Position numbers and translations under genes: made by a program
Shown: one piece after another, positions 1 through 64,000 of the stretch
Layout: every line of letters begins with the position of its first letter
Position numbering within the stretch: position 1 is the first letter of the stretch
The notes under the pieces: model-generated
What the model saw: the letters and a program-made list of their open reading frames with translations, nothing else
Database searches by the model: none
What the model was told of the DNA's origin: nothing
From: Kiritimatiellia bacterium
GTDB lineage: Bacteria > Verrucomicrobiota > Kiritimatiellia > PWTM01
Direction: 5' to 3'
NCBI GenBank assembly: GCA_026417735.1
Contig: JAOACR010000009.1
Span: 487,255 to 551,254 of the forward strand
Length of the DNA: 64,000 nt

Positions 1-1246
1 CCGGCCGGCCGGTCCGCACCGCGATCTCCGCAAGGTGGCAGGCGAGATCCGAGCGGACCGCGGAGTGGAGATCGTCAATCGGCTGCCGACCGGCGAGCAC
101 GCTTTCGATGAAGTTGTCGATTTGGTCCCGGCTGACCGCCAGCCGTCGCTCACCGGGATCTTTGCCTTTGTACACCAGCGATTCGGGCGAGGTCGCCCAA
201 CCGTCCCGCGAGACTCGTACCCAGCCCGTCTCGCCAACGAACAGAGTTCCGTGGCCGCCCTGGATCCCCGGATGCGGGCGCAGACGAGCCGCCGTCTCGT
301 TGTCCATGAAGCGCAGCCGCAGCCCGTCCGCGTATGTCGCGGTGACATCCCAGTGTGTGACGGTGTTGAAGAGCCCCTGCGTGGGTACGGTTCCGGTTCC
401 CTCATAGCGCACGGGTACCTCTGCGCGTTTGGCGTTGTCCGCCCACCACTGGAGCATGTCCATTGGATGCGCGCCCCAGCCGGCAAGAAATCCGATCGCG
501 TAATCGTAGATGTGATAGACCCCCTTGCGCTGTCCCTGCCCGAAGCAGCGGTCCTCGCAAAACGGCGCGAGGGGGGCGGGGCCGAGCCACAGATCGTAGT
601 CGAACCCCTCCGGTACCGGCAGCACCGGCTCGGCGCGGCCGCCGGACTCCCCACGGGGCGCCCACGCGTAAAGCTCCGTCACCCGGCCGATGTGACCGTT
701 CAGCACCAGCTCGATGCCCATCCGCACGTGTTGGATGGAGCGCTGCTGCGCGCCGTACTGCACGATGCGACCGTACCGATCCACGATCACTCGTGCGGCG
801 AGCGTCTGCGCCGCGCACAAGCCGAGCGGTTTTTCGATGTACATGTGCTTGCCGGCTTTCGCGGCCATCAGCGCGATCGGCACGTGCCAGTGGTCCGGCG
901 TCGCGATGTGCACCGCGTCCACCGCCGGGTTCGCCAGCACCTCGCGAAAGTCGTTCACCGCCGGGCAACCACCAAACCGCCGGCTGAACTGCTCGCGACG
1001 TTCGCGAACGGGGTCGCAGACCGCCACGATGCGCGAGTGCGGATTCTCCGCGTACCGGCCGCCATAGCCGGCACGGCCGCCACAGGCGATCAGCGCAACC
1101 CCCAGGCGGCCACTCGGCGCCACCCCTTCTCGGCCGAGCACGGTCGGCGGCACAACCATCGGCATCACGAGGGTGGTCGCCCGCCGCAAAAACCCGCGGC
1201 GCGTGACGCCCACGTGCCCTCGATCCAGACCATTGTTCGCGTTCAT
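1..1246 (-). CDS. Gfo/Idh/MocA-family oxidoreductase, Tat-exported (3' end outside window)
   Basis: NAD(P)-dependent sugar or inositol dehydrogenase-like protein. The frame is open to the window edge, so the last residues are missing. The N-terminus has a twin-arginine export signal (TRRGFLRRAT, about residues 15-24), so it probably works outside the cytoplasm, as many PVC members of this family do. A Rossmann stretch follows (GVALIACGGRAGYGG), then AVHIATPDHWH and the family EKP motif (MYIEKPLG), whose lysine is the usual catalytic or binding residue. The ATG at 1246 is chosen because it overlaps the upstream stop as ATGA, indicating translational coupling. It is the third gene of an operon with the DUF6807 and isomerase genes. 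The substrate is unknown; the family call is firm. Confidence 0.93.
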   Translation of the reverse strand, partial: MNANNGLDRGHVGVTRRGFLRRATTLVMPMVVPPTVLGREGVAPSGRLGVALIACGGRAGYGGRYAENPHSRIVAVCDPVRERREQFSRRFGGCPAVNDFREVLANPAVDAVHIATPDHWHVPIALMAAKAGKHMYIEKPLGLCAAQTLAARVIVDRYGRIVQYGAQQRSIQHVRMGIELVLNGHIGRVTELYAWAPRGESGGRAEPVLPVPEGFDYDLWLGPAPLAPFCEDRCFGQGQRKGVYHIYDYAIGFLAGWGAHPMDMLQWWADNAKRAEVPVRYEGTGTVPTQGLFNTVTHWDVTATYADGLRLRFMDNETAARLRPHPGIQGGHGTLFVGETGWVRVSRDGWATSPESLVYKGKDPGERRLAVSRDQIDNFIESVLAGRQPIDDLHSAVRSDLACHLAEIAVRTGRP

Positions 1247-2160
1247 CGCGCGGTCTCCTGCGTCGCTTCGTCCGCGGCCCACCGTTCCAGCTCTGCCACC
1301 ACCGCGGCATCGCTCACCTGGCCGTTCCATGCGACCAGCTGCCACCGAACGCGCAGCGGTGTATCCGCCCGGACCGGCCAGGGCTCCCGGTGCAGGTCCA
1401 GCGTGGCGCCGACAAAGGCGAACGGCCGGCTCATGGTGAACCACCGGGTCCCACGCTGCGCAGAGCCATGACCGAAAATCGCAACCGTCAGCAGCCGGCC
1501 CGCAACTCTGCCTCGCGCGACCACCCACCGGCCACCGGTCAGGCGCTCGTCATTGGGGGGCCGTCCCGTGCCCTTCTCCAAAACCACTTCGGACGCCGCG
1601 CCGGGCTCAAACGTATATGCGATCGCCCCGTCCAGATCGCGCACGAACCGCAGGCCAAGTCCGGTGTAATGCCGCCCCGTCAGCATCGCAGCGGCGCCAT
1701 CCTCCGGCGGGCGAAGCTCCGAGCTCCAAGAGAGCCGGTCCGGCCGATCGCCCGCCGCCCGTTGAAACCGCAGGTGGCGTCGCTCCACCAGCATCACCAC
1801 CCCGTCTGGCGCACGCCACTCGATCAGGTGCTCGAGCCCTTCGTCCGCCACCCGCGGCTGCACACGGCCAACCTGCCGACCGACCCGCCCGGCCGGCTGC
1901 TCCGCCCCGAACTCCACCGGCCCCACGTTCACCGCGAACATCAACCCATGGTGATGCGGGTGATCGGCCGGCGAATCCAGCAGGAACTGCACGCCGGCAC
2001 GCGTGGACCATTCCTTCACATACGCCTTGAACGGCGACGGACCGGCTTCATACAGGAGCGCGCCGCCGGCCAGAGGAATCGGGGCGGTGCGCGCTATCGC
2101 CGCGACGGCGCCGAACACCACCACCGCCGCGCGCCATGCCGATCGTTCCGCCCGCCTCAC
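1243..2160 (-). CDS. DUF6807 (PmoA-like) exported protein
   Basis: A 305-residue protein of the DUF6807 family, often annotated 'PmoA family protein'. Its role is not established, but it is common in planctomycete and verrucomicrobial sugar loci beside Gfo/Idh oxidoreductases, as here. The start is taken as GTG at 2160, because GTGA overlaps the upstream stop exactly and gives a basic n-region and a hydrophobic signal-like segment (about residues 9-26). The histidine cluster HPHHHG lies at about residues 67-72 and could bind a metal or a sugar. The longer in-frame ATG at 2220 would lie inside the upstream gene and is less likely. Downstream the stop overlaps the oxidoreductase start as ATGA. 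Confidence 0.85.
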   Translation of the reverse strand: MRRAERSAWRAAVVVFGAVAAIARTAPIPLAGGALLYEAGPSPFKAYVKEWSTRAGVQFLLDSPADHPHHHGLMFAVNVGPVEFGAEQPAGRVGRQVGRVQPRVADEGLEHLIEWRAPDGVVMLVERRHLRFQRAAGDRPDRLSWSSELRPPEDGAAAMLTGRHYTGLGLRFVRDLDGAIAYTFEPGAASEVVLEKGTGRPPNDERLTGGRWVVARGRVAGRLLTVAIFGHGSAQRGTRWFTMSRPFAFVGATLDLHREPWPVRADTPLRVRWQLVAWNGQVSDAAVVAELERWAADEATQETAR

Positions 2161-2987
2161 GTCGCCAGAACCTGCCGCAGGTGGGCGATGCTGCGCGCCG
2201 CCTGCTCGACCGTGCCGCACTCGACCGACAGCACAATGTCGCGCGGCGCGCGCCGGCAGATCGCCACCACCCGAGCCCAGTCCATCACGCCGTCACCGCA
2301 GGCGCAACCCACCGGCGTTCCCGTCACCCTTCCCCGCTCCGCGTCGGACTGTTGGAGGGAGATGTCTTTGGCGTGCAGATGCACCAGCCGGTCCCCCACC
2401 CGCTCCAGCCACGTGTAGGGGTCTTGGCCGGCGAGGTACGCGTTGCCGGTGTCGAAGTTGATCCCGATCGCGGGGCTTTGCACCAGCGCATGAATTCGAT
2501 CGAGGCCCTCCGGTGTTCGGCTGTACTGCTGGTGCGGCTCGAGACCGATCCGGATACCGCGCGGCTCCGCAACGCGCGCGGCCTCCGTGAGCGTGTAGCG
2601 CATCAACACGTGGTCCTCCTCCACGGTGGTCCAGCGCGCTTTCGGCCCCTCGTCGGTGTTCACCACGGGTGCGCCGCATTCGGCCGCAAAACGGATCGCC
2701 TGCTTCAGGTACTCGACGCTGATTTCCGGCCGGCCCAGCGGCGTGTGCGCGCTGAACCCCGAGAGTTTCACGCCCGCCGCCTCGCACGCGCGCCGCACCC
2801 TCAACGGATCGTCGAGCATCGAAACACTGTGAAAGTAACCGGCCTCGCTCAGCAGCTCGCGCCCCCAGTGCACCATCGGCTCGACATACTCGTAACCGAG
2901 CTCCGCGGCCTTCGCGACGCCCCATTCGAAAGGCTTGTCCTCGTGCCGCACGAACTCCAGGTTCACCCCGATGTAAATCGCGCCCAT
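2157..2987 (-). CDS. Sugar phosphate isomerase/epimerase (xylose isomerase-like TIM barrel)
   Basis: A 276-residue protein of the AP endonuclease 2 / xylose isomerase-like TIM-barrel superfamily with no signal peptide, so cytoplasmic. Candidate metal ligands are the Glu in GLEPHQQY, the Asp in NFDTGNAYL, the histidines in HLHAKDI and the Glu near the C-terminus in VECG, in the order expected for the fold. It probably isomerises or epimerises a sugar or inositol derivative; the substrate is not identifiable. It is the first gene of the left-pointing three-gene operon and diverges from the AraC regulator at 3111, which is the obvious candidate controller. The ATG at 2987 begins MGAIYIGVNLEF, typical of the family start. 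Confidence 0.9.
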   Translation of the reverse strand: MGAIYIGVNLEFVRHEDKPFEWGVAKAAELGYEYVEPMVHWGRELLSEAGYFHSVSMLDDPLRVRRACEAAGVKLSGFSAHTPLGRPEISVEYLKQAIRFAAECGAPVVNTDEGPKARWTTVEEDHVLMRYTLTEAARVAEPRGIRIGLEPHQQYSRTPEGLDRIHALVQSPAIGINFDTGNAYLAGQDPYTWLERVGDRLVHLHAKDISLQQSDAERGRVTGTPVGCACGDGVMDWARVVAICRRAPRDIVLSVECGTVEQAARSIAHLRQVLAT

Positions 2988-3110
2988 CGTCTTGTCCCTC
3001 GGACGCCAACCCCCACGCGGGGCCGACCGTCGCGCGCGATGTTCGCGCGAGGTGCGCGCGGTTGTCTTCCAATCCTCGCGAGTGGTAAAAAACAAACATC
3101 GGGTGGTCCG
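2988..3110. promoter_or_regulatory. Divergent intergenic region between the sugar operon and AraC regulator
   Basis: This 123-base gap holds the start regions of both the left-pointing isomerase operon and the right-pointing araC-type gene, so it should contain both promoters and the regulator's sites. A weak rightward sigma-70-like pair is visible (TTGTCT at 3063-3068, 18 bases, TAAAAA at 3087-3092). TTCCAATCCT at 3067-3076 matches the left part of the palindrome seen complete at 55209. Function is inferred from position only. Confidence 0.45.
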
Positions 3111-4133
3111 ATGCGCCCCGCCACGTATGTTGCCGCCCACCGCGTGTACCACGCGGACACCTGCCGCCCGTTGGTCGCGGCGGCGCGGCGCGGCGAGGTG
3201 CGGCTGGTCGCACGCGCGCGCGGCGCCTATCCCGGCGAGCGGCTGCCGGCCGGCGCGCTGGTCGGGCTGCGCAGCGTCGGCTTCTGGGACGCCCGCGCCG
3301 AGCAGCACTGGGGGCTGCCCCTCCACCGCAACGAGGGCATCGAGTTCACCTACCTGGCGACCGGCCGGCTCGCGTTCGAGGCGGACGGGCGAGCATTCGA
3401 CCTGCGGCCGGGCGACCTCACCGTCACGCGGCCGTGGCAGCCACACCGTGTTGGCCGACCCCACGTCGGCATCGGCCGGCTGTACTGGGTGATCCTCGAC
3501 GTGGGCATCCGACGTCCGCACCAGCCGTGGCGGTGGCCAGCGTGGATCGTGCTGGCGCAGGAGGACCTCAAGCGGCTGACTCATCTGCTGCGCCGCTGCG
3601 AGCGCCCTGTCTGGCCGGCGCCCACACTCGCCGCACGGTTCGAGGGGATCGGCCGGCTTCTGGAAGCGGAGGACACCGCCGGGCTGCGCGAGTCGCGGCT
3701 CGCGGTGGAGCTGAACGCGCTGCTGGTGGACGTGCTGCAGATGCTGCAATCCCAACCGGTACCGGACGACCCGCGTCTGACCAGCGCCGAGCGGGCCACT
3801 GCGCTGTTCCTTGACGAGCTCGAGCACACGCTCGACCAGCCCTGGACGCTCGCGCGCATGGCCGAGGCGGCAGGGCTCAAACGCACCCGCTTCGCGTTCT
3901 ACGTCCGGCGGTTGCGGAACATGACGCCGATGCGCCACCTCACCGCCCGCCGGATCGAACGCGCCCGCCGCCTGCTCCGCGAGCGGCCAGACCTCTCGAT
4001 CACCGACATCGCCCTCGAGTGCGGATTCTCCAGCAGCCAATACTTTGCCACGGTGTTCCGGCGATTCGTCGGCCGCGCCCCCCGCCAGGAGCGCGAACAC
4101 CCCGTCCCCGGCCACCGACACCGCGGGCTGTGA
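3111..4133 (+). CDS. AraC-family transcriptional regulator
   Basis: A 340-residue regulator. The N-terminal half is a cupin-like sensor (LRPGDLTVTRPWQPHRVG around residues 97-114) expected to bind a sugar or related ligand. The C-terminal part has the two AraC helix-turn-helix motifs: LARMAEAAGLKRTRFAFYVR, then SITDIALECGFSSSQYFATV, which fits the family signature well. It is transcribed away from the isomerase/DUF6807/oxidoreductase operon across a 123-base gap, the usual arrangement for an activator of the neighbouring catabolic genes. The start is the ATG at 3111, the first after the gap; the frame is open upstream but would run into the divergent gene. Confidence 0.93.
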   Translation: MRPATYVAAHRVYHADTCRPLVAAARRGEVRLVARARGAYPGERLPAGALVGLRSVGFWDARAEQHWGLPLHRNEGIEFTYLATGRLAFEADGRAFDLRPGDLTVTRPWQPHRVGRPHVGIGRLYWVILDVGIRRPHQPWRWPAWIVLAQEDLKRLTHLLRRCERPVWPAPTLAARFEGIGRLLEAEDTAGLRESRLAVELNALLVDVLQMLQSQPVPDDPRLTSAERATALFLDELEHTLDQPWTLARMAEAAGLKRTRFAFYVRRLRNMTPMRHLTARRIERARRLLRERPDLSITDIALECGFSSSQYFATVFRRFVGRAPRQEREHPVPGHRHRGL

Positions 4134-4213
4134 GTCGCCATCTCCCCTTTGCGATGCCGTTGCCGCATCCGCCTGCGCCCGGTAGACTCGCTCGCATCCC
4201 GAGGAGGGCGATC

Positions 4214-4399
4214 ATGCGAAACGTCTGGATAGGGCTGGCCATTTCCTTCGGCAGCATCTGGCTTCTGCGGGCGTGTCTGCGTCACGAAGTGCTGAATCCA
4301 GAGCCCTCGATCAGCCTGACGGGGCTGCTGTGGGGAATCGGCAGTCTTGCCGTGCTGCTCGGCATCGGCGCGCTGCTCGAACATCTGTCCAATCGGTAG
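4214..4399 (+). CDS. Small membrane protein, unknown function
   Basis: A 61-residue protein beginning MRNVWIGLAISFGSIWLLRA. There are two hydrophobic segments (about residues 4-19 and 36-54) joined by a short polar loop, so it should sit in the membrane as a hairpin. A strong ribosome site, GAGGAGG, lies at 4200-4206, seven bases before the ATG, which makes it a likely real gene despite its size. It follows the AraC gene by 80 bases on the same strand. I do not recognise a family. Confidence 0.6.
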   Translation: MRNVWIGLAISFGSIWLLRACLRHEVLNPEPSISLTGLLWGIGSLAVLLGIGALLEHLSNR

Positions 4400-4584
4400 G
4401 GGATCTGGAGACGACTCGCCGGACGAGATCCCGCGGTGCGACGGCGCCCGGCCGGCGCCCGCGCGGCGCCACACCCCCGCTCTCCCGCCGGCTCCGTGGT
4501 GCCGTTGCGGTCGCGTCGCTCGCCTGCAGCCTCGTTACCGCCGACGACCCGGCACCCAAAGCCTACCCCGCTGGTTTTCGGACC

Positions 4585-5790
4585 ATGCGCGCCGCGCTGT
4601 CCCGCGTCGACGCCGCGGACGCGCAAACCCTGTGGGTGGATGCCGCGCGCGGCCAGCCCCACGGGGACGGCTCTGCGGCCCGGCCGTTCGCAACCATCTC
4701 CGCCGCCGTCCACCGTGCGGCAGCCGGCACAACGATCCGGGTAGCGCCGGGACGATACACCGAAACGGTCCGCCTCGATCGGGGTGGCGCGCCCCGGGCC
4801 TGGCTCCGGCTCATCGCCGATCCCGCCGGAAAAGCGGTGATTGACGGCGAGGGGCGGCGGCCAGGGCCGAACTGGGAGGGGCTGGTGACCATGCGTGGCG
4901 TCGCCCACATCGAGATCGTCGGCTTTCAAATTGTTCGGTCCACCGCCGCGGGGGTCTTCGTGGACTGCTGCAGTGACATCGTCATCCGCGGCGTCTCCAC
5001 CTTCGACACGTGGTCGTCCGGTCTGCAGGCCTGGCGCTCTGTTCGCATCGCGATGCTCGGCAACACTGTGCGCCGAGCCTGCCAGGGCCGCACGCAAACG
5101 GGCGAGGGAACCCAGGAATGCATTACGCTCGCCTCCTGCACGAACTCCGAGATCGCGTTCAATCACGTCTTTGATCGCCGTGAGGAGGCCGGCAACGGCG
5201 GCGAGGGCATTGACTGCAAGCAGGCGTGCTGGAACGTCGTCGTGCATCACAATCTGGTTCACCACCTCGTCCGGCTCGGCATCTATGTGGACGCCTACGA
5301 CCGCGCCTGTGCGGGCGTGCGTATCGCTTCCAATGTGGTCCACGATTGCGCCAGCGGCGTCGTACTCTCCGCCGAGCGCCGCAGCGGCCGCCTCACCGAC
5401 GTGGAGGTGCTCGCGAACACCGCGTTCGACAACCGGTATCACGGCATCGAGGTGTCCGATTACGACGACGACGCCCCCCGCGCTCGAATTCGCATCATGG
5501 ACAATCGGCTCTGGAACAACGGCCGTACCGGCTGGGGCGGCGGCATTTCGGTGCTGAGCCGCCATCCGGAAAGCGGCGACATCCGGATCGAGTACAATCT
5601 CTGCAGCAACAACGTCGCCTGGCAGATCTGCGTCGCAACCGGCTTGCTCCCTCGCGTGCGTCTGACCGGGAACCGCATTCACGGCTACCGCGGCTACAAC
5701 GGCGGCGGCGAACGTGAAATGGGGGATACACACCCCGCGGCGAACACCGATCCTGGCGGCCTCCCCCACCTCATCGAATCTGCCCGCTGA
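4585..5790 (+). CDS. Right-handed parallel beta-helix protein, probably secreted
   Basis: A repeat protein of the pectate-lyase-like or polysaccharide-lyase beta-helix type. It opens with TLWVDAARGQPHGDGSAARP and the typical IRVAPGRYTETV, then shows successive coils such as NTVRRACQ, NHVFDRREE, HHNLVHHLV, SNVVHDCASG and NRLWNNGRTG, with stacked Asn as in such helices. It probably binds or cleaves a polysaccharide, but catalytic residues cannot be assigned. The start is uncertain. The ATG at 4585 is the first plausible canonical one, yet the same frame upstream encodes an export-signal-like stretch (RRLRGAVAVASLACSLVTA, about 4489-4545) with no ATG, GTG or TTG directly ahead of it. A CTG at 4405 after TAGGGGAT, or a GTG at 4273 inside the preceding small gene, are alternatives. 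Confidence 0.82.
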   Translation: MRAALSRVDAADAQTLWVDAARGQPHGDGSAARPFATISAAVHRAAAGTTIRVAPGRYTETVRLDRGGAPRAWLRLIADPAGKAVIDGEGRRPGPNWEGLVTMRGVAHIEIVGFQIVRSTAAGVFVDCCSDIVIRGVSTFDTWSSGLQAWRSVRIAMLGNTVRRACQGRTQTGEGTQECITLASCTNSEIAFNHVFDRREEAGNGGEGIDCKQACWNVVVHHNLVHHLVRLGIYVDAYDRACAGVRIASNVVHDCASGVVLSAERRSGRLTDVEVLANTAFDNRYHGIEVSDYDDDAPRARIRIMDNRLWNNGRTGWGGGISVLSRHPESGDIRIEYNLCSNNVAWQICVATGLLPRVRLTGNRIHGYRGYNGGGEREMGDTHPAANTDPGGLPHLIESAR

Positions 5791-5937
5791 TGCCTCACCG
5801 TTCGTCCGGCCGTGCGCTGCGGCGGGCCGGGCGTTCATGTTTCGGGGTGGCCATATTCCCCGAAACGCCGCGGTGCTGCCGACGCGGTCTCACCCCTCGC
5901 CGTTCCTTGATCGGCCTCGCAGAGATACGTCGAATTC

Positions 5938-5952
5938 GTCCAAGGATTGGAC
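5938..5952. repeat. Odd palindrome, exact copy of the 13-base core
   Basis: GTCCAAGGATTGGAC has perfect 6-base arms around GGA. Its inner 13 bases, read on the minus strand, are TCCAATCCTTGGA, identical to the core of the element at 55209-55223. Confidence 0.75.
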
Positions 5953-5969
5953 GGTGGCATCGCGCAACC

Positions 5970-5984
5970 TTCCAACCCTGGGAC
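5970..5984. repeat. Degenerate copy of the palindrome
   Basis: TTCCAACCCTGGGAC differs from the 55209-55223 element at three of 15 positions and keeps the surrounding CC bases on both sides. It starts 17 bases after the exact copy at 5938-5952. Confidence 0.5.
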
Positions 5985-6139
5985 CCCCGCCGAGGTGGGG
6001 AGCACGGCCGTTGCGATGTTGCACCCCGAGGTCGGGCCGTGCGTATGGCGGGCTTGGCACTTCGCCTCGCAGGGGACGCGCGTGAGCGCAGCCGGCGGAT
6101 CCGGCCGGCTCGCTCTCATGCCGCGACCCAGCAGAACCA

Positions 6140-6478
6140 TCAGGGTTGTTGCAGTTGCTGCTGCTGCGGGGGCTGTGGCGGCGGCGGGGAGGGCCGTGGC
6201 GTTTTCTTGCGCGGGGGCGGTGGCGGCGGGGGACGAAAGTCGTGCTGGGCCATCTTCGGTTCCTCCTTGTACAGCGGCCACTTCAGCACGTCGGGTAGAT
6301 CGCTCAGCCTGGAAATCGGAGCCCGAAACGCATTCAGCTCGCGATCAAGCGCTTCGTCCCGTTCGACCCGGCGGGAGCGGGCAGCATCGTCCGCTCGCGC
6401 GATTCCGATCATCGTCGCCGTGGCGGCCGCCAGCACGGCACGCCACCCACGTCTCAGGCCCGGCAGCTTAGTACGCAT
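6140..6478 (-). CDS. Small exported protein with Pro/Gln-rich tail
   Basis: A 112-residue protein with a basic n-region and hydrophobic export signal (about residues 9-29, ending near GIARADD). A charged middle follows, then a low-complexity tail: a run of seven prolines, KKTPRPSPPPP, and a Gln-rich end. Such tails often span the periplasm or cell wall. The start ATG at 6478 overlaps the end of the upstream beta-barrel gene by 11 bases, so the two are probably translated together. It is the last of three overlapping genes for exported proteins. I do not recognise a family. Confidence 0.7.
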   Translation of the reverse strand: MRTKLPGLRRGWRAVLAAATATMIGIARADDAARSRRVERDEALDRELNAFRAPISRLSDLPDVLKWPLYKEEPKMAQHDFRPPPPPPPRKKTPRPSPPPPQPPQQQQLQQP

Positions 6479-7826
6479 AGATCACACTGGCCCCCCAGGC
6501 GCGCCGTTGGTAGTCGAGCGCCCGAATGCTGGATTCCTCATCGGCATCGCGGTAGTGCAGCGCCACCAACCAGTGGCGCGCGAACCAGCGGCTGAGCGCC
6601 ACGCTCCACTCCCGCCGCTCCGTCTCACGACGGACCGGCCCTGCGAAATTGCGGTAGCTTTCCTCCCGGTATTCATAACCGGCGTCCAACCGCACGCCCC
6701 ACGGCAACGCGACACCCGCTCCGGCGAAATACGCCGGCCCGTCGAAGTCGAAGTTCCGCCCCTCCGCATCGTTTTCCTCATACTCCACACCGAAGGTGAG
6801 CCGAAGACGATTCCCCCAAAAGAACAGGTGCTGTTCAGCGCTCACCCGGTGGTCGTGCGCATCGCGCGATGCAAACAGCGGGTCGAAACCTTCCTCCCGA
6901 AAGTCATCGGCGGCGAAATGGTAGGTCGCCAGCGTCAGCGCATGGGGGCTCCATCCGGCGCCGAGCTGAGCCGCCGCCCCCGTGGTGTGGCCGTACTCCG
7001 AGCCGCCGTCGAGGTACACGCGCTGATGGTACACGCGGGCCAGCCCCGTCAGCCGCACACCGGCCCACTCGCCGACGCGCTGCGCTCGAGCGCCCGCGCC
7101 CCATTGCCAGATGTCGCTTCCACCGTCGCGGTTGCGGATGACCTGCGCCCCCTGGCCGCTCACATCGAGCGCCAACGTCCACTGGGCTGTCCGCAGCGGG
7201 AAGTATTCGAGCATGAGGGTCTCGGTGAGTCGGTCCACGGTTTCCCTCCGTTCGCTGTCGAGGGATTCCGCAAAACGATACTCATCGCGCCGCCAGCCGA
7301 ACGCCAATTGCAGCGCGATCGGCGGCGGTGGTCCGGGGGGCTGCCGAAAGGCCTCCTGCCGCGCCTGCTCGGCCAGCCAGATCCGCGCGCGCCGCGCATA
7401 TTCGCTGTCCGGTGCCAGCTCAATCACCCGCAAAAAGTGCCGGCGCGCATCGTCCACGTAGCGCGCGTTGTGCAGCGTCTCGCCCGAGTGATACAAGAGC
7501 GCAACATTGTCCGGATCGAGCGCCAACGCCTCGATGAACACCCGCAGCGCATCGTTCAGCCGGCCGAGCCGGTCGTAGCTGAGCGCAAGATACCGGAGCA
7601 CGAGCACGTTGTCGGGATTGGTTTCGAGCAGCCGCAGGAGTTCGGCGACCGCCTCCTCATAGCGTCCCTCCCGGAACGCCCGAGCCGCCTCGGTCTCGGA
7701 GAAGCGAACCAGTGGCTCCGCGGCGCCCGACAGAACGGGCACCGCCCACAGCGCCAGTGCGATCCATCCCGCGGCGGCGGCCGACGCATTACGGATCGTT
7801 GGGGCGCGGCGGACGGACAAGGTCAT
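6468..7826 (-). CDS. TPR-containing outer-membrane beta-barrel protein
   Basis: A 452-residue exported protein. After a signal peptide (hydrophobic stretch near residues 19-35) come about three TPR-like repeats over residues 40-150 (EAARAFREGRYEEAVAELLR, NVLVLRYLALSYDRLGRLND, ALLYHSGETLHNARYVDDAR). The remainder, about 170-452, is alternating aromatic and polar strands ending in the aromatic residue Tyr, typical of an outer-membrane barrel. This TPR-then-barrel layout resembles Slam/DUF560 and PgaA-like exporters, but membership is not proven. The ATG at 7826 lies inside the 3' end of the upstream gene (38-base overlap) and gives a proper signal peptide; no later canonical start keeps it. Confidence 0.82.
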   Translation of the reverse strand: MTLSVRRAPTIRNASAAAAGWIALALWAVPVLSGAAEPLVRFSETEAARAFREGRYEEAVAELLRLLETNPDNVLVLRYLALSYDRLGRLNDALRVFIEALALDPDNVALLYHSGETLHNARYVDDARRHFLRVIELAPDSEYARRARIWLAEQARQEAFRQPPGPPPPIALQLAFGWRRDEYRFAESLDSERRETVDRLTETLMLEYFPLRTAQWTLALDVSGQGAQVIRNRDGGSDIWQWGAGARAQRVGEWAGVRLTGLARVYHQRVYLDGGSEYGHTTGAAAQLGAGWSPHALTLATYHFAADDFREEGFDPLFASRDAHDHRVSAEQHLFFWGNRLRLTFGVEYEENDAEGRNFDFDGPAYFAGAGVALPWGVRLDAGYEYREESYRNFAGPVRRETERREWSVALSRWFARHWLVALHYRDADEESSIRALDYQRRAWGASVIYAY

Positions 7827-9027
7827 CGGGGTGATAGCCGCGGCCGTGGTATCCCACTCCTCCGTCACCGCGACCCTCCACGGGATTCGGCTGGCCGGCC
7901 AGATCTACGTTCACGTTCAAACGCCGCGCAACGCCCGCTCTTGCGTCCTGGTCGGGCCGTGCGCCGGGGCCGACGCCGTCCTTCGCATCGCTGGCGTGAA
8001 CAATGTCGTCGGGTCTGCGGTCGATATCCACCGGACTGCCGCCCTTGCCGTAGGGACTGTCGGGATCCACGTTGCGCCCGTCGCGGCCACGTCGAAAGAG
8101 TTGGTCGTGCCGCTGGAGCGCCACGGGCTCAGACCACACCACACCCTCCATCCGACCGCTGTGCACGGGGCGACCATCCACGATGGTGCGCACCTCCGTG
8201 GTGTCGGTGTTCAAGTCGTAATAGGTTTCCACCCGCACCGTGTGGCCGTTTCCGGTGACTTCTGTGACCTCCTGGTTCAACGTCCGTACGACGACCACTT
8301 CGCGACCCGCCCCGTCGGTCCGTCGATACTCCCAGGACACTTCCACGCCGTTGCGGTCGCGATGAAACGTCACGCTTGAACCATCCGAACGCGCGTAGGT
8401 CGTGGAGGTGCTGCCATCGGGGTGGCGCTCCCGCGACGTCAGCCGGCCCCTGCCACCATTGGGCTCGTCGGCCGCAAGATTGGGTTTTGGCAGGTCCGTG
8501 TTCCGATCGAGGAGCACGCCGGACGCCTGTCCGCCCCCTCGTTGGATGCGCTCCCTGTTGCTCGGACCGGTCAGGCCCCGAAGCCGATGCAACAAAGCAT
8601 CAGTGTCCGTATCGCCGCCTCCGGCACGCCGACCAAATCGGGCGGGATCGAATCCCGGGGATTCGCGCGTTTCGTCAGCACCACGGCCCTCGAGACCGAG
8701 GTTCTCCCGTTCCGGCCGCAACGTATCAATCCCACCACCAGTATTGCGCGGAACTGCACCGGGCGGCAGCCGCCGCGGCACCATATTGCCCACCGGCTTC
8801 TCCACAGCCGGCGTTTGCGCGGCGCCCGGCAAGATCGACCCCTGGTGAGCTGCACCCGGTTTTGCCTGACCGGGCTGGACGTGAGGTATCGAGAGCTGTT
8901 CGCTCTGGGGTTTGCTGATCGGCTTTACCGCCTCCGGTCTAACTGATGGCCCCGGGGATTTTTGAGCCCAAACCGCACACACCGGCACGTATCCAACAAC
9001 GATGACCCAACCGAGCGCCTTTTTCAT
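7789..9027 (-). CDS. Exported hypothetical protein, Pro/Gly-rich
   Basis: A 412-residue protein with a clear signal peptide (MKKALGWVIVVGYVPVCAVWA, cleavage probably after VWA). A long Pro/Gln/Gly-rich linker runs to about residue 190. A beta-rich middle with short repeats of the RHS or filament-like type follows (TSTTYARSDGSSVTFHRDRN, then VEVSWEYRRTDGAG and VRVETYYDLNTDTTEVRTI). The tail is charged and Gly/Asp-rich. It is the first gene of the three-gene set with the TPR-barrel and Pro-rich proteins, so it may be cargo or a partner of that barrel. I do not recognise a named family. Confidence 0.75.
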   Translation of the reverse strand: MKKALGWVIVVGYVPVCAVWAQKSPGPSVRPEAVKPISKPQSEQLSIPHVQPGQAKPGAAHQGSILPGAAQTPAVEKPVGNMVPRRLPPGAVPRNTGGGIDTLRPERENLGLEGRGADETRESPGFDPARFGRRAGGGDTDTDALLHRLRGLTGPSNRERIQRGGGQASGVLLDRNTDLPKPNLAADEPNGGRGRLTSRERHPDGSTSTTYARSDGSSVTFHRDRNGVEVSWEYRRTDGAGREVVVVRTLNQEVTEVTGNGHTVRVETYYDLNTDTTEVRTIVDGRPVHSGRMEGVVWSEPVALQRHDQLFRRGRDGRNVDPDSPYGKGGSPVDIDRRPDDIVHASDAKDGVGPGARPDQDARAGVARRLNVNVDLAGQPNPVEGRGDGGVGYHGRGYHPDDLVRPPRPNDP

Positions 9028-9345
9028 CGCGCACCTCCGCGCCTTGCCGCCCTTGGCCGATTCTGACGCAACCTACATTGCGAGATCGGGTTTGCAAGCG
9101 GGAGGCGACGAACTTCGCAATTTCATGCAGCTCAAAAGTTCGCGCTGTTTTGATGATCCCATGCTGCCTGGACCGCGCTCGCTCCTCGGGGGCCGCCCGC
9201 GCCTATTCCAAAGACTTGATGCGCCCAAAAACCAGCGCTGGACCCGGTTTTTTGACTCCGTACGCCCACTGTGATAGTGTGCGCAGCAGCCGGGGTCCGC
9301 CCCTTTCGGATCCCGGTGCGCAGCCCTTTGCCGGAGGTGGAGACC
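9028..9345. other. Gene-free divergent gap
   Basis: This 318-base region separates the left-pointing exported-protein genes from the right-pointing zinc-protein/mutS pair. No coding frame in it looks real. It holds a candidate rightward promoter at 9252-9280 and must also hold the leftward promoter, which I cannot place. Confidence 0.55.
9252..9280 (+). promoter_or_regulatory. Candidate sigma-70 promoter for the zinc protein and mutS
   Basis: TTGACT at 9252-9257 and TAGTGT at 9275-9280 are separated by exactly 17 bases, close to the bacterial housekeeping consensus. The site lies 65 bases before the GTG start at 9346. Confidence 0.5.
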
Positions 9346-9654
9346 GTGAAGCGGAGATTCATCGAACCGGACGATGACGTGGGCGGTCCCTGCGAAGTTC
9401 ATGGTCAGCAGGGGCTGGCGGTGTGTGCGCTGTGTGCGGCCGAGTTCTGTGCCATGTGTTTTCCGGGCAGTGAGGTCTGCCCCCAGTGCGCGGCGGAAGC
9501 GGAGGAGCCGCCGTTGGACGAGGAGCTTGACGAGGAGGGTGAAGATCTTTGGTTTGACAATGACAGCTGGGTCGCCCGCAGGGCGGAGGAGGAAGAGCTG
9601 GAACTGGAGGATATGCCGCCAGACGAGGATGAGGACGCCTCCCGCCGCTGGTAA
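9346..9654 (+). CDS. Small acidic zinc-binding protein (B-box-like)
   Basis: A 102-residue protein. The N-terminal third has paired metal ligands, CEVH, CALC, CAMC and CPQC, spaced like a treble B-box or zinc-ribbon. The rest is strongly acidic (Glu/Asp clusters such as LDEELDEEGEDLWFDND) and probably disordered. The GTG start at 9346 is chosen because GGAGG at 9333-9337 sits eight bases upstream; the longer frame to 9271 has no ribosome site. It lies 45 bases ahead of mutS on the same strand, so the two may be cotranscribed. Similar N-terminal zinc modules occur ahead of membrane domains in other proteins, but here there is no membrane segment. Function unknown. Confidence 0.75.
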   Translation: MKRRFIEPDDDVGGPCEVHGQQGLAVCALCAAEFCAMCFPGSEVCPQCAAEAEEPPLDEELDEEGEDLWFDNDSWVARRAEEEELELEDMPPDEDEDASRRW

Positions 9655-9677
9655 CGCCGACCGTCACGCTGCTGTCC

Positions 9678-9701
9678 ATCGGCGGCGGCGGCACCGCCGA
9701 T
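9678..9701 (+). promoter_or_regulatory. Inverted repeat covering the mutS start codon
   Basis: ATCGGCGG at 9678-9685 and CCGCCGAT at 9694-9701 are perfect complements around an 8-base loop, and the right arm includes the first two bases of the mutS ATG. As RNA this would fold into a stable GC-rich hairpin over the start, where no good ribosome site is visible. A role in limiting MutS translation is inference. Confidence 0.4.
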
Positions 9702-12204
9702 GAGCGATCAGTTGACGCCGATGATGGCACAGTACCGGCGTCTCCGCGCCGGTTTGCCGCCGGATACGATTCTGTTCTTTCGGCTGGGCGATTTCTACGA
9801 AATGTTCGGCGACGATGCGATCCGCGCCGCCGGCATTCTCGACATTGCGCTCACACGCCGGCAGGCGGTGCCGATGTGTGGGGTGCCCTACCACGCCGCC
9901 GATTCCTACATTGCAAAGCTTCTCGCGGCCGGACTGAAGGTCGCGGTCTGCGACCAGCTCGAAGACCCCGCTACTGCCCGGGGGCTGGTCCGCCGGGACA
10001 TCACGCGGGTGGTGACCCCCGGCGCGCGCATCGAAGATGAGCTGCTCGAATCACGCCAGCACAATTGGATGGCGGCGCTGTGCCGCGGCCCCTCGGGATG
10101 GGGGCTGGCCATGCTGGAGCTGTCCACCGGCGAGTTCTGGGTCGAAGAAAGCCCCTCGCCCGACCCGATCCGAGAGCTGCTGGCGAAGTACCGCCCGGCC
10201 GAGCTGGTCGTGCCGGACGATCTGGAGACACTGCCATGGGCCGCCCCAGCGAGCGGCAGCCTGCCGGTGCTGACGCGGCTGGATGCCTGGCGGTTTGACC
10301 CCCCCACTGCGCGGGACACGCTGCTGCGGCATTTCGGCGTTGTCTCGCTGGACGGGTTCGATTGCGAGAACGCCCCCGCCGCGGTCGCCGCCGCCGGCGC
10401 GGTGCTCCACTACGTCATCGCAGACTTGCGCCGCAACGCCGCACACATTCGCACAATGGCGCGCCGGCGTTTGACTGACGACCTCGCGCTCGACGAGGCG
10501 ACCGTCGCGAACCTGGAGCTGGTCGCCTCGCGCTCCGGGCCGTCGGGGCCATGCCTGCTGCGGGTGCTCGACGTCACTTGCACACCGATGGGCACGCGCC
10601 GGATGAGAGAGTGGCTGCTGCGACCGCTCGCGAACCGCGCCGCGATCGAGGCGCGGCAAGAGGTGGTCTCCGCGCTGGTGGCGCGGCGCGACGCGCTGCG
10701 CCGACTGCGTGAGGCGCTCAGCGGCGTCCGAGACATCGAGCGGATTGTCGCGCGGCTCGGCGGTGGTGGCACCGCACGCGACGCGCGCGCGCTGGCCGAT
10801 TCGCTGCGCCGGCTGCCGGACGTGCGCGCAGCGGCGGCTTCGCTGCATACACCGCTGGCGGACCAGCTGGCTGCGGACGTCGACCCGATGCCAGACCTGC
10901 TCGACCGCATCGACCGCACGCTGGTGGACGAGCCGCCGGCAGCGCTGCGCGAAGGGGGGTTGATCCGCGCCGGGTTCCACGCGGAGCTCGACGAGCTCCG
11001 GCGAGCCGCCGCGGAGGGCCGCGACTGGGTCGCACGGTTCCAGGCGCGCGAGCAGCAGCGCACCGGCATCCGCTCCCTCAAGGTGCGGCACAACCGCGTG
11101 TTCGGCTACTACATCGAGGTGACGCGAGCGAACCTCGGCTCCGTGCCACCCGACTACATCCGAAAGCAGACGCTCGCGAACGGCGAACGGTTTGTCACCC
11201 CGGAGCTGAAGGAGTACGAGAACCGGATTCTCGGCGCGCAGCAGCGGGCAGTGGAACTGGAGTACGAACTCTTCCAGCAGCTCCGCGCCGCGATCGTCGA
11301 GCGCAGCGACGCGCTGCTGCGCGCCGCGGCCGCGGTCGCCACGCTCGATGTGCTCGCCGCGTTTGCGGACCGCGCGATCTCGCTGCGCTACGTCCGGCCG
11401 CGACTGCACGAGGGCGACCGACTGTGGATCCGCGCCGGCCGGCACCCGGTGATCGAAACGCTGCCCGACGCGGAACGCTTCGTGCCCAACGACACGCTGC
11501 TGGACACCGCCGACCACCAGATCGCGATCATCACCGGCCCCAACATGGCCGGCAAATCCACCTACATCCGGCAGGTCGCGCTGATCACCATCCTCGCCCA
11601 CGCGGGCGCGTTCGTGCCCGCCGACGAGGCGGACATCCCGCTCACCGATCGCGTCTTCACCCGCGTCGGCGCCGGCGACGACCTCGCGCGCGGGCGCAGC
11701 ACGTTCATGGTCGAGATGCAGGAAACCGCCAACATCCTGAACCACGCGACGCCCCGCAGCCTGATCGTGCTCGACGAGATCGGCCGCGGTACCAGCACCT
11801 TCGATGGCATCAGCCTCGCGTGGGCGGTCGCGGAATACCTGCACAACACGCCCACGGTGAAAGCGAAGACGCTCTTTGCCACCCACTACCACGAGCTGAC
11901 CGACCTCGCGCTCACGCTGCCGGGGGTGAAGAATTACAACGTACGCATTCGGGAGGCCGGTGACCGGATCGTGTTCCTGCGCCGAATCGAACCCGGCGCC
12001 GCCGACAAGAGCTACGGCATCCATGTCGCCCGGCTCGCCGGTCTGCCGCCCGCGGTGATCGAGCGCGCGCAGGAGATTCTAGTGAACCTGGAGGAGGGCG
12101 AGTTCGCGGAGGCGGGCCAGCCCCGGCTCGCGCGCCGGCGATCCCGCCGGCCCGCCGCCGACGGCGCACCCGAGCTGCCGCTCTTTCGCGCCGGTGGCCT
12201 CTGA
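9700..12204 (+). CDS. mutS: DNA mismatch repair protein MutS
   Basis: An 834-residue MutS, close to the E. coli length. It recognises base mismatches as a clamp-forming dimer and recruits MutL. The mismatch-reading Phe-x-Glu is F32-Y33-E34 in GDFYEMFGDD. The lever/clamp region includes RSLKVRHNRVFGYYIEVT. The ATPase has Walker A GPNMAGKST from residue 613, Walker B LIVLDEIGRG from 688, and the family stretch FATHYHEL. The C-terminus ends soon after the helix-turn-helix region, with a short basic tail. The ATG at 9700 gives the standard N-terminus. No mutL is visible in the window. Confidence 0.99.
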   Translation: MSDQLTPMMAQYRRLRAGLPPDTILFFRLGDFYEMFGDDAIRAAGILDIALTRRQAVPMCGVPYHAADSYIAKLLAAGLKVAVCDQLEDPATARGLVRRDITRVVTPGARIEDELLESRQHNWMAALCRGPSGWGLAMLELSTGEFWVEESPSPDPIRELLAKYRPAELVVPDDLETLPWAAPASGSLPVLTRLDAWRFDPPTARDTLLRHFGVVSLDGFDCENAPAAVAAAGAVLHYVIADLRRNAAHIRTMARRRLTDDLALDEATVANLELVASRSGPSGPCLLRVLDVTCTPMGTRRMREWLLRPLANRAAIEARQEVVSALVARRDALRRLREALSGVRDIERIVARLGGGGTARDARALADSLRRLPDVRAAAASLHTPLADQLAADVDPMPDLLDRIDRTLVDEPPAALREGGLIRAGFHAELDELRRAAAEGRDWVARFQAREQQRTGIRSLKVRHNRVFGYYIEVTRANLGSVPPDYIRKQTLANGERFVTPELKEYENRILGAQQRAVELEYELFQQLRAAIVERSDALLRAAAAVATLDVLAAFADRAISLRYVRPRLHEGDRLWIRAGRHPVIETLPDAERFVPNDTLLDTADHQIAIITGPNMAGKSTYIRQVALITILAHAGAFVPADEADIPLTDRVFTRVGAGDDLARGRSTFMVEMQETANILNHATPRSLIVLDEIGRGTSTFDGISLAWAVAEYLHNTPTVKAKTLFATHYHELTDLALTLPGVKNYNVRIREAGDRIVFLRRIEPGAADKSYGIHVARLAGLPPAVIERAQEILVNLEEGEFAEAGQPRLARRRSRRPAADGAPELPLFRAGGL

Positions 12205-12266
12205 ACACGTCCAGTCGGTCCCGCGGCGCGGAAGATGAGACGACAGCACCGACGGAGAACGAACCG

Positions 12267-13115
12267 ATGACGATCATCGAGCCCCACATCCACATGTACA
12301 CCCGCACCACCGACGACTACACCGCGATGTACCGAGAAGGAATCCGTTGCGTCGTCGAGCCGTCGTTCTGGCTCGGATCCGCTCGCCGCTATGCCGGCAC
12401 CTTCTGGGACTACTTCCAGCACAGCCTCGAATTCGAGGCCGTGCGCGCGGCACGGTTCGGCATTGACCACTACGCGTGCGTCGCAGTGAACCCGAAGGAG
12501 GCGGACAACCTCCGCCTGGCGCACGAAGTGCTCGATGGTATTGCGCCCTACCTCGATCACCCGCGCTGCGTGGCGATCGGCGAGATCGGCTTCAACCGCA
12601 TCACCCGCCACGAGGAAGAAATCTTCCAGCGCCAGCTCGAGCTGGCGAAGACACGCCGCATGCTGATCCTGATTCACACGCCGCACGACACCGCGGAGGT
12701 CCGCAAGCGCGACGGTGTGGAGCGGACGCTCGCAATCCTGCGCGAGCTGAACTACGACGAGAACCGCATCATCGTGGACCACAACACCGAAGACACGATG
12801 GACCTCACGCGGCGGACCGGCGTGTGGGCGGGGATGACGGTGTATCCGTACTCAAAACTGAACCCGGAACGCGTGATTCATCTGCTCCGGCGCTGGGGCA
12901 TCGAACGTTCGCTGGTGAACAGCTCGGCGGACTGGGGTGTTTCGGACCCCTGTTCGCTGCCAAAGGTCGCCCGGCACATGCGCGAAAACGGCTTCCGCAC
13001 CGACCAGATCGAGCAACTCTTGTTTCACAATCCGATGAGCTTCTACGGTCAGTGCGAACGGTTTCGGCCGAATCTTCAGCTTCCCTTTCAGGACCCCGCG
13101 CAGTACCAGCGGTGA
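12267..13115 (+). CDS. eboB: TatD-like metal-dependent hydrolase, EboB-like
   Basis: A 282-residue TIM-barrel hydrolase of the TatD-related type. Candidate metal ligands are H7 and H9 (EPHIHMY), the Glu in AIGEIGFN, His in LIHTPH, His in VDHNTED and Asp in SADWG. The stretches VEPSFWLGSARRYAGTFWDY and CVAVNPKEAD are characteristic, as I recall them, of the hydrolase of the ebo (eustigmatophyte/bacterial operon) cluster rather than of ordinary TatD. The next gene is UbiA/EboC-like and overlaps it by four bases, which supports that reading. Ebo genes are linked to transporting metabolite precursors across the inner membrane in cyanobacteria; the role here is inferred. Confidence 0.82.
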   Translation: MTIIEPHIHMYTRTTDDYTAMYREGIRCVVEPSFWLGSARRYAGTFWDYFQHSLEFEAVRAARFGIDHYACVAVNPKEADNLRLAHEVLDGIAPYLDHPRCVAIGEIGFNRITRHEEEIFQRQLELAKTRRMLILIHTPHDTAEVRKRDGVERTLAILRELNYDENRIIVDHNTEDTMDLTRRTGVWAGMTVYPYSKLNPERVIHLLRRWGIERSLVNSSADWGVSDPCSLPKVARHMRENGFRTDQIEQLLFHNPMSFYGQCERFRPNLQLPFQDPAQYQR

Positions 13116-13843
13116 ACCACCGCCGCCAACGCGCCGAGGCGTGGCTGCGCCTCTTGCGCCCGGCAAACCTGCTCACCGCGCCAGGAGATCCTCTGGTCGG
13201 CGCCATGCTGGCAGCGGCCGATACGGGCGGATCGGCGGCCCCGCCGTGGGCGGCGATGGGGGCGGCGCTGGCGTTGTATGCGGCCGGAATTCTCGACAAT
13301 GACCTCACCGGCCTGGACGAGGATCGCCGCACCGGCCGGCCTCGACCGCTGGCGACTGGCGAGCTCCCCACCGGCGCGGCCGCCGGTGCGCGCCTGGCGC
13401 TGTTTGCGGCAGGGCTCGGCGCCGCCGCAGTGGCGGGTCGCGCCGCGTGTTCGGCGGCGGCGGCATTGACCGTGTTGATTCTCGCCTACCACCGCCTCGG
13501 CCGCTGGCGCCACTGGCTGGGACCCGCAGTGCTCGGTCTCTGCCGCGCGGTGAGTCTGCTGATGGGCGCGCTCGCGGTCATACCGGCGGCCGGGGGAACA
13601 CGGGTCGCGCTTGCGGCGGTGGTGTGGTGCCTGCTCATCGGCGGACTTGCGACCGCGGCGCGAAACGAACTTTCGCACCCCGGCCGTCCGGAGTTGATCG
13701 GCCGCCTGCTCTGCGGATGGCCGCTGGTGCAGGCGGCGGCGGTTGTGCTCGCCAACCGGCCTGGCTCATTCCTGGCGGCCGGCGCGCTCGCCGGCCTCTC
13801 CTGGTGTGCGCATCGCCTGCGCCGGCGCTGGCCGCCGAGCTGA
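13112..13843 (+). CDS. eboC: UbiA-like prenyltransferase, EboC-like
   Basis: A 243-residue integral membrane protein of the UbiA superfamily with about seven or eight hydrophobic helices. The first Asp-rich motif region is DNDLTGLDEDRRTGRPRPLA (residues 62-81), followed by GLCRAVSLLMGALAV and TAARNELSHPGR, which correspond to conserved EboC blocks. The motif spacing (ND at 63-64, Asp at 69 and 71) differs from canonical NDxxD prenyltransferases, so transferase activity on a classical substrate is uncertain. The start GTG at 13112 overlaps the upstream TGA as GTGA, typical of translational coupling. The gene converges on pstB with only eight bases between the stops. No EboA, D, E or F homologue is visible nearby. 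Confidence 0.85.
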   Translation: MNHRRQRAEAWLRLLRPANLLTAPGDPLVGAMLAAADTGGSAAPPWAAMGAALALYAAGILDNDLTGLDEDRRTGRPRPLATGELPTGAAAGARLALFAAGLGAAAVAGRAACSAAAALTVLILAYHRLGRWRHWLGPAVLGLCRAVSLLMGALAVIPAAGGTRVALAAVVWCLLIGGLATAARNELSHPGRPELIGRLLCGWPLVQAAAVVLANRPGSFLAAGALAGLSWCAHRLRRRWPPS

Positions 13844-13851
13844 GCCAGGTT

Positions 13852-14736
13852 TCAGCCGAAGCGGCCGGTCACGTAGGCGAGCGTTTCGGGCAAGTGGGGC
13901 TGCTGGAAGATTGTTGCGGTGGGACCGAACTCGATCAGCCGGCCGAGATACATGAACGCGGTGTAGTCGCTGGTGCGGGCGGCCTGTTGCATGTTGTGCG
14001 TGACGATCACGATCGTGTACTCGCCACGCAGCCCTTCCATCAGCTCCTCGATTTTGTTCGTCGCGATCGGGTCAAGGGCAGAACAGGGCTCGTCCATCAG
14101 CAATACCTCGGGCTCCGCGGCGATCGCACGGGCGATACACAGACGCTGCTGCTGACCGCCGGAGAGTCCCATCGCGCTCTCGTGCAGGCGGTCCTTCACC
14201 TCGTCCCACAGCGCGGCGCCGCGAAGACTGCGTTCGCAGGCCTCGTCGAGCACCGCCCGATCGCGAACGCCGTCAATCCGAAGGGGATAGACCACGTTCT
14301 CGTACACCGACATCGGAAACGGGTTCGGCTTCTGGAACACCATCCCCATCCGCTTGCGCAGCTCGATGACGTCCACACCGGGCGCGAAGATCGACTCCCC
14401 GTTCAACAGGATGTCGCCAGTGGTGCGGACCGTGCCGACGAGATCGTTGATTCGGTTGACCGAGCGCAGCAGCGTGGATTTGCCGCAGCCCGATGGCCCC
14501 ACCAGCGCGGTGATGCGCCCTTTCGGGATGGGCATGTGCACATCGAAGAGCGCCTGTTTGGGTCCGTACCAGAGGTTGAAACCGCGCACATCCACCAGCG
14601 GCGTCTCCGCTCGCAGCTCCTCGTGGAGCTCGGTGCGAACCGGCTCGCCCGCCGCGATCGCGGCGAGACGGCCGGCGGCCGGGGCGGCGATATCCAGCGC
14701 GGCGTCGAGCTTGGGCAGTTCCGGCAGCGCAGCCAT
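13852..14736 (-). CDS. pstB: Phosphate ABC transporter ATP-binding protein PstB
   Basis: The ATPase of the high-affinity phosphate importer. It has Walker [10 protein letters not shown], the Q-loop in [13 protein letters not shown], the signature LSGGQQQRL, Walker [15 protein letters not shown] and the switch His in [11 protein letters not shown]. The [10 protein letters not shown] block is specific to PstB. About 45 extra residues precede the ABC core, more than in E. coli PstB. GGAGG nine bases before the ATG at 14736 supports that start; a GTG one codon upstream is equally possible. It is the last gene of pstSCAB, and its ribosome site overlaps the end of pstA. No phoU follows. Confidence 0.98.
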
Positions 14737-14748
14737 CACGGAGACCTC

Positions 14749-16422
14749 CTAAAACACGTCCGAACGATGTTTCCGGCGCAGATAGTTACGGATGCTGATC
14801 GCCAGCAGGTTCAAGAGCACAATGATCGTGACCAACAGCAGCGCGGTGGTGAACACCATCGGTTTGGCAGCCTCGCTGTTTTGGCTCTGGAATCCGAGGT
14901 CGTAGATGTGAAACCCCAGATGCATGAAACTGCGTTCGGGATGGATGAACGGCGGCACGCGGTCTACCGGCAGTTCCGGCGCCAGCTTGACCGCGCCCAC
15001 CAGCATCAGCGGCGCGACCTCGCCGGCGCCGCGCGCCATCGCGAGGATCATTCCGGTGAGAATGCCGGGCAGCGCGCGCGGCAGCACAATCCGGCGGAGC
15101 GTTTGCCACTTGCTGGCGCCGCACGCGAAGGACCCCTCCCGCATCGAGTTCGGCACCGCGGCGAGCGCCTCCTCGGTGGCGACGATCACCACCGGCAACG
15201 TCATCACCGCGAGCGTGAGTGAGGCCCACAGAATGCCGCCCTTGCCGAACGTCGGGTTGGGCAGCCGTGCCGCGAAGAGCAGCTCGTCGAGCGTTGCGCC
15301 GATCAGGTAGCAGAAGAAACCGAGCCCGAACACCCCGAACACGATGCTCGGCACACCCGCAAGATTGTTGATCGAGATGCGGATCACGCTCACCCAGGGT
15401 CCCGGTTTCGCGTACTCGCGCAGGTACAGCGCGGCCATCACCCCCACCGGCACGACCGCCAGCGACATCAGCAGCGTCATCACCACGGTGCCAAAGATCG
15501 CCGGAAACACCCCCCCCTCGCTGTTCGCCTCGCGCGGCACGTCCGACACGAACTCCCACCACCGCGACGCATACACTGCCCATCGTTCGGCGAGCGAGAG
15601 CGCATTCGCGGGCACCATCCGCACAATGTCCGCGAGCATCAGCCGCACCTCGCGTCCGTCCGCGGTGACCACGTCCAGATGAAACCGCGCGTTGTGCGCG
15701 TTCAGCGCGTCAATTTCGGCGCGCAGCCGCGCGTACTCCTCCGCGGCGGCCCGCTCTACCCGTTCCGCCTCGCGCTGCGCAGCGGCAAACCGAGCGGAGT
15801 CGCGCCCCTCCTCCAGTTCCACGGCGCGCGCACGCAGCCGTGCGGCCTCCTGCCGCCGGTTCACCTCGCCGATGTCCACGGTCTCCAGCCGTTCGCGGCG
15901 GCGGCGGCGCGCGACGACGTCCGGATGAATCGTCGCCCACGCGGATCGAATCTCCGCCGCGTTCGTCGCGATGACGCGCCCCTCCGCAACCAGCGCGCGG
16001 GGCAGACCGTAGAAACGGCCCCAGGCGACGCGTTCGAACACCATCGCATCGGGCGGACGGTCCTCTGAAACGACTTCCTCGTCGGCGATCCATATGAAGT
16101 GTTCGTGAGTCAGCTCGAAGTTACCGATGCGAATCAGCCGGCGCCGCACCGGCCGGCCGTCCGGGCCGCGCGCGGTTTCGCGTCGGGCGATTTCACCCAT
16201 CCGCACGCGCCCGTCGCGGCATTGGATGCGCACGACCGGCTTCGGCCAAAGCGTGGAGAGACCACCGACCAGCAGCAGCGTGATCAGGCCGAGGATCATC
16301 CCCAGCGCCAGCAGCAGCGCGCCGCCGGTCAGCCACAGCGCCGGTTCGCCTCGAGCACGGAGCGCTTCGACCGGCGAGCGCCGGGGCCGCCGTCGCTCGG
16401 TCGTGGTCCGGTCGGCCGTCAC
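14749..16422 (-). CDS. pstA: Phosphate ABC transporter permease PstA, extended
   Basis: A 557-residue permease, about twice the usual PstA length. One N-terminal membrane helix (about residues 32-57) is followed by roughly 240 extra residues, including a charged coiled coil (about 187-247, VNRRQEAARLRARAVELEEG and onward). The conserved permease domain begins near residue 300 (VFPAIFGTVVMTLLMSLAVV), and the ABC-docking loop is around EGSFACGASKWQTLRRIVLP. Long PstA forms with an N-terminal insert are known in some proteobacteria (DUF3333 type), but I cannot confirm that this insert is homologous. The GTG at 16422 overlaps the pstC stop as GTGA. Confidence 0.95.
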   Translation of the reverse strand: MTADRTTTERRRPRRSPVEALRARGEPALWLTGGALLLALGMILGLITLLLVGGLSTLWPKPVVRIQCRDGRVRMGEIARRETARGPDGRPVRRRLIRIGNFELTHEHFIWIADEEVVSEDRPPDAMVFERVAWGRFYGLPRALVAEGRVIATNAAEIRSAWATIHPDVVARRRRRERLETVDIGEVNRRQEAARLRARAVELEEGRDSARFAAAQREAERVERAAAEEYARLRAEIDALNAHNARFHLDVVTADGREVRLMLADIVRMVPANALSLAERWAVYASRWWEFVSDVPREANSEGGVFPAIFGTVVMTLLMSLAVVPVGVMAALYLREYAKPGPWVSVIRISINNLAGVPSIVFGVFGLGFFCYLIGATLDELLFAARLPNPTFGKGGILWASLTLAVMTLPVVIVATEEALAAVPNSMREGSFACGASKWQTLRRIVLPRALPGILTGMILAMARGAGEVAPLMLVGAVKLAPELPVDRVPPFIHPERSFMHLGFHIYDLGFQSQNSEAAKPMVFTTALLLVTIIVLLNLLAISIRNYLRRKHRSDVF

Positions 16423-18992
16423 AGCTCGCGCAGCCTCCGCCGCACCCGCAGCCGGACCGCCTCCGCCACGGTGTTCACCACGAACGTCATCAGGAACAGC
16501 ACCAGCGAGGCCAGAAAGAGTGTGCGGTAGTGGGTGCTGTTGCGTACCGCCTCCGGCAGCTCCACCGCGATGTTGGCGGACAGCGTCCGGAAACCGTTGA
16601 ACACGTTCCAGCTCATGATGGGCGTGTTCCCGGCGGCCATCAACACGATCATCGTCTCCCCCACCGCGCGGCCCAGTCCCACCATCACCGCCGAAAAGAT
16701 TCCGCCCGCCGCGGCTGGTGCGACGATCCGGACCGCGGTCTGCCACGGCGTCGCGCCCGCCGCAAGCGACGCGGAGCGCAGGTGCTCCGGCACCGAAATC
16801 AGCGCATCGTCCGCGATCGTGTAAATGATCGGAATAATCGCAAAGCCCATCACCACGCCGACGACTAGCGCGTTTCGCTGCACGTAGGTACCCACCAGTC
16901 CGCCGCGCGGATCTGCGCCCGCCAGTGTCAGCAGCGCCGCGGCACCCGCGGACAGTGCGGCCGCGATCACCAGCATGCCCAAAAACTTGAACAGCTCGAG
17001 TACGGCGACCGCGGTCTCCGAGCTGACGCGAAGCCGCGCCACCGCGCTGTCCCAACGCGGCCCGACCACAAACACCGAGCCCGCCAGTGCAAGCGGCAGC
17101 AGAATCACCGCCCAGCCCCCCCAGGGGCCTCCGATCTGCCCGTCGAGCCAACGCATGACGTCGCCTGCGAACAGCCACCGTTCACACGCTCTTCCGGCGG
17201 GACCGGCCACCGCAAAGCCGAGCATCGCCATGGTGGCCATCGCCAGCGGCCGAACACGCGCCCCGGCCAGCTGCACACCTCGCGGCAGCAGCGCCCACAA
17301 GTGGCCACCAGCGACGAGCGCCAGCGGTACCGTCCCGAACGAGGCGATCACCGCCGGAAGGTTCGCAGCCACCCAGGGCGCGATCACCAGCGCGGCCAGA
17401 AACCCGAGCACCACGCTGGGTAGCGCCGCCATCAGCTCGATCGTCGGCTTCACCACCGCCCGCCAGCGCGCCCGCATGAACTCGCTGCTGTACAGCGCGG
17501 CGAGCAGCGCAAGCGGTGCGGCCAGCACCATCGCGACCACCGTCGCTTTCACGGTCCCGAACACCAACGGCATCAGTCCAAACTTTGGCTCGAAGTCGTC
17601 CGTGCCGGAGGACGATTGCCATACGTGCGCGGGACGCGACGCTCCCTCGTACCACACACGACCAAACAATGCCCGGAGCGAGACCTCCGGATGCCCGGGA
17701 CGCATCGCCACCATGCAGGCGCGCCCCCCTCCCCCCGCGATCAGCGCGTCCTCTTTGGGACTGAACGCAATCGCCTCCAACGGCCCTCCCCCCGGCACCT
17801 GCAGATCGCCGAGTCGTTTGCCGCTGGTCGCATGCCAGATGGCGATCCGCCCATCCGCCGAGCCCGCCGCGAACATGCGCGACCGCGAGGACACCGCCAG
17901 CGTGGTCACCGCCGTCCGCCCGGCCATTTGGAAGTGGCGGGGGCTCACCATTCGCCGCGCGCCGGTCGCATCGCCCTCGACCGGCGCAGCGAACCACAAC
18001 GCGATCCGGCCGCCGGAATCGCCCACCAGTAGCGTCGAGCGGCCCAACAGAAAGCGAGCCGCCGTCACCCGCCGTTCCGGCTCCGGCAGCACGTCCAGCT
18101 CTTCCGCAAGATGCGCCCGTTCGGCGTCCCGCACGTCGTAACGTTGCAGCCAACCATCGGGCCACAGCATCAGCAGCGCATCGCCGAGACCGGACAGTCC
18201 CACAAACGTGGGCGCCCCACGCCCCGGCGGCGGCGTCCAGGCGATCGGCACCACCGCGCGCGTGAGCGACACGCGGCCGGTCAGCATGTTGCGCCGCTGA
18301 CGGAGACGAACGGCCTCCAGCGTGCCGTCCTCGTGCAGCGCGACCTGCACGAACCCGTCGGGTCCGGAGACGAAATCAATCTGCCGCACCGCCGAGGTGA
18401 CCGCCGGCGGTGCGAGCTCGGCAAGCTCCATGGCAAACCACCAGCGCACCGCGCGGTCCGTCTCGACGCGTCGCCATACCCCGGTGCCGTCCCACAGCTC
18501 CCCGCCAACGGCCAAACCCGCCAGCCCCTCCGGTGCGGCGCCGATCCCCTGCCATTCGGTCCGGCCGCTGATCCGAATCGTCGCGATCGCGCCGTCCCGC
18601 AGACCGGCCAGCGCGGTACCCTGGATCGGATCCCAACACACCGCGGTTACGGCGCGCCCCTCCAGCGGCATGAATCGAAGCGGTGTTGTGACGGGCTGCC
18701 GTACCGGCGCGACGGACCAAGCGGCATCGCCGCCCATCCCGACGGCCAGCATACGCGATTCGTCCATTGCGATCGCGACGGCCCCCGGCGGAAGGGTGCC
18801 AGGAGGTAGCGCTTCCCATGCGCCCCAGTCGGCCGGGCGCAGCAGCGGCAGTACCACCACGAGCAGAAACACGAACACTCCCAGCACCGAAACAACGGTG
18901 GCCAGGCCGCCGATCGTGATCACCCAGCGGGAGATCGCGTCGACGACCCGGACCCGCGCAGTGGTAGTCCGCGGTGTGCGCACGGCTCGCAT
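16419..18992 (-). CDS. pstC: Phosphate ABC transporter permease PstC with beta-propeller insert
   Basis: An 857-residue permease against roughly 300 for E. coli PstC. A first membrane helix (about residues 27-52) is followed by some 400 residues of WD40/propeller-like repeats, for example TTLAVSSRSRMFAAGSADGR followed by IAIWHATSGKRLGDL, and LEAIAFSPKEDALIAGGG. These should face the periplasm. The permease domain starts near residue 470 (FGLMPLVFGTVKATVVAMVL) and includes the ABC-docking loop near LRSASLAAGATPWQTAVRIV. It pairs with PstA and PstB to import phosphate delivered by PstS. The start at 18992 is the first ATG; a GTG three codons later is possible. It follows pstS after 74 bases. 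Confidence 0.95.
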   Translation of the reverse strand: MRAVRTPRTTTARVRVVDAISRWVITIGGLATVVSVLGVFVFLLVVVLPLLRPADWGAWEALPPGTLPPGAVAIAMDESRMLAVGMGGDAAWSVAPVRQPVTTPLRFMPLEGRAVTAVCWDPIQGTALAGLRDGAIATIRISGRTEWQGIGAAPEGLAGLAVGGELWDGTGVWRRVETDRAVRWWFAMELAELAPPAVTSAVRQIDFVSGPDGFVQVALHEDGTLEAVRLRQRRNMLTGRVSLTRAVVPIAWTPPPGRGAPTFVGLSGLGDALLMLWPDGWLQRYDVRDAERAHLAEELDVLPEPERRVTAARFLLGRSTLLVGDSGGRIALWFAAPVEGDATGARRMVSPRHFQMAGRTAVTTLAVSSRSRMFAAGSADGRIAIWHATSGKRLGDLQVPGGGPLEAIAFSPKEDALIAGGGGRACMVAMRPGHPEVSLRALFGRVWYEGASRPAHVWQSSSGTDDFEPKFGLMPLVFGTVKATVVAMVLAAPLALLAALYSSEFMRARWRAVVKPTIELMAALPSVVLGFLAALVIAPWVAANLPAVIASFGTVPLALVAGGHLWALLPRGVQLAGARVRPLAMATMAMLGFAVAGPAGRACERWLFAGDVMRWLDGQIGGPWGGWAVILLPLALAGSVFVVGPRWDSAVARLRVSSETAVAVLELFKFLGMLVIAAALSAGAAALLTLAGADPRGGLVGTYVQRNALVVGVVMGFAIIPIIYTIADDALISVPEHLRSASLAAGATPWQTAVRIVAPAAAGGIFSAVMVGLGRAVGETMIVLMAAGNTPIMSWNVFNGFRTLSANIAVELPEAVRNSTHYRTLFLASLVLFLMTFVVNTVAEAVRLRVRRRLREL

Positions 18993-19066
18993 GCTACGCG
19001 TTCGCCGTCGAGGAGCCGAGCCGATCCCGCTCCGCTGCGCCGCAGCGAGCCGCTTCCCCGCCGGGC

Positions 19067-20053
19067 CTAGAATCCCGGTTCCAGGCCAACCGACTTCAGC
19101 GCCTGCCGGGCGATCTCAGCGGTCACGGGGAAGTAGCCGTCCTTGATCACCTGCTCCTGCCCATCACGGCTGAACACATAGCGAATGAATTCGCGCCGCA
19201 GTGGATCGAGCGGTTCGCCGGGTCTTGCGTTTACGTAGATGTAGAGCATCCTCGCCAGCGGATAGTCGCCGGTGTACGCGTGCGAGGGGTCGGCCGGCAC
19301 AAACGCCTCGCCGTCGCGCTCGCTCAAGGGGACTGCACGCACGTCGGCGGTCTTGTAGCCGATGCCGCTGTAGCCGATCCCCCCACGGTCACTGGCCACC
19401 CCCTGCACCACGGCAGAAGAACCGGGCTGCTCTTTCACAGAGTCCTTGTAGTCACCCTTCGCCAGCGCGTGCTCCTTGAAATAACCGTAGGTGCCCGACG
19501 CGGCGTTCCGCCCATACAGGCTGATCGGCAGCGTTGCCCATTCTCCGCCGAGGCCAAGCTGGCCCCAGTTGACGATGTCCGCCGGCGCCCCGCGTTTGCG
19601 CGTCTTGGAGAAGATCGCATCGACCTGGGTCAACGACAGACCCTGGATCGGGTTGTCGCGGTGCACGTAGACCGCCAGCATGTCTACCGCAACGGGCAGC
19701 GCGGTAGGCTTGTACCCAAATTTCGCCTCGAACTCGTCAATCTCGGCCTGTTTCATTTCCCGGCTCATTGGACCGAAGGTGGCCGTGCCGGCGATCAGCG
19801 CGGGAGGCGCAGTAGAAGACCCCTTGCCCTCAATTTCGATCTGAACGTTCGGATAATAGCGCTTGAACCCCTCCGCCCAGAGGGTCATGAGATTGTTCAG
19901 CGTGTCTGAACCCACGCTCTTGATGGAACCCGCAATGCCCTGTACCGGTCGATACGCCGGTAGCGCCTCATCCACCCGCACCTGCGCAGCCGCCAGCACC
20001 CCGGCGCCCGCCAGCCCTGCGAACACCGCCACGCGAACCAATGAGCTGTTCAT
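19067..20053 (-). CDS. pstS: Phosphate-binding periplasmic protein PstS
   Basis: A 328-residue substrate-binding protein with a signal peptide (VRVAVFAGLAGAGVLAAAQ). Phosphate-contact segments are recognisable: SVGSDTLNN, GKGSSTAPPALIAG, FGPMSREM and GRNAASGTYGYFKE. The start is taken as the ATG at 20053 because GGGGAGAG is placed correctly for it; an ATG two codons upstream is too close to that site. It is the first gene of pstSCAB, with a 207-base leader before the next terminator. Phosphate-starvation control is expected from the family, but I could not find a convincing Pho box. Confidence 0.97.
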   Translation of the reverse strand: MNSSLVRVAVFAGLAGAGVLAAAQVRVDEALPAYRPVQGIAGSIKSVGSDTLNNLMTLWAEGFKRYYPNVQIEIEGKGSSTAPPALIAGTATFGPMSREMKQAEIDEFEAKFGYKPTALPVAVDMLAVYVHRDNPIQGLSLTQVDAIFSKTRKRGAPADIVNWGQLGLGGEWATLPISLYGRNAASGTYGYFKEHALAKGDYKDSVKEQPGSSAVVQGVASDRGGIGYSGIGYKTADVRAVPLSERDGEAFVPADPSHAYTGDYPLARMLYIYVNARPGEPLDPLRREFIRYVFSRDGQEQVIKDGYFPVTAEIARQALKSVGLEPGF

Positions 20054-20204
20054 CCGCATCTCTCCCCGCCGCCGGCGGCTCATCCGCGACGAACGCAAAC
20101 CGGCCGGCGATATCAGTGTCGCGGGCGGTTGTCCCCCGATTGTTGCAAAATGGTTAGGTTTCCGTGAAAGAAAAATCTCCGCCTCATCCGACGGCAGTGG
20201 AAGC

Positions 20205-20239
20205 TACAAAAGCGAAACGGCGCTCGCACGAGCGCCGTT
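20205..20239 (-). terminator. Rho-independent terminator of the lipoprotein/M6 unit
   Basis: The arms at 20216-20226 and 20229-20239 are perfect 11-base complements (AACGGCGCTCG / CGAGCGCCGTT). Read leftward, the stem is followed by a T-rich stretch (TTTCGCTTTTG). It lies just after the stop at 20261 and ahead of pstS, separating the two units. Confidence 0.85.
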
Positions 20240-20260
20240 CGCGTTCGGGTCGGATCGGCC

Positions 20261-21118
20261 TTACTGCGCCACACCGACGATATCGCCGGTACGGCCGTTT
20301 GCCTCGATCCAGGTTCCCTGCAGTCGCCGGTTGTTGAGATAGATTTGCACCGCCCCGCCGCCACCACCGCCGCCCCCGCCGGCGGTACCCGCAACGGTAC
20401 CGGAGAGAGTGCCCACAATTTTTACTGCTACGCCCGCACGCGACCGCCCCTCCGCCTCGAATGAGGCCACCAGCGTGTCGCCAACCACCGGCTGCAGCGG
20501 CGTCACAGAGGCCTCATCGCTCGACACCCCGCCGGTGCTACGGATGCTGGAGATCCGGCCCGAATAGGTACCGCCGCTGCTGTCCACGATGGTGATCGCG
20601 TTGCCGGACTGTGTGATCGAGAAGGTGTACAACCCGCCACCCGAGCTGCCTGGGTCCGCATCGTCCAGATACTGATACGTCGCGAGGATCGGCGTGCCGG
20701 CCGGTGGCCAGGCGCCGAGCAGGTCAATGCTCCAAGCGCCGGTCTGATAGACGATCGAGCCAGTCTTGCCGCTGCCTGACAGCACTCCGGCACCATTGTC
20801 CGTGAGCACATACACCCCGGCCACGATCTGGAACGTGCCGGGCAGCACGCGCCGGCGGGAAAGCACCCCCGCGTAGGTGCTCTGCCCCGCCACCGCAGTC
20901 GCCACGCGTTCGCCAGAGACCGTGTTGGTGGTGGCGCTGCCGCCACTGCCGGGCTCGTTGACCAGGAACGCGCCGCTCACCGCCCGGTACACGCCGCTGA
21001 AGTTCACCCAGTTGTAACGGTTCGACACCGTCTGCGCGCCACTGCCGGCCTCCCAGTCACAACCCACCAGCACCGCGGTCGCTCCGGCCGTCGCGCAAAC
21101 CCACCACCGTAGTTTCAT
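20261..21118 (-). CDS. Secreted lipoprotein with poly-Gly tract
   Basis: A 285-residue protein. The signal peptide ends in a lipobox (TAVLVGC), so it is probably lipid-anchored. The mature part begins with NRYNWVNFSGVYR, a motif I have seen in verrucomicrobial lipoproteins. It then shows beta-rich repeats (TFQIVAGVYVLTDNGAGVLS, YTFSITQSGNAITIVDSSGG). Near the end is a run of nine glycines before VQIYLNNRRLQGTWIEANG. The ATG at 21118 has GAGGAG upstream, which fixes the start. It lies 61 bases after the M6 protease gene on the same strand and before a strong terminator, so it is likely the last gene of that unit. Function unknown. Confidence 0.8.
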   Translation of the reverse strand: MKLRWWVCATAGATAVLVGCDWEAGSGAQTVSNRYNWVNFSGVYRAVSGAFLVNEPGSGGSATTNTVSGERVATAVAGQSTYAGVLSRRRVLPGTFQIVAGVYVLTDNGAGVLSGSGKTGSIVYQTGAWSIDLLGAWPPAGTPILATYQYLDDADPGSSGGGLYTFSITQSGNAITIVDSSGGTYSGRISSIRSTGGVSSDEASVTPLQPVVGDTLVASFEAEGRSRAGVAVKIVGTLSGTVAGTAGGGGGGGGGAVQIYLNNRRLQGTWIEANGRTGDIVGVAQ

Positions 21119-21179
21119 CGCGTTCTCCTCACGGGACCCGCCGTCCACACCTGCCTTCCTCAAGCGCCACCGACCCCCG

Positions 21180-24100
21180 TCAGTTCCTCAGGCGCCAGCG
21201 CAGGCGATAATAGCGGACCTTCGCGCCGGTGTCATCGCCTGCGGCGGAAACCGTCGTCGGATCGGCCGGGTTCACCGTCGCCGCTTTCTGCGCCGGGCTG
21301 CCCGACAGCGGACTCCACGGCCCTGCGAGCGACGGCGCCGCCTCCATCCAGATCTCAATCGGCTCCGTCAACCGCGAAATGCCGCGCGCGAGCCGGGCGC
21401 GGGCTTCAAGCGAACCGCCTGTCCGGCGCAGCGAGGAGATCTCGATCAGCTGATCTGAGCCGGGAACCGAAGTGCGGTCGTTCGGGTTGGTACCCGCGGC
21501 AATCTCGAGGATGTCGGGGTATCCGTCCCGATCCGTGTCCGCCAGCAGCGGGCTCGCCCCCCGCGCCAGCTCAAGGCCGTCCGGCACGCCGTCGCCGTCG
21601 GAGTCACGCAGCAGCGGCGAACTGCCAATCGAAAGCTCCACTCCATCGGCGACACCATCGCTATCGGTGTCGACCAGGCGCGGATTGGTGCCGTGGAGCA
21701 TCACCTCGACACCGTCCGGAATGCCGTCGCCATCGGTGTCCGCCAGCAGCGGGTTGCTGTCCACCGCCGATTCCAGATATTCCTCGAGATCGTTCAGACC
21801 GTCGGCATCCGTGTCAGTCCAGCCGCGCAGCGCACCGCGCCCCATTGTCGCGAGGCTGCCGTTGAGATACCACTCCCACGCGTCCGGCAGCCAGTCGTTG
21901 TCGGTGTCACGATCGCGCAGCACCAGCACCCGGCCGCCGAGGCTCGGCGGCAGTGCGAGGTCCGCCGCACGATATGGGGTGGTGCTGAGCGCGATCCATC
22001 CGCGCGACTCCCACGCGTCCAGCCGACCGTTCGCGTTCTGGTCCATGTACGCGCGCACGTAGTAGGTGCCCGCGTTCAGACCACGCAGCCGGAACTCCAC
22101 ACGGCCGGCGACGCCCTCGTTGGTCACACTGACTTTCTGCACAACCGTGCGCGCCCACGGCAGACCGTGGAAGTCACGGGAGCCGAACGCCTCGACGATG
22201 ATCCGCGGGTTCAACACCTTGCCCTGATAGAACACCTCGCCAGCGATGTCGTACGGGCCGCCCGGGCCGGCGGCCAGGTTCACGTGCAGGGTGCGGGCCG
22301 CCGACCATGCGCCCGCGCCGTGAGCGTTCCAGCCCCGCACCTGCCAGGTATAGACACCATCCTCATAGATCGGCACCCGCACTCGCTGCACACCGTCATT
22401 GTCCGCGACCGGTGTCAAATCCAGCCGGCTGAACACCGGCGTGCCACCCGCACTGTAGACGACCAGCTCGTAGCGCACCGCGTTGGTGTCGGTGACAAAC
22501 GCGAGCCAATCCACCGCTGCGCGGCGCACCGTGCCATTCGCGGTCACCGGCGTCGGCGCCGCGGGCAGCTTGTTCGCGGTGCCGAATGTCACATTGAACG
22601 CGCCGGAGGTGATGGCGGGCACTTTGAACGGATCGTCCGTGGCGCGGTACACGAAGTACTGCCAGGTGGAGACCGAGCTCAGCCCGTTCGAGTAACCTGC
22701 CGCGATGAAATCCCCCTCGTGGAAGAATGTCCGCCCCCGGATGAACCGATCCAGAACCTGTGCGCCGTTCGCCGCCCGAACGATCACGCGGTAGTCGCTC
22801 GTTGTTCCCTGCGCGGGCCAGGAGAATCGGTGGAAGCCCTGGCGGCCCACAGACAGCCCGAACGTGAACTCATCAAACGCCCACGTTCCGCCCACCGGCA
22901 ATCCTTCCGCCAGCCCGAAGGGTTCGCCGGGATCCCACGTCTCATTGTTGTTGAAATCCCGGAACGCGTACGCCCAGTTCGGACCGCCCTTCATCCGGCC
23001 AGCCGAATAGCCCTGCGACTGCACTGTGAACGGGTTCGTGAGCGGCACGCTGCCAGCGGGGATCACCACCACCCCGTCCGGCACTCCCTCCATCGAATTC
23101 GTGGTGTACAGCGCCACCACAAACTGGCCGGCCGCGTTGGTTAGCGTGGCGGACTTCGCGGTGCTGCGAATCAACGGCACCGGCCACGAGAGGGCGGAAA
23201 CCGGGCTCGGCGCGTTCGAATAGGTGCCGTCCGTGAGAACGGACGCCAGGAACTCGTCCTCATTGATCCAGCCGTCTTGGTCTGAATCCAGATGAGAATC
23301 GCTGATCAGCGGGTCTAGCACACCCGAATACCGGTTTTCCCAGAGATCCGGCATGCCGTCCCCCTCGCTGTCGTCGCCGAGCACCTGGATGTGCAGGAAC
23401 CGGTTCGTGAAGAACGCCACATTGCCGATCAGCGACGCCGCATGCCGCCAGTGGTTGGTCCACTCGTTGCGGTACCGGAAGTCTTCCACCTGCCCGCGTC
23501 GAGGCGCGGTGTCGTCGGCGGTGCCCCACAGCGCATCCGCACCGCGGGTGGCGAACGTGAAGTCGTCGAACTTGTAGTAGCCGGCGAGCGTGCTCTCACT
23601 GCCGCTCAGCCCCGTCAGCGCCGGCGGCCGTGCACTGTTCCACACCGCCAGCTCGTCAATGAGGCCAATGAATCCCTGCCCGACGCGCTGGACGAGGTTC
23701 GCTGCGTTGGTGAGGCCCGACGCCGTGGAATTGAATACCGTCCCTGCCAGCGAGCCGTTCACCCACAGTCCCAGCAGGCGCGTGGTCTCATCGTACGAAG
23801 CGGCCACGTGGGTCCAGTTGGTGACAAACAGCGGATTGGGCGCCACTGGCTCCAACGGCACCGGCACCGCGCTGGTCACCGCGATGGTTCCCAGCCCCGT
23901 GTTCCATAGCACGTACGGCCGCGCGGTGGGCGTCAGCCCCAGCGTCAGCGATTGGGCGACGCCGTGCGACCATGTTCGCTGGTAGATCGTTCCGCCGACG
24001 CCCAACATCGAAGCCAGCGGACTGATCCATGCCCCCACGGTCAGGCTCCCCGTCTGCCACCGTCGTTCCGGATCTTCGCGCTGCAGCTCCAGGTACGAGC

Positions 24101-27100
24101 CCGCCGTGCCAAAGAAACGCAGTGCACGCTGGAACGAGGGACTAGTCGAGTCGCGTGGATCGAAGACGACCTGCGTGATCTCGTACAGGTCCGTCAGACT
24201 GTCATCGTCCGTGTCCACATTGCCAGGGTCGGTACGGTACACGACGACTTCATCACGGTTCGAAATTCCGTCGCCGTCGGTATCATCCGAACCATCCGGC
24301 ACGCCGTCACCATCGGTATCCATGATGGTCGGATTCGTGCCGCCCAGATACTCGCCGTAATCCGGCAATCCGTCGAGATCATAGTCGGAGGTCCCGTTCA
24401 CAGCTGTCAGGTTCTGGAAGTAGCGAAACTCCCAGGCATCGGGGATCCCGTCGCCATCAGTGTCGGCGCCACCACGCCCGGTGCCCCACGTGGTGCCGAG
24501 CGAGAAGTACTCGAAGGTGACGCGCGCCGGCAGCGTGCTGCCCGGTGGGGGCAGTTCGATGTTCGTAATTCGGATGCCCGTCGGCGTCTGGTCCCACCAG
24601 CGCGACGCCGGCTGCGTGTCCTCACTGAACACTCGCATGTTCCGGCTGCCCGGGAAGGGATCACCGCTGTCGCCAAGGTTCAGTCCGTCCTGCAGGTCGG
24701 TGCGGCCGTCAGCCTGCAGAATCTCCCAGGTGAAGTGGTTGTTCACCTTTTGCTGGATCGGCACCGCGTTTTCAAAATCGCTGTAGTCGAAGTGCTCGAT
24801 GTAAATGCCGCGACCACCGACGACCGGGTAGGCGGTGTTGTTGTCCGTGTACCACATCCACAACCCTTCCGCCGGCTTCGCGGGGTTGCCGAAGAAGTAA
24901 TACTGATCGCCGTACCGCTCCACCGGGAAGAAGTCCAGTGTGACCGGCCCGCCGTCCAGCGGCAGCAAACTCGCCAGGTTTTGCGGACTGATCCACGGCC
25001 CGCCGATGCCCGCCATCATCTTCAGGTCCGGAATCCCATGCACCATCGCGCCGCTCGACATCAGGTCATAGCTACCGATCGGCCAGTTCACAATAGGGTT
25101 TCCACCCGACCAAGTGTCGTAATCGTAGAGGTCCGGCCAACCCATCAGGTCATGTCCCTGCTCGTGCGACAACAGGCCCATGCCGAAGTCCTGCGCCGCC
25201 GGAGCCTGGTTTGGATCCCAGGTGGGATCGAACACACCGTCCGGCCGGATCTGCGGATTCTCGCCCGCTCCGTTCAGCGGCCGGACCTGGAAGAACATTG
25301 TGAGCACCGCGTTGGTGTCGCGGCTGATGAATGGAATCATCTGGCCGGAGGGGCCGCCGAGCGCAGCCCAACCTTCGTGGCCCGGCGAGACGGGGTAGAT
25401 GCCATACGCATAGAGGATGCCGAGCGAAGTGCGGCCCATCAGCTGCGCAAAGTCTTCGCTCTGGTCCCAGAGCTCGATCAAATGCTCCATGAAGCGGTAC
25501 CACGAGTGCACGCCTGGATCGGGTGTGTCGGCAAGATAGTTGGCCTCGCCCTGCAGCTCGCGGCCGCCGTCGAGATAGCCGTCGCAGTTCGTGTCGCGGA
25601 ACTGGCGGGGGTGAACGTCCACACCGGGAACGCCGTCCCGGCGATGAGTCAGAAACTCAATGGTCATCTGGTTGGCGCCGTCATAGCCGTTGCCGGCAAT
25701 GGTGAGGAACGCGTACGGTCCGGCACTCGGCGTGAAGCCATCTCCCGGCCCATAGAAATTGGCGGTTCCTTCGATGTCATGCCCCCAGATGGCCTCGTTC
25801 CAGGGGGAGGTCACCTCACCGAGTCGCCCGTCGCCCATCACCATCGCGACCGCGTTGGTCGCGGCGAACTCAAAGACGTCGGCCGAGCTGGTCACCCGCC
25901 AGTTGATCGTGTCGCCGACCGTGTAATCGCCGAACAGGTGGTAGATGGAGGAGGGCATGTCGCAGTACTCGGCGGGGCTGTCATAGCCCCAGGACGTCGC
26001 CGGGATCCAGAACGTGTTCGTATCCCGGCCGCTGTTCGGCGTATAGCGCTGAATCTGGTAAATGCCGCCCGGAAAGGCCGGTGCCGGCGTGACGCCCTGA
26101 CCAAAAACCTGCTCGTACCAGTCGTCCCAGGTCGCATAGCCGGACCGTGGATCCCATCCCCCGCCCGGTGCCGCTGAAGTCCATAGCAATCGCCCGCTCG
26201 CGTCCACCGTGCCGGGCGTTGGCGGCGCAGTGGCGGTCACCGGCGTCGCACGCGCATCCCACACCCACTTGCCGGACACTCCCTGGTCGGTCCAGTCGTC
26301 CGGTCCGTCATACCGCCCATTGAACGCCCGAGCGACCAGCGCGGTCCATGCGCCCGGATAGTTCCACGCCAAGTAGTTCGTGTAAAAGGTGTACGTGAAC
26401 GAGATTGGCCGGTTCCGAGTGTTGATGCTCCCGTTGGCCAGACGGTTCCCCCGCTCCTCCGAGCAGTTCGGCAGCAGCGCGGGCGGACACTGCACGAACG
26501 CATGCGCGCCGCGGGCGGGATCGTAAATGGAAAGGAAGTCTTCAAACCGCTCGCCGGGGACCGGATCCGTGGGCTGGCCGTCCTCCGAGTTGGTGATGCG
26601 GCGGATCGGATACGCCGGCCGCTGAGACACGACCGGAGAGCGCAAATCGCCATACAGCCGGATGCCCGACGCGGGCGTTGCGGTGGCCAGCTTGTAGGTA
26701 CCATAGAGCTCACGCGCCGCAAACAAGCGCGCGCGCACCGTCTGCGGAGTTGGATACGCATTCGCCGGCGGGGGGCCAGGCGACTTCACCACGTCGGCCC
26801 ACAGGAAGTAACCACGGCTTGCCGCCTGCGCGTTGGAGTAGCAGTACGCCTGATACTCGATGTAAAGGCCGGTATCCACGATCTGCAATGTGCCGGCCCC
26901 GTCGCTGGTGGCGTCCAGGTAGCCGTTGGGCGGAATGGTTGTGCCGTCGGGCAGCGAGCCCGGGATTGGATAGGGATTGATCGGATACGGCATCGGGATC
27001 GCCGTGTTGGTGACGATCACGTGGGTGAAGTCGCCCTCGTTGCTGCCCGGCGTGCCCGGGTCGGGCGACAGATCCAGTTCGTTGTGCCCCCCAATCGCGA

Positions 27101-27872
27101 CCTGCACACCGCCAACCGCAACGTAGATCGTCAGGATCCGGTTGTAGCTGCCATTGTCGTTGTAGTCGGCGAAGAGTTCGCCACCATACTGGCTCCAGGC
27201 CCCATCCGTGTTGCGGGGATTCCAGGCGGTCGGCTCACCGGCAAACGCGACGAGATGGTCGCTGTCCCAGAAATCTTCGCCCGGTTGCGGCGGATCCCAC
27301 TGGCCGTTGTTGTTCGCGTCGACGAACGCCTCGCCGGGCGTCCAGACCTCGTCTGTGTCGGCAGCGTCGTACGAAAATGCGTAGAACAGCGAATTGAAGG
27401 CGTTCTGCGAATACCGCCGGTTCGGCGAGCCAATCTCGCCGGAGGGGAGGTTCACTGCGCCGTCGGGATTGCGTCCCTCGTCGGTCTCGAAATTGAACGC
27501 GTCGGGGAGCCCGGTGCCCCGCACGAACGGCCCGCGGGACGGCCGGGAGCGCAGCGGCCACGGCATCGTCACGAATCCGAAGGTCTTGGTGTCCCCGTAC
27601 GCCCCGCGCAGCTTCACCCCGGTCGAGGGGTTGTAGTCAAAGTACGAGATTTCCTTCCAGAAATTTTCGTACCGCGTCTGGTACGCATACTCGATGAAGT
27701 TGCGCGCAAGATTTGCCGGGATCCCGTTTGTGTGGCCGGATTTCGGCACCAGAGCCGGAAACACCGGCGTCACCCAGTCCGGAATGGGCTCGACCGCCCG
27801 CACGGGCGCCCAGCGCGCCGCACCACCGAGCATGGTCACCATCGCTGCGATTCTCAACCATCGGCGCTGCAT
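21180..27872 (-). CDS. Giant secreted M6-type metalloprotease with calcium-repeat arrays and LamG domain
   Basis: A 2230-residue exported protein with an N-terminal signal peptide (MQRRWLRIAAMVTMLGGAAR onward). The peptidase core carries the zinc motif HEQGHDLMGWPD, with H903, E904 and H907, matching the M6 (immune-inhibitor A-like) HExxHxxGxxD pattern. Around residues 1135-1240 there are thrombospondin type 3-like calcium repeats (DTDGDGIPDAWE and others), then a LamG-like domain (about 1270-1430, SLTVGAWISP to IDELAVWN), an FN3-like region (about 1775-1870) and a second array of about five DTDGDGIPDG-type repeats (about 2010-2130). The C-terminus ends in RLRWRLRN with no recognisable sorting signal. 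AGGAG precedes the ATG at 27872. It probably digests extracellular protein or remodels surface proteins. Confidence 0.9.
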   Translation of the reverse strand: MQRRWLRIAAMVTMLGGAARWAPVRAVEPIPDWVTPVFPALVPKSGHTNGIPANLARNFIEYAYQTRYENFWKEISYFDYNPSTGVKLRGAYGDTKTFGFVTMPWPLRSRPSRGPFVRGTGLPDAFNFETDEGRNPDGAVNLPSGEIGSPNRRYSQNAFNSLFYAFSYDAADTDEVWTPGEAFVDANNNGQWDPPQPGEDFWDSDHLVAFAGEPTAWNPRNTDGAWSQYGGELFADYNDNGSYNRILTIYVAVGGVQVAIGGHNELDLSPDPGTPGSNEGDFTHVIVTNTAIPMPYPINPYPIPGSLPDGTTIPPNGYLDATSDGAGTLQIVDTGLYIEYQAYCYSNAQAASRGYFLWADVVKSPGPPPANAYPTPQTVRARLFAARELYGTYKLATATPASGIRLYGDLRSPVVSQRPAYPIRRITNSEDGQPTDPVPGERFEDFLSIYDPARGAHAFVQCPPALLPNCSEERGNRLANGSINTRNRPISFTYTFYTNYLAWNYPGAWTALVARAFNGRYDGPDDWTDQGVSGKWVWDARATPVTATAPPTPGTVDASGRLLWTSAAPGGGWDPRSGYATWDDWYEQVFGQGVTPAPAFPGGIYQIQRYTPNSGRDTNTFWIPATSWGYDSPAEYCDMPSSIYHLFGDYTVGDTINWRVTSSADVFEFAATNAVAMVMGDGRLGEVTSPWNEAIWGHDIEGTANFYGPGDGFTPSAGPYAFLTIAGNGYDGANQMTIEFLTHRRDGVPGVDVHPRQFRDTNCDGYLDGGRELQGEANYLADTPDPGVHSWYRFMEHLIELWDQSEDFAQLMGRTSLGILYAYGIYPVSPGHEGWAALGGPSGQMIPFISRDTNAVLTMFFQVRPLNGAGENPQIRPDGVFDPTWDPNQAPAAQDFGMGLLSHEQGHDLMGWPDLYDYDTWSGGNPIVNWPIGSYDLMSSGAMVHGIPDLKMMAGIGGPWISPQNLASLLPLDGGPVTLDFFPVERYGDQYYFFGNPAKPAEGLWMWYTDNNTAYPVVGGRGIYIEHFDYSDFENAVPIQQKVNNHFTWEILQADGRTDLQDGLNLGDSGDPFPGSRNMRVFSEDTQPASRWWDQTPTGIRITNIELPPPGSTLPARVTFEYFSLGTTWGTGRGGADTDGDGIPDAWEFRYFQNLTAVNGTSDYDLDGLPDYGEYLGGTNPTIMDTDGDGVPDGSDDTDGDGISNRDEVVVYRTDPGNVDTDDDSLTDLYEITQVVFDPRDSTSPSFQRALRFFGTAGSYLELQREDPERRWQTGSLTVGAWISPLASMLGVGGTIYQRTWSHGVAQSLTLGLTPTARPYVLWNTGLGTIAVTSAVPVPLEPVAPNPLFVTNWTHVAASYDETTRLLGLWVNGSLAGTVFNSTASGLTNAANLVQRVGQGFIGLIDELAVWNSARPPALTGLSGSESTLAGYYKFDDFTFATRGADALWGTADDTAPRRGQVEDFRYRNEWTNHWRHAASLIGNVAFFTNRFLHIQVLGDDSEGDGMPDLWENRYSGVLDPLISDSHLDSDQDGWINEDEFLASVLTDGTYSNAPSPVSALSWPVPLIRSTAKSATLTNAAGQFVVALYTTNSMEGVPDGVVVIPAGSVPLTNPFTVQSQGYSAGRMKGGPNWAYAFRDFNNNETWDPGEPFGLAEGLPVGGTWAFDEFTFGLSVGRQGFHRFSWPAQGTTSDYRVIVRAANGAQVLDRFIRGRTFFHEGDFIAAGYSNGLSSVSTWQYFVYRATDDPFKVPAITSGAFNVTFGTANKLPAAPTPVTANGTVRRAAVDWLAFVTDTNAVRYELVVYSAGGTPVFSRLDLTPVADNDGVQRVRVPIYEDGVYTWQVRGWNAHGAGAWSAARTLHVNLAAGPGGPYDIAGEVFYQGKVLNPRIIVEAFGSRDFHGLPWARTVVQKVSVTNEGVAGRVEFRLRGLNAGTYYVRAYMDQNANGRLDAWESRGWIALSTTPYRAADLALPPSLGGRVLVLRDRDTDNDWLPDAWEWYLNGSLATMGRGALRGWTDTDADGLNDLEEYLESAVDSNPLLADTDGDGIPDGVEVMLHGTNPRLVDTDSDGVADGVELSIGSSPLLRDSDGDGVPDGLELARGASPLLADTDRDGYPDILEIAAGTNPNDRTSVPGSDQLIEISSLRRTGGSLEARARLARGISRLTEPIEIWMEAAPSLAGPWSPLSGSPAQKAATVNPADPTTVSAAGDDTGAKVRYYRLRWRLRN

Positions 27873-27886
27873 GGTCCGAGTCTCCT

Positions 27887-28891
27887 TCAGGGGGTCGTCC
27901 GCACACGCTCCGGCGCGTCCGCGGCGGCCGCCATCTGCCGTGTCTGAACCGTCTCGCCCGTCGCCGGATCCACGAGCGGCGCGCTGCGGTGAATCTCGCG
28001 CCACTCATCCATCAGCTCGCGCTGCCGAGCGAGGGCCGCCTGGGCATCTTCGCGCCATCGCGCGACACCCGGCACCGCCGCCATTGCCGCCTCCAGAGCC
28101 TGCGCCGCGGCGCGCAACCGCTCGTAATACGTCCGCAACTGCTCGTTGGTTCGGGCCGAACGCATCAACTGCGCCAGCCGTTGCCGGGCGGTGCGGCTGG
28201 CCATTTCCGCCTCACGGGCGGCGCGGCCCGTCTCGGCCAGCTCTTTCATCATCTCCCTCGCCAGATCTGTTCGGGCCTCGGCCACCGCCATCCGTGCGCG
28301 GTCGCGCGCGCACCACTCGCACCCCTCCTGAGGGCCGGCATCCGCCCGTGCCAAGTGCTCCTCCACATGCTGTTTCAGCCCGGCCAACCGCGCAGCGGCT
28401 TCCGCCGCGCGCGTCTGAGCCGCCCGACTCTGCTGCTCCGCTTCCATCCGCCCCGGCAACTCGCGCAAACGCTGTTCCAGCGCCTCGCGTGCGGCGCGCA
28501 GCTCCGCCACCAGAGGTGCCACCGCTGGCGTGCCCGCCGCCTCCGCCCTCGCCAGCGTCCACTGGCGCTCCGCCTCAATGCGGCGGGACTCCAGCTCACC
28601 GAACTCGCGCCCGATCTCCTCCAAACGCGCTTGCTGCTCCGGCGTGAAGCGCCGGTCCACCACTTTCGTCGGCACCATGTCGCGCTCGGTGGACTGCTCG
28701 GAGGAGACCGCCGGAGACGCCGGTGCAACCAGCGGACGGACCTCGTCGTGCGGACGCGGTTCCAGAATATCGGCTGGCTGTTTTGTTGCGCCGGGGCGCC
28801 ATCGCCACACGACAACCACCACCGCTGCCGCCGCCACCAGCACCGCCACCCTTGCCAGCGCAGCAGCCCGGGCCTGTGCGCGCTGCTTCAT
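27887..28891 (-). CDS. Membrane-anchored coiled-coil protein
   Basis: A 334-residue protein with one N-terminal membrane helix (about residues 15-32, VAVLVAAAAVVVVVW). A Pro-rich linker and then long Ala/Glu/Arg-rich heptad regions follow (FTPEQQARLEEIGREFGELE, AEAAARLAGLKQHVEEHLAR, TARQRLAQLMRSARTNEQLR), so it is predicted to be an extended coiled coil outside the membrane. CEWC near residue 200 could form a disulfide or bind metal. The ATG at 28891 places the membrane helix properly; the ribosome site is weak. It ends 14 bases before the M6 protease start, so the two are cotranscribed. It might tether or stabilise the protease at the surface; that is inference. Confidence 0.75.
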   Translation of the reverse strand: MKQRAQARAAALARVAVLVAAAAVVVVVWRWRPGATKQPADILEPRPHDEVRPLVAPASPAVSSEQSTERDMVPTKVVDRRFTPEQQARLEEIGREFGELESRRIEAERQWTLARAEAAGTPAVAPLVAELRAAREALEQRLRELPGRMEAEQQSRAAQTRAAEAAARLAGLKQHVEEHLARADAGPQEGCEWCARDRARMAVAEARTDLAREMMKELAETGRAAREAEMASRTARQRLAQLMRSARTNEQLRTYYERLRAAAQALEAAMAAVPGVARWREDAQAALARQRELMDEWREIHRSAPLVDPATGETVQTRQMAAAADAPERVRTTP

Positions 28892-29069
28892 TGCTCTGAA
28901 GAAGTAAACCACAGCCGCCGGTCGACAGCAACCCGCACCGATGAAAAAACCACATCCCGTCAGCTTCTTTTCCGCGCACCGCCCTCCGCCGGCGACAACG
29001 TTCGCGCCCCCGTCGCGCCAGCTTCGCTCCAACGCAGCCGCGCCACCTGGCGCGTGCGGGCGGCGCAGC

Positions 29070-29672
29070 CTATCCCCTCAGCAGGTCGCGATGGCGGCGC
29101 AGGTAGAGCAGTCCGGAAGCGACGGTCATCGCTGCAGCCGCAAGGGACAGCAGATACGCCCCTCGCTGCAGCACCCGTCCGAAGTCGGCCACCGCCGCGG
29201 GTCGCACCGCGGGAAGCACATCCTGGTACAGCGCCAGACCGGCGAAAATCACAAGGATCACAACAATCTGACCGATGGTCTTGTGCTTGCCCCAGGATTC
29301 GGCCGAAATGTCCCGCCCGGAACGACCGGCCAGGATTCGCAGACCCGTCACCAGAAACTCCCGCGCGAGGATCACTACGACGACCCACGCCGGCACCAGT
29401 CCGCGCGGAGCGCCGGGCAATCGCGTCTCGACCAGACTCACCAGCGCCGCGCAGACCAGCACCTTGTCCGCCAGCGGATCGAGAAGCTGCCCCAGGAGCG
29501 TGACGCCGTGCCCCGCGCGCGCGAGATGGCCGTCGAGCCAGTCGGTCGCCGCCGCGGCCAGAACGATCACCACCGCCACCGAAGCCACCCCGGCGCGGCC
29601 CACACTCATCACCAGCAGCAGCACGCCCGCCAGCAGCAGCCGACCGATCGTCAGCGCGTTCGGCAGATTCAT
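29070..29672 (-). CDS. pgsA: CDP-diacylglycerol-glycerol-3-phosphate 3-phosphatidyltransferase PgsA
   Basis: A 200-residue membrane enzyme that makes phosphatidylglycerol phosphate. The CDP-alcohol phosphotransferase motif is complete: D47-G48-x2-A51-R52-x8-G61-x3-D65-x3-D69. The N-terminus MNLPNALTIGRLLLAG and the later AREFLVTGLRILAG are typical of PgsA rather than of serine or cardiolipin synthases. The ATG at 29672 overlaps the rodZ-like stop as ATGA. The order ftsK, rodZ-like, pgsA matches that known in Firmicutes. Confidence 0.95.
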   Translation of the reverse strand: MNLPNALTIGRLLLAGVLLLVMSVGRAGVASVAVVIVLAAAATDWLDGHLARAGHGVTLLGQLLDPLADKVLVCAALVSLVETRLPGAPRGLVPAWVVVVILAREFLVTGLRILAGRSGRDISAESWGKHKTIGQIVVILVIFAGLALYQDVLPAVRPAAVADFGRVLQRGAYLLSLAAAAMTVASGLLYLRRHRDLLRG

Positions 29673-30313
29673 GGTCGGGTGGCCGGCGGCGTGCCCGCGC
29701 GTACGCCGGCAGGGTCGAGATACGGATCGGGCGGCAGTTCGATCACATCGGTGCCCACCACGGGTGGTCGCGCGGCTTCCCGCGCCCACTGGCGAGCCCA
29801 CAGCGAAAAGCCGCGGATCGCGATCCAGCCGGCGCCAATCGAGAACACCGCCATCAACACCGTCCGCACGAATCGGCGAAGCGCCGGCGATTCGTATAGC
29901 GACCGCGCGCGGTCGGTCCACCCCGAGGCCGGCGCCGCCGATCCGGAGGCCCCACCCTCGCCGACCAGATCGGTTGGTGGCGCCAGCTCGGGCGAGGGCG
30001 GCAGGCGGCGCGGCACCACGCGGGAGGTGACTTCCGGCGTCAGCACCGGACGGGTGGCCCCCCACCGTCGCAGGTACTCACGCACCAACTCCTCCCGATC
30101 CAGTCCGAGATACTCCCCGTACAACCGCAGAAACCCCTTCACATACACCGGCGCGCCGACGCGGTCGAACTGGTCGTTCTCCATCAGCTCGAGCTGGGTC
30201 GCCTTGATCCGCGTCGCTTCCGCCGCCTCGGAAAGCGTGACGCGCCGCCGCAGCCGCGCCTCGCGCAAACGGGCACCGAGGGAAAGTTCTGCGCCGTCCT
30301 GAGAAGTGCTCAT
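29669..30313 (-). CDS. RodZ-like helix-turn-helix membrane protein
   Basis: A 214-residue protein with the RodZ layout. A cytoplasmic HTH is at about residues 10-75 (LGARLREARLRRRVTLSEAA, IKATQLELMENDQFDRVGAP, VYVKGFLRLYGEYLGLD). A Pro-rich linker follows, then one membrane helix near 160-175 and a short outer tail. In other bacteria RodZ links MreB to the cell-wall machinery; here the periplasmic domain is much shorter than in E. coli, so only the anchoring half may be kept. The ATG overlaps the ftsK stop as ATGA, and its own stop overlaps pgsA. Placement between FtsK and PgsA supports a role in cell shape or division. Confidence 0.85.
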   Translation of the reverse strand: MSTSQDGAELSLGARLREARLRRRVTLSEAAEATRIKATQLELMENDQFDRVGAPVYVKGFLRLYGEYLGLDREELVREYLRRWGATRPVLTPEVTSRVVPRRLPPSPELAPPTDLVGEGGASGSAAPASGWTDRARSLYESPALRRFVRTVLMAVFSIGAGWIAIRGFSLWARQWAREAARPPVVGTDVIELPPDPYLDPAGVRAGTPPATRP

Positions 30314-32748
30314 TGGCTCGTCTCGTCTTTCGACGGTCCGCCGGATGTGCCGGCAGGGTTCGTCGGAATCTCGCCATCCAGATCAATCAAGATTTCCCGC
30401 GGGTCGGACCCCTGCGCCGGGCCGACGATCCCCCGCTCCTCGAGCAGATCCATCAGCCGCGCCGCGCGCGTGTAACCGATCCGCAAGCGCCGTTGCAGTG
30501 ACGAGGTCGAGGCGCGGCGCGTCTGCCGGATCACCTCGATCGCTTGCTCGATCAGCTCCTCATCTTCCTCGAGGTCGGGAATCTCCGCATTCTTTTTCTC
30601 GATTTTTTCCACCACACCCGTCTCATACGCCGGCGGCCCTTGCCGCTTCCAATGCTCGGCGACCGCCAACACGTCGCGATCGGTGACCAAGCACCCCTGA
30701 GCGCGAACGAGCCGTCCCATGCCGGGCGGCAGAAACAGCATGTCGCCCCGGCCGAGCAGTTTGTCGGCCCCGTTCGCATCGAGGATCGTTCGACTGTCGT
30801 TCTTCTGCGCCACCTGGAACGCGATCCGCGCGGGAAAGTTCGCCTTGATTGTGCCGGTGATCACGTCCACGGAGGGGCGCTGCGTTGCAAGAATCATGTG
30901 AATGCCGACCGCGCGCGAGAGCTGCGCCAGCCGGGCGATCTGGTTCTCGATTTCCGCCTGCGCGACGAGCATCAGGTCGGCCAGCTCGTCCACCACGATC
31001 ACGATGTAGGGCAGTCGCTCCGGCAGGTCGCCCGCCGTCGCGCGTTCCACCCCGCCGAATAGATCCGGCTGCCGCGCGATTGCGCGGGAGTTGAACGCCC
31101 GGATGTTGCGAACACCGGCGCGCGCGAACAGCTTGTAGCGGGCCTCCATCTCCTGGATCGCCCATCGGAGTCCATGCGCGACTTTCTTCGCATCGGTGAT
31201 CACCGGCACCACAAGGTGAGGCAGGTCCCGAAACGCCGCGAATTCGACAATCTTTGGATCCACCAGCAGCAGCCGTAGCTGATCGGGTGTGCGGCACATC
31301 AACAGACCGGTGAGCAGCGAGTTCATGCAGACCGTCTTACCCGAACCCGTTGCACCGGCAATCAGCAGATGCGGCATGTCCGCAAGGTCCGCAATCAGGA
31401 CCCGCCCGCCGACGTCTTTACCTAGCGCCAGCGGCAGCGCCGCGGTGGTCGCACGCCAGGCCTCGCTCTCCACCACCTCGCGCAAGAAAACCACCGACGT
31501 CTTCGGATTCGGAACTTCGATGCCAATCACGCCCTTGCCCGGCACCGGTGCGAGCACGCGCACGCTCTCCGCCTTCAGCGACAGACCAATGTTGTTGCTC
31601 AGGCTGACGATTTTCTCCACGCGCACTCCGGGCGCAGGTAGCAGCTCGTAGCGGGTGACGACCGGGCCAGTCTCCACATTGGTGATTCTTGCCTCAATGC
31701 CGAAGTCCGCCAGCGTCTCGATCAACGTCTGCTGGGAGCGCTGAAGATCATCAACGATCACCCGGTCCGCATCGGGCGGCAGCGGCTCCAATAGATCGGT
31801 GGTTGGCAGTGTCCAGGTACGGGCCAAGCCCGGCTCCGCAGAGGTCGTCACCGGCGCCGAGCCGGCCGGAGCAACGAGGGGACGGTCGGCGCCGGACATC
31901 TGAGCGCTGGCTCCCGCAGCTGCGTTGGTCGGCGGTGCCGACGCAGAGGGGGCTGTGGGGGCGACCGGCGACCCAGCCGGCCGGTCGGGCGATTTGGATG
32001 AGGGCGGAGGCACGGGATCGGACCGCACCGCGGGTGTTGTCGTAACCCGGTCCGGAATCTCGCCGTGACGTCGCAGCGCCTCTTCAATCGTCCGCCGCTT
32101 CTGCGCAATCTGCTTTTCCGCCTCCGCGAGGCGCGCCAGCCGGTCCATCCGCCGCCATCGTGTTTCCTGCCAGCCTGCCCACAGCCGCATCACCGCGTGC
32201 GCTACTGCGCGGCCCACACGATAGGGGCTGATCCGCAAAAAGAACACCAGTCCGGCGGCGAGAGATGTCGCCGCAAAGATCAGTGCACCCAGCTCGCCAA
32301 ACCATGGCGTCATCACGCGCCGCCCGAGCCACAGTCCGAAAATTCCGCCCGGCGAGGGCAGGTTCAGCCGCTGTGCCCAATCCGCCGTGATGCCGGGCCG
32401 CAAGTCCAGCAGCATCGTCCAGCCACCGACCAGCAGCAGCAACCACAGCCCCCGCGGCCACACTGGGCCGATCCGCTGGAAGAAAAAGAACCCCGTCCAC
32501 ACCAACCAGCCGAACACGAGCGCCCACGCGGCCAACCCTAAGAAGGTATAAAGGCCGTAGGCTGTCCATGCACCGGCCAGTCCGATCAAATTCTGCACCG
32601 GCCGGTTTGGCGGCACCGCATTCGCCGGCACGTCAAAGGGGTCGTACGAGCCCAGTGCCAACAGCGCCATCAGACAGCCGAAGAGCAGCAGAAAGCCGGC
32701 ACACTCCCGCCAGCCAACACCGTCCCCCGTCGTCCTTCGGACCGCCAT
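30310..32748 (-). CDS. ftsK: DNA translocase FtsK
   Basis: An 812-residue DNA pump of the FtsK/SpoIIIE family that clears chromosome ends at division. The N-terminus has four membrane helices (residues about 15-190), then a Pro/Ala/Ser-rich linker. The motor has Walker A GATGSGKT at residues 465-472 and Walker B VIVVDELADLM, followed by ATQRPSVDVITG. The C-terminal gamma winged helix, which reads KOPS-like sites in other species, covers about the last 70 residues before the tail (RRASTSSLQRRLRIGYTRAA). Lengths of the linker and whole protein resemble SpoIIIE more than E. coli FtsK. It heads a coupled operon with the rodZ-like gene and pgsA. Confidence 0.98.
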   Translation of the reverse strand: MAVRRTTGDGVGWRECAGFLLLFGCLMALLALGSYDPFDVPANAVPPNRPVQNLIGLAGAWTAYGLYTFLGLAAWALVFGWLVWTGFFFFQRIGPVWPRGLWLLLLVGGWTMLLDLRPGITADWAQRLNLPSPGGIFGLWLGRRVMTPWFGELGALIFAATSLAAGLVFFLRISPYRVGRAVAHAVMRLWAGWQETRWRRMDRLARLAEAEKQIAQKRRTIEEALRRHGEIPDRVTTTPAVRSDPVPPPSSKSPDRPAGSPVAPTAPSASAPPTNAAAGASAQMSGADRPLVAPAGSAPVTTSAEPGLARTWTLPTTDLLEPLPPDADRVIVDDLQRSQQTLIETLADFGIEARITNVETGPVVTRYELLPAPGVRVEKIVSLSNNIGLSLKAESVRVLAPVPGKGVIGIEVPNPKTSVVFLREVVESEAWRATTAALPLALGKDVGGRVLIADLADMPHLLIAGATGSGKTVCMNSLLTGLLMCRTPDQLRLLLVDPKIVEFAAFRDLPHLVVPVITDAKKVAHGLRWAIQEMEARYKLFARAGVRNIRAFNSRAIARQPDLFGGVERATAGDLPERLPYIVIVVDELADLMLVAQAEIENQIARLAQLSRAVGIHMILATQRPSVDVITGTIKANFPARIAFQVAQKNDSRTILDANGADKLLGRGDMLFLPPGMGRLVRAQGCLVTDRDVLAVAEHWKRQGPPAYETGVVEKIEKKNAEIPDLEEDEELIEQAIEVIRQTRRASTSSLQRRLRIGYTRAARLMDLLEERGIVGPAQGSDPREILIDLDGEIPTNPAGTSGGPSKDETSQ

Positions 32749-32830
32749 CGCGTCTCACCGTCCGGCCCGATCGCCCTCCGGGGTGGCCGGGTAACAGCCG
32801 GCCGAACGACCACCCCCAGCAAACGGCCGG

Positions 32831-33541
32831 CTATTCCTCAACCAGATCCACCCAGCGCCGCACCGACTCATCCTTCTCCGGCGCGGTCGCCGGCTCAGTG
32901 GCCGGCCGTGGCTGTTCCGTTGAGCCAGCTGCGGTCGGTGCGGCGCCCGCGGTCTCCGGCGGAACCGGCGCTGTCTCGGCCACCCGCGGCCCACCGCCCC
33001 CTCCTCCACCCCCTCGGCGGCGCCGCCCGCGACGCCCACCACCGCCCTCCCGCCCCGGTCGCGCGTCCGGACGCCGGCCACCCGGCTGCCGCTGCTCCGC
33101 GCCCGCCTCGCCGGAGGACTCCATTGCCTTGCGCAGCGTCGCAACTCGCAGCGTCACGACGCCCGCCTCCGCAGCCTGACGTTCGATTTCCGGATCGTCA
33201 CACACCAGCGTCGCCGGCCCCCGCCGTGCGGCCGCACGCGCCAGCTCCAGCAGACGCGCACCCCGCCGCGCCGGCGACTCCGCGTAGTAGACGGTGACGC
33301 CCTGGAACTGATCACCATCGCCCGCCCGGTGCAGCGGCTCCCCATCGAACACCACCGCGGAGGGAATTTTCTCCTGTTCCGCAAACCGACCCAACCGGTG
33401 GAGCAACGCGATCATGTCACGCGGGCCTGGCCGCTGCTCCGGCCGCACACCGAGCAACGCACGGCCGTCCACAATCATGCGCGCGCTCACGGCTGGCGTG
33501 TCGGAGGAAAACAGCCCCGCTATCGCTTCCAGCAGACCCAT
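32831..33541 (-). CDS. NYN-domain protein (YacP-like) with Arg/Gly-rich tail
   Basis: A 236-residue protein. Residues 1-140 form a PIN-like NYN domain, with ARMIVDGRALLGVRPEQRPG near the start and a second acidic site in ATLVCDDPEIERQAAEAGV, so RNA cleavage is plausible. From about residue 150 the sequence becomes Arg/Gly-rich (GREGGGGRRGRRRRGGGGGG), like RNA-binding RGG tails, then Pro/Ala/Thr-rich, ending VRRWVDLVEE. The ATG at 33541 has GGAG five bases upstream. It precedes ftsK by 82 bases on the same strand. The Arg/Gly tail is unusual for a bacterial YacP-like protein. Confidence 0.8.
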   Translation of the reverse strand: MGLLEAIAGLFSSDTPAVSARMIVDGRALLGVRPEQRPGPRDMIALLHRLGRFAEQEKIPSAVVFDGEPLHRAGDGDQFQGVTVYYAESPARRGARLLELARAAARRGPATLVCDDPEIERQAAEAGVVTLRVATLRKAMESSGEAGAEQRQPGGRRPDARPGREGGGGRRGRRRRGGGGGGGGPRVAETAPVPPETAGAAPTAAGSTEQPRPATEPATAPEKDESVRRWVDLVEE

Positions 33542-33708
33542 GGGAACTCCTGTTCGTTCATCCGGCGCGCTGTGCGATCGGCGCACCTGCTCCGCCGCGC
33601 CGCAGTTCGGCTGCATTCGTTCCTCGCCGACCGGCACGGCCCACGCGGGCAGTCTAGGCGACGCCCACCCAGGGTTCAAGTTGCGCAGCCCATCACCCGG
33701 ACGCCCGG

Positions 33709-36700
33709 TCACCAGCGGTAGTAACGATACGGATCGTCGTCCGCCACCGGCGGCTGCAGATAGAAGCTGCGGAGCCACGGACCCGGCCGGGCCAGGTATG
33801 GCGGCGTGAGGATTCCGCCCGCCTCCCGCGCCGCGTGCACCAGCACAACCAGCTGGTTCCCGCGCTCGCGCAGCCGGTTGCGCGGCAGCGAGATGGATCG
33901 GGAGTGCACGTGGCAGGTCTTCGGATGGCTTTTCCACGTCACCTCGTCCAGCAGCTCGTCATTCAGCCACACCCAGGATTCCGCGCCGGTGGGCCCCAGC
34001 TCGAGCGTGAGATCCTGTTGCTCAAATCCGGGTGGCAGATCGAAGGCCAGCCGGTACCAGTACGGCCCGCTGTAGCCGTTCATCTCCGGCGAGAGCAGGT
34101 GAATCGGCGAGGGCACCTGCACCAGCGGCCAGGAACGGTCATCATGGTCGGCTCGCCACCACCCGTTGGTGCGGCCCTCCCGCTTCGGGTCGGGCTGACC
34201 ACGCCAGCCGTTGGTCCAGCAGATTGCAACCGGCACCGCCGGCTGTTCGAGCAACTCGACCACCGGATTGCGGGCGGCGGCGCCGAGGTTGTGCAGCAGC
34301 CGCGATACCAGCCAGAGCGTGCGCCGGCAGGTCGTGCGCAGCCTCGGGCTTCGCTCCGCGTCGAAGTGCCACGGTGCCACCTGCAGCGCGACCACCGCCC
34401 CCCGCCCACGCTGCCAGACTCGCAGCGCGGGATGTCCCTCGCCCCGGAGCGCGGAGATCGTTGGTCGGGTCCGCCAGTAGAGCTCGGCCGGCGAGATGCC
34501 GCGCAACAGTGGCTCTGCCCCCACGTCATCGCCGAACTCCGCCCGCGAAACCGGCGCGGACGGCCGCGCGTCGAGACCCGGCGCCCACGCGCGCAGCAGC
34601 TCCGCGTCGAGTCCCAGCGCCAGCACGTGCGCACCCGCCTCCACCGCCTCTTGCAGCTTCTGCGGCGGCCGGGCCCCCGGCCCGGCAACCAGCAGCAGCG
34701 ACGCCGAGGGCTCCACCGCCGACGGCAGCGGTGCGGCATCCACCCCCAGATCGCGCAACAGCGTCGCGCCCCGATCGTCCCCCGCGTACAGCACCCGGCG
34801 AGCCGACGCTGCCGGCGCGCTCTGCAGATGCCTCAGCAGTCGGCGCACCAGATCCTCCGCGACCGGCTCCGGCGACGTCCGGTGGGCCACTTCGAGCTGA
34901 CAAAACACCAGCCGCCCCGCACCCACCGTGGTCTCGAGCAGCGGGCTGTACTGCAGATCAAACCCCCCGTCCACCAGCGGCAGCCAGTCACCTCGCTCGG
35001 GTTTCTCCACCAGTACCGACGCGACCGCGTGCAAATTGCCCGCGCGCCACACCCGCGTGTTGCGGAACCCCTGCCACAGCCACGTGGGGTCGGTCGGTTC
35101 GAACGCCGGCGTCTCAAGATACGGCGGGATCAACGTCGAGGCGCCGTTCCAGTACGCGAAGTGGACGTCGCGTAGGCCCGCCAGCGCGGGGTGGGCCGCG
35201 CTCCGCACGAAAAACTGTCGCAGCGCATGAAGATTTGCGCGAAAACCGCGTTCCCACATTCGCTCGATGTCCTGCGCCAGCACCAAGACCCTCACCCCAT
35301 TGCTGACGGCCCGGAACAGCGGCATCGGCCGCCCGCAGAGGTCCGGATGCGACCAGGCGCGCTCGCCAATCACCACCACGTCGCCCGGCCGAAGGTCCTC
35401 GCCCTGCAGCGAAACGCCGCGATACGGCACATCGACCCGCCGCAGCAGCGCCTCCGTGGCACCAACGGGATCCAGCAGCCGAACCGCTCGGTCCGGCCCA
35501 TCGGACCGCCGCGCCGATAGCACCGTGAACACAAACTCATCGGTCTGGAGCTCGCCCGTGTCGAACTCCACACGCGCCTGTAACCGCAGCGGCCCCGGCG
35601 GCGCGGATGCCGGAACGCGCGCCGTCAGCGGCAGAAAGTGTCGACCACCCGCTTCGATGGTGCCGCGGCCATCCCCCCGCTCCGCGCCCCGCCCTTCTCC
35701 CAGCTGCCACTCATAGCGGTAGCGCCGGGTTCTCCGTGTGTCGTTCAGCACCACCACGGACTTCGTGACCCGGCTGCCCGGTAGCACCAGGTGCCGCTTC
35801 TCGGTGAATCGTCGCTCAGAGGCCGCCGTGGGCCCGCCGGGGCCGTGATCGGATGGATCGCCCCCAATGAACGCACACAGCGGCTGGTTCCAGCGCGCGA
35901 ACACTCGTCCGATGGCCGTGGGTTCAAAGTGTTCCCGAGGGCCGGGATCGTAGATGTACTGGTCCTCCGCCCGCCGGAAGTCCGGCACGATCCCCGGCCG
36001 CTGCAGATCGCGATAGCGGGCGGGATGTTCCACCGTTGCGGTCGGCCGCACCCTACGCCACAGCCTCGCCTGATCCCACGGCAACATCGCGGAAATGCCC
36101 CACGCCCGATGGGACCTCCAGTTGTCCGCCGCAAACTGCGCGACCACCTCCTGGTGCATGGAATCCTGCCGCGACAGCTGCGACGCCAGCTCCCCCCAGT
36201 AGAACGGCCGCCCCTCCGCCCACAGCCGCTCCTCCACCTCCAACACTGCATCGAGAGCCGGATTCGACGCATACGCCCGCCCGCCCAGATACGCCGCCGC
36301 GAATTCCGCCACCCAGGCGCACTGCAGTGCCGGATTCCGCCAAATGAACAGTGGACCGCGATAGCTCGACCAGCTGGCAATGTGCGGCAGCCCCCATTCG
36401 ACAAAGAACATCGGCTTACGGCCGGCGGTGCTCCAATGCGCCAGCCAGTCGCTCCGCTCCTGCAGTGGCGCCCAGTTGAGATAGATGTTCACCGTGTAGA
36501 GATCCCCGAGATTCCCCGAGTGGTGGTGGTAAATCGGACGGTCGGGGTCAAGCCGGCGCGCGATGTCGGCGGCCAGCTCCGCCTGCGCCCGCGAACGCCG
36601 GCGGACTAACGGGCGACTCGCCGACGGCGCCCGGCCGACGAGGTCCGGATCGAAGACTCCGTCCATCTTCAGTGGATTCTGGTCCCCGTAGTAGCCGGTG

Positions 36701-38565
36701 CTGTTGTGGTTCATCGCATAGAAAATCACCGCCGGGTGGTTCTGCACACGCCGGATCAGCCACTCCGCGAGGCGGCGGTACGCCGCCGCGAACGCCGGTT
36801 CATCCAGCTTCCACTCGAAGTCGCGCGCATGCGGCAGCGAGAAGCTCATCAAGATTCCGCGGCGGTCGCAGGCGTCGAGCAGCGCGTCGAGATAGCCGAT
36901 CTCGCCCGGCCGCACGTCATAGTTGGCCATGATCAGAAAGTTGAAGCCGTACTCCCGCATTCGCTCCACCAAACGCTCCGCCGCTTCTGCGTCTGCCATG
37001 TGCGCGGCGCTGTTCGCGGTGGCGACGTGCAGTGCGCGAAGATGGATCGGCACGCCGTTGAGCAGAATGTCGCGGCCCGCAATCCGGATGTCACGGAAAC
37101 CGAACCGCACCGGCGACATCTCGTCGAGTATCGTCCCCTGTTCATCGCACAAAGCCACAGAAAGCTCGAGCAAGTTCTCCGGTGTGTCCACATCCCACAG
37201 TGGCGCGTCCGCCCAGTCGGCCGCGACCGCCACCCGGCCCTCGCGCGGCTCCACGCGGTCCCATTCGAACGTCCGCAGCGTGTGTCCGCGGTGCCGCACC
37301 GTCGCCCACAGCCGGTATGCCGCCCGCGAAATGTTCTCGAGCCCGATGTCCAGCCCCAGACGGCGATCACCAACCGACGGCACCGCGCGCACGTCCCGAA
37401 TGCGATCTGCCGTCGGTACCGACTCCAGGAAGACGTCCCCCGTGATACCTCGCAGCCGCACGCCCGCCGACTGCCGCGCCGCCTCTTCGGGCGAGAGAAA
37501 TTCATCGCGCCCATTTTTCAGCGGCCGCGCGGTGACGCGCAGCGCAAGCTCATGGGCGCCGCCTGGCCGCACCGAGTCGGTGATGTCCAGTTCGCCGCCC
37601 GGGAACCACACCTCGCCCACAGCGCGGCCGTCCACAAAAACCGCCGCATGGGTCTGCAGCATCGTGAACACCAGGCGCACCCGCCGACCCGCCCAGCCGG
37701 CCGGAATCTGAATGCGGCGACGATACCAGGCCCGCTCGAGATTCCGCAGGTCACAGTCTCTCGGATCGATCGAGGGAGCCGCGTGAATCACCTGCGGGGC
37801 CGTCTCGAGATCGTCCTCGCCACTCGGCCAGATGCCGGGCACCTTGAACCACCCCCAGTGCGACCCGCCAGGCGGCACACGATCGGCCTCATCACCCGGC
37901 AGCACGGGCCGGAACCGCCACAGACCGTTCACGCAGAGGCGGGCGCGAGTACGGCTGCTGAGCGTTGCGGCGGCCGCCGCCTCCCACGGGTCGCCGGCAA
38001 ACCCCTCCGGCAACGGCGCGTCCACCGGCCGTTCTGGCCGCACCCGGCCGACGACGATTCGGATGTCGTCAAAATCCGCGCGCCCTGTCCGGCCGAGGTT
38101 GGAGGCGCTGATCAGCAGCGTCTTCGCACCACGTGGGATCAGGTACTCGCGCTCGAACTCAAACCAGTCGCTTGTCCCGCTCGCGTGGGGGACCGCTGGC
38201 CACTCCCCCACGCGGCTGCCGTCCGCCCCGTGGAAGCTCATCGCCAAACGTGCATCCTTCCAGCTTTCGTCGCCGCGTTCGACGCCATGCACGCGCATCC
38301 GCAGCGACAGGCGCAGCGTCCACCAGTCTGGATGCAGTTCGATCCGCAGTGGAACCCCCAGACCGCCCCGCTCGATCCGTAAAAACCGGCGGCCGTCCTC
38401 CCGCACCACGGATGCGCCGGACATCTTCGGCCACGGCGGCGCCCAGTCGTCGCCCGCCTCGAAATCGCCGTTGGGCACCAGATTGGTCGCCGGCCCCGCA
38501 CCTGCACTGAGCCGCAACCCGAGCATCAAGCCGCACACCCAGTGCCAACAGCGCTGCCGGTTCAT
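33709..38565 (-). CDS. Glycoside hydrolase family 2-like secreted protein, altered active site
   Basis: A 1618-residue exported protein. After the signal peptide comes a carbohydrate-binding-like jelly roll (about residues 30-170, TNLVPNGDFEAGDDWAPPWP), then GH2-type sugar-binding and immunoglobulin-like domains (about 240-530), a TIM barrel (about 530-800), and long C-terminal beta domains. In GH2 enzymes the acid/base is the Glu of an N-E pair. Here the matching place reads MNHNSTGYYGD with His at residue 620. The nucleophile-type Glu is present at E723 in FFVEWGLPHI. The ATG at 38565 has AAGGAG upstream. It diverges from an esterase gene across 196 bases. The sugar cleaved, if any, is unknown. 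Confidence 0.85.
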   Translation of the reverse strand: MNRQRCWHWVCGLMLGLRLSAGAGPATNLVPNGDFEAGDDWAPPWPKMSGASVVREDGRRFLRIERGGLGVPLRIELHPDWWTLRLSLRMRVHGVERGDESWKDARLAMSFHGADGSRVGEWPAVPHASGTSDWFEFEREYLIPRGAKTLLISASNLGRTGRADFDDIRIVVGRVRPERPVDAPLPEGFAGDPWEAAAAATLSSRTRARLCVNGLWRFRPVLPGDEADRVPPGGSHWGWFKVPGIWPSGEDDLETAPQVIHAAPSIDPRDCDLRNLERAWYRRRIQIPAGWAGRRVRLVFTMLQTHAAVFVDGRAVGEVWFPGGELDITDSVRPGGAHELALRVTARPLKNGRDEFLSPEEAARQSAGVRLRGITGDVFLESVPTADRIRDVRAVPSVGDRRLGLDIGLENISRAAYRLWATVRHRGHTLRTFEWDRVEPREGRVAVAADWADAPLWDVDTPENLLELSVALCDEQGTILDEMSPVRFGFRDIRIAGRDILLNGVPIHLRALHVATANSAAHMADAEAAERLVERMREYGFNFLIMANYDVRPGEIGYLDALLDACDRRGILMSFSLPHARDFEWKLDEPAFAAAYRRLAEWLIRRVQNHPAVIFYAMNHNSTGYYGDQNPLKMDGVFDPDLVGRAPSASRPLVRRRSRAQAELAADIARRLDPDRPIYHHHSGNLGDLYTVNIYLNWAPLQERSDWLAHWSTAGRKPMFFVEWGLPHIASWSSYRGPLFIWRNPALQCAWVAEFAAAYLGGRAYASNPALDAVLEVEERLWAEGRPFYWGELASQLSRQDSMHQEVVAQFAADNWRSHRAWGISAMLPWDQARLWRRVRPTATVEHPARYRDLQRPGIVPDFRRAEDQYIYDPGPREHFEPTAIGRVFARWNQPLCAFIGGDPSDHGPGGPTAASERRFTEKRHLVLPGSRVTKSVVVLNDTRRTRRYRYEWQLGEGRGAERGDGRGTIEAGGRHFLPLTARVPASAPPGPLRLQARVEFDTGELQTDEFVFTVLSARRSDGPDRAVRLLDPVGATEALLRRVDVPYRGVSLQGEDLRPGDVVVIGERAWSHPDLCGRPMPLFRAVSNGVRVLVLAQDIERMWERGFRANLHALRQFFVRSAAHPALAGLRDVHFAYWNGASTLIPPYLETPAFEPTDPTWLWQGFRNTRVWRAGNLHAVASVLVEKPERGDWLPLVDGGFDLQYSPLLETTVGAGRLVFCQLEVAHRTSPEPVAEDLVRRLLRHLQSAPAASARRVLYAGDDRGATLLRDLGVDAAPLPSAVEPSASLLLVAGPGARPPQKLQEAVEAGAHVLALGLDAELLRAWAPGLDARPSAPVSRAEFGDDVGAEPLLRGISPAELYWRTRPTISALRGEGHPALRVWQRGRGAVVALQVAPWHFDAERSPRLRTTCRRTLWLVSRLLHNLGAAARNPVVELLEQPAVPVAICWTNGWRGQPDPKREGRTNGWWRADHDDRSWPLVQVPSPIHLLSPEMNGYSGPYWYRLAFDLPPGFEQQDLTLELGPTGAESWVWLNDELLDEVTWKSHPKTCHVHSRSISLPRNRLRERGNQLVVLVHAAREAGGILTPPYLARPGPWLRSFYLQPPVADDDPYRYYRW

Positions 38566-38761
38566 CTGCTCGCTCCTTGAACGGGCCGTCAAAGCCGCCC
38601 GACGGGCTGATAGCGAGCTTAGCCGGCACGGTGCCGCAGTCAATGAACCGCATGGCCTCCGCCCACCACGCACACGGCGCCCGGTCGCCACCCCACCCAC
38701 CCAACAGAGCCGAGCCGCTTGTGAGTACGTGCTGACCGGCAATAATGCGGCCGGGGATTCG
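38566..38761. promoter_or_regulatory. Divergent region between GH2-like and esterase genes
   Basis: This 196-base gap lies between two diverging starts and should hold both promoters. I could not place a convincing -35/-10 pair or operator in it. Confidence 0.4.
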
Positions 38762-40381
38762 ATGATGCACGCAAGATTGTTGTGGCGACGCGCGTTCGGG
38801 TGGGGTTGTGTGGCGGCGGCAGCAGCGGCGGGGGACATGCTGCGGATGCCGGCCATTTTCAGCGACGGGATGGTTCTGCAGCGGGGCCGACCGATCGCGG
38901 TCTGGGGCTGGGCTTCACCGGGTGCGACGGTGACGGTGCGCCTGGCGAACGCCGTCACGCAGGTCGTCGCCGCCGCCGACGGCGCCTGGCGAGCCGTGCT
39001 GCCTGCAATGCCGTCGGGCGGACCTCATGAGCTCTCGGTCACCTCTGGCGGCGGCGCGCGGACGGTACGCGACGTCGTCGTCGGCGAGGTGTGGGTGTGC
39101 TCCGGCCAGTCGAACATGGCGATGCCGGTGCGCGACAGCACCGACGCGGAAGAGGCGGCGCGCGCGGCGTTCCCGCTGCTGCGAGCGTTCCGATCGGACG
39201 CGGTTCCGCTGCCCCAGCCCACCAATGACATGCCGGGCGTGTGGCTTCGTGCGGACTCGCCGGCGGTGACCAACTGGTACGCGACCGCGTTCTACTTTGG
39301 CCGGCGACTTCACCGCGAGCTCGGCGTACCCGTAGGTCTGCTGATGGTCGCCTGGGGCGGCACGCCGGTCGAAGCGTGGATGCCTCGCCCCCTGCTCCAG
39401 CAGCTGCCCGCCGCCGCGGAGTTCCTCACCAATAGCGACGCCTACCCAGCGCGATATCCCGACCTGCTGCGAGAGTGGGAAGAGCGGCGCACAAAACTGC
39501 TGGCCGCCGGACGCTCCAACGAGCTGCGTCAGCTCCGCAAACCCGTGCCGCCCGACCGCAATCCCAGCCTCGCCGCCGTGCAGTACAACAGCCGCATCGC
39601 GCCGATCACGCAGTATCCGATCCGCGGCGCGATCTGGTATCAGGGCGAGGCGAACAGCCATGGCACCCGTGCGCTCTCCTACGCAGAACTGCTCAGCGCG
39701 CTGATCGCGCAGTGGCGACGCGACTGGGACGACGAGTTCCCGTTCGGCATCGTTCAGCTGCCCGGGTTCCGCGCGCCGTCCCCGGCACCGGTGGAGTCGA
39801 ACAGCACCTGGGCGGTGATGCGGGAGCAGCAGCTACGGGTGGTCCGCAGCGTTCCGCGCACGGGCCTGGCCGTGACGGTGGACCTCGGCGAGGCCGACAA
39901 CGTTCATCCGAAGCGAAAGACCGAGGTCGGCGAACGCCTCGCCGCATGGGCGCTGCGTGAGGTGTACGGCCGGCGGGAGGTGATGCCGTGCGGGCCGCTC
40001 TACCGCGAAATGCGAACAGAGAGCGGCGCCATCCGCGTCCGTTTTGACTACGCGCGGGGCCTGCACGCCCGGGGCGGTGAACCGGCCGCGCTGGCGATTG
40101 CCGGCACGGATCGCGTGTGGCGGGCGGCGATGGGGCGCATTGAGGACGAGGAGCTGGTGGTGTCCTCCCCCGAGGTGCCGCGGCCGGTCGCGGTGCGGTA
40201 TGGCTGGGCGGACAACCCTCCCTGCAACCTGTACAACGATGCGGGGCTGCCGGCCTCGCCCTTCCGCACCGATGACTGGCCGCTCGATCTGCGATCCGCG
40301 CCGGTGCGCGCCGCGCCCACCAACTCTCCGTCGCGGCGCTCGCCCGCCGGCGCGCCAGCCGCAGCGGCCGCTCAGCGATGA
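38762..40381 (+). CDS. Sialate O-acetylesterase-like SGNH hydrolase
   Basis: A 539-residue exported esterase expected to remove acetyl groups from sugars. A signal-like stretch (about residues 9-24) precedes an N-terminal beta domain (MPAIFSDGMVLQRGRPIAVW). The SGNH block I is VWVCSGQSNM with nucleophile S117. The Asp and His of the triad are probably D379 and H382 in EADNVHPKRK. RGAIWYQGEANSHG is the conserved oxyanion region. The C-terminus is Ala/Pro/Ser-rich and low-complexity, unlike the second copy at 44734, which ends in an additional folded domain. Two adjacent ATGs (38762 and 38765) are equally possible starts; no strong ribosome site is seen. Confidence 0.9.
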   Translation: MMHARLLWRRAFGWGCVAAAAAAGDMLRMPAIFSDGMVLQRGRPIAVWGWASPGATVTVRLANAVTQVVAAADGAWRAVLPAMPSGGPHELSVTSGGGARTVRDVVVGEVWVCSGQSNMAMPVRDSTDAEEAARAAFPLLRAFRSDAVPLPQPTNDMPGVWLRADSPAVTNWYATAFYFGRRLHRELGVPVGLLMVAWGGTPVEAWMPRPLLQQLPAAAEFLTNSDAYPARYPDLLREWEERRTKLLAAGRSNELRQLRKPVPPDRNPSLAAVQYNSRIAPITQYPIRGAIWYQGEANSHGTRALSYAELLSALIAQWRRDWDDEFPFGIVQLPGFRAPSPAPVESNSTWAVMREQQLRVVRSVPRTGLAVTVDLGEADNVHPKRKTEVGERLAAWALREVYGRREVMPCGPLYREMRTESGAIRVRFDYARGLHARGGEPAALAIAGTDRVWRAAMGRIEDEELVVSSPEVPRPVAVRYGWADNPPCNLYNDAGLPASPFRTDDWPLDLRSAPVRAAPTNSPSRRSPAGAPAAAAAQR

Positions 40382-40676
40382 TTGGAGGCAACGGCGCCCC
40401 GCGGGCTGCCTGAGCCCCACCACGCGCGTGGACGCGGGCGCTGCAGGCATGGTGCCTCTGCTCAGCCGCCCACCCCCGGACCTCACACTCGGAGGGCGCG
40501 GCTCCACCCGGCCCGCAATCCCGCGCTACGCCGGCGGCGCTGGAACGGCGCGCTCTCGACGCGTTCGGCGGCGAAGTTCTGATTGGATCCGGCGCCAGGA
40601 GTTCCACGCCGGCCGCGATTCAGCCCCGCTGGGGGTCTGCGTGAGGCGGGCACGCCGGCCACCCTGCCCCGGTCGT
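40382..40676. other. Gene-free convergent gap
   Basis: This 295-base gap lies between two converging genes. It is GC-rich with no convincing coding frame. A 12-base palindrome, CCACGCGCGTGG, is at 40420-40431, but there is no T-run that would make it a terminator. Confidence 0.5.
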
Positions 40677-42746
40677 TCAGCGGCTGTCACCCAAGGGCCG
40701 CCGGCTGGCCGCCTCAAGGATACGGGCAAGGTCCTCGTCCAGCAGCAGCCGTTCGGCCCGAAGCTGGAGCGCCGCCAGCGCAATGCGCGCCAGGTACAGT
40801 TCGCGCGTCGGGTACCGCTCGCGGATCGAGGGGCGCGGATCCCCCCGCGCCTGCCGTTCCTCCGGCGTGCTCGCGAATCCCACAAACATGCCCTCGGAGC
40901 TCGCCAGCTGGCCCTCCACGCCATGCGCAGGTGCCCGCAGGTTCCATCCTGCATAGGTGCCCAGCGGCACCTCCACGTCTGGGAGCCGAACTCCGCCCAC
41001 TTCGTTGCCGTCCGCATCCACCGCCGGTACCCGCACCGGCCAGGCCGGTCCAACGTGCGGCGGGATGCGATCCGCGATGCCCTCGGTGAAAAATCGCGGA
41101 CCGAAGTCCAGCCGGCGGGGTTCGTACGCCGCCGCGGGGAGATCCACGCCCGGAATTCGGGGAAACTGCCGGCGAAACTCCTCCACGGTGATCAGCGTGC
41201 GGTCCGCCAAGCGGGGATAGCGGGAGGCCGGCGGCTCGACGCCGCGGCTGACCCATTCGTCGAGCGCAACGAACAGCGCACGCAAAATCGGCCCACGATC
41301 GTCAAGAGGATTGCGGGGTTGTCGGCATGTGGCCGGGTTGGTCGGCCCCGCACCAAGGTGATGCGAGCCGGCGATCCAGTACAGCCGCACCTCCGGCGGC
41401 AGCTCCAGGTCGTGTTGCGCCGCCGGATCGGTGTGCAGCAACGAGGCGGCGCGCGTCCAGTATTCGGATGAGGTCTGCGTGAACATCATCTTCGGCACGC
41501 AACCGGCGGCACGCGCCCGCTCGAGCGTGTCGCCGCGCTGACCCGTCACCGGATCCTCGGTCGCGGCAGGCGACATCGGGAAAAACTCCGACGCCGCGTA
41601 GAATCCCTCGTGCGGAGCCCCCCACTCGGTCGTCATCCGGAACCGGTGGTTGAACATCCCCTTGCCCGCACCGGCGGCGTGAATGAGAAGACCGTCGAAC
41701 ACCAGTCGGCCGGCCTCATCCGCGTTGAATCCCTCGTAGACGAAGTGGTTCAACAGCCGGCCGGACTGCGAAATGCCCAGCGCGTACACCCGCTCCACCG
41801 CGCCGGCCAGCGGATTTTCTCCGGCCGGTCCGCGGGCGGGAGCATGACGGAGAAAGGAAATCGTGTCGCGGATCGCGGCCAGCCCCAGACCCGTCACGCG
41901 CGGCGATGCGGCGGTATAGATCAGATCGTACAGCCAGCCCGGCCGAAAGCCGTCTTTCAACCATAGGTGCGTCAGTTCAGGCAACGGTTCACCGTTTTCG
42001 CCGCGGCCGAACGCCCATCGATCGTGCGGAATCTCCACCACCGGTGCGCCACGGCGTTCACACATCGTCAGCGTGGCCAAGCGGTGATCGGGCGTCGCCG
42101 GGGGGTAGGCCGCAAAGATCCCCCACGGACTCCACGAGAACGCGCGGCTGTGTACCGGCTCGGTGGTGCAGAATTCGACCATCGTCGGTCCGGTGATCGT
42201 GCGACCGTTGTCGGTCGCGACCGGCGCATGCATCAGCAACCGCCCGGTACGGTCGTCCACCACGTCGCCGTTCCAGCCGCACGAAAACAACGCCACACCC
42301 TGCCGCATCAAAAAGCCGTTGCCGACATGGGCGAGGGACACCGGCCGGTTCGTGCGTTCGCCGCCGTTGAGCGTCCACAGCGCCAGCATGTTCCCGCGGT
42401 TGTTCACGTCGTAAAGCAGCCGGCGGCTGCCCCGCGCCGGATCCACCGGCTTGAGCAAATAAAAATCGGTCCAGAACTCGACACGACCCCGTGCATTTCG
42501 TGGTGCGAAGCGCAGGTCGGTGATCCGCGCGTTCGCCGGCAGCCCGGGGTCGGTCTCCAGATACATCCGGCCCTCAATCACCTCATAGGGGCCGGCCGCT
42601 CCGAAGCCGACTCCCTCCGCGAAGAGGGCGCGGCGCGAAACCTCGACGCGCACCACTTCCGCGCTGGCGACCGACAGGCCCGCGCACCCAACTGCCACCA
42701 GCAGGCATGCGGTGCGAACTCGCCCTGAACGCCAACCTCTCTTCAT
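40677..42746 (-). CDS. Exported alpha/beta hydrolase (Abhydrolase_10-like)
   Basis: A 689-residue secreted protein with a signal peptide (TACLLVAVGCAGLSVASA). It resembles the large 'alpha/beta hydrolase domain' proteins (PF20091 type). The nucleophile elbow is GISQSGR with S328. A candidate His is in AGSHHLGAG, near the C-terminal part of the fold. It is likely an esterase or lipase acting outside the cytoplasm, perhaps on ester groups of a glycan. The ATG at 42746 shares one base with the stop of the upstream GH97-like gene (TAATG), so the two are translationally coupled and probably act together. The true substrate is not visible from sequence. Confidence 0.85.
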   Translation of the reverse strand: MKRGWRSGRVRTACLLVAVGCAGLSVASAEVVRVEVSRRALFAEGVGFGAAGPYEVIEGRMYLETDPGLPANARITDLRFAPRNARGRVEFWTDFYLLKPVDPARGSRRLLYDVNNRGNMLALWTLNGGERTNRPVSLAHVGNGFLMRQGVALFSCGWNGDVVDDRTGRLLMHAPVATDNGRTITGPTMVEFCTTEPVHSRAFSWSPWGIFAAYPPATPDHRLATLTMCERRGAPVVEIPHDRWAFGRGENGEPLPELTHLWLKDGFRPGWLYDLIYTAASPRVTGLGLAAIRDTISFLRHAPARGPAGENPLAGAVERVYALGISQSGRLLNHFVYEGFNADEAGRLVFDGLLIHAAGAGKGMFNHRFRMTTEWGAPHEGFYAASEFFPMSPAATEDPVTGQRGDTLERARAAGCVPKMMFTQTSSEYWTRAASLLHTDPAAQHDLELPPEVRLYWIAGSHHLGAGPTNPATCRQPRNPLDDRGPILRALFVALDEWVSRGVEPPASRYPRLADRTLITVEEFRRQFPRIPGVDLPAAAYEPRRLDFGPRFFTEGIADRIPPHVGPAWPVRVPAVDADGNEVGGVRLPDVEVPLGTYAGWNLRAPAHGVEGQLASSEGMFVGFASTPEERQARGDPRPSIRERYPTRELYLARIALAALQLRAERLLLDEDLARILEAASRRPLGDSR

Positions 42747-44641
42747 TATCGAACGCTCCCTTCGGTTGCGGATGGTGCTGGATTGTCACGCGCCGGCGCC
42801 GCCGGTACCAGTCGGATCGCCGCCCCGCGGTCCGCACCCAGTGCGAGCACAAGTTCGCTCGTCGCATCCACGCGCCGGCGCTCCACCCGCACCTTCGTCG
42901 CGGTGGGCACCGAGGCGTCATCCCGGTACAGCACGGCTTCGTAGAACCGGTTCGGATCCAGAAATGGGAGCCGAATGTTCAATGTTCGCGGTGTTTCCGC
43001 GTTCATCGCGCCGATGAACCACTGCTCGCCCGAGCGCCGCGCAATCACCGCGAACTCCCCGATGCGCGCAGCCAGCACGCGCGTGTCATCCCAGACAGTG
43101 GGCATGTGGTTCCAAAACTCCAACTCCGGTTCGTCTCTCGACTGCGCCGGCCGGTCGTACCAGAACAAAAACTGCCACGGACTGAAGATCACCACCGGCT
43201 TTGCGAGCTGGTGAGCATGTCCCCACAGTCGGGGCACGCGCTCGCTGTAGTAACACACGGTGTGGTCCGCCGGTCCCGCCAGTGCGCGGGTGAATGCGGT
43301 GATCAGTGTCTGGCGTGTCGGAGGGCTTTCCTCATCGCCCCGCACGCCCTCGACGGTCATCAGGTTGGGCCAGGTTCGACGAACACCGGTCTCGCGGTAC
43401 TCGTCGTGCACGTCCACCATCAGCCGGTGCGCGGCGGCACGCCGAATCGCCTCGTGAAGCCAGCTCGTCCAGTGCTGCGGCCCGACGTTCACAAATCCAA
43501 ATTTCACGCCGGCGACACCCCAGTCACGGTAGAGCGGCAACAGCACGTCGAGCTGACGCTCGAGCGCGCGGCGGTTCACGTAGAGGATCACGCCGATGCC
43601 GCGTTCGGTTGCGTAGCGAATCACCGCCGGCAGATCGAGCGGCCCCTTCGAACGTTTCGGGTCGACCGTGACCGTCGTCGCGTCGGCCTGGTCGTCGTAC
43701 TCGTGGCCGTACCAGCCGGCGTCATACTCGATGAACTGAAGCCCGCGCTTCACCGCGAAGTCCACACAGGCACGGCCGCCCTCCGTCGTCAGCGTCACCT
43801 CACGGATGACTTTGCCGGGGCGAATCCACGAGGTGTCGGCAAGGGCACAGGGCTCGTTCAGATTGAGCACCAGATCATTGTGTTCGAGCAGCGCGCCGGG
43901 CGAGTCGGCCACCATCACAAATCGCCACGGCGACTTGAGGGGCGAGGGGCCTTCCGCGGGTCCGTCGAGCCGGCTCACCACCGCCCGCTGAGAACCGGGC
44001 ACCGGCGCGAACTTCATCCGTGGCCAGTCCACCAGCGCCGCCTCGCCCAGCGCAACGAAGAGCGGAATCCCGCCCGCCTCGAGCTCCACCACAAGCGGCC
44101 GCTCGGTGCCGGCCCGCAACGAGGAGAGCGGAACGCGTTCGTAAGCTGCCTGCGCGGCCGGCGCCGCCCAGGCATGGCCATCGGCGGCGAAATGGAACTC
44201 CGAGAACTCTGCGATCAACCGGGCCCGCTCCGCCGCCGCATGAATCGCGTATCGAAACGCAAGGCCCTCGTCGTACGCACGAAATGTCCAGCGGAGTTGG
44301 ACGCCGGACCGCTCACCGGCGAGGTCCAGCTCGACCTCACGATGGACATCGCGGACCATCGACCGCTCGCCGGCGACCGGCCGCCATATCGCGTTCGTCG
44401 CGCGCTCCCGCACGCCCAGCACCTGCCAGGTCTCGTTGGTGGGGACAATGTCCACGTCGAACCGTAGCGGGGAGGCGGCCAGCACGGGGCGGCCACGCCA
44501 GGCCAAGTGGTACTCGACGGGCGCCCGCCCCCCCGGTGAGCGCAGCGTTGCCCGCAGCGCCCCGTCGGGCGATTGGAGCGTCCACTCACCTGCCGCCGTC
44601 GCAAGCGCTCCCACGGCGATCCACCACATCCCGCCTCGCAT
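42746..44641 (-). CDS. Glycoside hydrolase family 97-like protein
   Basis: A 631-residue exported enzyme. It has an N-terminal beta-sandwich (WTLQSPDGALRATLRSPGGR), a central TIM barrel (GLQFIEYDAGWYGHEYDD, then GVAGVKFGFVN, LMVDVHDEYRETG and NLMTVEGVRGDE) and a small C-terminal beta domain. GH97 enzymes cleave alpha-glucosidic or alpha-galactosidic bonds, by either inversion or retention. G382 in VKFGF sits where I would expect the nucleophile Asp of retaining members, so an inverting type is possible but needs alignment. The ATG at 44641 is preferred over one nine codons upstream because AAGGAG lies about nine bases before it. It is coupled to the alpha/beta hydrolase downstream. Confidence 0.9.
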   Translation of the reverse strand: MRGGMWWIAVGALATAAGEWTLQSPDGALRATLRSPGGRAPVEYHLAWRGRPVLAASPLRFDVDIVPTNETWQVLGVRERATNAIWRPVAGERSMVRDVHREVELDLAGERSGVQLRWTFRAYDEGLAFRYAIHAAAERARLIAEFSEFHFAADGHAWAAPAAQAAYERVPLSSLRAGTERPLVVELEAGGIPLFVALGEAALVDWPRMKFAPVPGSQRAVVSRLDGPAEGPSPLKSPWRFVMVADSPGALLEHNDLVLNLNEPCALADTSWIRPGKVIREVTLTTEGGRACVDFAVKRGLQFIEYDAGWYGHEYDDQADATTVTVDPKRSKGPLDLPAVIRYATERGIGVILYVNRRALERQLDVLLPLYRDWGVAGVKFGFVNVGPQHWTSWLHEAIRRAAAHRLMVDVHDEYRETGVRRTWPNLMTVEGVRGDEESPPTRQTLITAFTRALAGPADHTVCYYSERVPRLWGHAHQLAKPVVIFSPWQFLFWYDRPAQSRDEPELEFWNHMPTVWDDTRVLAARIGEFAVIARRSGEQWFIGAMNAETPRTLNIRLPFLDPNRFYEAVLYRDDASVPTATKVRVERRRVDATSELVLALGADRGAAIRLVPAAPARDNPAPSATEGSVR

Positions 44642-44733
44642 CGGGCGTGCTCCTTGCCGCCGTCTCACAGCGCTGCCAGAATACCGCGGTGTGTGCGCCC
44701 CGGCTAGCGCGCGACGTGTGGGAGGTTCCCGGA
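44642..44733. promoter_or_regulatory. Short divergent promoter region
   Basis: Only 92 bases separate the starts of the GH97-like and second esterase genes, so both promoters must lie here, possibly overlapping. A ribosome site GGGAGG at 44720-44725 serves the right-hand gene. No promoter elements can be assigned with confidence. Confidence 0.4.
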
Positions 44734-46911
44734 ATGAACGGTGCCAGGTTGCAACGGTTGGGAGTCGCGATCGCGGCGCTCGGGCTTGTGGTGAACGGCC
44801 GAACGGAGGTCCGTCTGCCGCGCGTGTTTGGCGATCACATGGTCGTGCAGCAGGGCGTGCCGCTGGACGTGTGGGGCTGGGCGGCCGCAGCGGAGCGGGT
44901 GAGAGTCAGCCTGAGCGAGCGGGCCGCGGTGGAGGTGGTCGCCGATGCCGCGGGCCGCTGGCGTGCGCAGCTCCCGCCGCAGCCGGCGGGCGGCCCGTAC
45001 GTGCTAGTAGCCGCGGGCGCCACAACGGCGCGCTGTGAGGACGTCTGGATCGGCGAGGTTTGGCTGTGCTCGGGACAATCGAACATGGAATGGCCGGTCT
45101 CGGCTTCGGAGAACGCCGCGCAGGAGATTGCGTCGGCGGACTGGCCGGCGATCCGGCACTTCGCGGTGCCGCGCCGGCCCTCGCCCCTGCCGACGGAGGA
45201 CGTCGAGGCGCAGTGGCAGGTCTGCTCGCCGGCGACGGTGGGCTCCTTCACCGCGGCGGGGTACTTCTTCGCGCGGGAACTTCACAGAACGCTCAAGGTG
45301 CCGGTGGGATTGCTGCACGCCTCTTGGGGTGGCACGCGCATTGAGCCATGGACACCGCCGTTCGCGTTTCGCGCCGTCCCCGCGACGCGGTGGCTCGCGC
45401 ACCGCGTTGAGCTGGCCGATCCGCGTTCCGACCTTCACGCGGAGCGGCTAGGACGGTACCTCGGCGCGCTGGAGGCCTGGCTGCCCAAGGCCCGCGATGC
45501 GCTGCAGCAACGCTCATTGCTGGAGCCAGCGCCGGCCTGGCCGGCGGAACTGACCGCGCTCCAAAACCATCAGGACCCCTCCGCGCTGTATCACGGGATG
45601 ATCCATCCCCTCGTGCCGTACCCGATTCGCGGCGCGCTCTGGTACCAGGGTGAATCGAACCACGGCGAGGGCCGGCAGTACGCCGACAAGATGCGCGCGC
45701 TCATCGATGGATGGCGCACAATCTGGCGCCGACCAGACCTGCCGTTCCTGTATGTGATGATTGCACCCTGGCACTACGGCGAGGAATGGCCGGAGGTGCT
45801 GCCGGAATTCTGGGAGGTGCAGGCTTCGGTGGAGCGCGAGGTGCCGAACACCGCCTGCGCGGTGATCCATGACATCGGCGATCCGAACGACATCCATCCG
45901 CGCAACAAGCAGGAGGTCGGCCGGCGACTGGCGCTGCTTGCGCTGCGCCGCGTGTACGGCCGCGCGGACGTCGTGGACCGCGGACCCCGCTTCCGCGAGT
46001 TCCGACGCGAGAACGGCCGACTGCGGGTGATCTTCGACGAGGCCGCCGGCGGTCTGCGCACGCGCGATGGGGCCGCCCCTTCCCACTTCGAGCTGTGCGG
46101 CGCGGACGGCCGCTACCACCCCGCCAGCGCGACGATCGAGGGCGAGAGCGTTGTGCTCGAAGCGGCAGCCGTGCCGGAGCCACTGGGCGTGAGGTTCGGT
46201 TGGCACAAGCTGGCGATGCCGAACCTCGTCAATGCGGCCGGACTGCCCGCCGCGCCGTTCCGGGCGGGCCATCGCCGTCCAGACCTCTCACACGCTGCCG
46301 TCCCGGACGCCGACCAGTGGTCGCTGGTCTACGACATCAATCTTGCCCGCTTGGGTGTGACGTTCTGGTACGACGATGACCGCAGCAGCGCGCTGACCGA
46401 CCGCTTCGACCGAGTTGCCTACCTGCTGGAAATCCAGCCGCGTGCCAACCAGCCGACCAACTTCGTGTTCGTCGCAATGGACGCATGGACGGACAATCCG
46501 CGCGGCATTGCGATTCCCGCCGTGTGGGAGGGCGTCCGCTGGCAGCAGGCGGTGAGCAATCTGCTGGTCGTGTCGAACGTTGGCGGCGTTCCCGCCGGGA
46601 CGTTCGCGGCCGGCTGGCTCGAGTTCTGGCCGGCGAACTACGGTCCGCACAACTCGGCTGGTGTGCCCGGCGCGTCGGACGAGATCTTTGACTTTGGTGA
46701 CCAGCCCTCCGAGCCCGCGGAGGGGTACGGCTGCATGCAGGTGCACCTGCCGGAACGAAAGCTGACGCTGTTCGCGATCAATCACTGGTCGGCCGGCGGC
46801 GGCGCGGACATCGGCATGGGCAATTCCTCCGGCGCAACGCGCGACTGGACCTTCAGCGGCAATGCAGGCGGGCTCGCGCTCAAGCGCCTGCGGGTGTTTG
46901 TCCGCCGCTGA
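44734..46911 (+). CDS. Sialate O-acetylesterase-like SGNH hydrolase with C-terminal domain
   Basis: A 725-residue exported esterase paralogous to the one at 38762. It has a signal-like N-terminus, the beta domain (VRLPRVFGDHMVVQQGVPLD), SGNH block VWLCSGQSNME with S116, the oxyanion block RGALWYQGESNHG and the triad pair D386 and H388 in DPNDIHPRNK. From about residue 525 it adds a separate beta domain of some 200 residues (WSLVYDINLARLGVTFWYDD onward to FVRR), which is absent from the other copy and may bind glycan. GGGAGG eight bases ahead fixes the ATG at 44734. The 3' end overlaps the converging rhaT gene by 32 bases. Confidence 0.92.
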   Translation: MNGARLQRLGVAIAALGLVVNGRTEVRLPRVFGDHMVVQQGVPLDVWGWAAAAERVRVSLSERAAVEVVADAAGRWRAQLPPQPAGGPYVLVAAGATTARCEDVWIGEVWLCSGQSNMEWPVSASENAAQEIASADWPAIRHFAVPRRPSPLPTEDVEAQWQVCSPATVGSFTAAGYFFARELHRTLKVPVGLLHASWGGTRIEPWTPPFAFRAVPATRWLAHRVELADPRSDLHAERLGRYLGALEAWLPKARDALQQRSLLEPAPAWPAELTALQNHQDPSALYHGMIHPLVPYPIRGALWYQGESNHGEGRQYADKMRALIDGWRTIWRRPDLPFLYVMIAPWHYGEEWPEVLPEFWEVQASVEREVPNTACAVIHDIGDPNDIHPRNKQEVGRRLALLALRRVYGRADVVDRGPRFREFRRENGRLRVIFDEAAGGLRTRDGAAPSHFELCGADGRYHPASATIEGESVVLEAAAVPEPLGVRFGWHKLAMPNLVNAAGLPAAPFRAGHRRPDLSHAAVPDADQWSLVYDINLARLGVTFWYDDDRSSALTDRFDRVAYLLEIQPRANQPTNFVFVAMDAWTDNPRGIAIPAVWEGVRWQQAVSNLLVVSNVGGVPAGTFAAGWLEFWPANYGPHNSAGVPGASDEIFDFGDQPSEPAEGYGCMQVHLPERKLTLFAINHWSAGGGADIGMGNSSGATRDWTFSGNAGGLALKRLRVFVRR

Positions 46912-48001
46912 ACTCCGCGCGCTCGGGCGCCGCCGCCGCCGGTTGCGCTGCGCGCTGCGCCAGCCGATTGCCGTTGGTGATCGAGAGGATGGAGGCGACC
47001 AGCGCGATCATTGCGAGCGCAATCCACCGGCGCGCGGTCCGCGAGCAGTTGCGCCACTCGCCGAACGCGACCGCCACCGCGTTGCTGAAGAGTACGGTGA
47101 GGATCATGTGGATCCCCCAGCTCGTGAACCGATAGGCCCCCATTCGGACATCGCCAAGCGTGTAGAGGAAGAACTGGCCGTACCAGAACAGCCCGGTGGT
47201 CGCGGACAACGCCCAGTTCGCCGGCAATGAGCCGCCGCCCGCCGGCCGGCACACCAGCTCCCGCAACGAGCGGTGCCGCAGATGCAGCGCCAGCGCGTAG
47301 CCGCCGGAGGTCACGAACGCGCCTGTGTTCGCAAAAAGGTAGACGATGTTGCCGCGAACCACACCCGCACCGCGGGCGGCCGCCGCCGTCGCCAGCGGTT
47401 CGCCCGCAGCGAGCGCAAAGCCGTAAAACGCTGCGAGAACGCCCGACGCAATCGCCAGCGAAAGCCCCAGCGTAAACACCCTTCCCGCTGACGAGCCCGC
47501 CGCCGCCAAATCGCGTTCCTTTCGACGACCAGCCATCCCGGCCAGCGTGATGCCGGCCACGCCAAGAACGAGACCCGCGATGATCCAGCCCGCGCCGGCC
47601 TGTTGCAGTGTCGCGCCAAGGGTCCCCCGCAGAAGCGGTGGCACCAGCGTCCCGAGCACACAGGAGATGCCGATCGCGATCGAATAGGTCAGCGAAAAGC
47701 CGACGTAGCGGATCGCGAGACCGAACGCGGTGCCGCCAATGCCGTAGGCGGCTCCCAGCGCGAAGGCGGAGATCATCGGCGCCTTCGGTGCCTCCCGCAA
47801 CACCGCGCCAAGCTCGGGGATGGTCGCCCAGGCTCCCACCACCGGCAGGATCACCCATGCGACGATCGCTTGCGCAAGCCAGAAACTCTGCCACGACCAG
47901 CCGCGCACGCGCGCCTGCGGCGCGTAGCAGGTGGCACCCAGCAACGCCCCGCAAGCAATCCATGCGACCCCGCTGAGGGGATTCGGAGTGATGTTCGTCA
48001 C
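46880..48001 (-). CDS. rhaT: L-rhamnose/proton symporter RhaT family
   Basis: A 373-residue inner-membrane transporter with about ten helices. It shows RhaT-family segments such as GVAWIACGALLGATCYAPQA, SWQSFWLAQAIVAWVILP, GTAFGLAIRYVGFSLTYSIA and SSWGIHMILTVLFSN-like WGIHMILTVLFSN near the end. E. coli RhaT carries L-rhamnose with a proton; related sugars such as L-fucose or L-lyxose are possible here. The start is GTG at 48001, nine bases after AGGAGG; the frame is open much further upstream but without a comparable site. It follows the DUF5703 gene after 283 bases on the same strand. Placement in a glycan region suggests uptake of a deoxyhexose released outside. Confidence 0.88.
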   Translation of the reverse strand: MTNITPNPLSGVAWIACGALLGATCYAPQARVRGWSWQSFWLAQAIVAWVILPVVGAWATIPELGAVLREAPKAPMISAFALGAAYGIGGTAFGLAIRYVGFSLTYSIAIGISCVLGTLVPPLLRGTLGATLQQAGAGWIIAGLVLGVAGITLAGMAGRRKERDLAAAGSSAGRVFTLGLSLAIASGVLAAFYGFALAAGEPLATAAAARGAGVVRGNIVYLFANTGAFVTSGGYALALHLRHRSLRELVCRPAGGGSLPANWALSATTGLFWYGQFFLYTLGDVRMGAYRFTSWGIHMILTVLFSNAVAVAFGEWRNCSRTARRWIALAMIALVASILSITNGNRLAQRAAQPAAAAPERAEFSGGQTPAGA

Positions 48002-48284
48002 AGCGACGACCCTCCTGTCTTGTCCTTTCGTGTTCCCGCATCGGCGCGCGTCGGAGACGCCCTCGCTCGATCCAGATCCCTGCGCCGTTGTCGCTCGTCC
48101 TGCGCGCGCGGGGTGCCCATCCTTCGCCATGATCGCAGCGCGGAGAGCAGAACGCGAGCTGGGAACCCACCGCGGTGACGGCTCCCCCGCCACCCGCGGC
48201 GCGATCTCGTCCGTGCCGAGGTAACGGAATGCGCCCCGCAGACCGCTCGGGCGCGGCGAAGGTCAGCCGGCGGCGCTGATCCGC

Positions 48285-50840
48285 TCACGACTGCGGCTCC
48301 CCGACGATCACGTCCGGCCGCCGTGACTCGGGGCTGACGCGCAGCTCCACCAGCCGGCCGCCACTCACCCGCCCCTCCACCACCGTGCGGTGGGGTGCGT
48401 GAAGTTTGAAGTCTACGTCCCAATCCACGGGCCAGGCGGGGAGCAGGCGGATCACCCGGCCGTCCGTCTGCAGCAGCATTGCCTGGAATGCCTTCATCAA
48501 CACGCTGCCGTGATCCTGGTCGGGCGTCCAGTCGTAGTTGGGCCCCCAGAACGCCGGAAACCGGTGGTTGCGGTCATGCTCGCGCGACCGCCGCACCAGC
48601 AACTGGCGTGCTTCGCCGGCCAACCCCAGGTAGGCCGCGAAGATGTCGTCCTGACGCCAACCGGCGTGCCCGCGGTCGAGCCGGTGCCGAAACGCCTCGA
48701 TGCCCCACTCCAGCCGGGGTTTCCCAACTGCGATCAGCCGGAAGGGAAAGACTGCGTACAGTTCCGGATTCTCCTGATTACGCTTCTCGGCGTACCGCGC
48801 GGCCGGTGCCAGTGCGAGTTTTCCGCCTGGCACCTCCCGCAGCGGCAGCTCCGGCAGCTTCGCGCGGAAGCGTCGGAGCCATTCGCGGTCGGCCTCGGGC
48901 GTCTCCGCCAGCGCCAGCAGCCGCTCGCTAACCGCGATGCATCCAGCCAGCTCCGGCATCGGATTGGTACAGTCCCACCACGTCTCCAGCGCCTGCGCGG
49001 GCTCCATCACCAGCCGGCCATCGGCGCCGACCCGGTAGTGCTCCTCAAAAAACCGCAGCACCTCGCGGCAGGTCGGCAGTACCTTGGTTCGGAAAAACTC
49101 TTCGTCGGGCGCATGCTCCCACAGGTCGAGTAGCATCCAGGCCAGCTCGGGGCCGGCGACCCACTCCCATTTGTGCCATCGGCTCTGCTGCAGTTTGTCG
49201 GTGCGTTCCTCGAACGGCGTCCAGCCGTAGGTCTCGCTGAAGATCGCACCCCAGAAGTACACGCACTCTGGGTAGAACGCGCCGCGGTGGCCGAGATAGC
49301 GGTGAGTGCGATGCACGCACAGCGGCAGCATGTCGTCCACGTACATGCGGACCAGCGGCTGCATCAGATCCAGGTCGCCCGAAGCGCACATCGAAACGTA
49401 CGGCAGCCGCGTGTTCTGCCACCAGTAGCCCGGCCCCCACCGCCGGAAGTCGTGGTCCCCCGACCCGTCCGCCGGTGCGACGGTAAACAGCGAACCATTG
49501 AACTTGATCGGATGGACGCCCCGGCCCGCGCAGGCGTTGATGAAGCGCTGCAGCTCATACATGCGGCTGAGGTGTTCGGCATCGGCACCGTCAGCCACCT
49601 CCGCGGTGCGAATGACCTCGCGCCCGTTCACCGTCACCCGCCATGCGCCGGCGGTCGGATCGGCAACGGCGACAATCTTCGCCCACTGCGCTGCGGGCAG
49701 CGCATTGGAAACAACGATCACCGTGCGGCCGCTGATCAGACGCAACGCATTGCCAGGATGCGCGTCCAGCAGAAAGCCGTCCGAGCCGCCCGGTGTGATC
49801 TTGTCGAAGATACGCCCCCGCTCACCAGCGGCGGGCTTCACCTCCGCCTCCAGCACGAAGCCGCCGGCCAGATCGGCGGGCACGCACACGCCGCGAAGCT
49901 CACCCGCCCAGCGGTTCCGGCCCTCTTGATCCTCGCCGACGCGAAGCGGATGCGCGTTGGTCGGCACGAACGCGAGGGCCCGCCGCGGCAGGTCCGGCCG
50001 GGTGGAGGCGCGGATCCAGCTGCGCTGCCAAAACTCCGCCCACCAGCGCCGGTGCGCGTCAAAATCGGGCGCCGGCGCCTCGCGAATGCGGCGCTCCAGC
50101 TCGCTGCGCCACTCCGCGGGTGTCGAGGGATGCCGCGTCAACACGTGCAGGTCGTACCCGTGCGCCAGCCGGACCAGCGCGGCGCCGAACGTGCGGTGGA
50201 GGACTGGGTCCGCTTGCGGATACCCCTCCAGCCCCTGAATCCGGCGCGTCTCAGGAAACCCAACCGACTTCGCGTTGTGCCGGAACCACACCAGCCGCTC
50301 CGGCGTGGCCTCCGCGATCGTGTCCGGTTCGATGATCGTCGGTGCGCGGCACCGCGCAGGGTGCTGGCGGTCCAGCAGCACATCGCTGGCCTGCAGGGGC
50401 GCGTACGTGAATCGGTTCGTGCGCCACAGCGCCAGCCGCGGCTCCGCGCGCAACGTGGTTTCGATGCGAACGATCGGATGGTGCGCGTCCACCCACACAC
50501 GGATTCGGTCCGCCACCGTGAGGGAGCCACTGGCCAGGTCCAGCGACTGCCGAAACGGTTCCGCGAACGTGCCGGCCGGGAGCTGGAACACCACCGCCCC
50601 GATTTTCACCAGCCGTGCGTACTCGTCCCACGCATCCGACTTCGCCACGAGAACGTGCAGTGTCTCGTCCGGTTCGGTCCAGACATTGACCGCCACGTCG
50701 CCATTGCCCAGCGGCATCGAATCGCGACAGCTTCGGCCGGGTGTAGTCCACACGAGCGGTGCCGGCAGTGGCGCCGCGACGGCGACAACAGCCAGAGAGG
50801 TCAGCGCGGTCCCGACCAGCCGCCCGGTGCCGGCGCTCAT
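48285..50840 (-). CDS. DUF5703 / GH95-like exported glycosidase candidate
   Basis: An 851-residue exported protein. After the signal peptide comes a DUF5703-like beta domain (LVWTTPGRSCRDSMPLGNGD, residues about 30-290), then an inserted concanavalin-like stretch (about 315-430, FVLEAEVKPAAGERGRIFDK), then an all-helical (alpha/alpha)6-type domain (about 450-780, YWWQNTRLPYVSMCASGDLD, WDCTNPMPELAGCIAVSERL). The C-terminus is a small beta domain (TVVEGRVSGGRLVELRVSPE). Similar proteins sit near GH95 alpha-L-fucosidases in sequence space, but the activity of this family is not settled. The ATG at 50840 overlaps the GH29-like stop by one base (TGATG), so it is coupled to that gene. Confidence 0.82.
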   Translation of the reverse strand: MSAGTGRLVGTALTSLAVVAVAAPLPAPLVWTTPGRSCRDSMPLGNGDVAVNVWTEPDETLHVLVAKSDAWDEYARLVKIGAVVFQLPAGTFAEPFRQSLDLASGSLTVADRIRVWVDAHHPIVRIETTLRAEPRLALWRTNRFTYAPLQASDVLLDRQHPARCRAPTIIEPDTIAEATPERLVWFRHNAKSVGFPETRRIQGLEGYPQADPVLHRTFGAALVRLAHGYDLHVLTRHPSTPAEWRSELERRIREAPAPDFDAHRRWWAEFWQRSWIRASTRPDLPRRALAFVPTNAHPLRVGEDQEGRNRWAGELRGVCVPADLAGGFVLEAEVKPAAGERGRIFDKITPGGSDGFLLDAHPGNALRLISGRTVIVVSNALPAAQWAKIVAVADPTAGAWRVTVNGREVIRTAEVADGADAEHLSRMYELQRFINACAGRGVHPIKFNGSLFTVAPADGSGDHDFRRWGPGYWWQNTRLPYVSMCASGDLDLMQPLVRMYVDDMLPLCVHRTHRYLGHRGAFYPECVYFWGAIFSETYGWTPFEERTDKLQQSRWHKWEWVAGPELAWMLLDLWEHAPDEEFFRTKVLPTCREVLRFFEEHYRVGADGRLVMEPAQALETWWDCTNPMPELAGCIAVSERLLALAETPEADREWLRRFRAKLPELPLREVPGGKLALAPAARYAEKRNQENPELYAVFPFRLIAVGKPRLEWGIEAFRHRLDRGHAGWRQDDIFAAYLGLAGEARQLLVRRSREHDRNHRFPAFWGPNYDWTPDQDHGSVLMKAFQAMLLQTDGRVIRLLPAWPVDWDVDFKLHAPHRTVVEGRVSGGRLVELRVSPESRRPDVIVGEPQS

Positions 50841-51979
50841 CACGTGCTCCCCCCACCTTGACGGGCGCGCAGCCGTCGGCCGACCTCGCGCAGCGTCGCG
50901 ATATCGTGCGGATGCAGATCCCCCTCCGGCAGCGAACCGACGTTGGGCAGCAGATTCGCATCGGGCCGCGCGCACTCGTCCAGCATCGCGAGCACCTCCT
51001 CCGGCGAGACGTGTTCGGCGCCGTCCAGCCATCCCCACAGCGCCCCCTTCGCCGCCCGGGCCGAATGTTTCAGCGTCGTCCGGCAGATCTCCATCGGCTT
51101 TGCGCCGCGGTTCTTTTGGGCGGCCTCGATCGGAAACTTGTCCGGCGCCATGAAGTCCCCTAACTCGGGATAGAGACCCGACTTGTACGAGATCAGCGCG
51201 TGGGGCTGCAGATGGCGGATCTGCGCGTAGAGTTCCGGCATCCGGAACCGCGATCGGTCGCCGCTGAGCGGCACGGCGATCCCGTCCAGCCAGACCCCGG
51301 CCACCGGACCGAAGTTCGAGCACAGCTCGGTGATGTGCGGTTCGACGTACCGCAGATACTCGCCGAAGTCGTACCGTTCGGGCGGCGCGTAGTGAGGGTC
51401 GGCGGGATCGCAGGCCGGGCGAACCGCCTTCGCGCGCCAGTCCCACGGTGCCGGGCCATGTGGATGCACCCAGTCGAAGCCGTGCTCATAGAACACGAAA
51501 AAGCCCAGCCCGAGCTCCCGGCAGGCCGCGGCCATCTCTGCAACGAGGTCGCGGCGTGCCGGCGACCGCGCGCTGTTGAAGTCGGTGGTGTCGGTCGCCC
51601 AGAGACAGAAGCTGTCGCAGTGCTTGCCGACGAGGTTCACGTAGCGCATGCCCGCCTCCGCGGCGAGACCGGCGATCGCGCGCGCATCGAACTTCGAAGC
51701 GCTGAAGCGGTCCCTCAGCGTCTTGTATTCGGCGATCGGAATGTTCTCGTGAAACAGCACCCACTCGCCGCGGCCGAGCAGCGAGTCGAGGCCATAGTGA
51801 ATGAACAACCCGAACTTCGCCTCTCGAAACCAGGCGACCGCGGCGGCGCGCGGATCCTTCCGCCACAGTGCCGCCTGCGCGCGCAGATGTGGCGGCGGCT
51901 CCCTCCTGCTCGCACGTGCGGTCGGCACCACCAGCCCCAGCCCGCCGAGGCGTCGTAGGAAGGTTCTCCGTCGCATCAT
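50840..51979 (-). CDS. Alpha-L-fucosidase (GH29)-like, Tat-exported
   Basis: A 379-residue protein with a twin-arginine signal (MMRRRTFLRRLGGLGLVVPT). The barrel shows GH29 hallmarks: FGLFIHYGLDSLLGRGEWV, NLVGKHCDSFCLWAT, FFVFYEHGFDW, and VAGVWLDGIAV with nucleophile-type D232. The final catalytic acid cannot be placed, which is normal for this family. It is shorter than typical fucosidases and lacks a C-terminal beta domain. It probably removes an alpha-linked fucose-like sugar. Two ATGs (51979 and 51976) overlap the UroD-like stop as ATGATG; the first gives a four-base overlap. The neighbour DUF5703 gene follows with one base shared. Confidence 0.88.
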   Translation of the reverse strand: MMRRRTFLRRLGGLGLVVPTARASRREPPPHLRAQAALWRKDPRAAAVAWFREAKFGLFIHYGLDSLLGRGEWVLFHENIPIAEYKTLRDRFSASKFDARAIAGLAAEAGMRYVNLVGKHCDSFCLWATDTTDFNSARSPARRDLVAEMAAACRELGLGFFVFYEHGFDWVHPHGPAPWDWRAKAVRPACDPADPHYAPPERYDFGEYLRYVEPHITELCSNFGPVAGVWLDGIAVPLSGDRSRFRMPELYAQIRHLQPHALISYKSGLYPELGDFMAPDKFPIEAAQKNRGAKPMEICRTTLKHSARAAKGALWGWLDGAEHVSPEEVLAMLDECARPDANLLPNVGSLPEGDLHPHDIATLREVGRRLRARQGGGST

Positions 51980-53199
51980 CTGCGGATTGAGCTGGACGAG
52001 GCGGCGTCGGGGGGAGGGTCGGCCGCCAGCCGTAACGGATACCTGCCCAGCTCGCGCACAAGCCGGACCACCTCGTCGTAGGTGCGGCCGCTCACGGCGC
52101 TGGACACGGAGTGATCGCTTTGAAAGATGTATCCACCGCCCACCGCGGCGCGAAGGCAGCGCAGCACGTCGCGGCGCACTTCGGCCGGATCGCCCCGCTC
52201 CCACACCCGCACGTCCGCGCCCCCGCAAAACGCGATCGAGTGGCCGAGCTCGCGGCGCAGCTCGGCCACGTCCATGCCCGCCTTCGCCTCGAGCGGATTG
52301 ACCGCGTCCACCCCGATCTCGATCAAATCGGGCAAAATCGCGCGCATGCAGCCGCAGCCGTGGTAGATCACCGGAAGACCCCGGCGGTGAGCGCATCGCA
52401 CCATCTCGGCGACCGCCGGCCGGTAGTACGCGCGCCAGTACGCCGGATCAAACAACATGTTTTCGCGATAGGCCACGTCGCCCCAGATCACAAATCCGTC
52501 CAGCAGCCCCTCGGCGGCCGCCATCGCGGCCTCGGCGCACCGCACGTAGAACTCGCCGATGCGCTCCACCTGCCGCCCAAACCGCTCGGGGTGCTCCGCG
52601 CTCCACAACAGCGCGTTCATTTGGCCGACGAGCCGCGTGAGACACTCCGAGGCCTCGATCATGCTCCCGAACACCGGAAAACGGTCGCGCAGTGAGCGCA
52701 CCGTCTCGATCCACGGCGGCGAGTTGCGCTCAAACCCGTCACCGACACCTGCGATCTGATTGTCGCCCGCGGCAAAAAAGCGCCGCGGGTCATCCGGCGG
52801 ATCAAACTCGAACGCTTCGAGCTTCTCGAGAGAGTCCGTCGCCCAGGCCATCTGCTCCGGCATCGGCAGCTCAAACGTCTTGCGCAACGTCGTTTCAAAA
52901 CCCGTTCGAACGATGACCTCCTCGACGCTCTCGCGCACGATCTCAAACGGCCGGATGTGCGGGTCCATGTTCGGGATCGTGACGATCCAGTCCAGATCGT
53001 AGTGATCATAGGGCGTGGCGTCCGCCGGCAACCCGAGCTCGTTGCGCCAGCGGCGCACAAAGCCGCCCCAGAAAAAGTCACTGATGGGAACGCGATCGGG
53101 CTCTTCGTGCCGCAGCGCGCGGTGGAGGCGCTCCAGCTTGATTCGGGCACGGGCCGGCCGCCCCGTCTCCGGCGTCGCCGCAGCGGTCTGGTCGATCAT
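51976..53199 (-). CDS. Uroporphyrinogen decarboxylase/MtaA-like protein
   Basis: A 407-residue cytoplasmic TIM-barrel protein of the UroD superfamily, which includes haem-pathway decarboxylases and zinc-dependent corrinoid methyltransferases. Features include RLHRALRHEEPDRVPISDFF at the start, a cysteine cluster VIYHGCGCMRAILP, and DAVNPLEAKAGMDVAELRRE. The HxCxC cluster could bind zinc, as in methyltransferase members, while the haem enzyme's N-terminal arginine motif is not evident. It is therefore unlikely to be HemE. It is joined to the GH29 and DUF5703 genes by overlapping stops and starts, so a role in handling a methylated sugar, or some other glycan-linked reaction, is possible but inferred. 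Confidence 0.85.
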   Translation of the reverse strand: MIDQTAAATPETGRPARARIKLERLHRALRHEEPDRVPISDFFWGGFVRRWRNELGLPADATPYDHYDLDWIVTIPNMDPHIRPFEIVRESVEEVIVRTGFETTLRKTFELPMPEQMAWATDSLEKLEAFEFDPPDDPRRFFAAGDNQIAGVGDGFERNSPPWIETVRSLRDRFPVFGSMIEASECLTRLVGQMNALLWSAEHPERFGRQVERIGEFYVRCAEAAMAAAEGLLDGFVIWGDVAYRENMLFDPAYWRAYYRPAVAEMVRCAHRRGLPVIYHGCGCMRAILPDLIEIGVDAVNPLEAKAGMDVAELRRELGHSIAFCGGADVRVWERGDPAEVRRDVLRCLRAAVGGGYIFQSDHSVSSAVSGRTYDEVVRLVRELGRYPLRLAADPPPDAASSSSIRR

Positions 53200-53277
53200 C
53201 GCCGGCGGATCCTCGAGTCCCTTGTAGCAGCGATTGTCACGCCACTCAACCGCCCCGCTGCCCGGGACGCCCGGCGC

Positions 53278-54915
53278 TCAGAGCTCGATCTGCAGCCGCG
53301 ACCAGTAGGCCGCCTCGTGCGACCAGTTGTTCGGGTGGTTCACCACTTCGATCGTGACACGTCGGCCGGCCCAGCGCGCCAGGTCCAGACTCGTCGCCAG
53401 CCATCCCTCCGTCGCCGTCGCGTCCCCGACGACGGTGCGCAGCACCTCTTCGCCCGCGACCCGCACGATCAGTTCGAAGTCCCCTTTCGGATGGTGACCC
53501 ACCTCGATCACGAGCCGGCCGCCGGCCGGCGGTAGTTCCACTTCCCGTATCAGCGAACACCCCGTGCGCGAATCGAGCGGATGCGTGACCCAGACACCGC
53601 GCCGCCCCGCCCATTCGAGGCGAAAACCGGGATCCATCTCCGGGCCGCAGTCGCGAATCGTCCAGCCTCGGAGCGGGTTGCGTACCGCCGCAAATCGGAG
53701 CCGATCCAGTTCTTCCGGTGTGAACACCGCTCCCGTTGGCGCATCCGGTTCCCAGCTCCTCAACAGCGGACTCGGCCGGGGCGGCGCGTCGGGCACAACC
53801 AAGACGTCCCCCTCCGGACCGTTCTCGATCCGCCCACCGTGTCGCACGACGATCTGCCGGGCTAGCCGCTCGCAGGCATCCAGCAGCCGGTCGAACGTGT
53901 ACGGCGTGTGCGCGAAGGTTCGCGAGCGATCCAACGCCGTCCGCCACCCCGCCGGCAGCCCCTCGAGGCCGAGCGCAACACCGAGCACGCCCATCGCGGT
54001 CGACGGGTTGCAGTCGGAGTCCTGGCCGCATCGCATCGAAATCATGATGGTGTTCGCAGGATCGGACTCCCCGTAGAGCAGGCCGACCAGCACATACGCG
54101 CCGTTGATCCGAGCATCGATGCCGCCGTTCGAGCCGCGTTCCTTTCCGAGGCGCCACTTCTGCTGGCAGCGCTTCCACGTGGTCTGCCAGTCGCGAGGAG
54201 ATTCCGCATGCCAAGCGAGAACATCCCGCACCATCGCCGCGTAGTCGCTGCCGGCCGGAATCGCGGCGAGCGCCGCTTCAACGATCCGGCGCGGCTCCCG
54301 CTGGAAAAACGCCTCCGCGTACATCGCTCCGACGAACTGCCCCGCGTAGACGCCGTCGCCGTAGTTCATCAGCCGGCCGAAAAGCCAGCCGAGGTCCACC
54401 GCGGCCTGGGAAAGACCCGGCGCAACCAGGCCCGAAAAGTCGGCCTCAATCTGATAATCAATGTCGTTCGGGCAGGGGTTGAACGCCGGATGCCCCGAAT
54501 CGGGCGGCGCGATGCCGCGGCGCAGATTGTTCCGCCCCGCCCGGTTCGCACACCACAGCCGGTACTCCGAGTTCGCGAATGCGATGCCGGCCTCTCGGAT
54601 GGGCGGTTCGATGCCAAACTTCTCCATCACCTCGAGAAACGTCATCTCGACATAGAGATCGTCCTGGCCGAACGCGTCGTTGATCATCGCGTCGGACCAT
54701 GTCGGCACCCGGTCCGCCGGAATGATCGCATCTTTCCACTTGAACTCCGTCGGCGCCCCCCACGCGACGCCCGCCATCTGGCCCAGCCAGCCCGCCTCCA
54801 TCCGTTGCCGGTATTCGCGCACCGGCAGCCGCCGCTCGCCCGCACCTGCCACGCTCGTCAGCAAGAGCGCGATCCAGATCCACCCGTTCCCGCGCGTCCA
54901 CCTTTGCGTGCTCAC
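53278..54915 (-). CDS. Exported ADP-ribosylglycohydrolase-like protein with C-terminal beta domain
   Basis: A 545-residue protein. Residues about 30-390 have the ADP-ribosylglycohydrolase fold, with metal-site acids D85-D86 (FGQDDLYVE) and D299/D301 (GQDSDCNPSTAMG) in place. The N-terminus is a signal peptide (GWIWIALLLTSVAGAGE), so it acts outside the cytoplasm, which is unusual for true ADP-ribose removal. The C-terminal 150 residues resemble a carbohydrate-binding jelly roll (LVIEVGHHPKGDFELIVRVA, VTIEVVNHPNNWSHEA). The GTG at 54915 is chosen because GGAGG lies nine bases upstream and it starts just before the signal; an ATG 12 codons upstream is the alternative. It precedes the UroD-like gene by 78 bases. 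Confidence 0.87.
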   Translation of the reverse strand: MSTQRWTRGNGWIWIALLLTSVAGAGERRLPVREYRQRMEAGWLGQMAGVAWGAPTEFKWKDAIIPADRVPTWSDAMINDAFGQDDLYVEMTFLEVMEKFGIEPPIREAGIAFANSEYRLWCANRAGRNNLRRGIAPPDSGHPAFNPCPNDIDYQIEADFSGLVAPGLSQAAVDLGWLFGRLMNYGDGVYAGQFVGAMYAEAFFQREPRRIVEAALAAIPAGSDYAAMVRDVLAWHAESPRDWQTTWKRCQQKWRLGKERGSNGGIDARINGAYVLVGLLYGESDPANTIMISMRCGQDSDCNPSTAMGVLGVALGLEGLPAGWRTALDRSRTFAHTPYTFDRLLDACERLARQIVVRHGGRIENGPEGDVLVVPDAPPRPSPLLRSWEPDAPTGAVFTPEELDRLRFAAVRNPLRGWTIRDCGPEMDPGFRLEWAGRRGVWVTHPLDSRTGCSLIREVELPPAGGRLVIEVGHHPKGDFELIVRVAGEEVLRTVVGDATATEGWLATSLDLARWAGRRVTIEVVNHPNNWSHEAAYWSRLQIEL

Positions 54916-55244
54916 CGGCTTTGCCCTCCACTGGGATCCCTTGGGGTACACCATCCAACTCCGAACATTGCCGCGCGCGGTTGGCGGCGTCAACGGCGAA
55001 TCCGGATCGACGGCTACAGAGCGCGCCGGCGAAGCGAAAGGTTCGCCAACGCCTGCCCGCTCAGCCGGCCTCCGCACGCGGGAGTGCCACCGCGCGGAGC
55101 GAGACCCCGCCGAACTCGGCGTTCGGACACCGCGGCCGGCTGCCCGCACGCCGCCACCGTGACCCAGCGGCGGGCGTCCGACCCGCGGAAATCTCGCTCG
55201 TTCGCACCTTCCAATCCTTGGAACCGCAAGCGGAGGACGCGCTG
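54916..55244. other. Gene-free divergent gap with palindrome
   Basis: This 329-base region lies between the diverging ADP-ribosylglycohydrolase-like gene and the small gene at 55245. No coding frame in it is convincing. It holds the perfect palindrome at 55209-55223 just ahead of the right-hand gene's ribosome site. Confidence 0.55.
55209..55223. repeat. Perfect odd palindrome upstream of a small gene
   Basis: TTCCAATCCTTGGAA has perfect 6-base arms around TCC. Its 13-base core is shared exactly with 5939-5951. It ends 21 bases before the ATG at 55245, between any promoter and the ribosome site GGAGG, where an operator or a leader hairpin could act. Confidence 0.7.
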
Positions 55245-55568
55245 ATGAAAAGGATCACCTCGGAAGTGTGGGCGATGCGCGGAGAGGCGACATTGCGGCA
55301 GCGGCTGGCCGCGATGGGGCTGAACCCTGATGCGGTGATCCGCCCCGACGGCGACGGCGAACGATACGAGCGGCGGTTGCGCGCGCTCCTCCTCTGGGCA
55401 GAAGCCCATCGCCACCTCGGCAGCCGCGAGGCGATGCTGCACCACCGTTATCTTTTTCCGCCGGTCGACCCCGGCGCGGATGCCGACGAGGAGTGGGCCC
55501 GCTTTGAGGACTGGCTGGCGAGCGCCCGCCGAACGGAAGCGGCCGCCGCGTCCGTCTCCTACGGCTGA
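55245..55568 (+). CDS. Small conserved-looking protein, unknown function
   Basis: A 107-residue soluble protein (MKRITSEVWAMRGEATLRQR at the start). It is mostly helical, with an arginine-rich middle (ERYERRLRALLLWAEAHRHL) and an acidic, Pro-containing end (FPPVDPGADADEEWARFEDW). There is no signal, membrane helix or cysteine. GGAGG eight bases before the ATG at 55245 supports the start. It diverges from the glycan operon and runs toward the left-pointing isomerase-like gene, ending 33 bases before it. I do not recognise a family. Confidence 0.65.
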   Translation: MKRITSEVWAMRGEATLRQRLAAMGLNPDAVIRPDGDGERYERRLRALLLWAEAHRHLGSREAMLHHRYLFPPVDPGADADEEWARFEDWLASARRTEAAAASVSYG

Positions 55569-55601
55569 GCGGGACGGCTCGCGGCGCCGCGGCGGCCGGC
55601 G

Positions 55602-56441
55602 TCAGGTCTTCCCCATTTTCGCGAGATTTTCGAAGCAGCGCCGCACGCTCTCCATCGGCCGCTCGCCGGTTTCGTGCTCGACGATGTACCAGCGGGTGCC
55701 GCCGGTGGTCTCGCAGATCTCGAACACCTGCGCCCAGGGCACCTGGCCCTCTCCCACCGCGGCGCCTTTCGGCCCGCCATGTTCCTTCAAATGAATCGTC
55801 AGTGACCGGCCCGGATAACGCTTGAGCGTGGCGACCGGATCGCCGCCGCCGCCCAGGCAGTTGCCGGTGTCCAGCTGCATCACCACCTTCGGGCCGGCGT
55901 TTGAAAAGATCGTGTCCCACACCGTTTCGCCGTTCTCCAGACGACGAAAATCCCCACCGTGGGCGTGGTAACCGACGTACATCTGCTGCGCCGCGGCCAC
56001 CTCCGCCTGTTGGGTGAACGTCGCTGCGGTTTTTCGGCAGGCCTCGACGGACTCCACACACGCTTTGGGCAGGCCCGGCACGATCAGGTAGGGATTGCCC
56101 AGCGTACGATTGAACTCGATGGTCGAGCCCAGCTGATCCGGCTGGATCGTTGGCCAGCCGGTGTGGGTGCCGCAGCACACCAGCCCGACGTCGTCCAGCA
56201 TCGCCTTCAGCTGGGCGGCGGTGCGGCCGTGGTAGCCCGCAAACTCAACGCCGCGGTACCCCATTTTGGCGACCGCTGCGAGCACGCCCGGCAGGTCCTC
56301 GGCGCATTCGCGCCGTACCGAGTAGAGCTGAAGTCCGATCGGGATCTTTGCGCCGGCCGCCTGCAACCTCGCGGGCAGCGCGGCAAGTGCGGCGAGCACT
56401 GCGCTTTCCTTCAACCAGTCGCGACGGCGGATCAGATGCAT
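55602..56441 (-). CDS. Sugar phosphate isomerase/epimerase-like protein, Tat-exported
   Basis: A 279-residue xylose isomerase-like TIM barrel with a twin-arginine-type N-terminus (MHLIRRRDWLKESAVLAALA), so it is probably exported. The core reads IPIGLQLYSVRRECAEDLPG, GYRGVEFAGYHG, then likely metal ligands in YVGYHAHGGDF, MQLDTGNCLGGG, IHLKEHGG and WYIVEHE. This is the common exported PVC type and is not closely similar to the cytoplasmic one at 2157. GGGAGG about nine bases ahead supports the ATG at 56441. It lies 92 bases downstream of the kinase gene on the same strand. The substrate is unknown. Confidence 0.92.
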   Translation of the reverse strand: MHLIRRRDWLKESAVLAALAALPARLQAAGAKIPIGLQLYSVRRECAEDLPGVLAAVAKMGYRGVEFAGYHGRTAAQLKAMLDDVGLVCCGTHTGWPTIQPDQLGSTIEFNRTLGNPYLIVPGLPKACVESVEACRKTAATFTQQAEVAAAQQMYVGYHAHGGDFRRLENGETVWDTIFSNAGPKVVMQLDTGNCLGGGGDPVATLKRYPGRSLTIHLKEHGGPKGAAVGEGQVPWAQVFEICETTGGTRWYIVEHETGERPMESVRRCFENLAKMGKT

Positions 56442-56533
56442 CGTTCGTTCACCTCCCAGTCCCGGCGCAGCCCGACGCTTCGCCGGCCCCCTCATGCTAT
56501 CCCAGCGGCCTCCGGCTGGCGAGCGTCGGCAGC

Positions 56534-58735
56534 TCAGGCGGACCGCGCACCTGGGGGCGCGCTCGTTAGCCGGCGCTGCAGCGCCGCGCCCAGCGCGGTT
56601 CGACTGGCCGAAAACGCCGCCGCGGCGTTCTCGCGATCGCCGTCTTCCAGCAGCCAGCAACCCTCCAGAAACGCCCGCACCGCCGGCGACTTCGGACCGG
56701 CCCGCGAAAGGCGCTCCCGCCAGCTCAGCTCTGCGGGCGTGAACGTTCGCTCGATGAACCCCTCGGGCAAAATGCGGCGCGCGACGACCGCCGACTCCTG
56801 AACCGAGTGGATCTGCAGCGTCTCCGTCCGGCCGTCGCGGAACTCGATCGCGATCTGCTGGCCGCGCTGCGAACGGAACGATGCCAGCACCGCGGCGGGC
56901 CAGCCGGTTGCTTCCGCGATCAACGCAGCGGCCTCCTCCAGCGGCGCGCGCTGCTCGGCGGCAAGGTCCGGCGAAGCCAGTTCCGTGGCCAACGCCGCCT
57001 GCGCGGCGGCCCACTGGCCGCGCAACGCGGCGTCGGCCGCGGTGTCGATCGCAGCGTCGCGACGCCGTTCGAGCTCGCGTCGCCGCACGGCCTCTAGCTC
57101 GCCGCGCAGCCGCCGGAGCAGCTCTTCCCGCAACGCGGCCGTCTCGGCGGCGTGCGGCCCGGCTGCCGCGCGTTCGATCTGCTCAATCGCCTCCGCGATC
57201 CGGCCGCTCGCGATCGCCTCGTCCGTCAGCCGTCGCATCTCCCGCTCCAGCTGTCGACGACGGACGCGCTGCTCCAGCCCGCTGTCCGCAATCCATTTTT
57301 CCACCTGGCGGGCGACCGGACTGTTCGGCGCCAGTTCGACGATCCGCCGAAAGCGCGCGAGTTGACCTTCCGGATCGTCGGGCCGGCTCCGCAGGTACTC
57401 GCGCGCCTCGCCCCACAGTCGCGCAAGACGCCGGCGCTGCTCCATCGTCAGCGGCGGGCGGCCCGGGGCGTGAAAGTCCTCCTCGCGCGGTGCGGGCAGG
57501 GGCGGCGCCGGCGCCGCGGAGGCGGTGGGAGGTTGATCCGCCGGTGGAGCCGGCTCCCCCGCAACCGGAATCGCCGGTTCGGTGGGGAGCGCCGGTTCCG
57601 TCCCCTCGGAGTGAGACGGTCGGCGGCGCGTCCACCAGTGCCCGGTCGCCACGCCCAGCACCAGCGATGCTGCAATGGCGCCGCCCACCAGCACCCGCAC
57701 CGGCCAGGTCGCCCGGCTCCACCGTGAGCCCTCCCCGCCCGCCGCCGGTACGACCTCTGCCGCCGGCAGTGCGCCCAGCGCACCGGGGTAGCGAACCAGC
57801 AGCCGGTCAAACGCTGCGATTGCTTCTGCCCAGTCGGCGGGGCGCTGACGCCGGTCGCGCGCCAGCAGCTGACCCAGCAGCTCCACAAACTCCGCCGATA
57901 ACCGCGGCGCGAAGGTGCGGGGATCGGGCAGCGGCTCGGTTGCGGCGCGCCGCAGCACCTCGACGAGCGAGGCGGCCTGATAAGGAATCTCGCCGGTCAC
58001 CGCCGTGTACAGCGTGGCGCCCAGCGAGTAGATGTCGGACCGCACGTCGAGATCCTCGCGGCCCTCGGCCTGCTCGGGGCTCATGTAGTTGGGCGTGCCG
58101 AGCACTGCGCCGCTGAGCGTCTGAGCCTCGCTCTGGCCCAGACACTTCGCTAGCCCAAGATCGGCGAGCTTCGGTTCGCCGTGGGCATCCAGAAGGATGT
58201 TGGAGGGTTTGATGTCGCGGTGCAGCAGCCGCATCTCCTGCCACGCGTACTGCAGTGCGCTGGCCACCTTGCGACCAATCGCCAGCGCCTCGCCTTCGGA
58301 CAGCGGCCCGTGCGTGCGTACCCGCTCGTGCAGCGAGGACCCCCGCACGTACGCCATCGCCAGATACACCACGCCGCTGTCCTCGCCGCCTTCGTACGCG
58401 GTAACCAGATAGGGGTGTTCCAGACGCGCCATCAGCCGCATCTCGCGGATGAACCGCTCCGCCGCCTCGGGAGAAGGCGCCAGATAACGGGAAAGCACCT
58501 TCAGCGCGACCAGCCGGTCCAGCGAGCGCTGACGCGCCAGATAGACCTCGCCCATGCCGCCCCGGCCGATCAGCCGGATGATCTGAAACCCCCCCACCAC
58601 CGTGCCCGGCCCCAGGCCGCGGCGCGGCACCGTCTGCGACTCACCACAGTTCGGACAGCTGATGACCGTGCCCGCCGACTCGACGTCCACCTCGAGCCGC
58701 GTCTGACACTGGCGGCACTCGAATCGGATTTCCAT
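56534..58735 (-). CDS. Transmembrane Ser/Thr protein kinase with N-terminal zinc ribbon
   Basis: A 733-residue kinase. A zinc ribbon is formed by C7, C10, C27 and C30. The kinase domain has the glycine loop GRGGMGEV (57-64), Lys K79, helix-C Glu E98, the catalytic loop HRDIKPSN (H172, R173, D174), and DLG with D192, all intact, so it should be active. A membrane helix (about 345-365) is followed by a Pro-rich linker and about 300 residues of helical, TPR-like outer domain plus a beta segment (GQQIAIEFRDGRTETLQIHS). It probably senses something outside and phosphorylates cytoplasmic partners. Eukaryote-like kinases of this kind are common in PVC bacteria. It diverges from the SOUL gene. Confidence 0.95.
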   Translation of the reverse strand: MEIRFECRQCQTRLEVDVESAGTVISCPNCGESQTVPRRGLGPGTVVGGFQIIRLIGRGGMGEVYLARQRSLDRLVALKVLSRYLAPSPEAAERFIREMRLMARLEHPYLVTAYEGGEDSGVVYLAMAYVRGSSLHERVRTHGPLSEGEALAIGRKVASALQYAWQEMRLLHRDIKPSNILLDAHGEPKLADLGLAKCLGQSEAQTLSGAVLGTPNYMSPEQAEGREDLDVRSDIYSLGATLYTAVTGEIPYQAASLVEVLRRAATEPLPDPRTFAPRLSAEFVELLGQLLARDRRQRPADWAEAIAAFDRLLVRYPGALGALPAAEVVPAAGGEGSRWSRATWPVRVLVGGAIAASLVLGVATGHWWTRRRPSHSEGTEPALPTEPAIPVAGEPAPPADQPPTASAAPAPPLPAPREEDFHAPGRPPLTMEQRRRLARLWGEAREYLRSRPDDPEGQLARFRRIVELAPNSPVARQVEKWIADSGLEQRVRRRQLEREMRRLTDEAIASGRIAEAIEQIERAAAGPHAAETAALREELLRRLRGELEAVRRRELERRRDAAIDTAADAALRGQWAAAQAALATELASPDLAAEQRAPLEEAAALIAEATGWPAAVLASFRSQRGQQIAIEFRDGRTETLQIHSVQESAVVARRILPEGFIERTFTPAELSWRERLSRAGPKSPAVRAFLEGCWLLEDGDRENAAAAFSASRTALGAALQRRLTSAPPGARSA

Positions 58736-58896
58736 CCGTGCTCCCGGCGCGCAGGGCCTGAATCATAACACATCGCGCCAACGCTGCCCCAGGCTCGCCC
58801 CACCCCCACCACCGCCGACGCCCTCCGACGCCCCGGTCGACGCGCCAAGAGAAGCCCACCGACTGGAAAACAGCGCGGTCCGCCGTACGCTGAGGC

Positions 58897-59526
58897 ATGA
58901 TCACATTGCAGTCGATGGTTCGGCGCGCCCGCCCGGCCGCCACCGGCCTCGCCGCGGCAGCAGGGATCGCCGCCGGTGTTGAACAGCTCGACTATGAGGT
59001 GCTCAGCTCCGAAGGTCCCCTCGAGCTGCGTCGCTACAACGCCCACGTGGTGGCCGAACTCGAGGTGGAGGGCGATCTGGAATCCGCAGGCAATATCGCG
59101 TTCCGCCCCCTATACCGCTTCATCACCGGCCACAACCGCGCCGGCCGGCACATTCCGATGACCGCACCAGTCGTACAGACGCCGGTGACGGATGCGCGTT
59201 GGCGGGTCGCCTTCGTGATGCCCAGCGGCAGCACGCTGGACCATCTGCCGCAGCCGGCCGACGAACGCGTTCGGCTGCGGGTGGTGCCCCTGCAGTGGGC
59301 CGCCGCGATCCGCTACTCCGGCAGATGGAGCCGCGATCGATTCGAGACGCACCGACGCCGGCTCGAGGCCTGGGTGGCCGCCAACGGTTGGACCGCGGTC
59401 GGCCCGCCGGTGTGGGCCCGCTACGATCCGCCCCTCATGCCGTGGTTCCTCCGCCGCAACGAAATCTGGCTGCCCTTGGCCGAACCCTCCCGTCCGCCGG
59501 CGCGGCCGCGATCACCGCCGAGCTGA
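58897..59526 (+). CDS. SOUL-family haem-binding protein
   Basis: A 209-residue protein of the SOUL/HBP family, which binds haem or tetrapyrroles. Recognisable blocks are YEVLSSEGPLELRRYNAHVV, FRPLYRFITGHNRAGRHIPM and TAPVVQTP, AFVMPSGSTLDHLP, and the C-terminal WARYDPPLMPWFLRRNEIWL. The N-terminus has a short hydrophobic Ala/Gly segment (about residues 12-27) that may be an export signal. The ATG at 58897 has GAGG only a few bases upstream; a second ATG at 58915 is possible. It is followed 63 bases later by the ceramidase-like gene, and the two may be cotranscribed. Confidence 0.92.
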   Translation: MITLQSMVRRARPAATGLAAAAGIAAGVEQLDYEVLSSEGPLELRRYNAHVVAELEVEGDLESAGNIAFRPLYRFITGHNRAGRHIPMTAPVVQTPVTDARWRVAFVMPSGSTLDHLPQPADERVRLRVVPLQWAAAIRYSGRWSRDRFETHRRRLEAWVAANGWTAVGPPVWARYDPPLMPWFLRRNEIWLPLAEPSRPPARPRSPPS

Positions 59527-59589
59527 TTGCGGTCGATCCCCTTCTCGCCTAAGTTGCGGTACGTCGGCGGATCAAAGGGGAGCGGTGCC

Positions 59590-61710
59590 GTGAAGCCGCG
59601 AAACGCTCTGCGCTGGGTCGTGCCGCTGTTGCTGGGAGCCATCGAGGCGCCTGCAATGGTCCGCGTCGGCACCGCGATGGTGGACATCACGCCGACCTCC
59701 CTGCCGGTGGTCGTCAACGGCGGTTTTCTGAGCCGCACCGCCGACCGGATACGTAGCCCGCTTCGGGCGCGCGCACTGGCGATTGCCGACGGCACAACGA
59801 CCGCGGTGCTGGTGGTGGTGGACTCCTGCCTTCTCGATCGGGTGTGGCTGGACGACGTGAAGCGCCGCGCAGCCTCCCGCACCGGGATTCCGGCGACGAA
59901 CCTGCTCATCGCTGTCACCCACACCCACAGTGCTCCGGCCGCGACCGGCGCGCTGGGCACCGACCCGGACCCGCTGTATCCGCCGCTGCTTCGCGACCGG
60001 CTCGTCGAGGTGATCGCCGCCGCACCAGCCACTGTCGAACCGGTGCTCGTTGGTTTCACGCGCACCAATGCCGCAGAGTTTACCGCGCTGCGCCGCTGGT
60101 TCTTTCGGCCCGACCAGATGCGCGTCGACCCGTTCGGCAACTTGACCGTCCGCGCGACGATGCACGCGCCGCGAGAGGGCCTCGAGTACGTCACCGGCGA
60201 AACGGGTCCGGAAGACCCGGCGCTTGAGCTGATTTCGTTCCGTGCTCTCGACGGCCGTCCGGTCGCGGTGCTCGCGAACTTCTCGATGCACTACTTTGGG
60301 GAATCGGACGGCCTGAGCGCCGACTATTTCGGGCTGTTCTGCGAGGGACTCGCCGAGCAGCTCGCCCCCGAGCCAGCGGCGGGACGTGCACCATTCCTCG
60401 CGCTGCTGTCGCACGGATGCAGTGGCGACATCTGGCGGCGGGACTACGCGCGACCCGAGAGCTGGGACCCGACGCTGCGAATCGAGGACTACGCGCGCCG
60501 GCTGCGGGATCTGGCGGTGGCCGCGCTGCGCGAGTGTCCACACCGGGAAGCTGATCGCGTGCGCATGCTCGAACACCGGTTTGTGCTCCGCCGGCGCACA
60601 CCCGACCGCGAACGGCTAGAATGGGCCCGGCGCATCGTCGAGGCGATGGGGGGCCGTGGCCCCACCAACCAGGTGCAGGTCTACGCGCGGGAACAACTCT
60701 GGCTGCACGAACAGCCGACCGCGGAGATCGTCGTTCAGGCGCTGCGGATCGGCGAGATCGCGATCGCCGCGCATCCCTGCGAGGCGTACGCGCTCACCGG
60801 CTTGAAGCTGAAGGCGCGCAGTCCATTGCCAGCAACGATGGTGATCGAGCTGGCAAACGGCGCCGAGGGCTACATTCCGCCGCCGGAGCAGCATCGGTTC
60901 GGCGGCTACACCACCTGGCCGGCACGCTCAGCCGCCCTCGAGGTCGGCGCGGAGCCTCGCATCGTGGAAGAACTGCTGCGGCTGTTGGAACAGGCCGCCG
61001 GCCGCCCCCGCCGCCCATGGATGCCGCCCCCCGGCCCCGCCGCGCGCACGGTGCTGCAGTTGCGCCCGCTCGCGTACTGGCGACTCAATGAGTTCACCGG
61101 CCCGCACGCGGCAGACGAACTGCGCAGCCGGGACGCGGTGTACGACGATCGGATCGCCTTCCACCTCGACGGACCACGGCAGCCGCAGTTCAACGAGGGC
61201 GACGCGCCCAACCGCGCGCCGCACTTCGCCGGTGGACGCCTCCGCGTACGCCTGCCCGGCGTCCGTACCGCATGGAGCGCATCGCTGTGGTGCTGGAACG
61301 GCATGCCGCCGACCGCGCGCGGCGTCGCCGGGTGGATGCTGTCTCGCGGCGACGACCACGAGCTGCCACCGAATGGTATTCACCTCGGTGTCGGCGGTAC
61401 CAACGGCTTCGCCGGCCGTCTCATCGCGATGAGGGGGCGTGGCGCGCCCGCGGGCGGACCAACGCCGGTGGAGCGCTGGACCTGGCACCACGTCGCCATG
61501 GTCGCCAACGGCCAGTCGTTCAGCGTGTATCTCGATGGCCGGCTCGAAATCGAACTGCCGACGGCCGAAACACCGCCGGCCGGCGATCAGTGGTTCTTCG
61601 GCGGTCGAAGTGACGGCGAAGACAACTGGGAAGGACGCCTCGACGAGATCGCGGTGTTTGACCGGCCGCTCTCACCCGATGAGGTTCTCGCGCTCGCCGC
61701 GCGTCGCTGA
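59590..61710 (+). CDS. Neutral/alkaline ceramidase-like protein with LamG-like domain
   Basis: A 706-residue exported protein. Residues about 25-430 resemble the neutral ceramidase N-terminal domain, with zinc-site histidines H111 and H113 (AVTHTHSAPAATGALG), a later LANFSMHYFGESDG and the SHGCSGDIWRRD block. Many bacterial members of this fold are found near glycan genes, and their substrate is not known to be ceramide. Residues about 480-700 form a LamG/concanavalin-like domain (WSASLWCWNGMPPTARGVAG, HHVAMVANGQSFSVYLDGRL, LDEIAVFDRPLS). The GTG at 59590 is chosen because GGGGAG lies just upstream and it begins a signal peptide. The 3' end overlaps the next, converging gene by 124 bases. Confidence 0.85.
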   Translation: MKPRNALRWVVPLLLGAIEAPAMVRVGTAMVDITPTSLPVVVNGGFLSRTADRIRSPLRARALAIADGTTTAVLVVVDSCLLDRVWLDDVKRRAASRTGIPATNLLIAVTHTHSAPAATGALGTDPDPLYPPLLRDRLVEVIAAAPATVEPVLVGFTRTNAAEFTALRRWFFRPDQMRVDPFGNLTVRATMHAPREGLEYVTGETGPEDPALELISFRALDGRPVAVLANFSMHYFGESDGLSADYFGLFCEGLAEQLAPEPAAGRAPFLALLSHGCSGDIWRRDYARPESWDPTLRIEDYARRLRDLAVAALRECPHREADRVRMLEHRFVLRRRTPDRERLEWARRIVEAMGGRGPTNQVQVYAREQLWLHEQPTAEIVVQALRIGEIAIAAHPCEAYALTGLKLKARSPLPATMVIELANGAEGYIPPPEQHRFGGYTTWPARSAALEVGAEPRIVEELLRLLEQAAGRPRRPWMPPPGPAARTVLQLRPLAYWRLNEFTGPHAADELRSRDAVYDDRIAFHLDGPRQPQFNEGDAPNRAPHFAGGRLRVRLPGVRTAWSASLWCWNGMPPTARGVAGWMLSRGDDHELPPNGIHLGVGGTNGFAGRLIAMRGRGAPAGGPTPVERWTWHHVAMVANGQSFSVYLDGRLEIELPTAETPPAGDQWFFGGRSDGEDNWEGRLDEIAVFDRPLSPDEVLALAARR

Positions 61711-62138
61711 TCCGCCCTCGCCCCACCGCGCACCTCCCGGCGTCCGTTCCCATCGGAGGGAATCTCGGTTACCCGCCCTTGGCCGTCCACCCACAACCCG
61801 ATCACGGGCAGCGCCGGGTAGCGGCGCTGGAGCACGGCGACGCCTCGCGCGGTCTGCTGCCGCTGTGCGCGCTCGCCCACCGGATTGCCCGCGCAGCCCG
61901 CATGGGCCACCAGTGCCAGACCGACGGATCCGTGGCGGCTGACGGAGATCTTGAGACGGCCGTACATCTCACGGCGCCGCGCACTGTCGCGCGAATCCCG
62001 AAACAGTCGCACCGGCCCGGCCTCCGTGATCAGATCCACGTACCGCACGCAGAACCGCCGCCGCAGATAGCGGATCACCGGAAGCTGTACGCGACCATCC
62101 ATGCAGTTGATCGCCGAACAGAACCGCCCCTTGTTCAT
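61587..62138 (-). CDS. Beta-carbonic-anhydrase-like zinc protein
   Basis: A 183-residue protein with both zinc-site signatures of beta carbonic anhydrases: C12-M-D14-G-R16 (NCMDGRVQLPV) and H79-x2-C82 (AHAGCAGNP). It is shorter than true carbonic anhydrases, and the rest of the fold is reduced, so catalysis is not certain. The homologous-looking part ends near residue 130 (LPVIGLWVDGQGRVTEIPSD). The last 50 residues are Arg/Ser-rich, low in complexity, and coded across the 3' end of the converging ceramidase-like gene, so a frameshift or a recently extended tail is possible. The ATG at 62138 begins MNKGRFCSAI. Confidence 0.78.
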   Translation of the reverse strand: MNKGRFCSAINCMDGRVQLPVIRYLRRRFCVRYVDLITEAGPVRLFRDSRDSARRREMYGRLKISVSRHGSVGLALVAHAGCAGNPVGERAQRQQTARGVAVLQRRYPALPVIGLWVDGQGRVTEIPSDGNGRREVRGGARADQRRAASARTSSGESGRSNTAISSRRPSQLSSPSLRPPKNH

Positions 62139-62343
62139 CGCCTCACCCCGACGGGCCCGACGGCCGGCCGCCTCCGTTGAAACCGCGCACCCACTGTGGC
62201 CCGCCGCGCGCTACGCGGTGATCGCCGCACAATGAGAAAACGGTCAACGCCCCGCACTTCCCTCCACGTCCGCAGGCGGCCAGCGCTACCACTGTTGCCC
62301 CCCTCCCCGCGCCGCCGGCGGCCCCACGCTGAGAGCCTGCCGC

Positions 62344-63870
62344 TCACCGCGGCCCTCCGCCGGACGCCATCGCCTCCGGGCCCACCCGCAGCGGCTCGCC
62401 CTCCCACTCCAGCGCGCCCAGATCCGGCGCCGTGCCGCGGAACGGGAATCCCAGCTCCACCCCGCGGTCCACCAGCGGGCAGTCGCCACCCGCCGGCGCA
62501 AAGTACGGCCACGGCCGCTCCCCTTCGCTGCGAAAACCGGCGGCGGCCGCCTCGAAGTTCTGCTCCGGCACATCCGTGATGTTCACGCAGAGGTTGTGCG
62601 TCGCAAGAATCTTCGTGGGCACCCCCCGCGCCATCGGCAGGAAGCGACGCGGCTGCGACGCCGGGGCGATGAATACGTTGTTGCGGACCACCCAACCGTT
62701 CAGCCGCTCCGCACTCCACGCGTCCACCACAAACCCCGCCCGCGGCCCCGCATCCGCGAAGAGCACGGTGTTGTGGACCGCCTCGATGCGCTCCGCCAGC
62801 CCCTCGTTCATCCAGATGAATCCGCGGTCCGCATTCTCGATCACGTTGTGATGGATCCATACCGGGCCGTGATTCACCCCCCCGTGATGCGTGTAGATCC
62901 GGCCACCCGGCTTCTCACATCGGATCCAGTTGTGATCCACCCGCAGGTGATTTCGCGGCCCCTCCACCGCATAGCTGTCGGTGAGCACGTTGTGGTGGAT
63001 CCGTACGCTGTACTCACATCCGCGGCCGGCCGGGTCCGCTCCCTGGCCTCCCTTGGGCACCGAAACGCAACGGTTCAGATGGTTGAACGCAATTTCCAGC
63101 CCGAACTCGTTCTCGTGCGCGGATTCGATCGAAAACTCCCCCTCAACCTCGATGCGGTTGCGAATGATCCGCACCCGCTCGTGACCGGAGCCCTTGTAGC
63201 CGTATGCGCCACCGGTGGTGCTCACAATGCGGTTGTTCGCAAACTCGGAATCCGAAACCCACCGGGTCCGGATCAGTCCACCATGGTAACCGTGGCGTTC
63301 GCGGCTGGCGTTCGTGAGCTCGCAGTCGCGCACCGCCACGCGCCGCGAAAGCTCAAACGCGAGTCCGCTCCAGCGGAAATCCCGCACCCGAACGTGCTCG
63401 ATCTCGACGCCGAGCGATCGCGCACACCACACCGCACCCGCGATCAGACGCTCCGGCGTGGACGCGAGCTCGAGACCGCGCAACGCGACATTCGTGACCC
63501 CATCCAACACGATCAGAAATTCTTCAGGCGGGCCCAGCCCCGTGAGCTTCGGTGCGGTCGGCCAATCCGGCGACGCGATTAGCCGCGTTGCGTCCCGCCC
63601 CGCCCCCACCACCGCGACGTCCGAGCGCAGACGAACCGGCCGCAACACCACAAACTCGCCGGGGCCCACCTCGATGCGATGAGAACCGGCGGGCATCCGC
63701 TCGCACGCATAGGCGAGCGTCCGCCATGCGGCCGCGGGCGATCGGCCGTCGCGCGCAGCCTCGTCCACCCCTTCCACGGCGACATAGAACGTTTCCGCGT
63801 GGCCGGCGATCGTCACCACGCCCAATGCGACCACCTTCCAGCTGGCTCGGATGGCTGCCCGGCTGTTCAT
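62344..63870 (-). CDS. Secreted right-handed beta-helix protein
   Basis: A 508-residue exported protein with a signal peptide (WKVVALGVVTIAGHAETFYV). The opening AAAWRTLAYACERMPAGSHR and IEVGPGEFVVLRPVRL are typical of DUF1565/pectate-lyase-like helices, and the body has many coils with Asn ladders (NRIVSTTGGAYGYKGSGHER, RIHHNVLTDSYAVEG, IHHNVIENADRGFIW, VHNTVLFADAG). It ends with APDLGALEWEGEP, a frequent C-terminus in this group. It probably binds or cleaves polysaccharide. AGAGAGG lies about nine bases ahead of the ATG at 63870. The 130 bases beyond it to the window edge hold no further gene. Confidence 0.9.
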   Translation of the reverse strand: MNSRAAIRASWKVVALGVVTIAGHAETFYVAVEGVDEAARDGRSPAAAWRTLAYACERMPAGSHRIEVGPGEFVVLRPVRLRSDVAVVGAGRDATRLIASPDWPTAPKLTGLGPPEEFLIVLDGVTNVALRGLELASTPERLIAGAVWCARSLGVEIEHVRVRDFRWSGLAFELSRRVAVRDCELTNASRERHGYHGGLIRTRWVSDSEFANNRIVSTTGGAYGYKGSGHERVRIIRNRIEVEGEFSIESAHENEFGLEIAFNHLNRCVSVPKGGQGADPAGRGCEYSVRIHHNVLTDSYAVEGPRNHLRVDHNWIRCEKPGGRIYTHHGGVNHGPVWIHHNVIENADRGFIWMNEGLAERIEAVHNTVLFADAGPRAGFVVDAWSAERLNGWVVRNNVFIAPASQPRRFLPMARGVPTKILATHNLCVNITDVPEQNFEAAAAGFRSEGERPWPYFAPAGGDCPLVDRGVELGFPFRGTAPDLGALEWEGEPLRVGPEAMASGGGPR

Positions 63871-64000
63871 GGATCGACCTCTCTCGAATCACCTCTTGTA
63901 GCGCATTTTTCCCTCGGCGGAAATGCCGCCACCGACACACCCCGTCGGAAACACGATTCCGGTTGAGCCCACCGAACGAAGGGCGGAGCCTCTGTCAACA

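Follow-up and report, generated by a model that had tools for sequence, protein, structure and literature searches.

A five-gene ebo set dispersed over three loci in a Kiritimatiellia bacterium, with neither EboA nor EboG found

Introduction

In the genome of a Kiritimatiellia bacterium, genes for an EboB/TatD-like hydrolase and a short UbiA-superfamily membrane protein of EboC type lie side by side between mutS and pst genes, with no other ebo gene next to them. The pair raises two questions: (i) whether two Ebo proteins can make up a working system and (ii) where any other Ebo proteins are encoded and what they might do together. An earlier note on the 64,000-nucleotide stretch of DNA analyzed here (the window) proposed that the pair is a minimal core that works alone in the PVC group. 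Our preferred reading is that it represents the B-C part of an ancestral eboB-C-F-D-E operon, broken as BC/FD/E (slashes mark breaks), and that the five proteins share one pathway. We give this combined reading a probability of roughly 0.7. Its genomic part, a split and fully retained five-gene set, is close to certain; the pathway mechanism is tentative, and we hold it at slightly below an even chance. A search of papers returned nothing specific on ebo in Kiritimatiellia, Lentisphaerae or Planctomycetes.

The eboB-eboC locus

The two open reading frames, their GTGA overlap and their position between mutS and pst genes are as first described (Table 1), and the assignment to EboB and EboC was right, judging by profile matches and by identity to annotated ebo proteins. 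The overlap suggests that translation of eboC is coupled to that of eboB; the last codon of eboB is also the eboC start in loci L068, L069, L071 and L073. Overlapping or adjacent eboB and eboC genes occur in all nine genomes examined from the family of the window, which rules out chance co-location.

Table 1. Features of the eboB-eboC locus (window positions) and of the partner loci in the same genome (contig and positions)
Feature	Position	Strand	Description
mutS	9700..12204	+	upstream neighbor; context, outside the ebo system
eboB	12267..13115	+	282 aa, ATG start; EboB/TatD-like metal-dependent hydrolase
GTGA overlap	13112..13115	+	eboB stop TGA / eboC start GTG
eboC	13112..13843	+	243 aa, GTG start; short UbiA-superfamily membrane protein
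EboC Asp-rich motif 1, NDLTGLDED	13298..13324	+	residues 63-71, Gly for the middle Asp
pstB	13852..14739	-	downstream neighbor; context
eboE	C12:41487-42629		360.8 bits, above its cut-off
eboF-eboD pair	C23:119918-122507		best phosphodiesterase match, then directly a sugar-phosphate cyclase

EboB matches the Pfam model TatD_DNase (PF01026) weakly, at 52.9 bits, and scores 33.6 bits against TIGR00010, for which the cut-off is 206; the NCBIfam TatD models all fall far under their cut-offs. Its best matches are the TatD-like proteins of ebo clusters, with 41-46% identity to EboB of annotated clusters over 93-98% of the query, so the possibility that the gene encodes an ordinary TatD DNase, which the earlier note had wanted checked, falls away. 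The named matches are metagenome-assembled genomes (MAGs) of Kiritimatiellae, Lentisphaerae/Lentisphaeria and Planctomycetota, plus one of Fibrobacteria. Across an alignment of 34 EboB sequences H7, H9, E106, H137, H172 and D222 are invariant, residues that we take for the metal ligands typical of the TatD/amidohydrolase superfamily. Within the genus, EboB is 80-89% identical. In the EboB tree the window lineage (groups 1 and 2) forms its own clade (support 100/99), apart from both the EboA-type clade (99/97) and the EboG-type clade (100/99).

The position of the pair invites a local explanation, in which EboB and EboC were recruited to DNA repair by mutS or to phosphate metabolism by pst and have nothing to do with the other Ebo proteins. 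We consider this highly improbable. The mutS gene is kept upstream across the genus and in L070 (L068-L071), but pstB lies beside the pair in the nearest relative, L068, only. Elsewhere B and C occur in other neighborhoods and also, with F, D and E, in intact operons, and the EboB scores speak against a role as a TatD DNase. Local recruitment further predicts no co-occurrence with D, E and F, yet the co-occurrence observed is strong (see below).

The partner genes are encoded elsewhere in the genome

The genome that contains the window (G000; 3.09 Mb, 24 contigs, 96.8% complete) encodes EboB, EboC, EboD, EboE and EboF. With annotated counterparts from plasmid records (Aureibacter, Azospirillum, Streptomyces and Gloeothece), EboF shares 34-43% identity and EboD, compared with EboD-type proteins, 42-49%. 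Only one copy each of EboB and EboC was found. Thus the earlier statement that only the pair remains does not hold. The partners that it had suggested looking for turned up in the case of D, E and F; EboA did not. Nor is there a full cluster elsewhere with its own B and C genes, but a single set spread over three loci.

The three loci lie on three contigs, well inside sequences of 552, 76 and 227 kb. Because every locus is interior to its contig, the separation is real, and an artefact of assembly or contig breaks is ruled out. The eboE gene is flanked by a sugar epimerase-like gene and a ferredoxin-type gene (both named from sequence, with no family search), and the eboF-eboD pair by an SMC-like gene (named in the same way) and a family 2 glycosyltransferase gene.

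Co-occurrence across the class

We sampled 146 genomes of the class, counting EboF and EboD at strict E-values. EboB is present in 95, EboE in 93, EboF in 99 and EboD in 90. EboB and EboE occur together in 88 genomes, EboB without EboE in 7, EboE without EboB in 5 and neither in 46, an association with a Fisher P of about 1e-24, a value that ignores shared ancestry. All five genes are found in 80 of the 146. EboB and EboC without any of D, E and F were seen in a single genome, G085, which is 68% complete, so conservation of the pair alone among relatives, which might have argued for a minimal core, is not what the class displays.

The genes are nevertheless not strictly inseparable, since EboF occurs without B, D and E in seven genomes (G066, G086, G078, G105, G123, G138 and, more weakly, G143). 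In most of them an EboC that scores above the gap described below is present as well. One, G066, is 100% complete and encodes EboF and an EboC-like protein, and nothing in it matches EboB, EboD or EboE. Should one pair stand on its own in the class, it is C and F, not B and C.

Break-up of the operon

Intact B-C-F-D-E runs are present in L047-L056, L102, L105, L111, L112, L121, L124, L132, L134 and L144, and in named MAGs of Planctomycetota, Lentisphaerae/Lentisphaeria and Kiritimatiellae. The tight ones among these operons leave no space for an extra gene. Within the EboB group of the window the operon is mostly broken, at junctions that differ between families: BC/FD/E in the genome of the window and in G004, G022, G034 and G065; BC/FDE in G075, which belongs to the same family as the window; B/CFDE in genus g11; and BC/F/DE and BCF/DE in other genomes of the group. 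G023 still has the intact order. Counts of splits are inflated by contig breaks in fragmented MAGs, though not in the genome of the window itself. As the operon broke at different junctions in different families, ebo genes that seem to be missing from a cluster in this group have usually moved and not been lost.

The B-C junction is the best kept in group 1 (29 of the 37 genomes having both genes). This adjacency, together with the close pairing of the two genes at 12267-13843 and their overlap of 4 bp, is what would speak for EboB and EboC as a minimal two-protein module that needs no other Ebo protein. Against it, genus g11 has eboB and eboC apart, as do the EboG-type genomes with both genes (19 of 19), so the junction is not protected as a unit; the genome with the pair also encodes F, D and E; and the one genome with B and C alone is the 68%-complete G085. 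With the partners present and the genes co-occurring, the minimal core of the earlier note is refuted as regards gene content, and we regard a self-sufficient pair as very doubtful indeed. The reading as a two-protein ebo system is corrected accordingly.

Beside intact operons we detected no conserved extra gene other than an O-methyltransferase at some loci. It adjoins the BCFDE operon in L117, L121, L127, L134, L144 and L146, and in the four loci scanned it is a Methyltransf_2 protein with a dimerisation domain; L140, the seventh locus of the methyltransferase cluster, has a different methyltransferase. The gene is not universal and is neither EboA nor EboG, and we rejected it as a conserved extra ebo gene; it could be a hint at a methylated aromatic product.

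Some variant clusters were also seen. A Fibrobacteria MAG (L120) has a B-F-D-E cluster with no adjacent eboC. An archaeal ebo-like locus on a Halobaculum salinum plasmid (L149) encodes EboB, a UbiA protein, a phosphodiesterase and two sugar-phosphate isomerase/epimerase genes, with inositol-3-phosphate synthase at the place expected for EboD. On a Streptomyces plasmid (L046), A, B, E and F are accompanied by an SCO3242-type prenyltransferase and, again, by inositol-3-phosphate synthase.

EboC: family, fold and evolution

The best NCBIfam model for the window EboC is prenyl_rel_EboC (NF035940, UbiA-like protein EboC), at 89 bits (E 3.5e-25) against a curated cut-off of 250. EboC proteins of the class that lie within intact ebo operons also miss the cut-off (144.6 and 145.9 bits), so this lineage falls outside the model. 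With a profile built for EboC of the class, the window protein scores 217.5 bits and the next UbiA protein of the same genome 62; EboC matches reach at least 127 bits and other UbiA proteins at most 62. This gap places the protein as an ortholog of the EboC of ebo operons and bears out the family expected by the earlier note.

The protein departs from long EboC proteins in two ways. The Asp-rich motif 1 lacks the middle Asp of the full NDxxDxxxD pattern, with Gly at position 67 in all four members of the genus (the window, L068, L069 and L071) and in L098. In addition, about 50 aa are missing near the C-terminus, and such short forms occur in several families. N63, D64, D71, R78, R145 and E186 are invariant across the aligned set. 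In the AlphaFold model (pLDDT 95.4, pTM 0.92) the protein is confidently predicted to fold as a UbiA protein; the nearest folds are DGGGP synthase (7bpu/6m31) and the Archaeoglobus UbiA homologue 4tq4, with a query TM-score of about 0.6, and a sequence-profile match to 6m31 (E 3e-24) agrees with the structure search. Given the missing Asp and C-terminal residues, catalysis by this EboC is not assured.

Evolutionary rates show purifying selection on the genes tested (B, C, F and D). Against the same relative (G004/L068), dN/dS is 0.07 for EboB, 0.16 for EboF, 0.16 for EboD and 0.38 for EboC, and in comparisons within the genus it is 0.38-0.47 for EboC versus about 0.06-0.14 for EboB. The open frame, below-neutral rate and confident fold rule out a pseudogene. 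Searching plasmid records with EboC (tblastn, 1e-5) gave no matches, which says little because EboC diverges fast.

These features raise the possibility that the dispersed genes are decaying, either because the EboC of this genus is no longer active as a prenyltransferase and serves only as a scaffold or carrier, or because all of the genes are being lost. The loss of the middle Asp and of about 50 aa fits such decay, as does the higher dN/dS of EboC. So does the relative G011, in which the ebo genes of contig C1 look degenerate: B, C and F all have in-frame stops within their matches, E is partial, and nothing matches EboD. Yet the other motif residues are invariant, EboC outpaces EboB in other lineages too and short forms are not peculiar to this genus; set beside the open frame, the constraint and the predicted UbiA fold, these make decay unlikely, though a good deal less remote than the local and two-protein explanations.

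EboA and EboG

The EboA model NF035938 had no match in the genome of the window or in the 146 genomes of the class, in a search in which the controls were silent as well; as a positive control for the model, three known EboA proteins score 134-151 bits. EboG is a published alternative to EboA (PMC5133447). We picked a Deinococcus EboG candidate by its position between eboD and eboB and used it as the seed for a homologue search. In every sampled locus of the class that belongs to the third EboB group, a homologue with 40-46% identity lies directly upstream of eboB. These EboG-type loci (L063, L064, L065 and L150-L168) encode a short EboG protein that no NCBIfam model matches and that has sub-threshold Pfam matches only. 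A 20-row EboG profile found nothing in the genome of the window; its strong matches are confined to EboG-type genomes, and there is one weak match, in G002.

From these searches, the class appears to hold two kinds of ebo system, one with neither A nor G. A remote, unlinked analogue of A or G may be present in the window lineage. By a small margin we favor a third ebo lineage, in Kiritimatiellia, Lentisphaeria and Planctomycetota, that would work with five genes in the order B-C-F-D-E and without EboA or EboG. The residual novelty is this five-gene lineage lacking A and G, together with its break-up across families; BC/FD/E is one arrangement of many.

A possible shared pathway

Under our preferred reading, the five proteins would still act in one pathway although they are encoded at three places. 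EboD, a sugar-phosphate cyclase, and EboF, a phosphodiesterase/pyrophosphatase, could make or trim a polar head group, which EboB (a metal hydrolase) and EboE (a TIM barrel) may then modify. The membrane UbiA protein EboC would join the head group to a prenyl chain, giving a lipid-linked small molecule that the inner membrane would be the site of making or that would be moved across it, comparable to the export of the scytonemin monomer suggested for Nostoc. We infer a prenyl-metabolite pathway or carrier shared by five proteins, not a two-protein system.

Nostoc mutants deleted for any one of A, B, C, E and F fail to make scytonemin, the monomer of which stays behind in the cytoplasm (PMC6282210). 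EboA is thus required there (PMC6282210) but was not found here, and the Nostoc role may not transfer. With EboA and EboG apparently both lacking, the requirements of the conserved ebo chemistry are narrowed to five proteins, and the role of EboA becomes testable. If the lineage indeed does without A and G, EboA, the proposed organizer of an EboA-B-C membrane complex and essential in Nostoc, would lie outside the core chemistry. The co-occurrence pattern and the naturally short EboC can be used to help tell whether the role of ebo lies in biosynthesis or in export.

Comparison with known Ebo proteins and ebo systems

The flavobacterial EboC Ubi-297 belongs to the same family as the window EboC and shares its UbiA fold and Asp-rich motif 1, and a flavobacterial EboC was shown in vitro to attach a farnesyl group to 8-hydroxyquinoline-2-carboxylic acid (PMC9235831). 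In contrast to Ubi-297, the window EboC lacks the middle Asp; relative to long EboC proteins, it is short by about 50 aa. For EboB the nearest solved structure by sequence is AF_1765 (PDB 3guw, an uncharacterised protein; E 3e-23), which is far more distant than the EboB proteins of ebo clusters.

Operons of the eboA type, ABCDEF and rearrangements of it, are known from Bacteroidetes, Cyanobacteria and Proteobacteria (PMC5133447). Counterparts of B, C, D, E and F are all in the genome of the window, but no EboA was found, EboB falls in a separate clade, the set is split over three loci and the gene order in relatives is BCFDE. The eboG type, reported from Deinococcus, Herpetosiphon and others (PMC5133447), shares B, C, D, E and F and the lack of EboA with the set described here. 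It differs in that the genome of the window has no EboG match and its EboB lies outside the EboG-type clade; the eboG type is itself found elsewhere in the class, in families where eboG immediately precedes eboB.

A parallel in layout comes from Planctomycetes, where ebo genes are unclustered in three species, two of them without eboD (PMC5133447). Like those sets, the ebo genes described here are scattered and belong to a PVC-group bacterium; unlike them, eboD is present and eboA was not found. Other Planctomycetota MAGs (L102, L112 and L132) retain the intact BCFDE operon.
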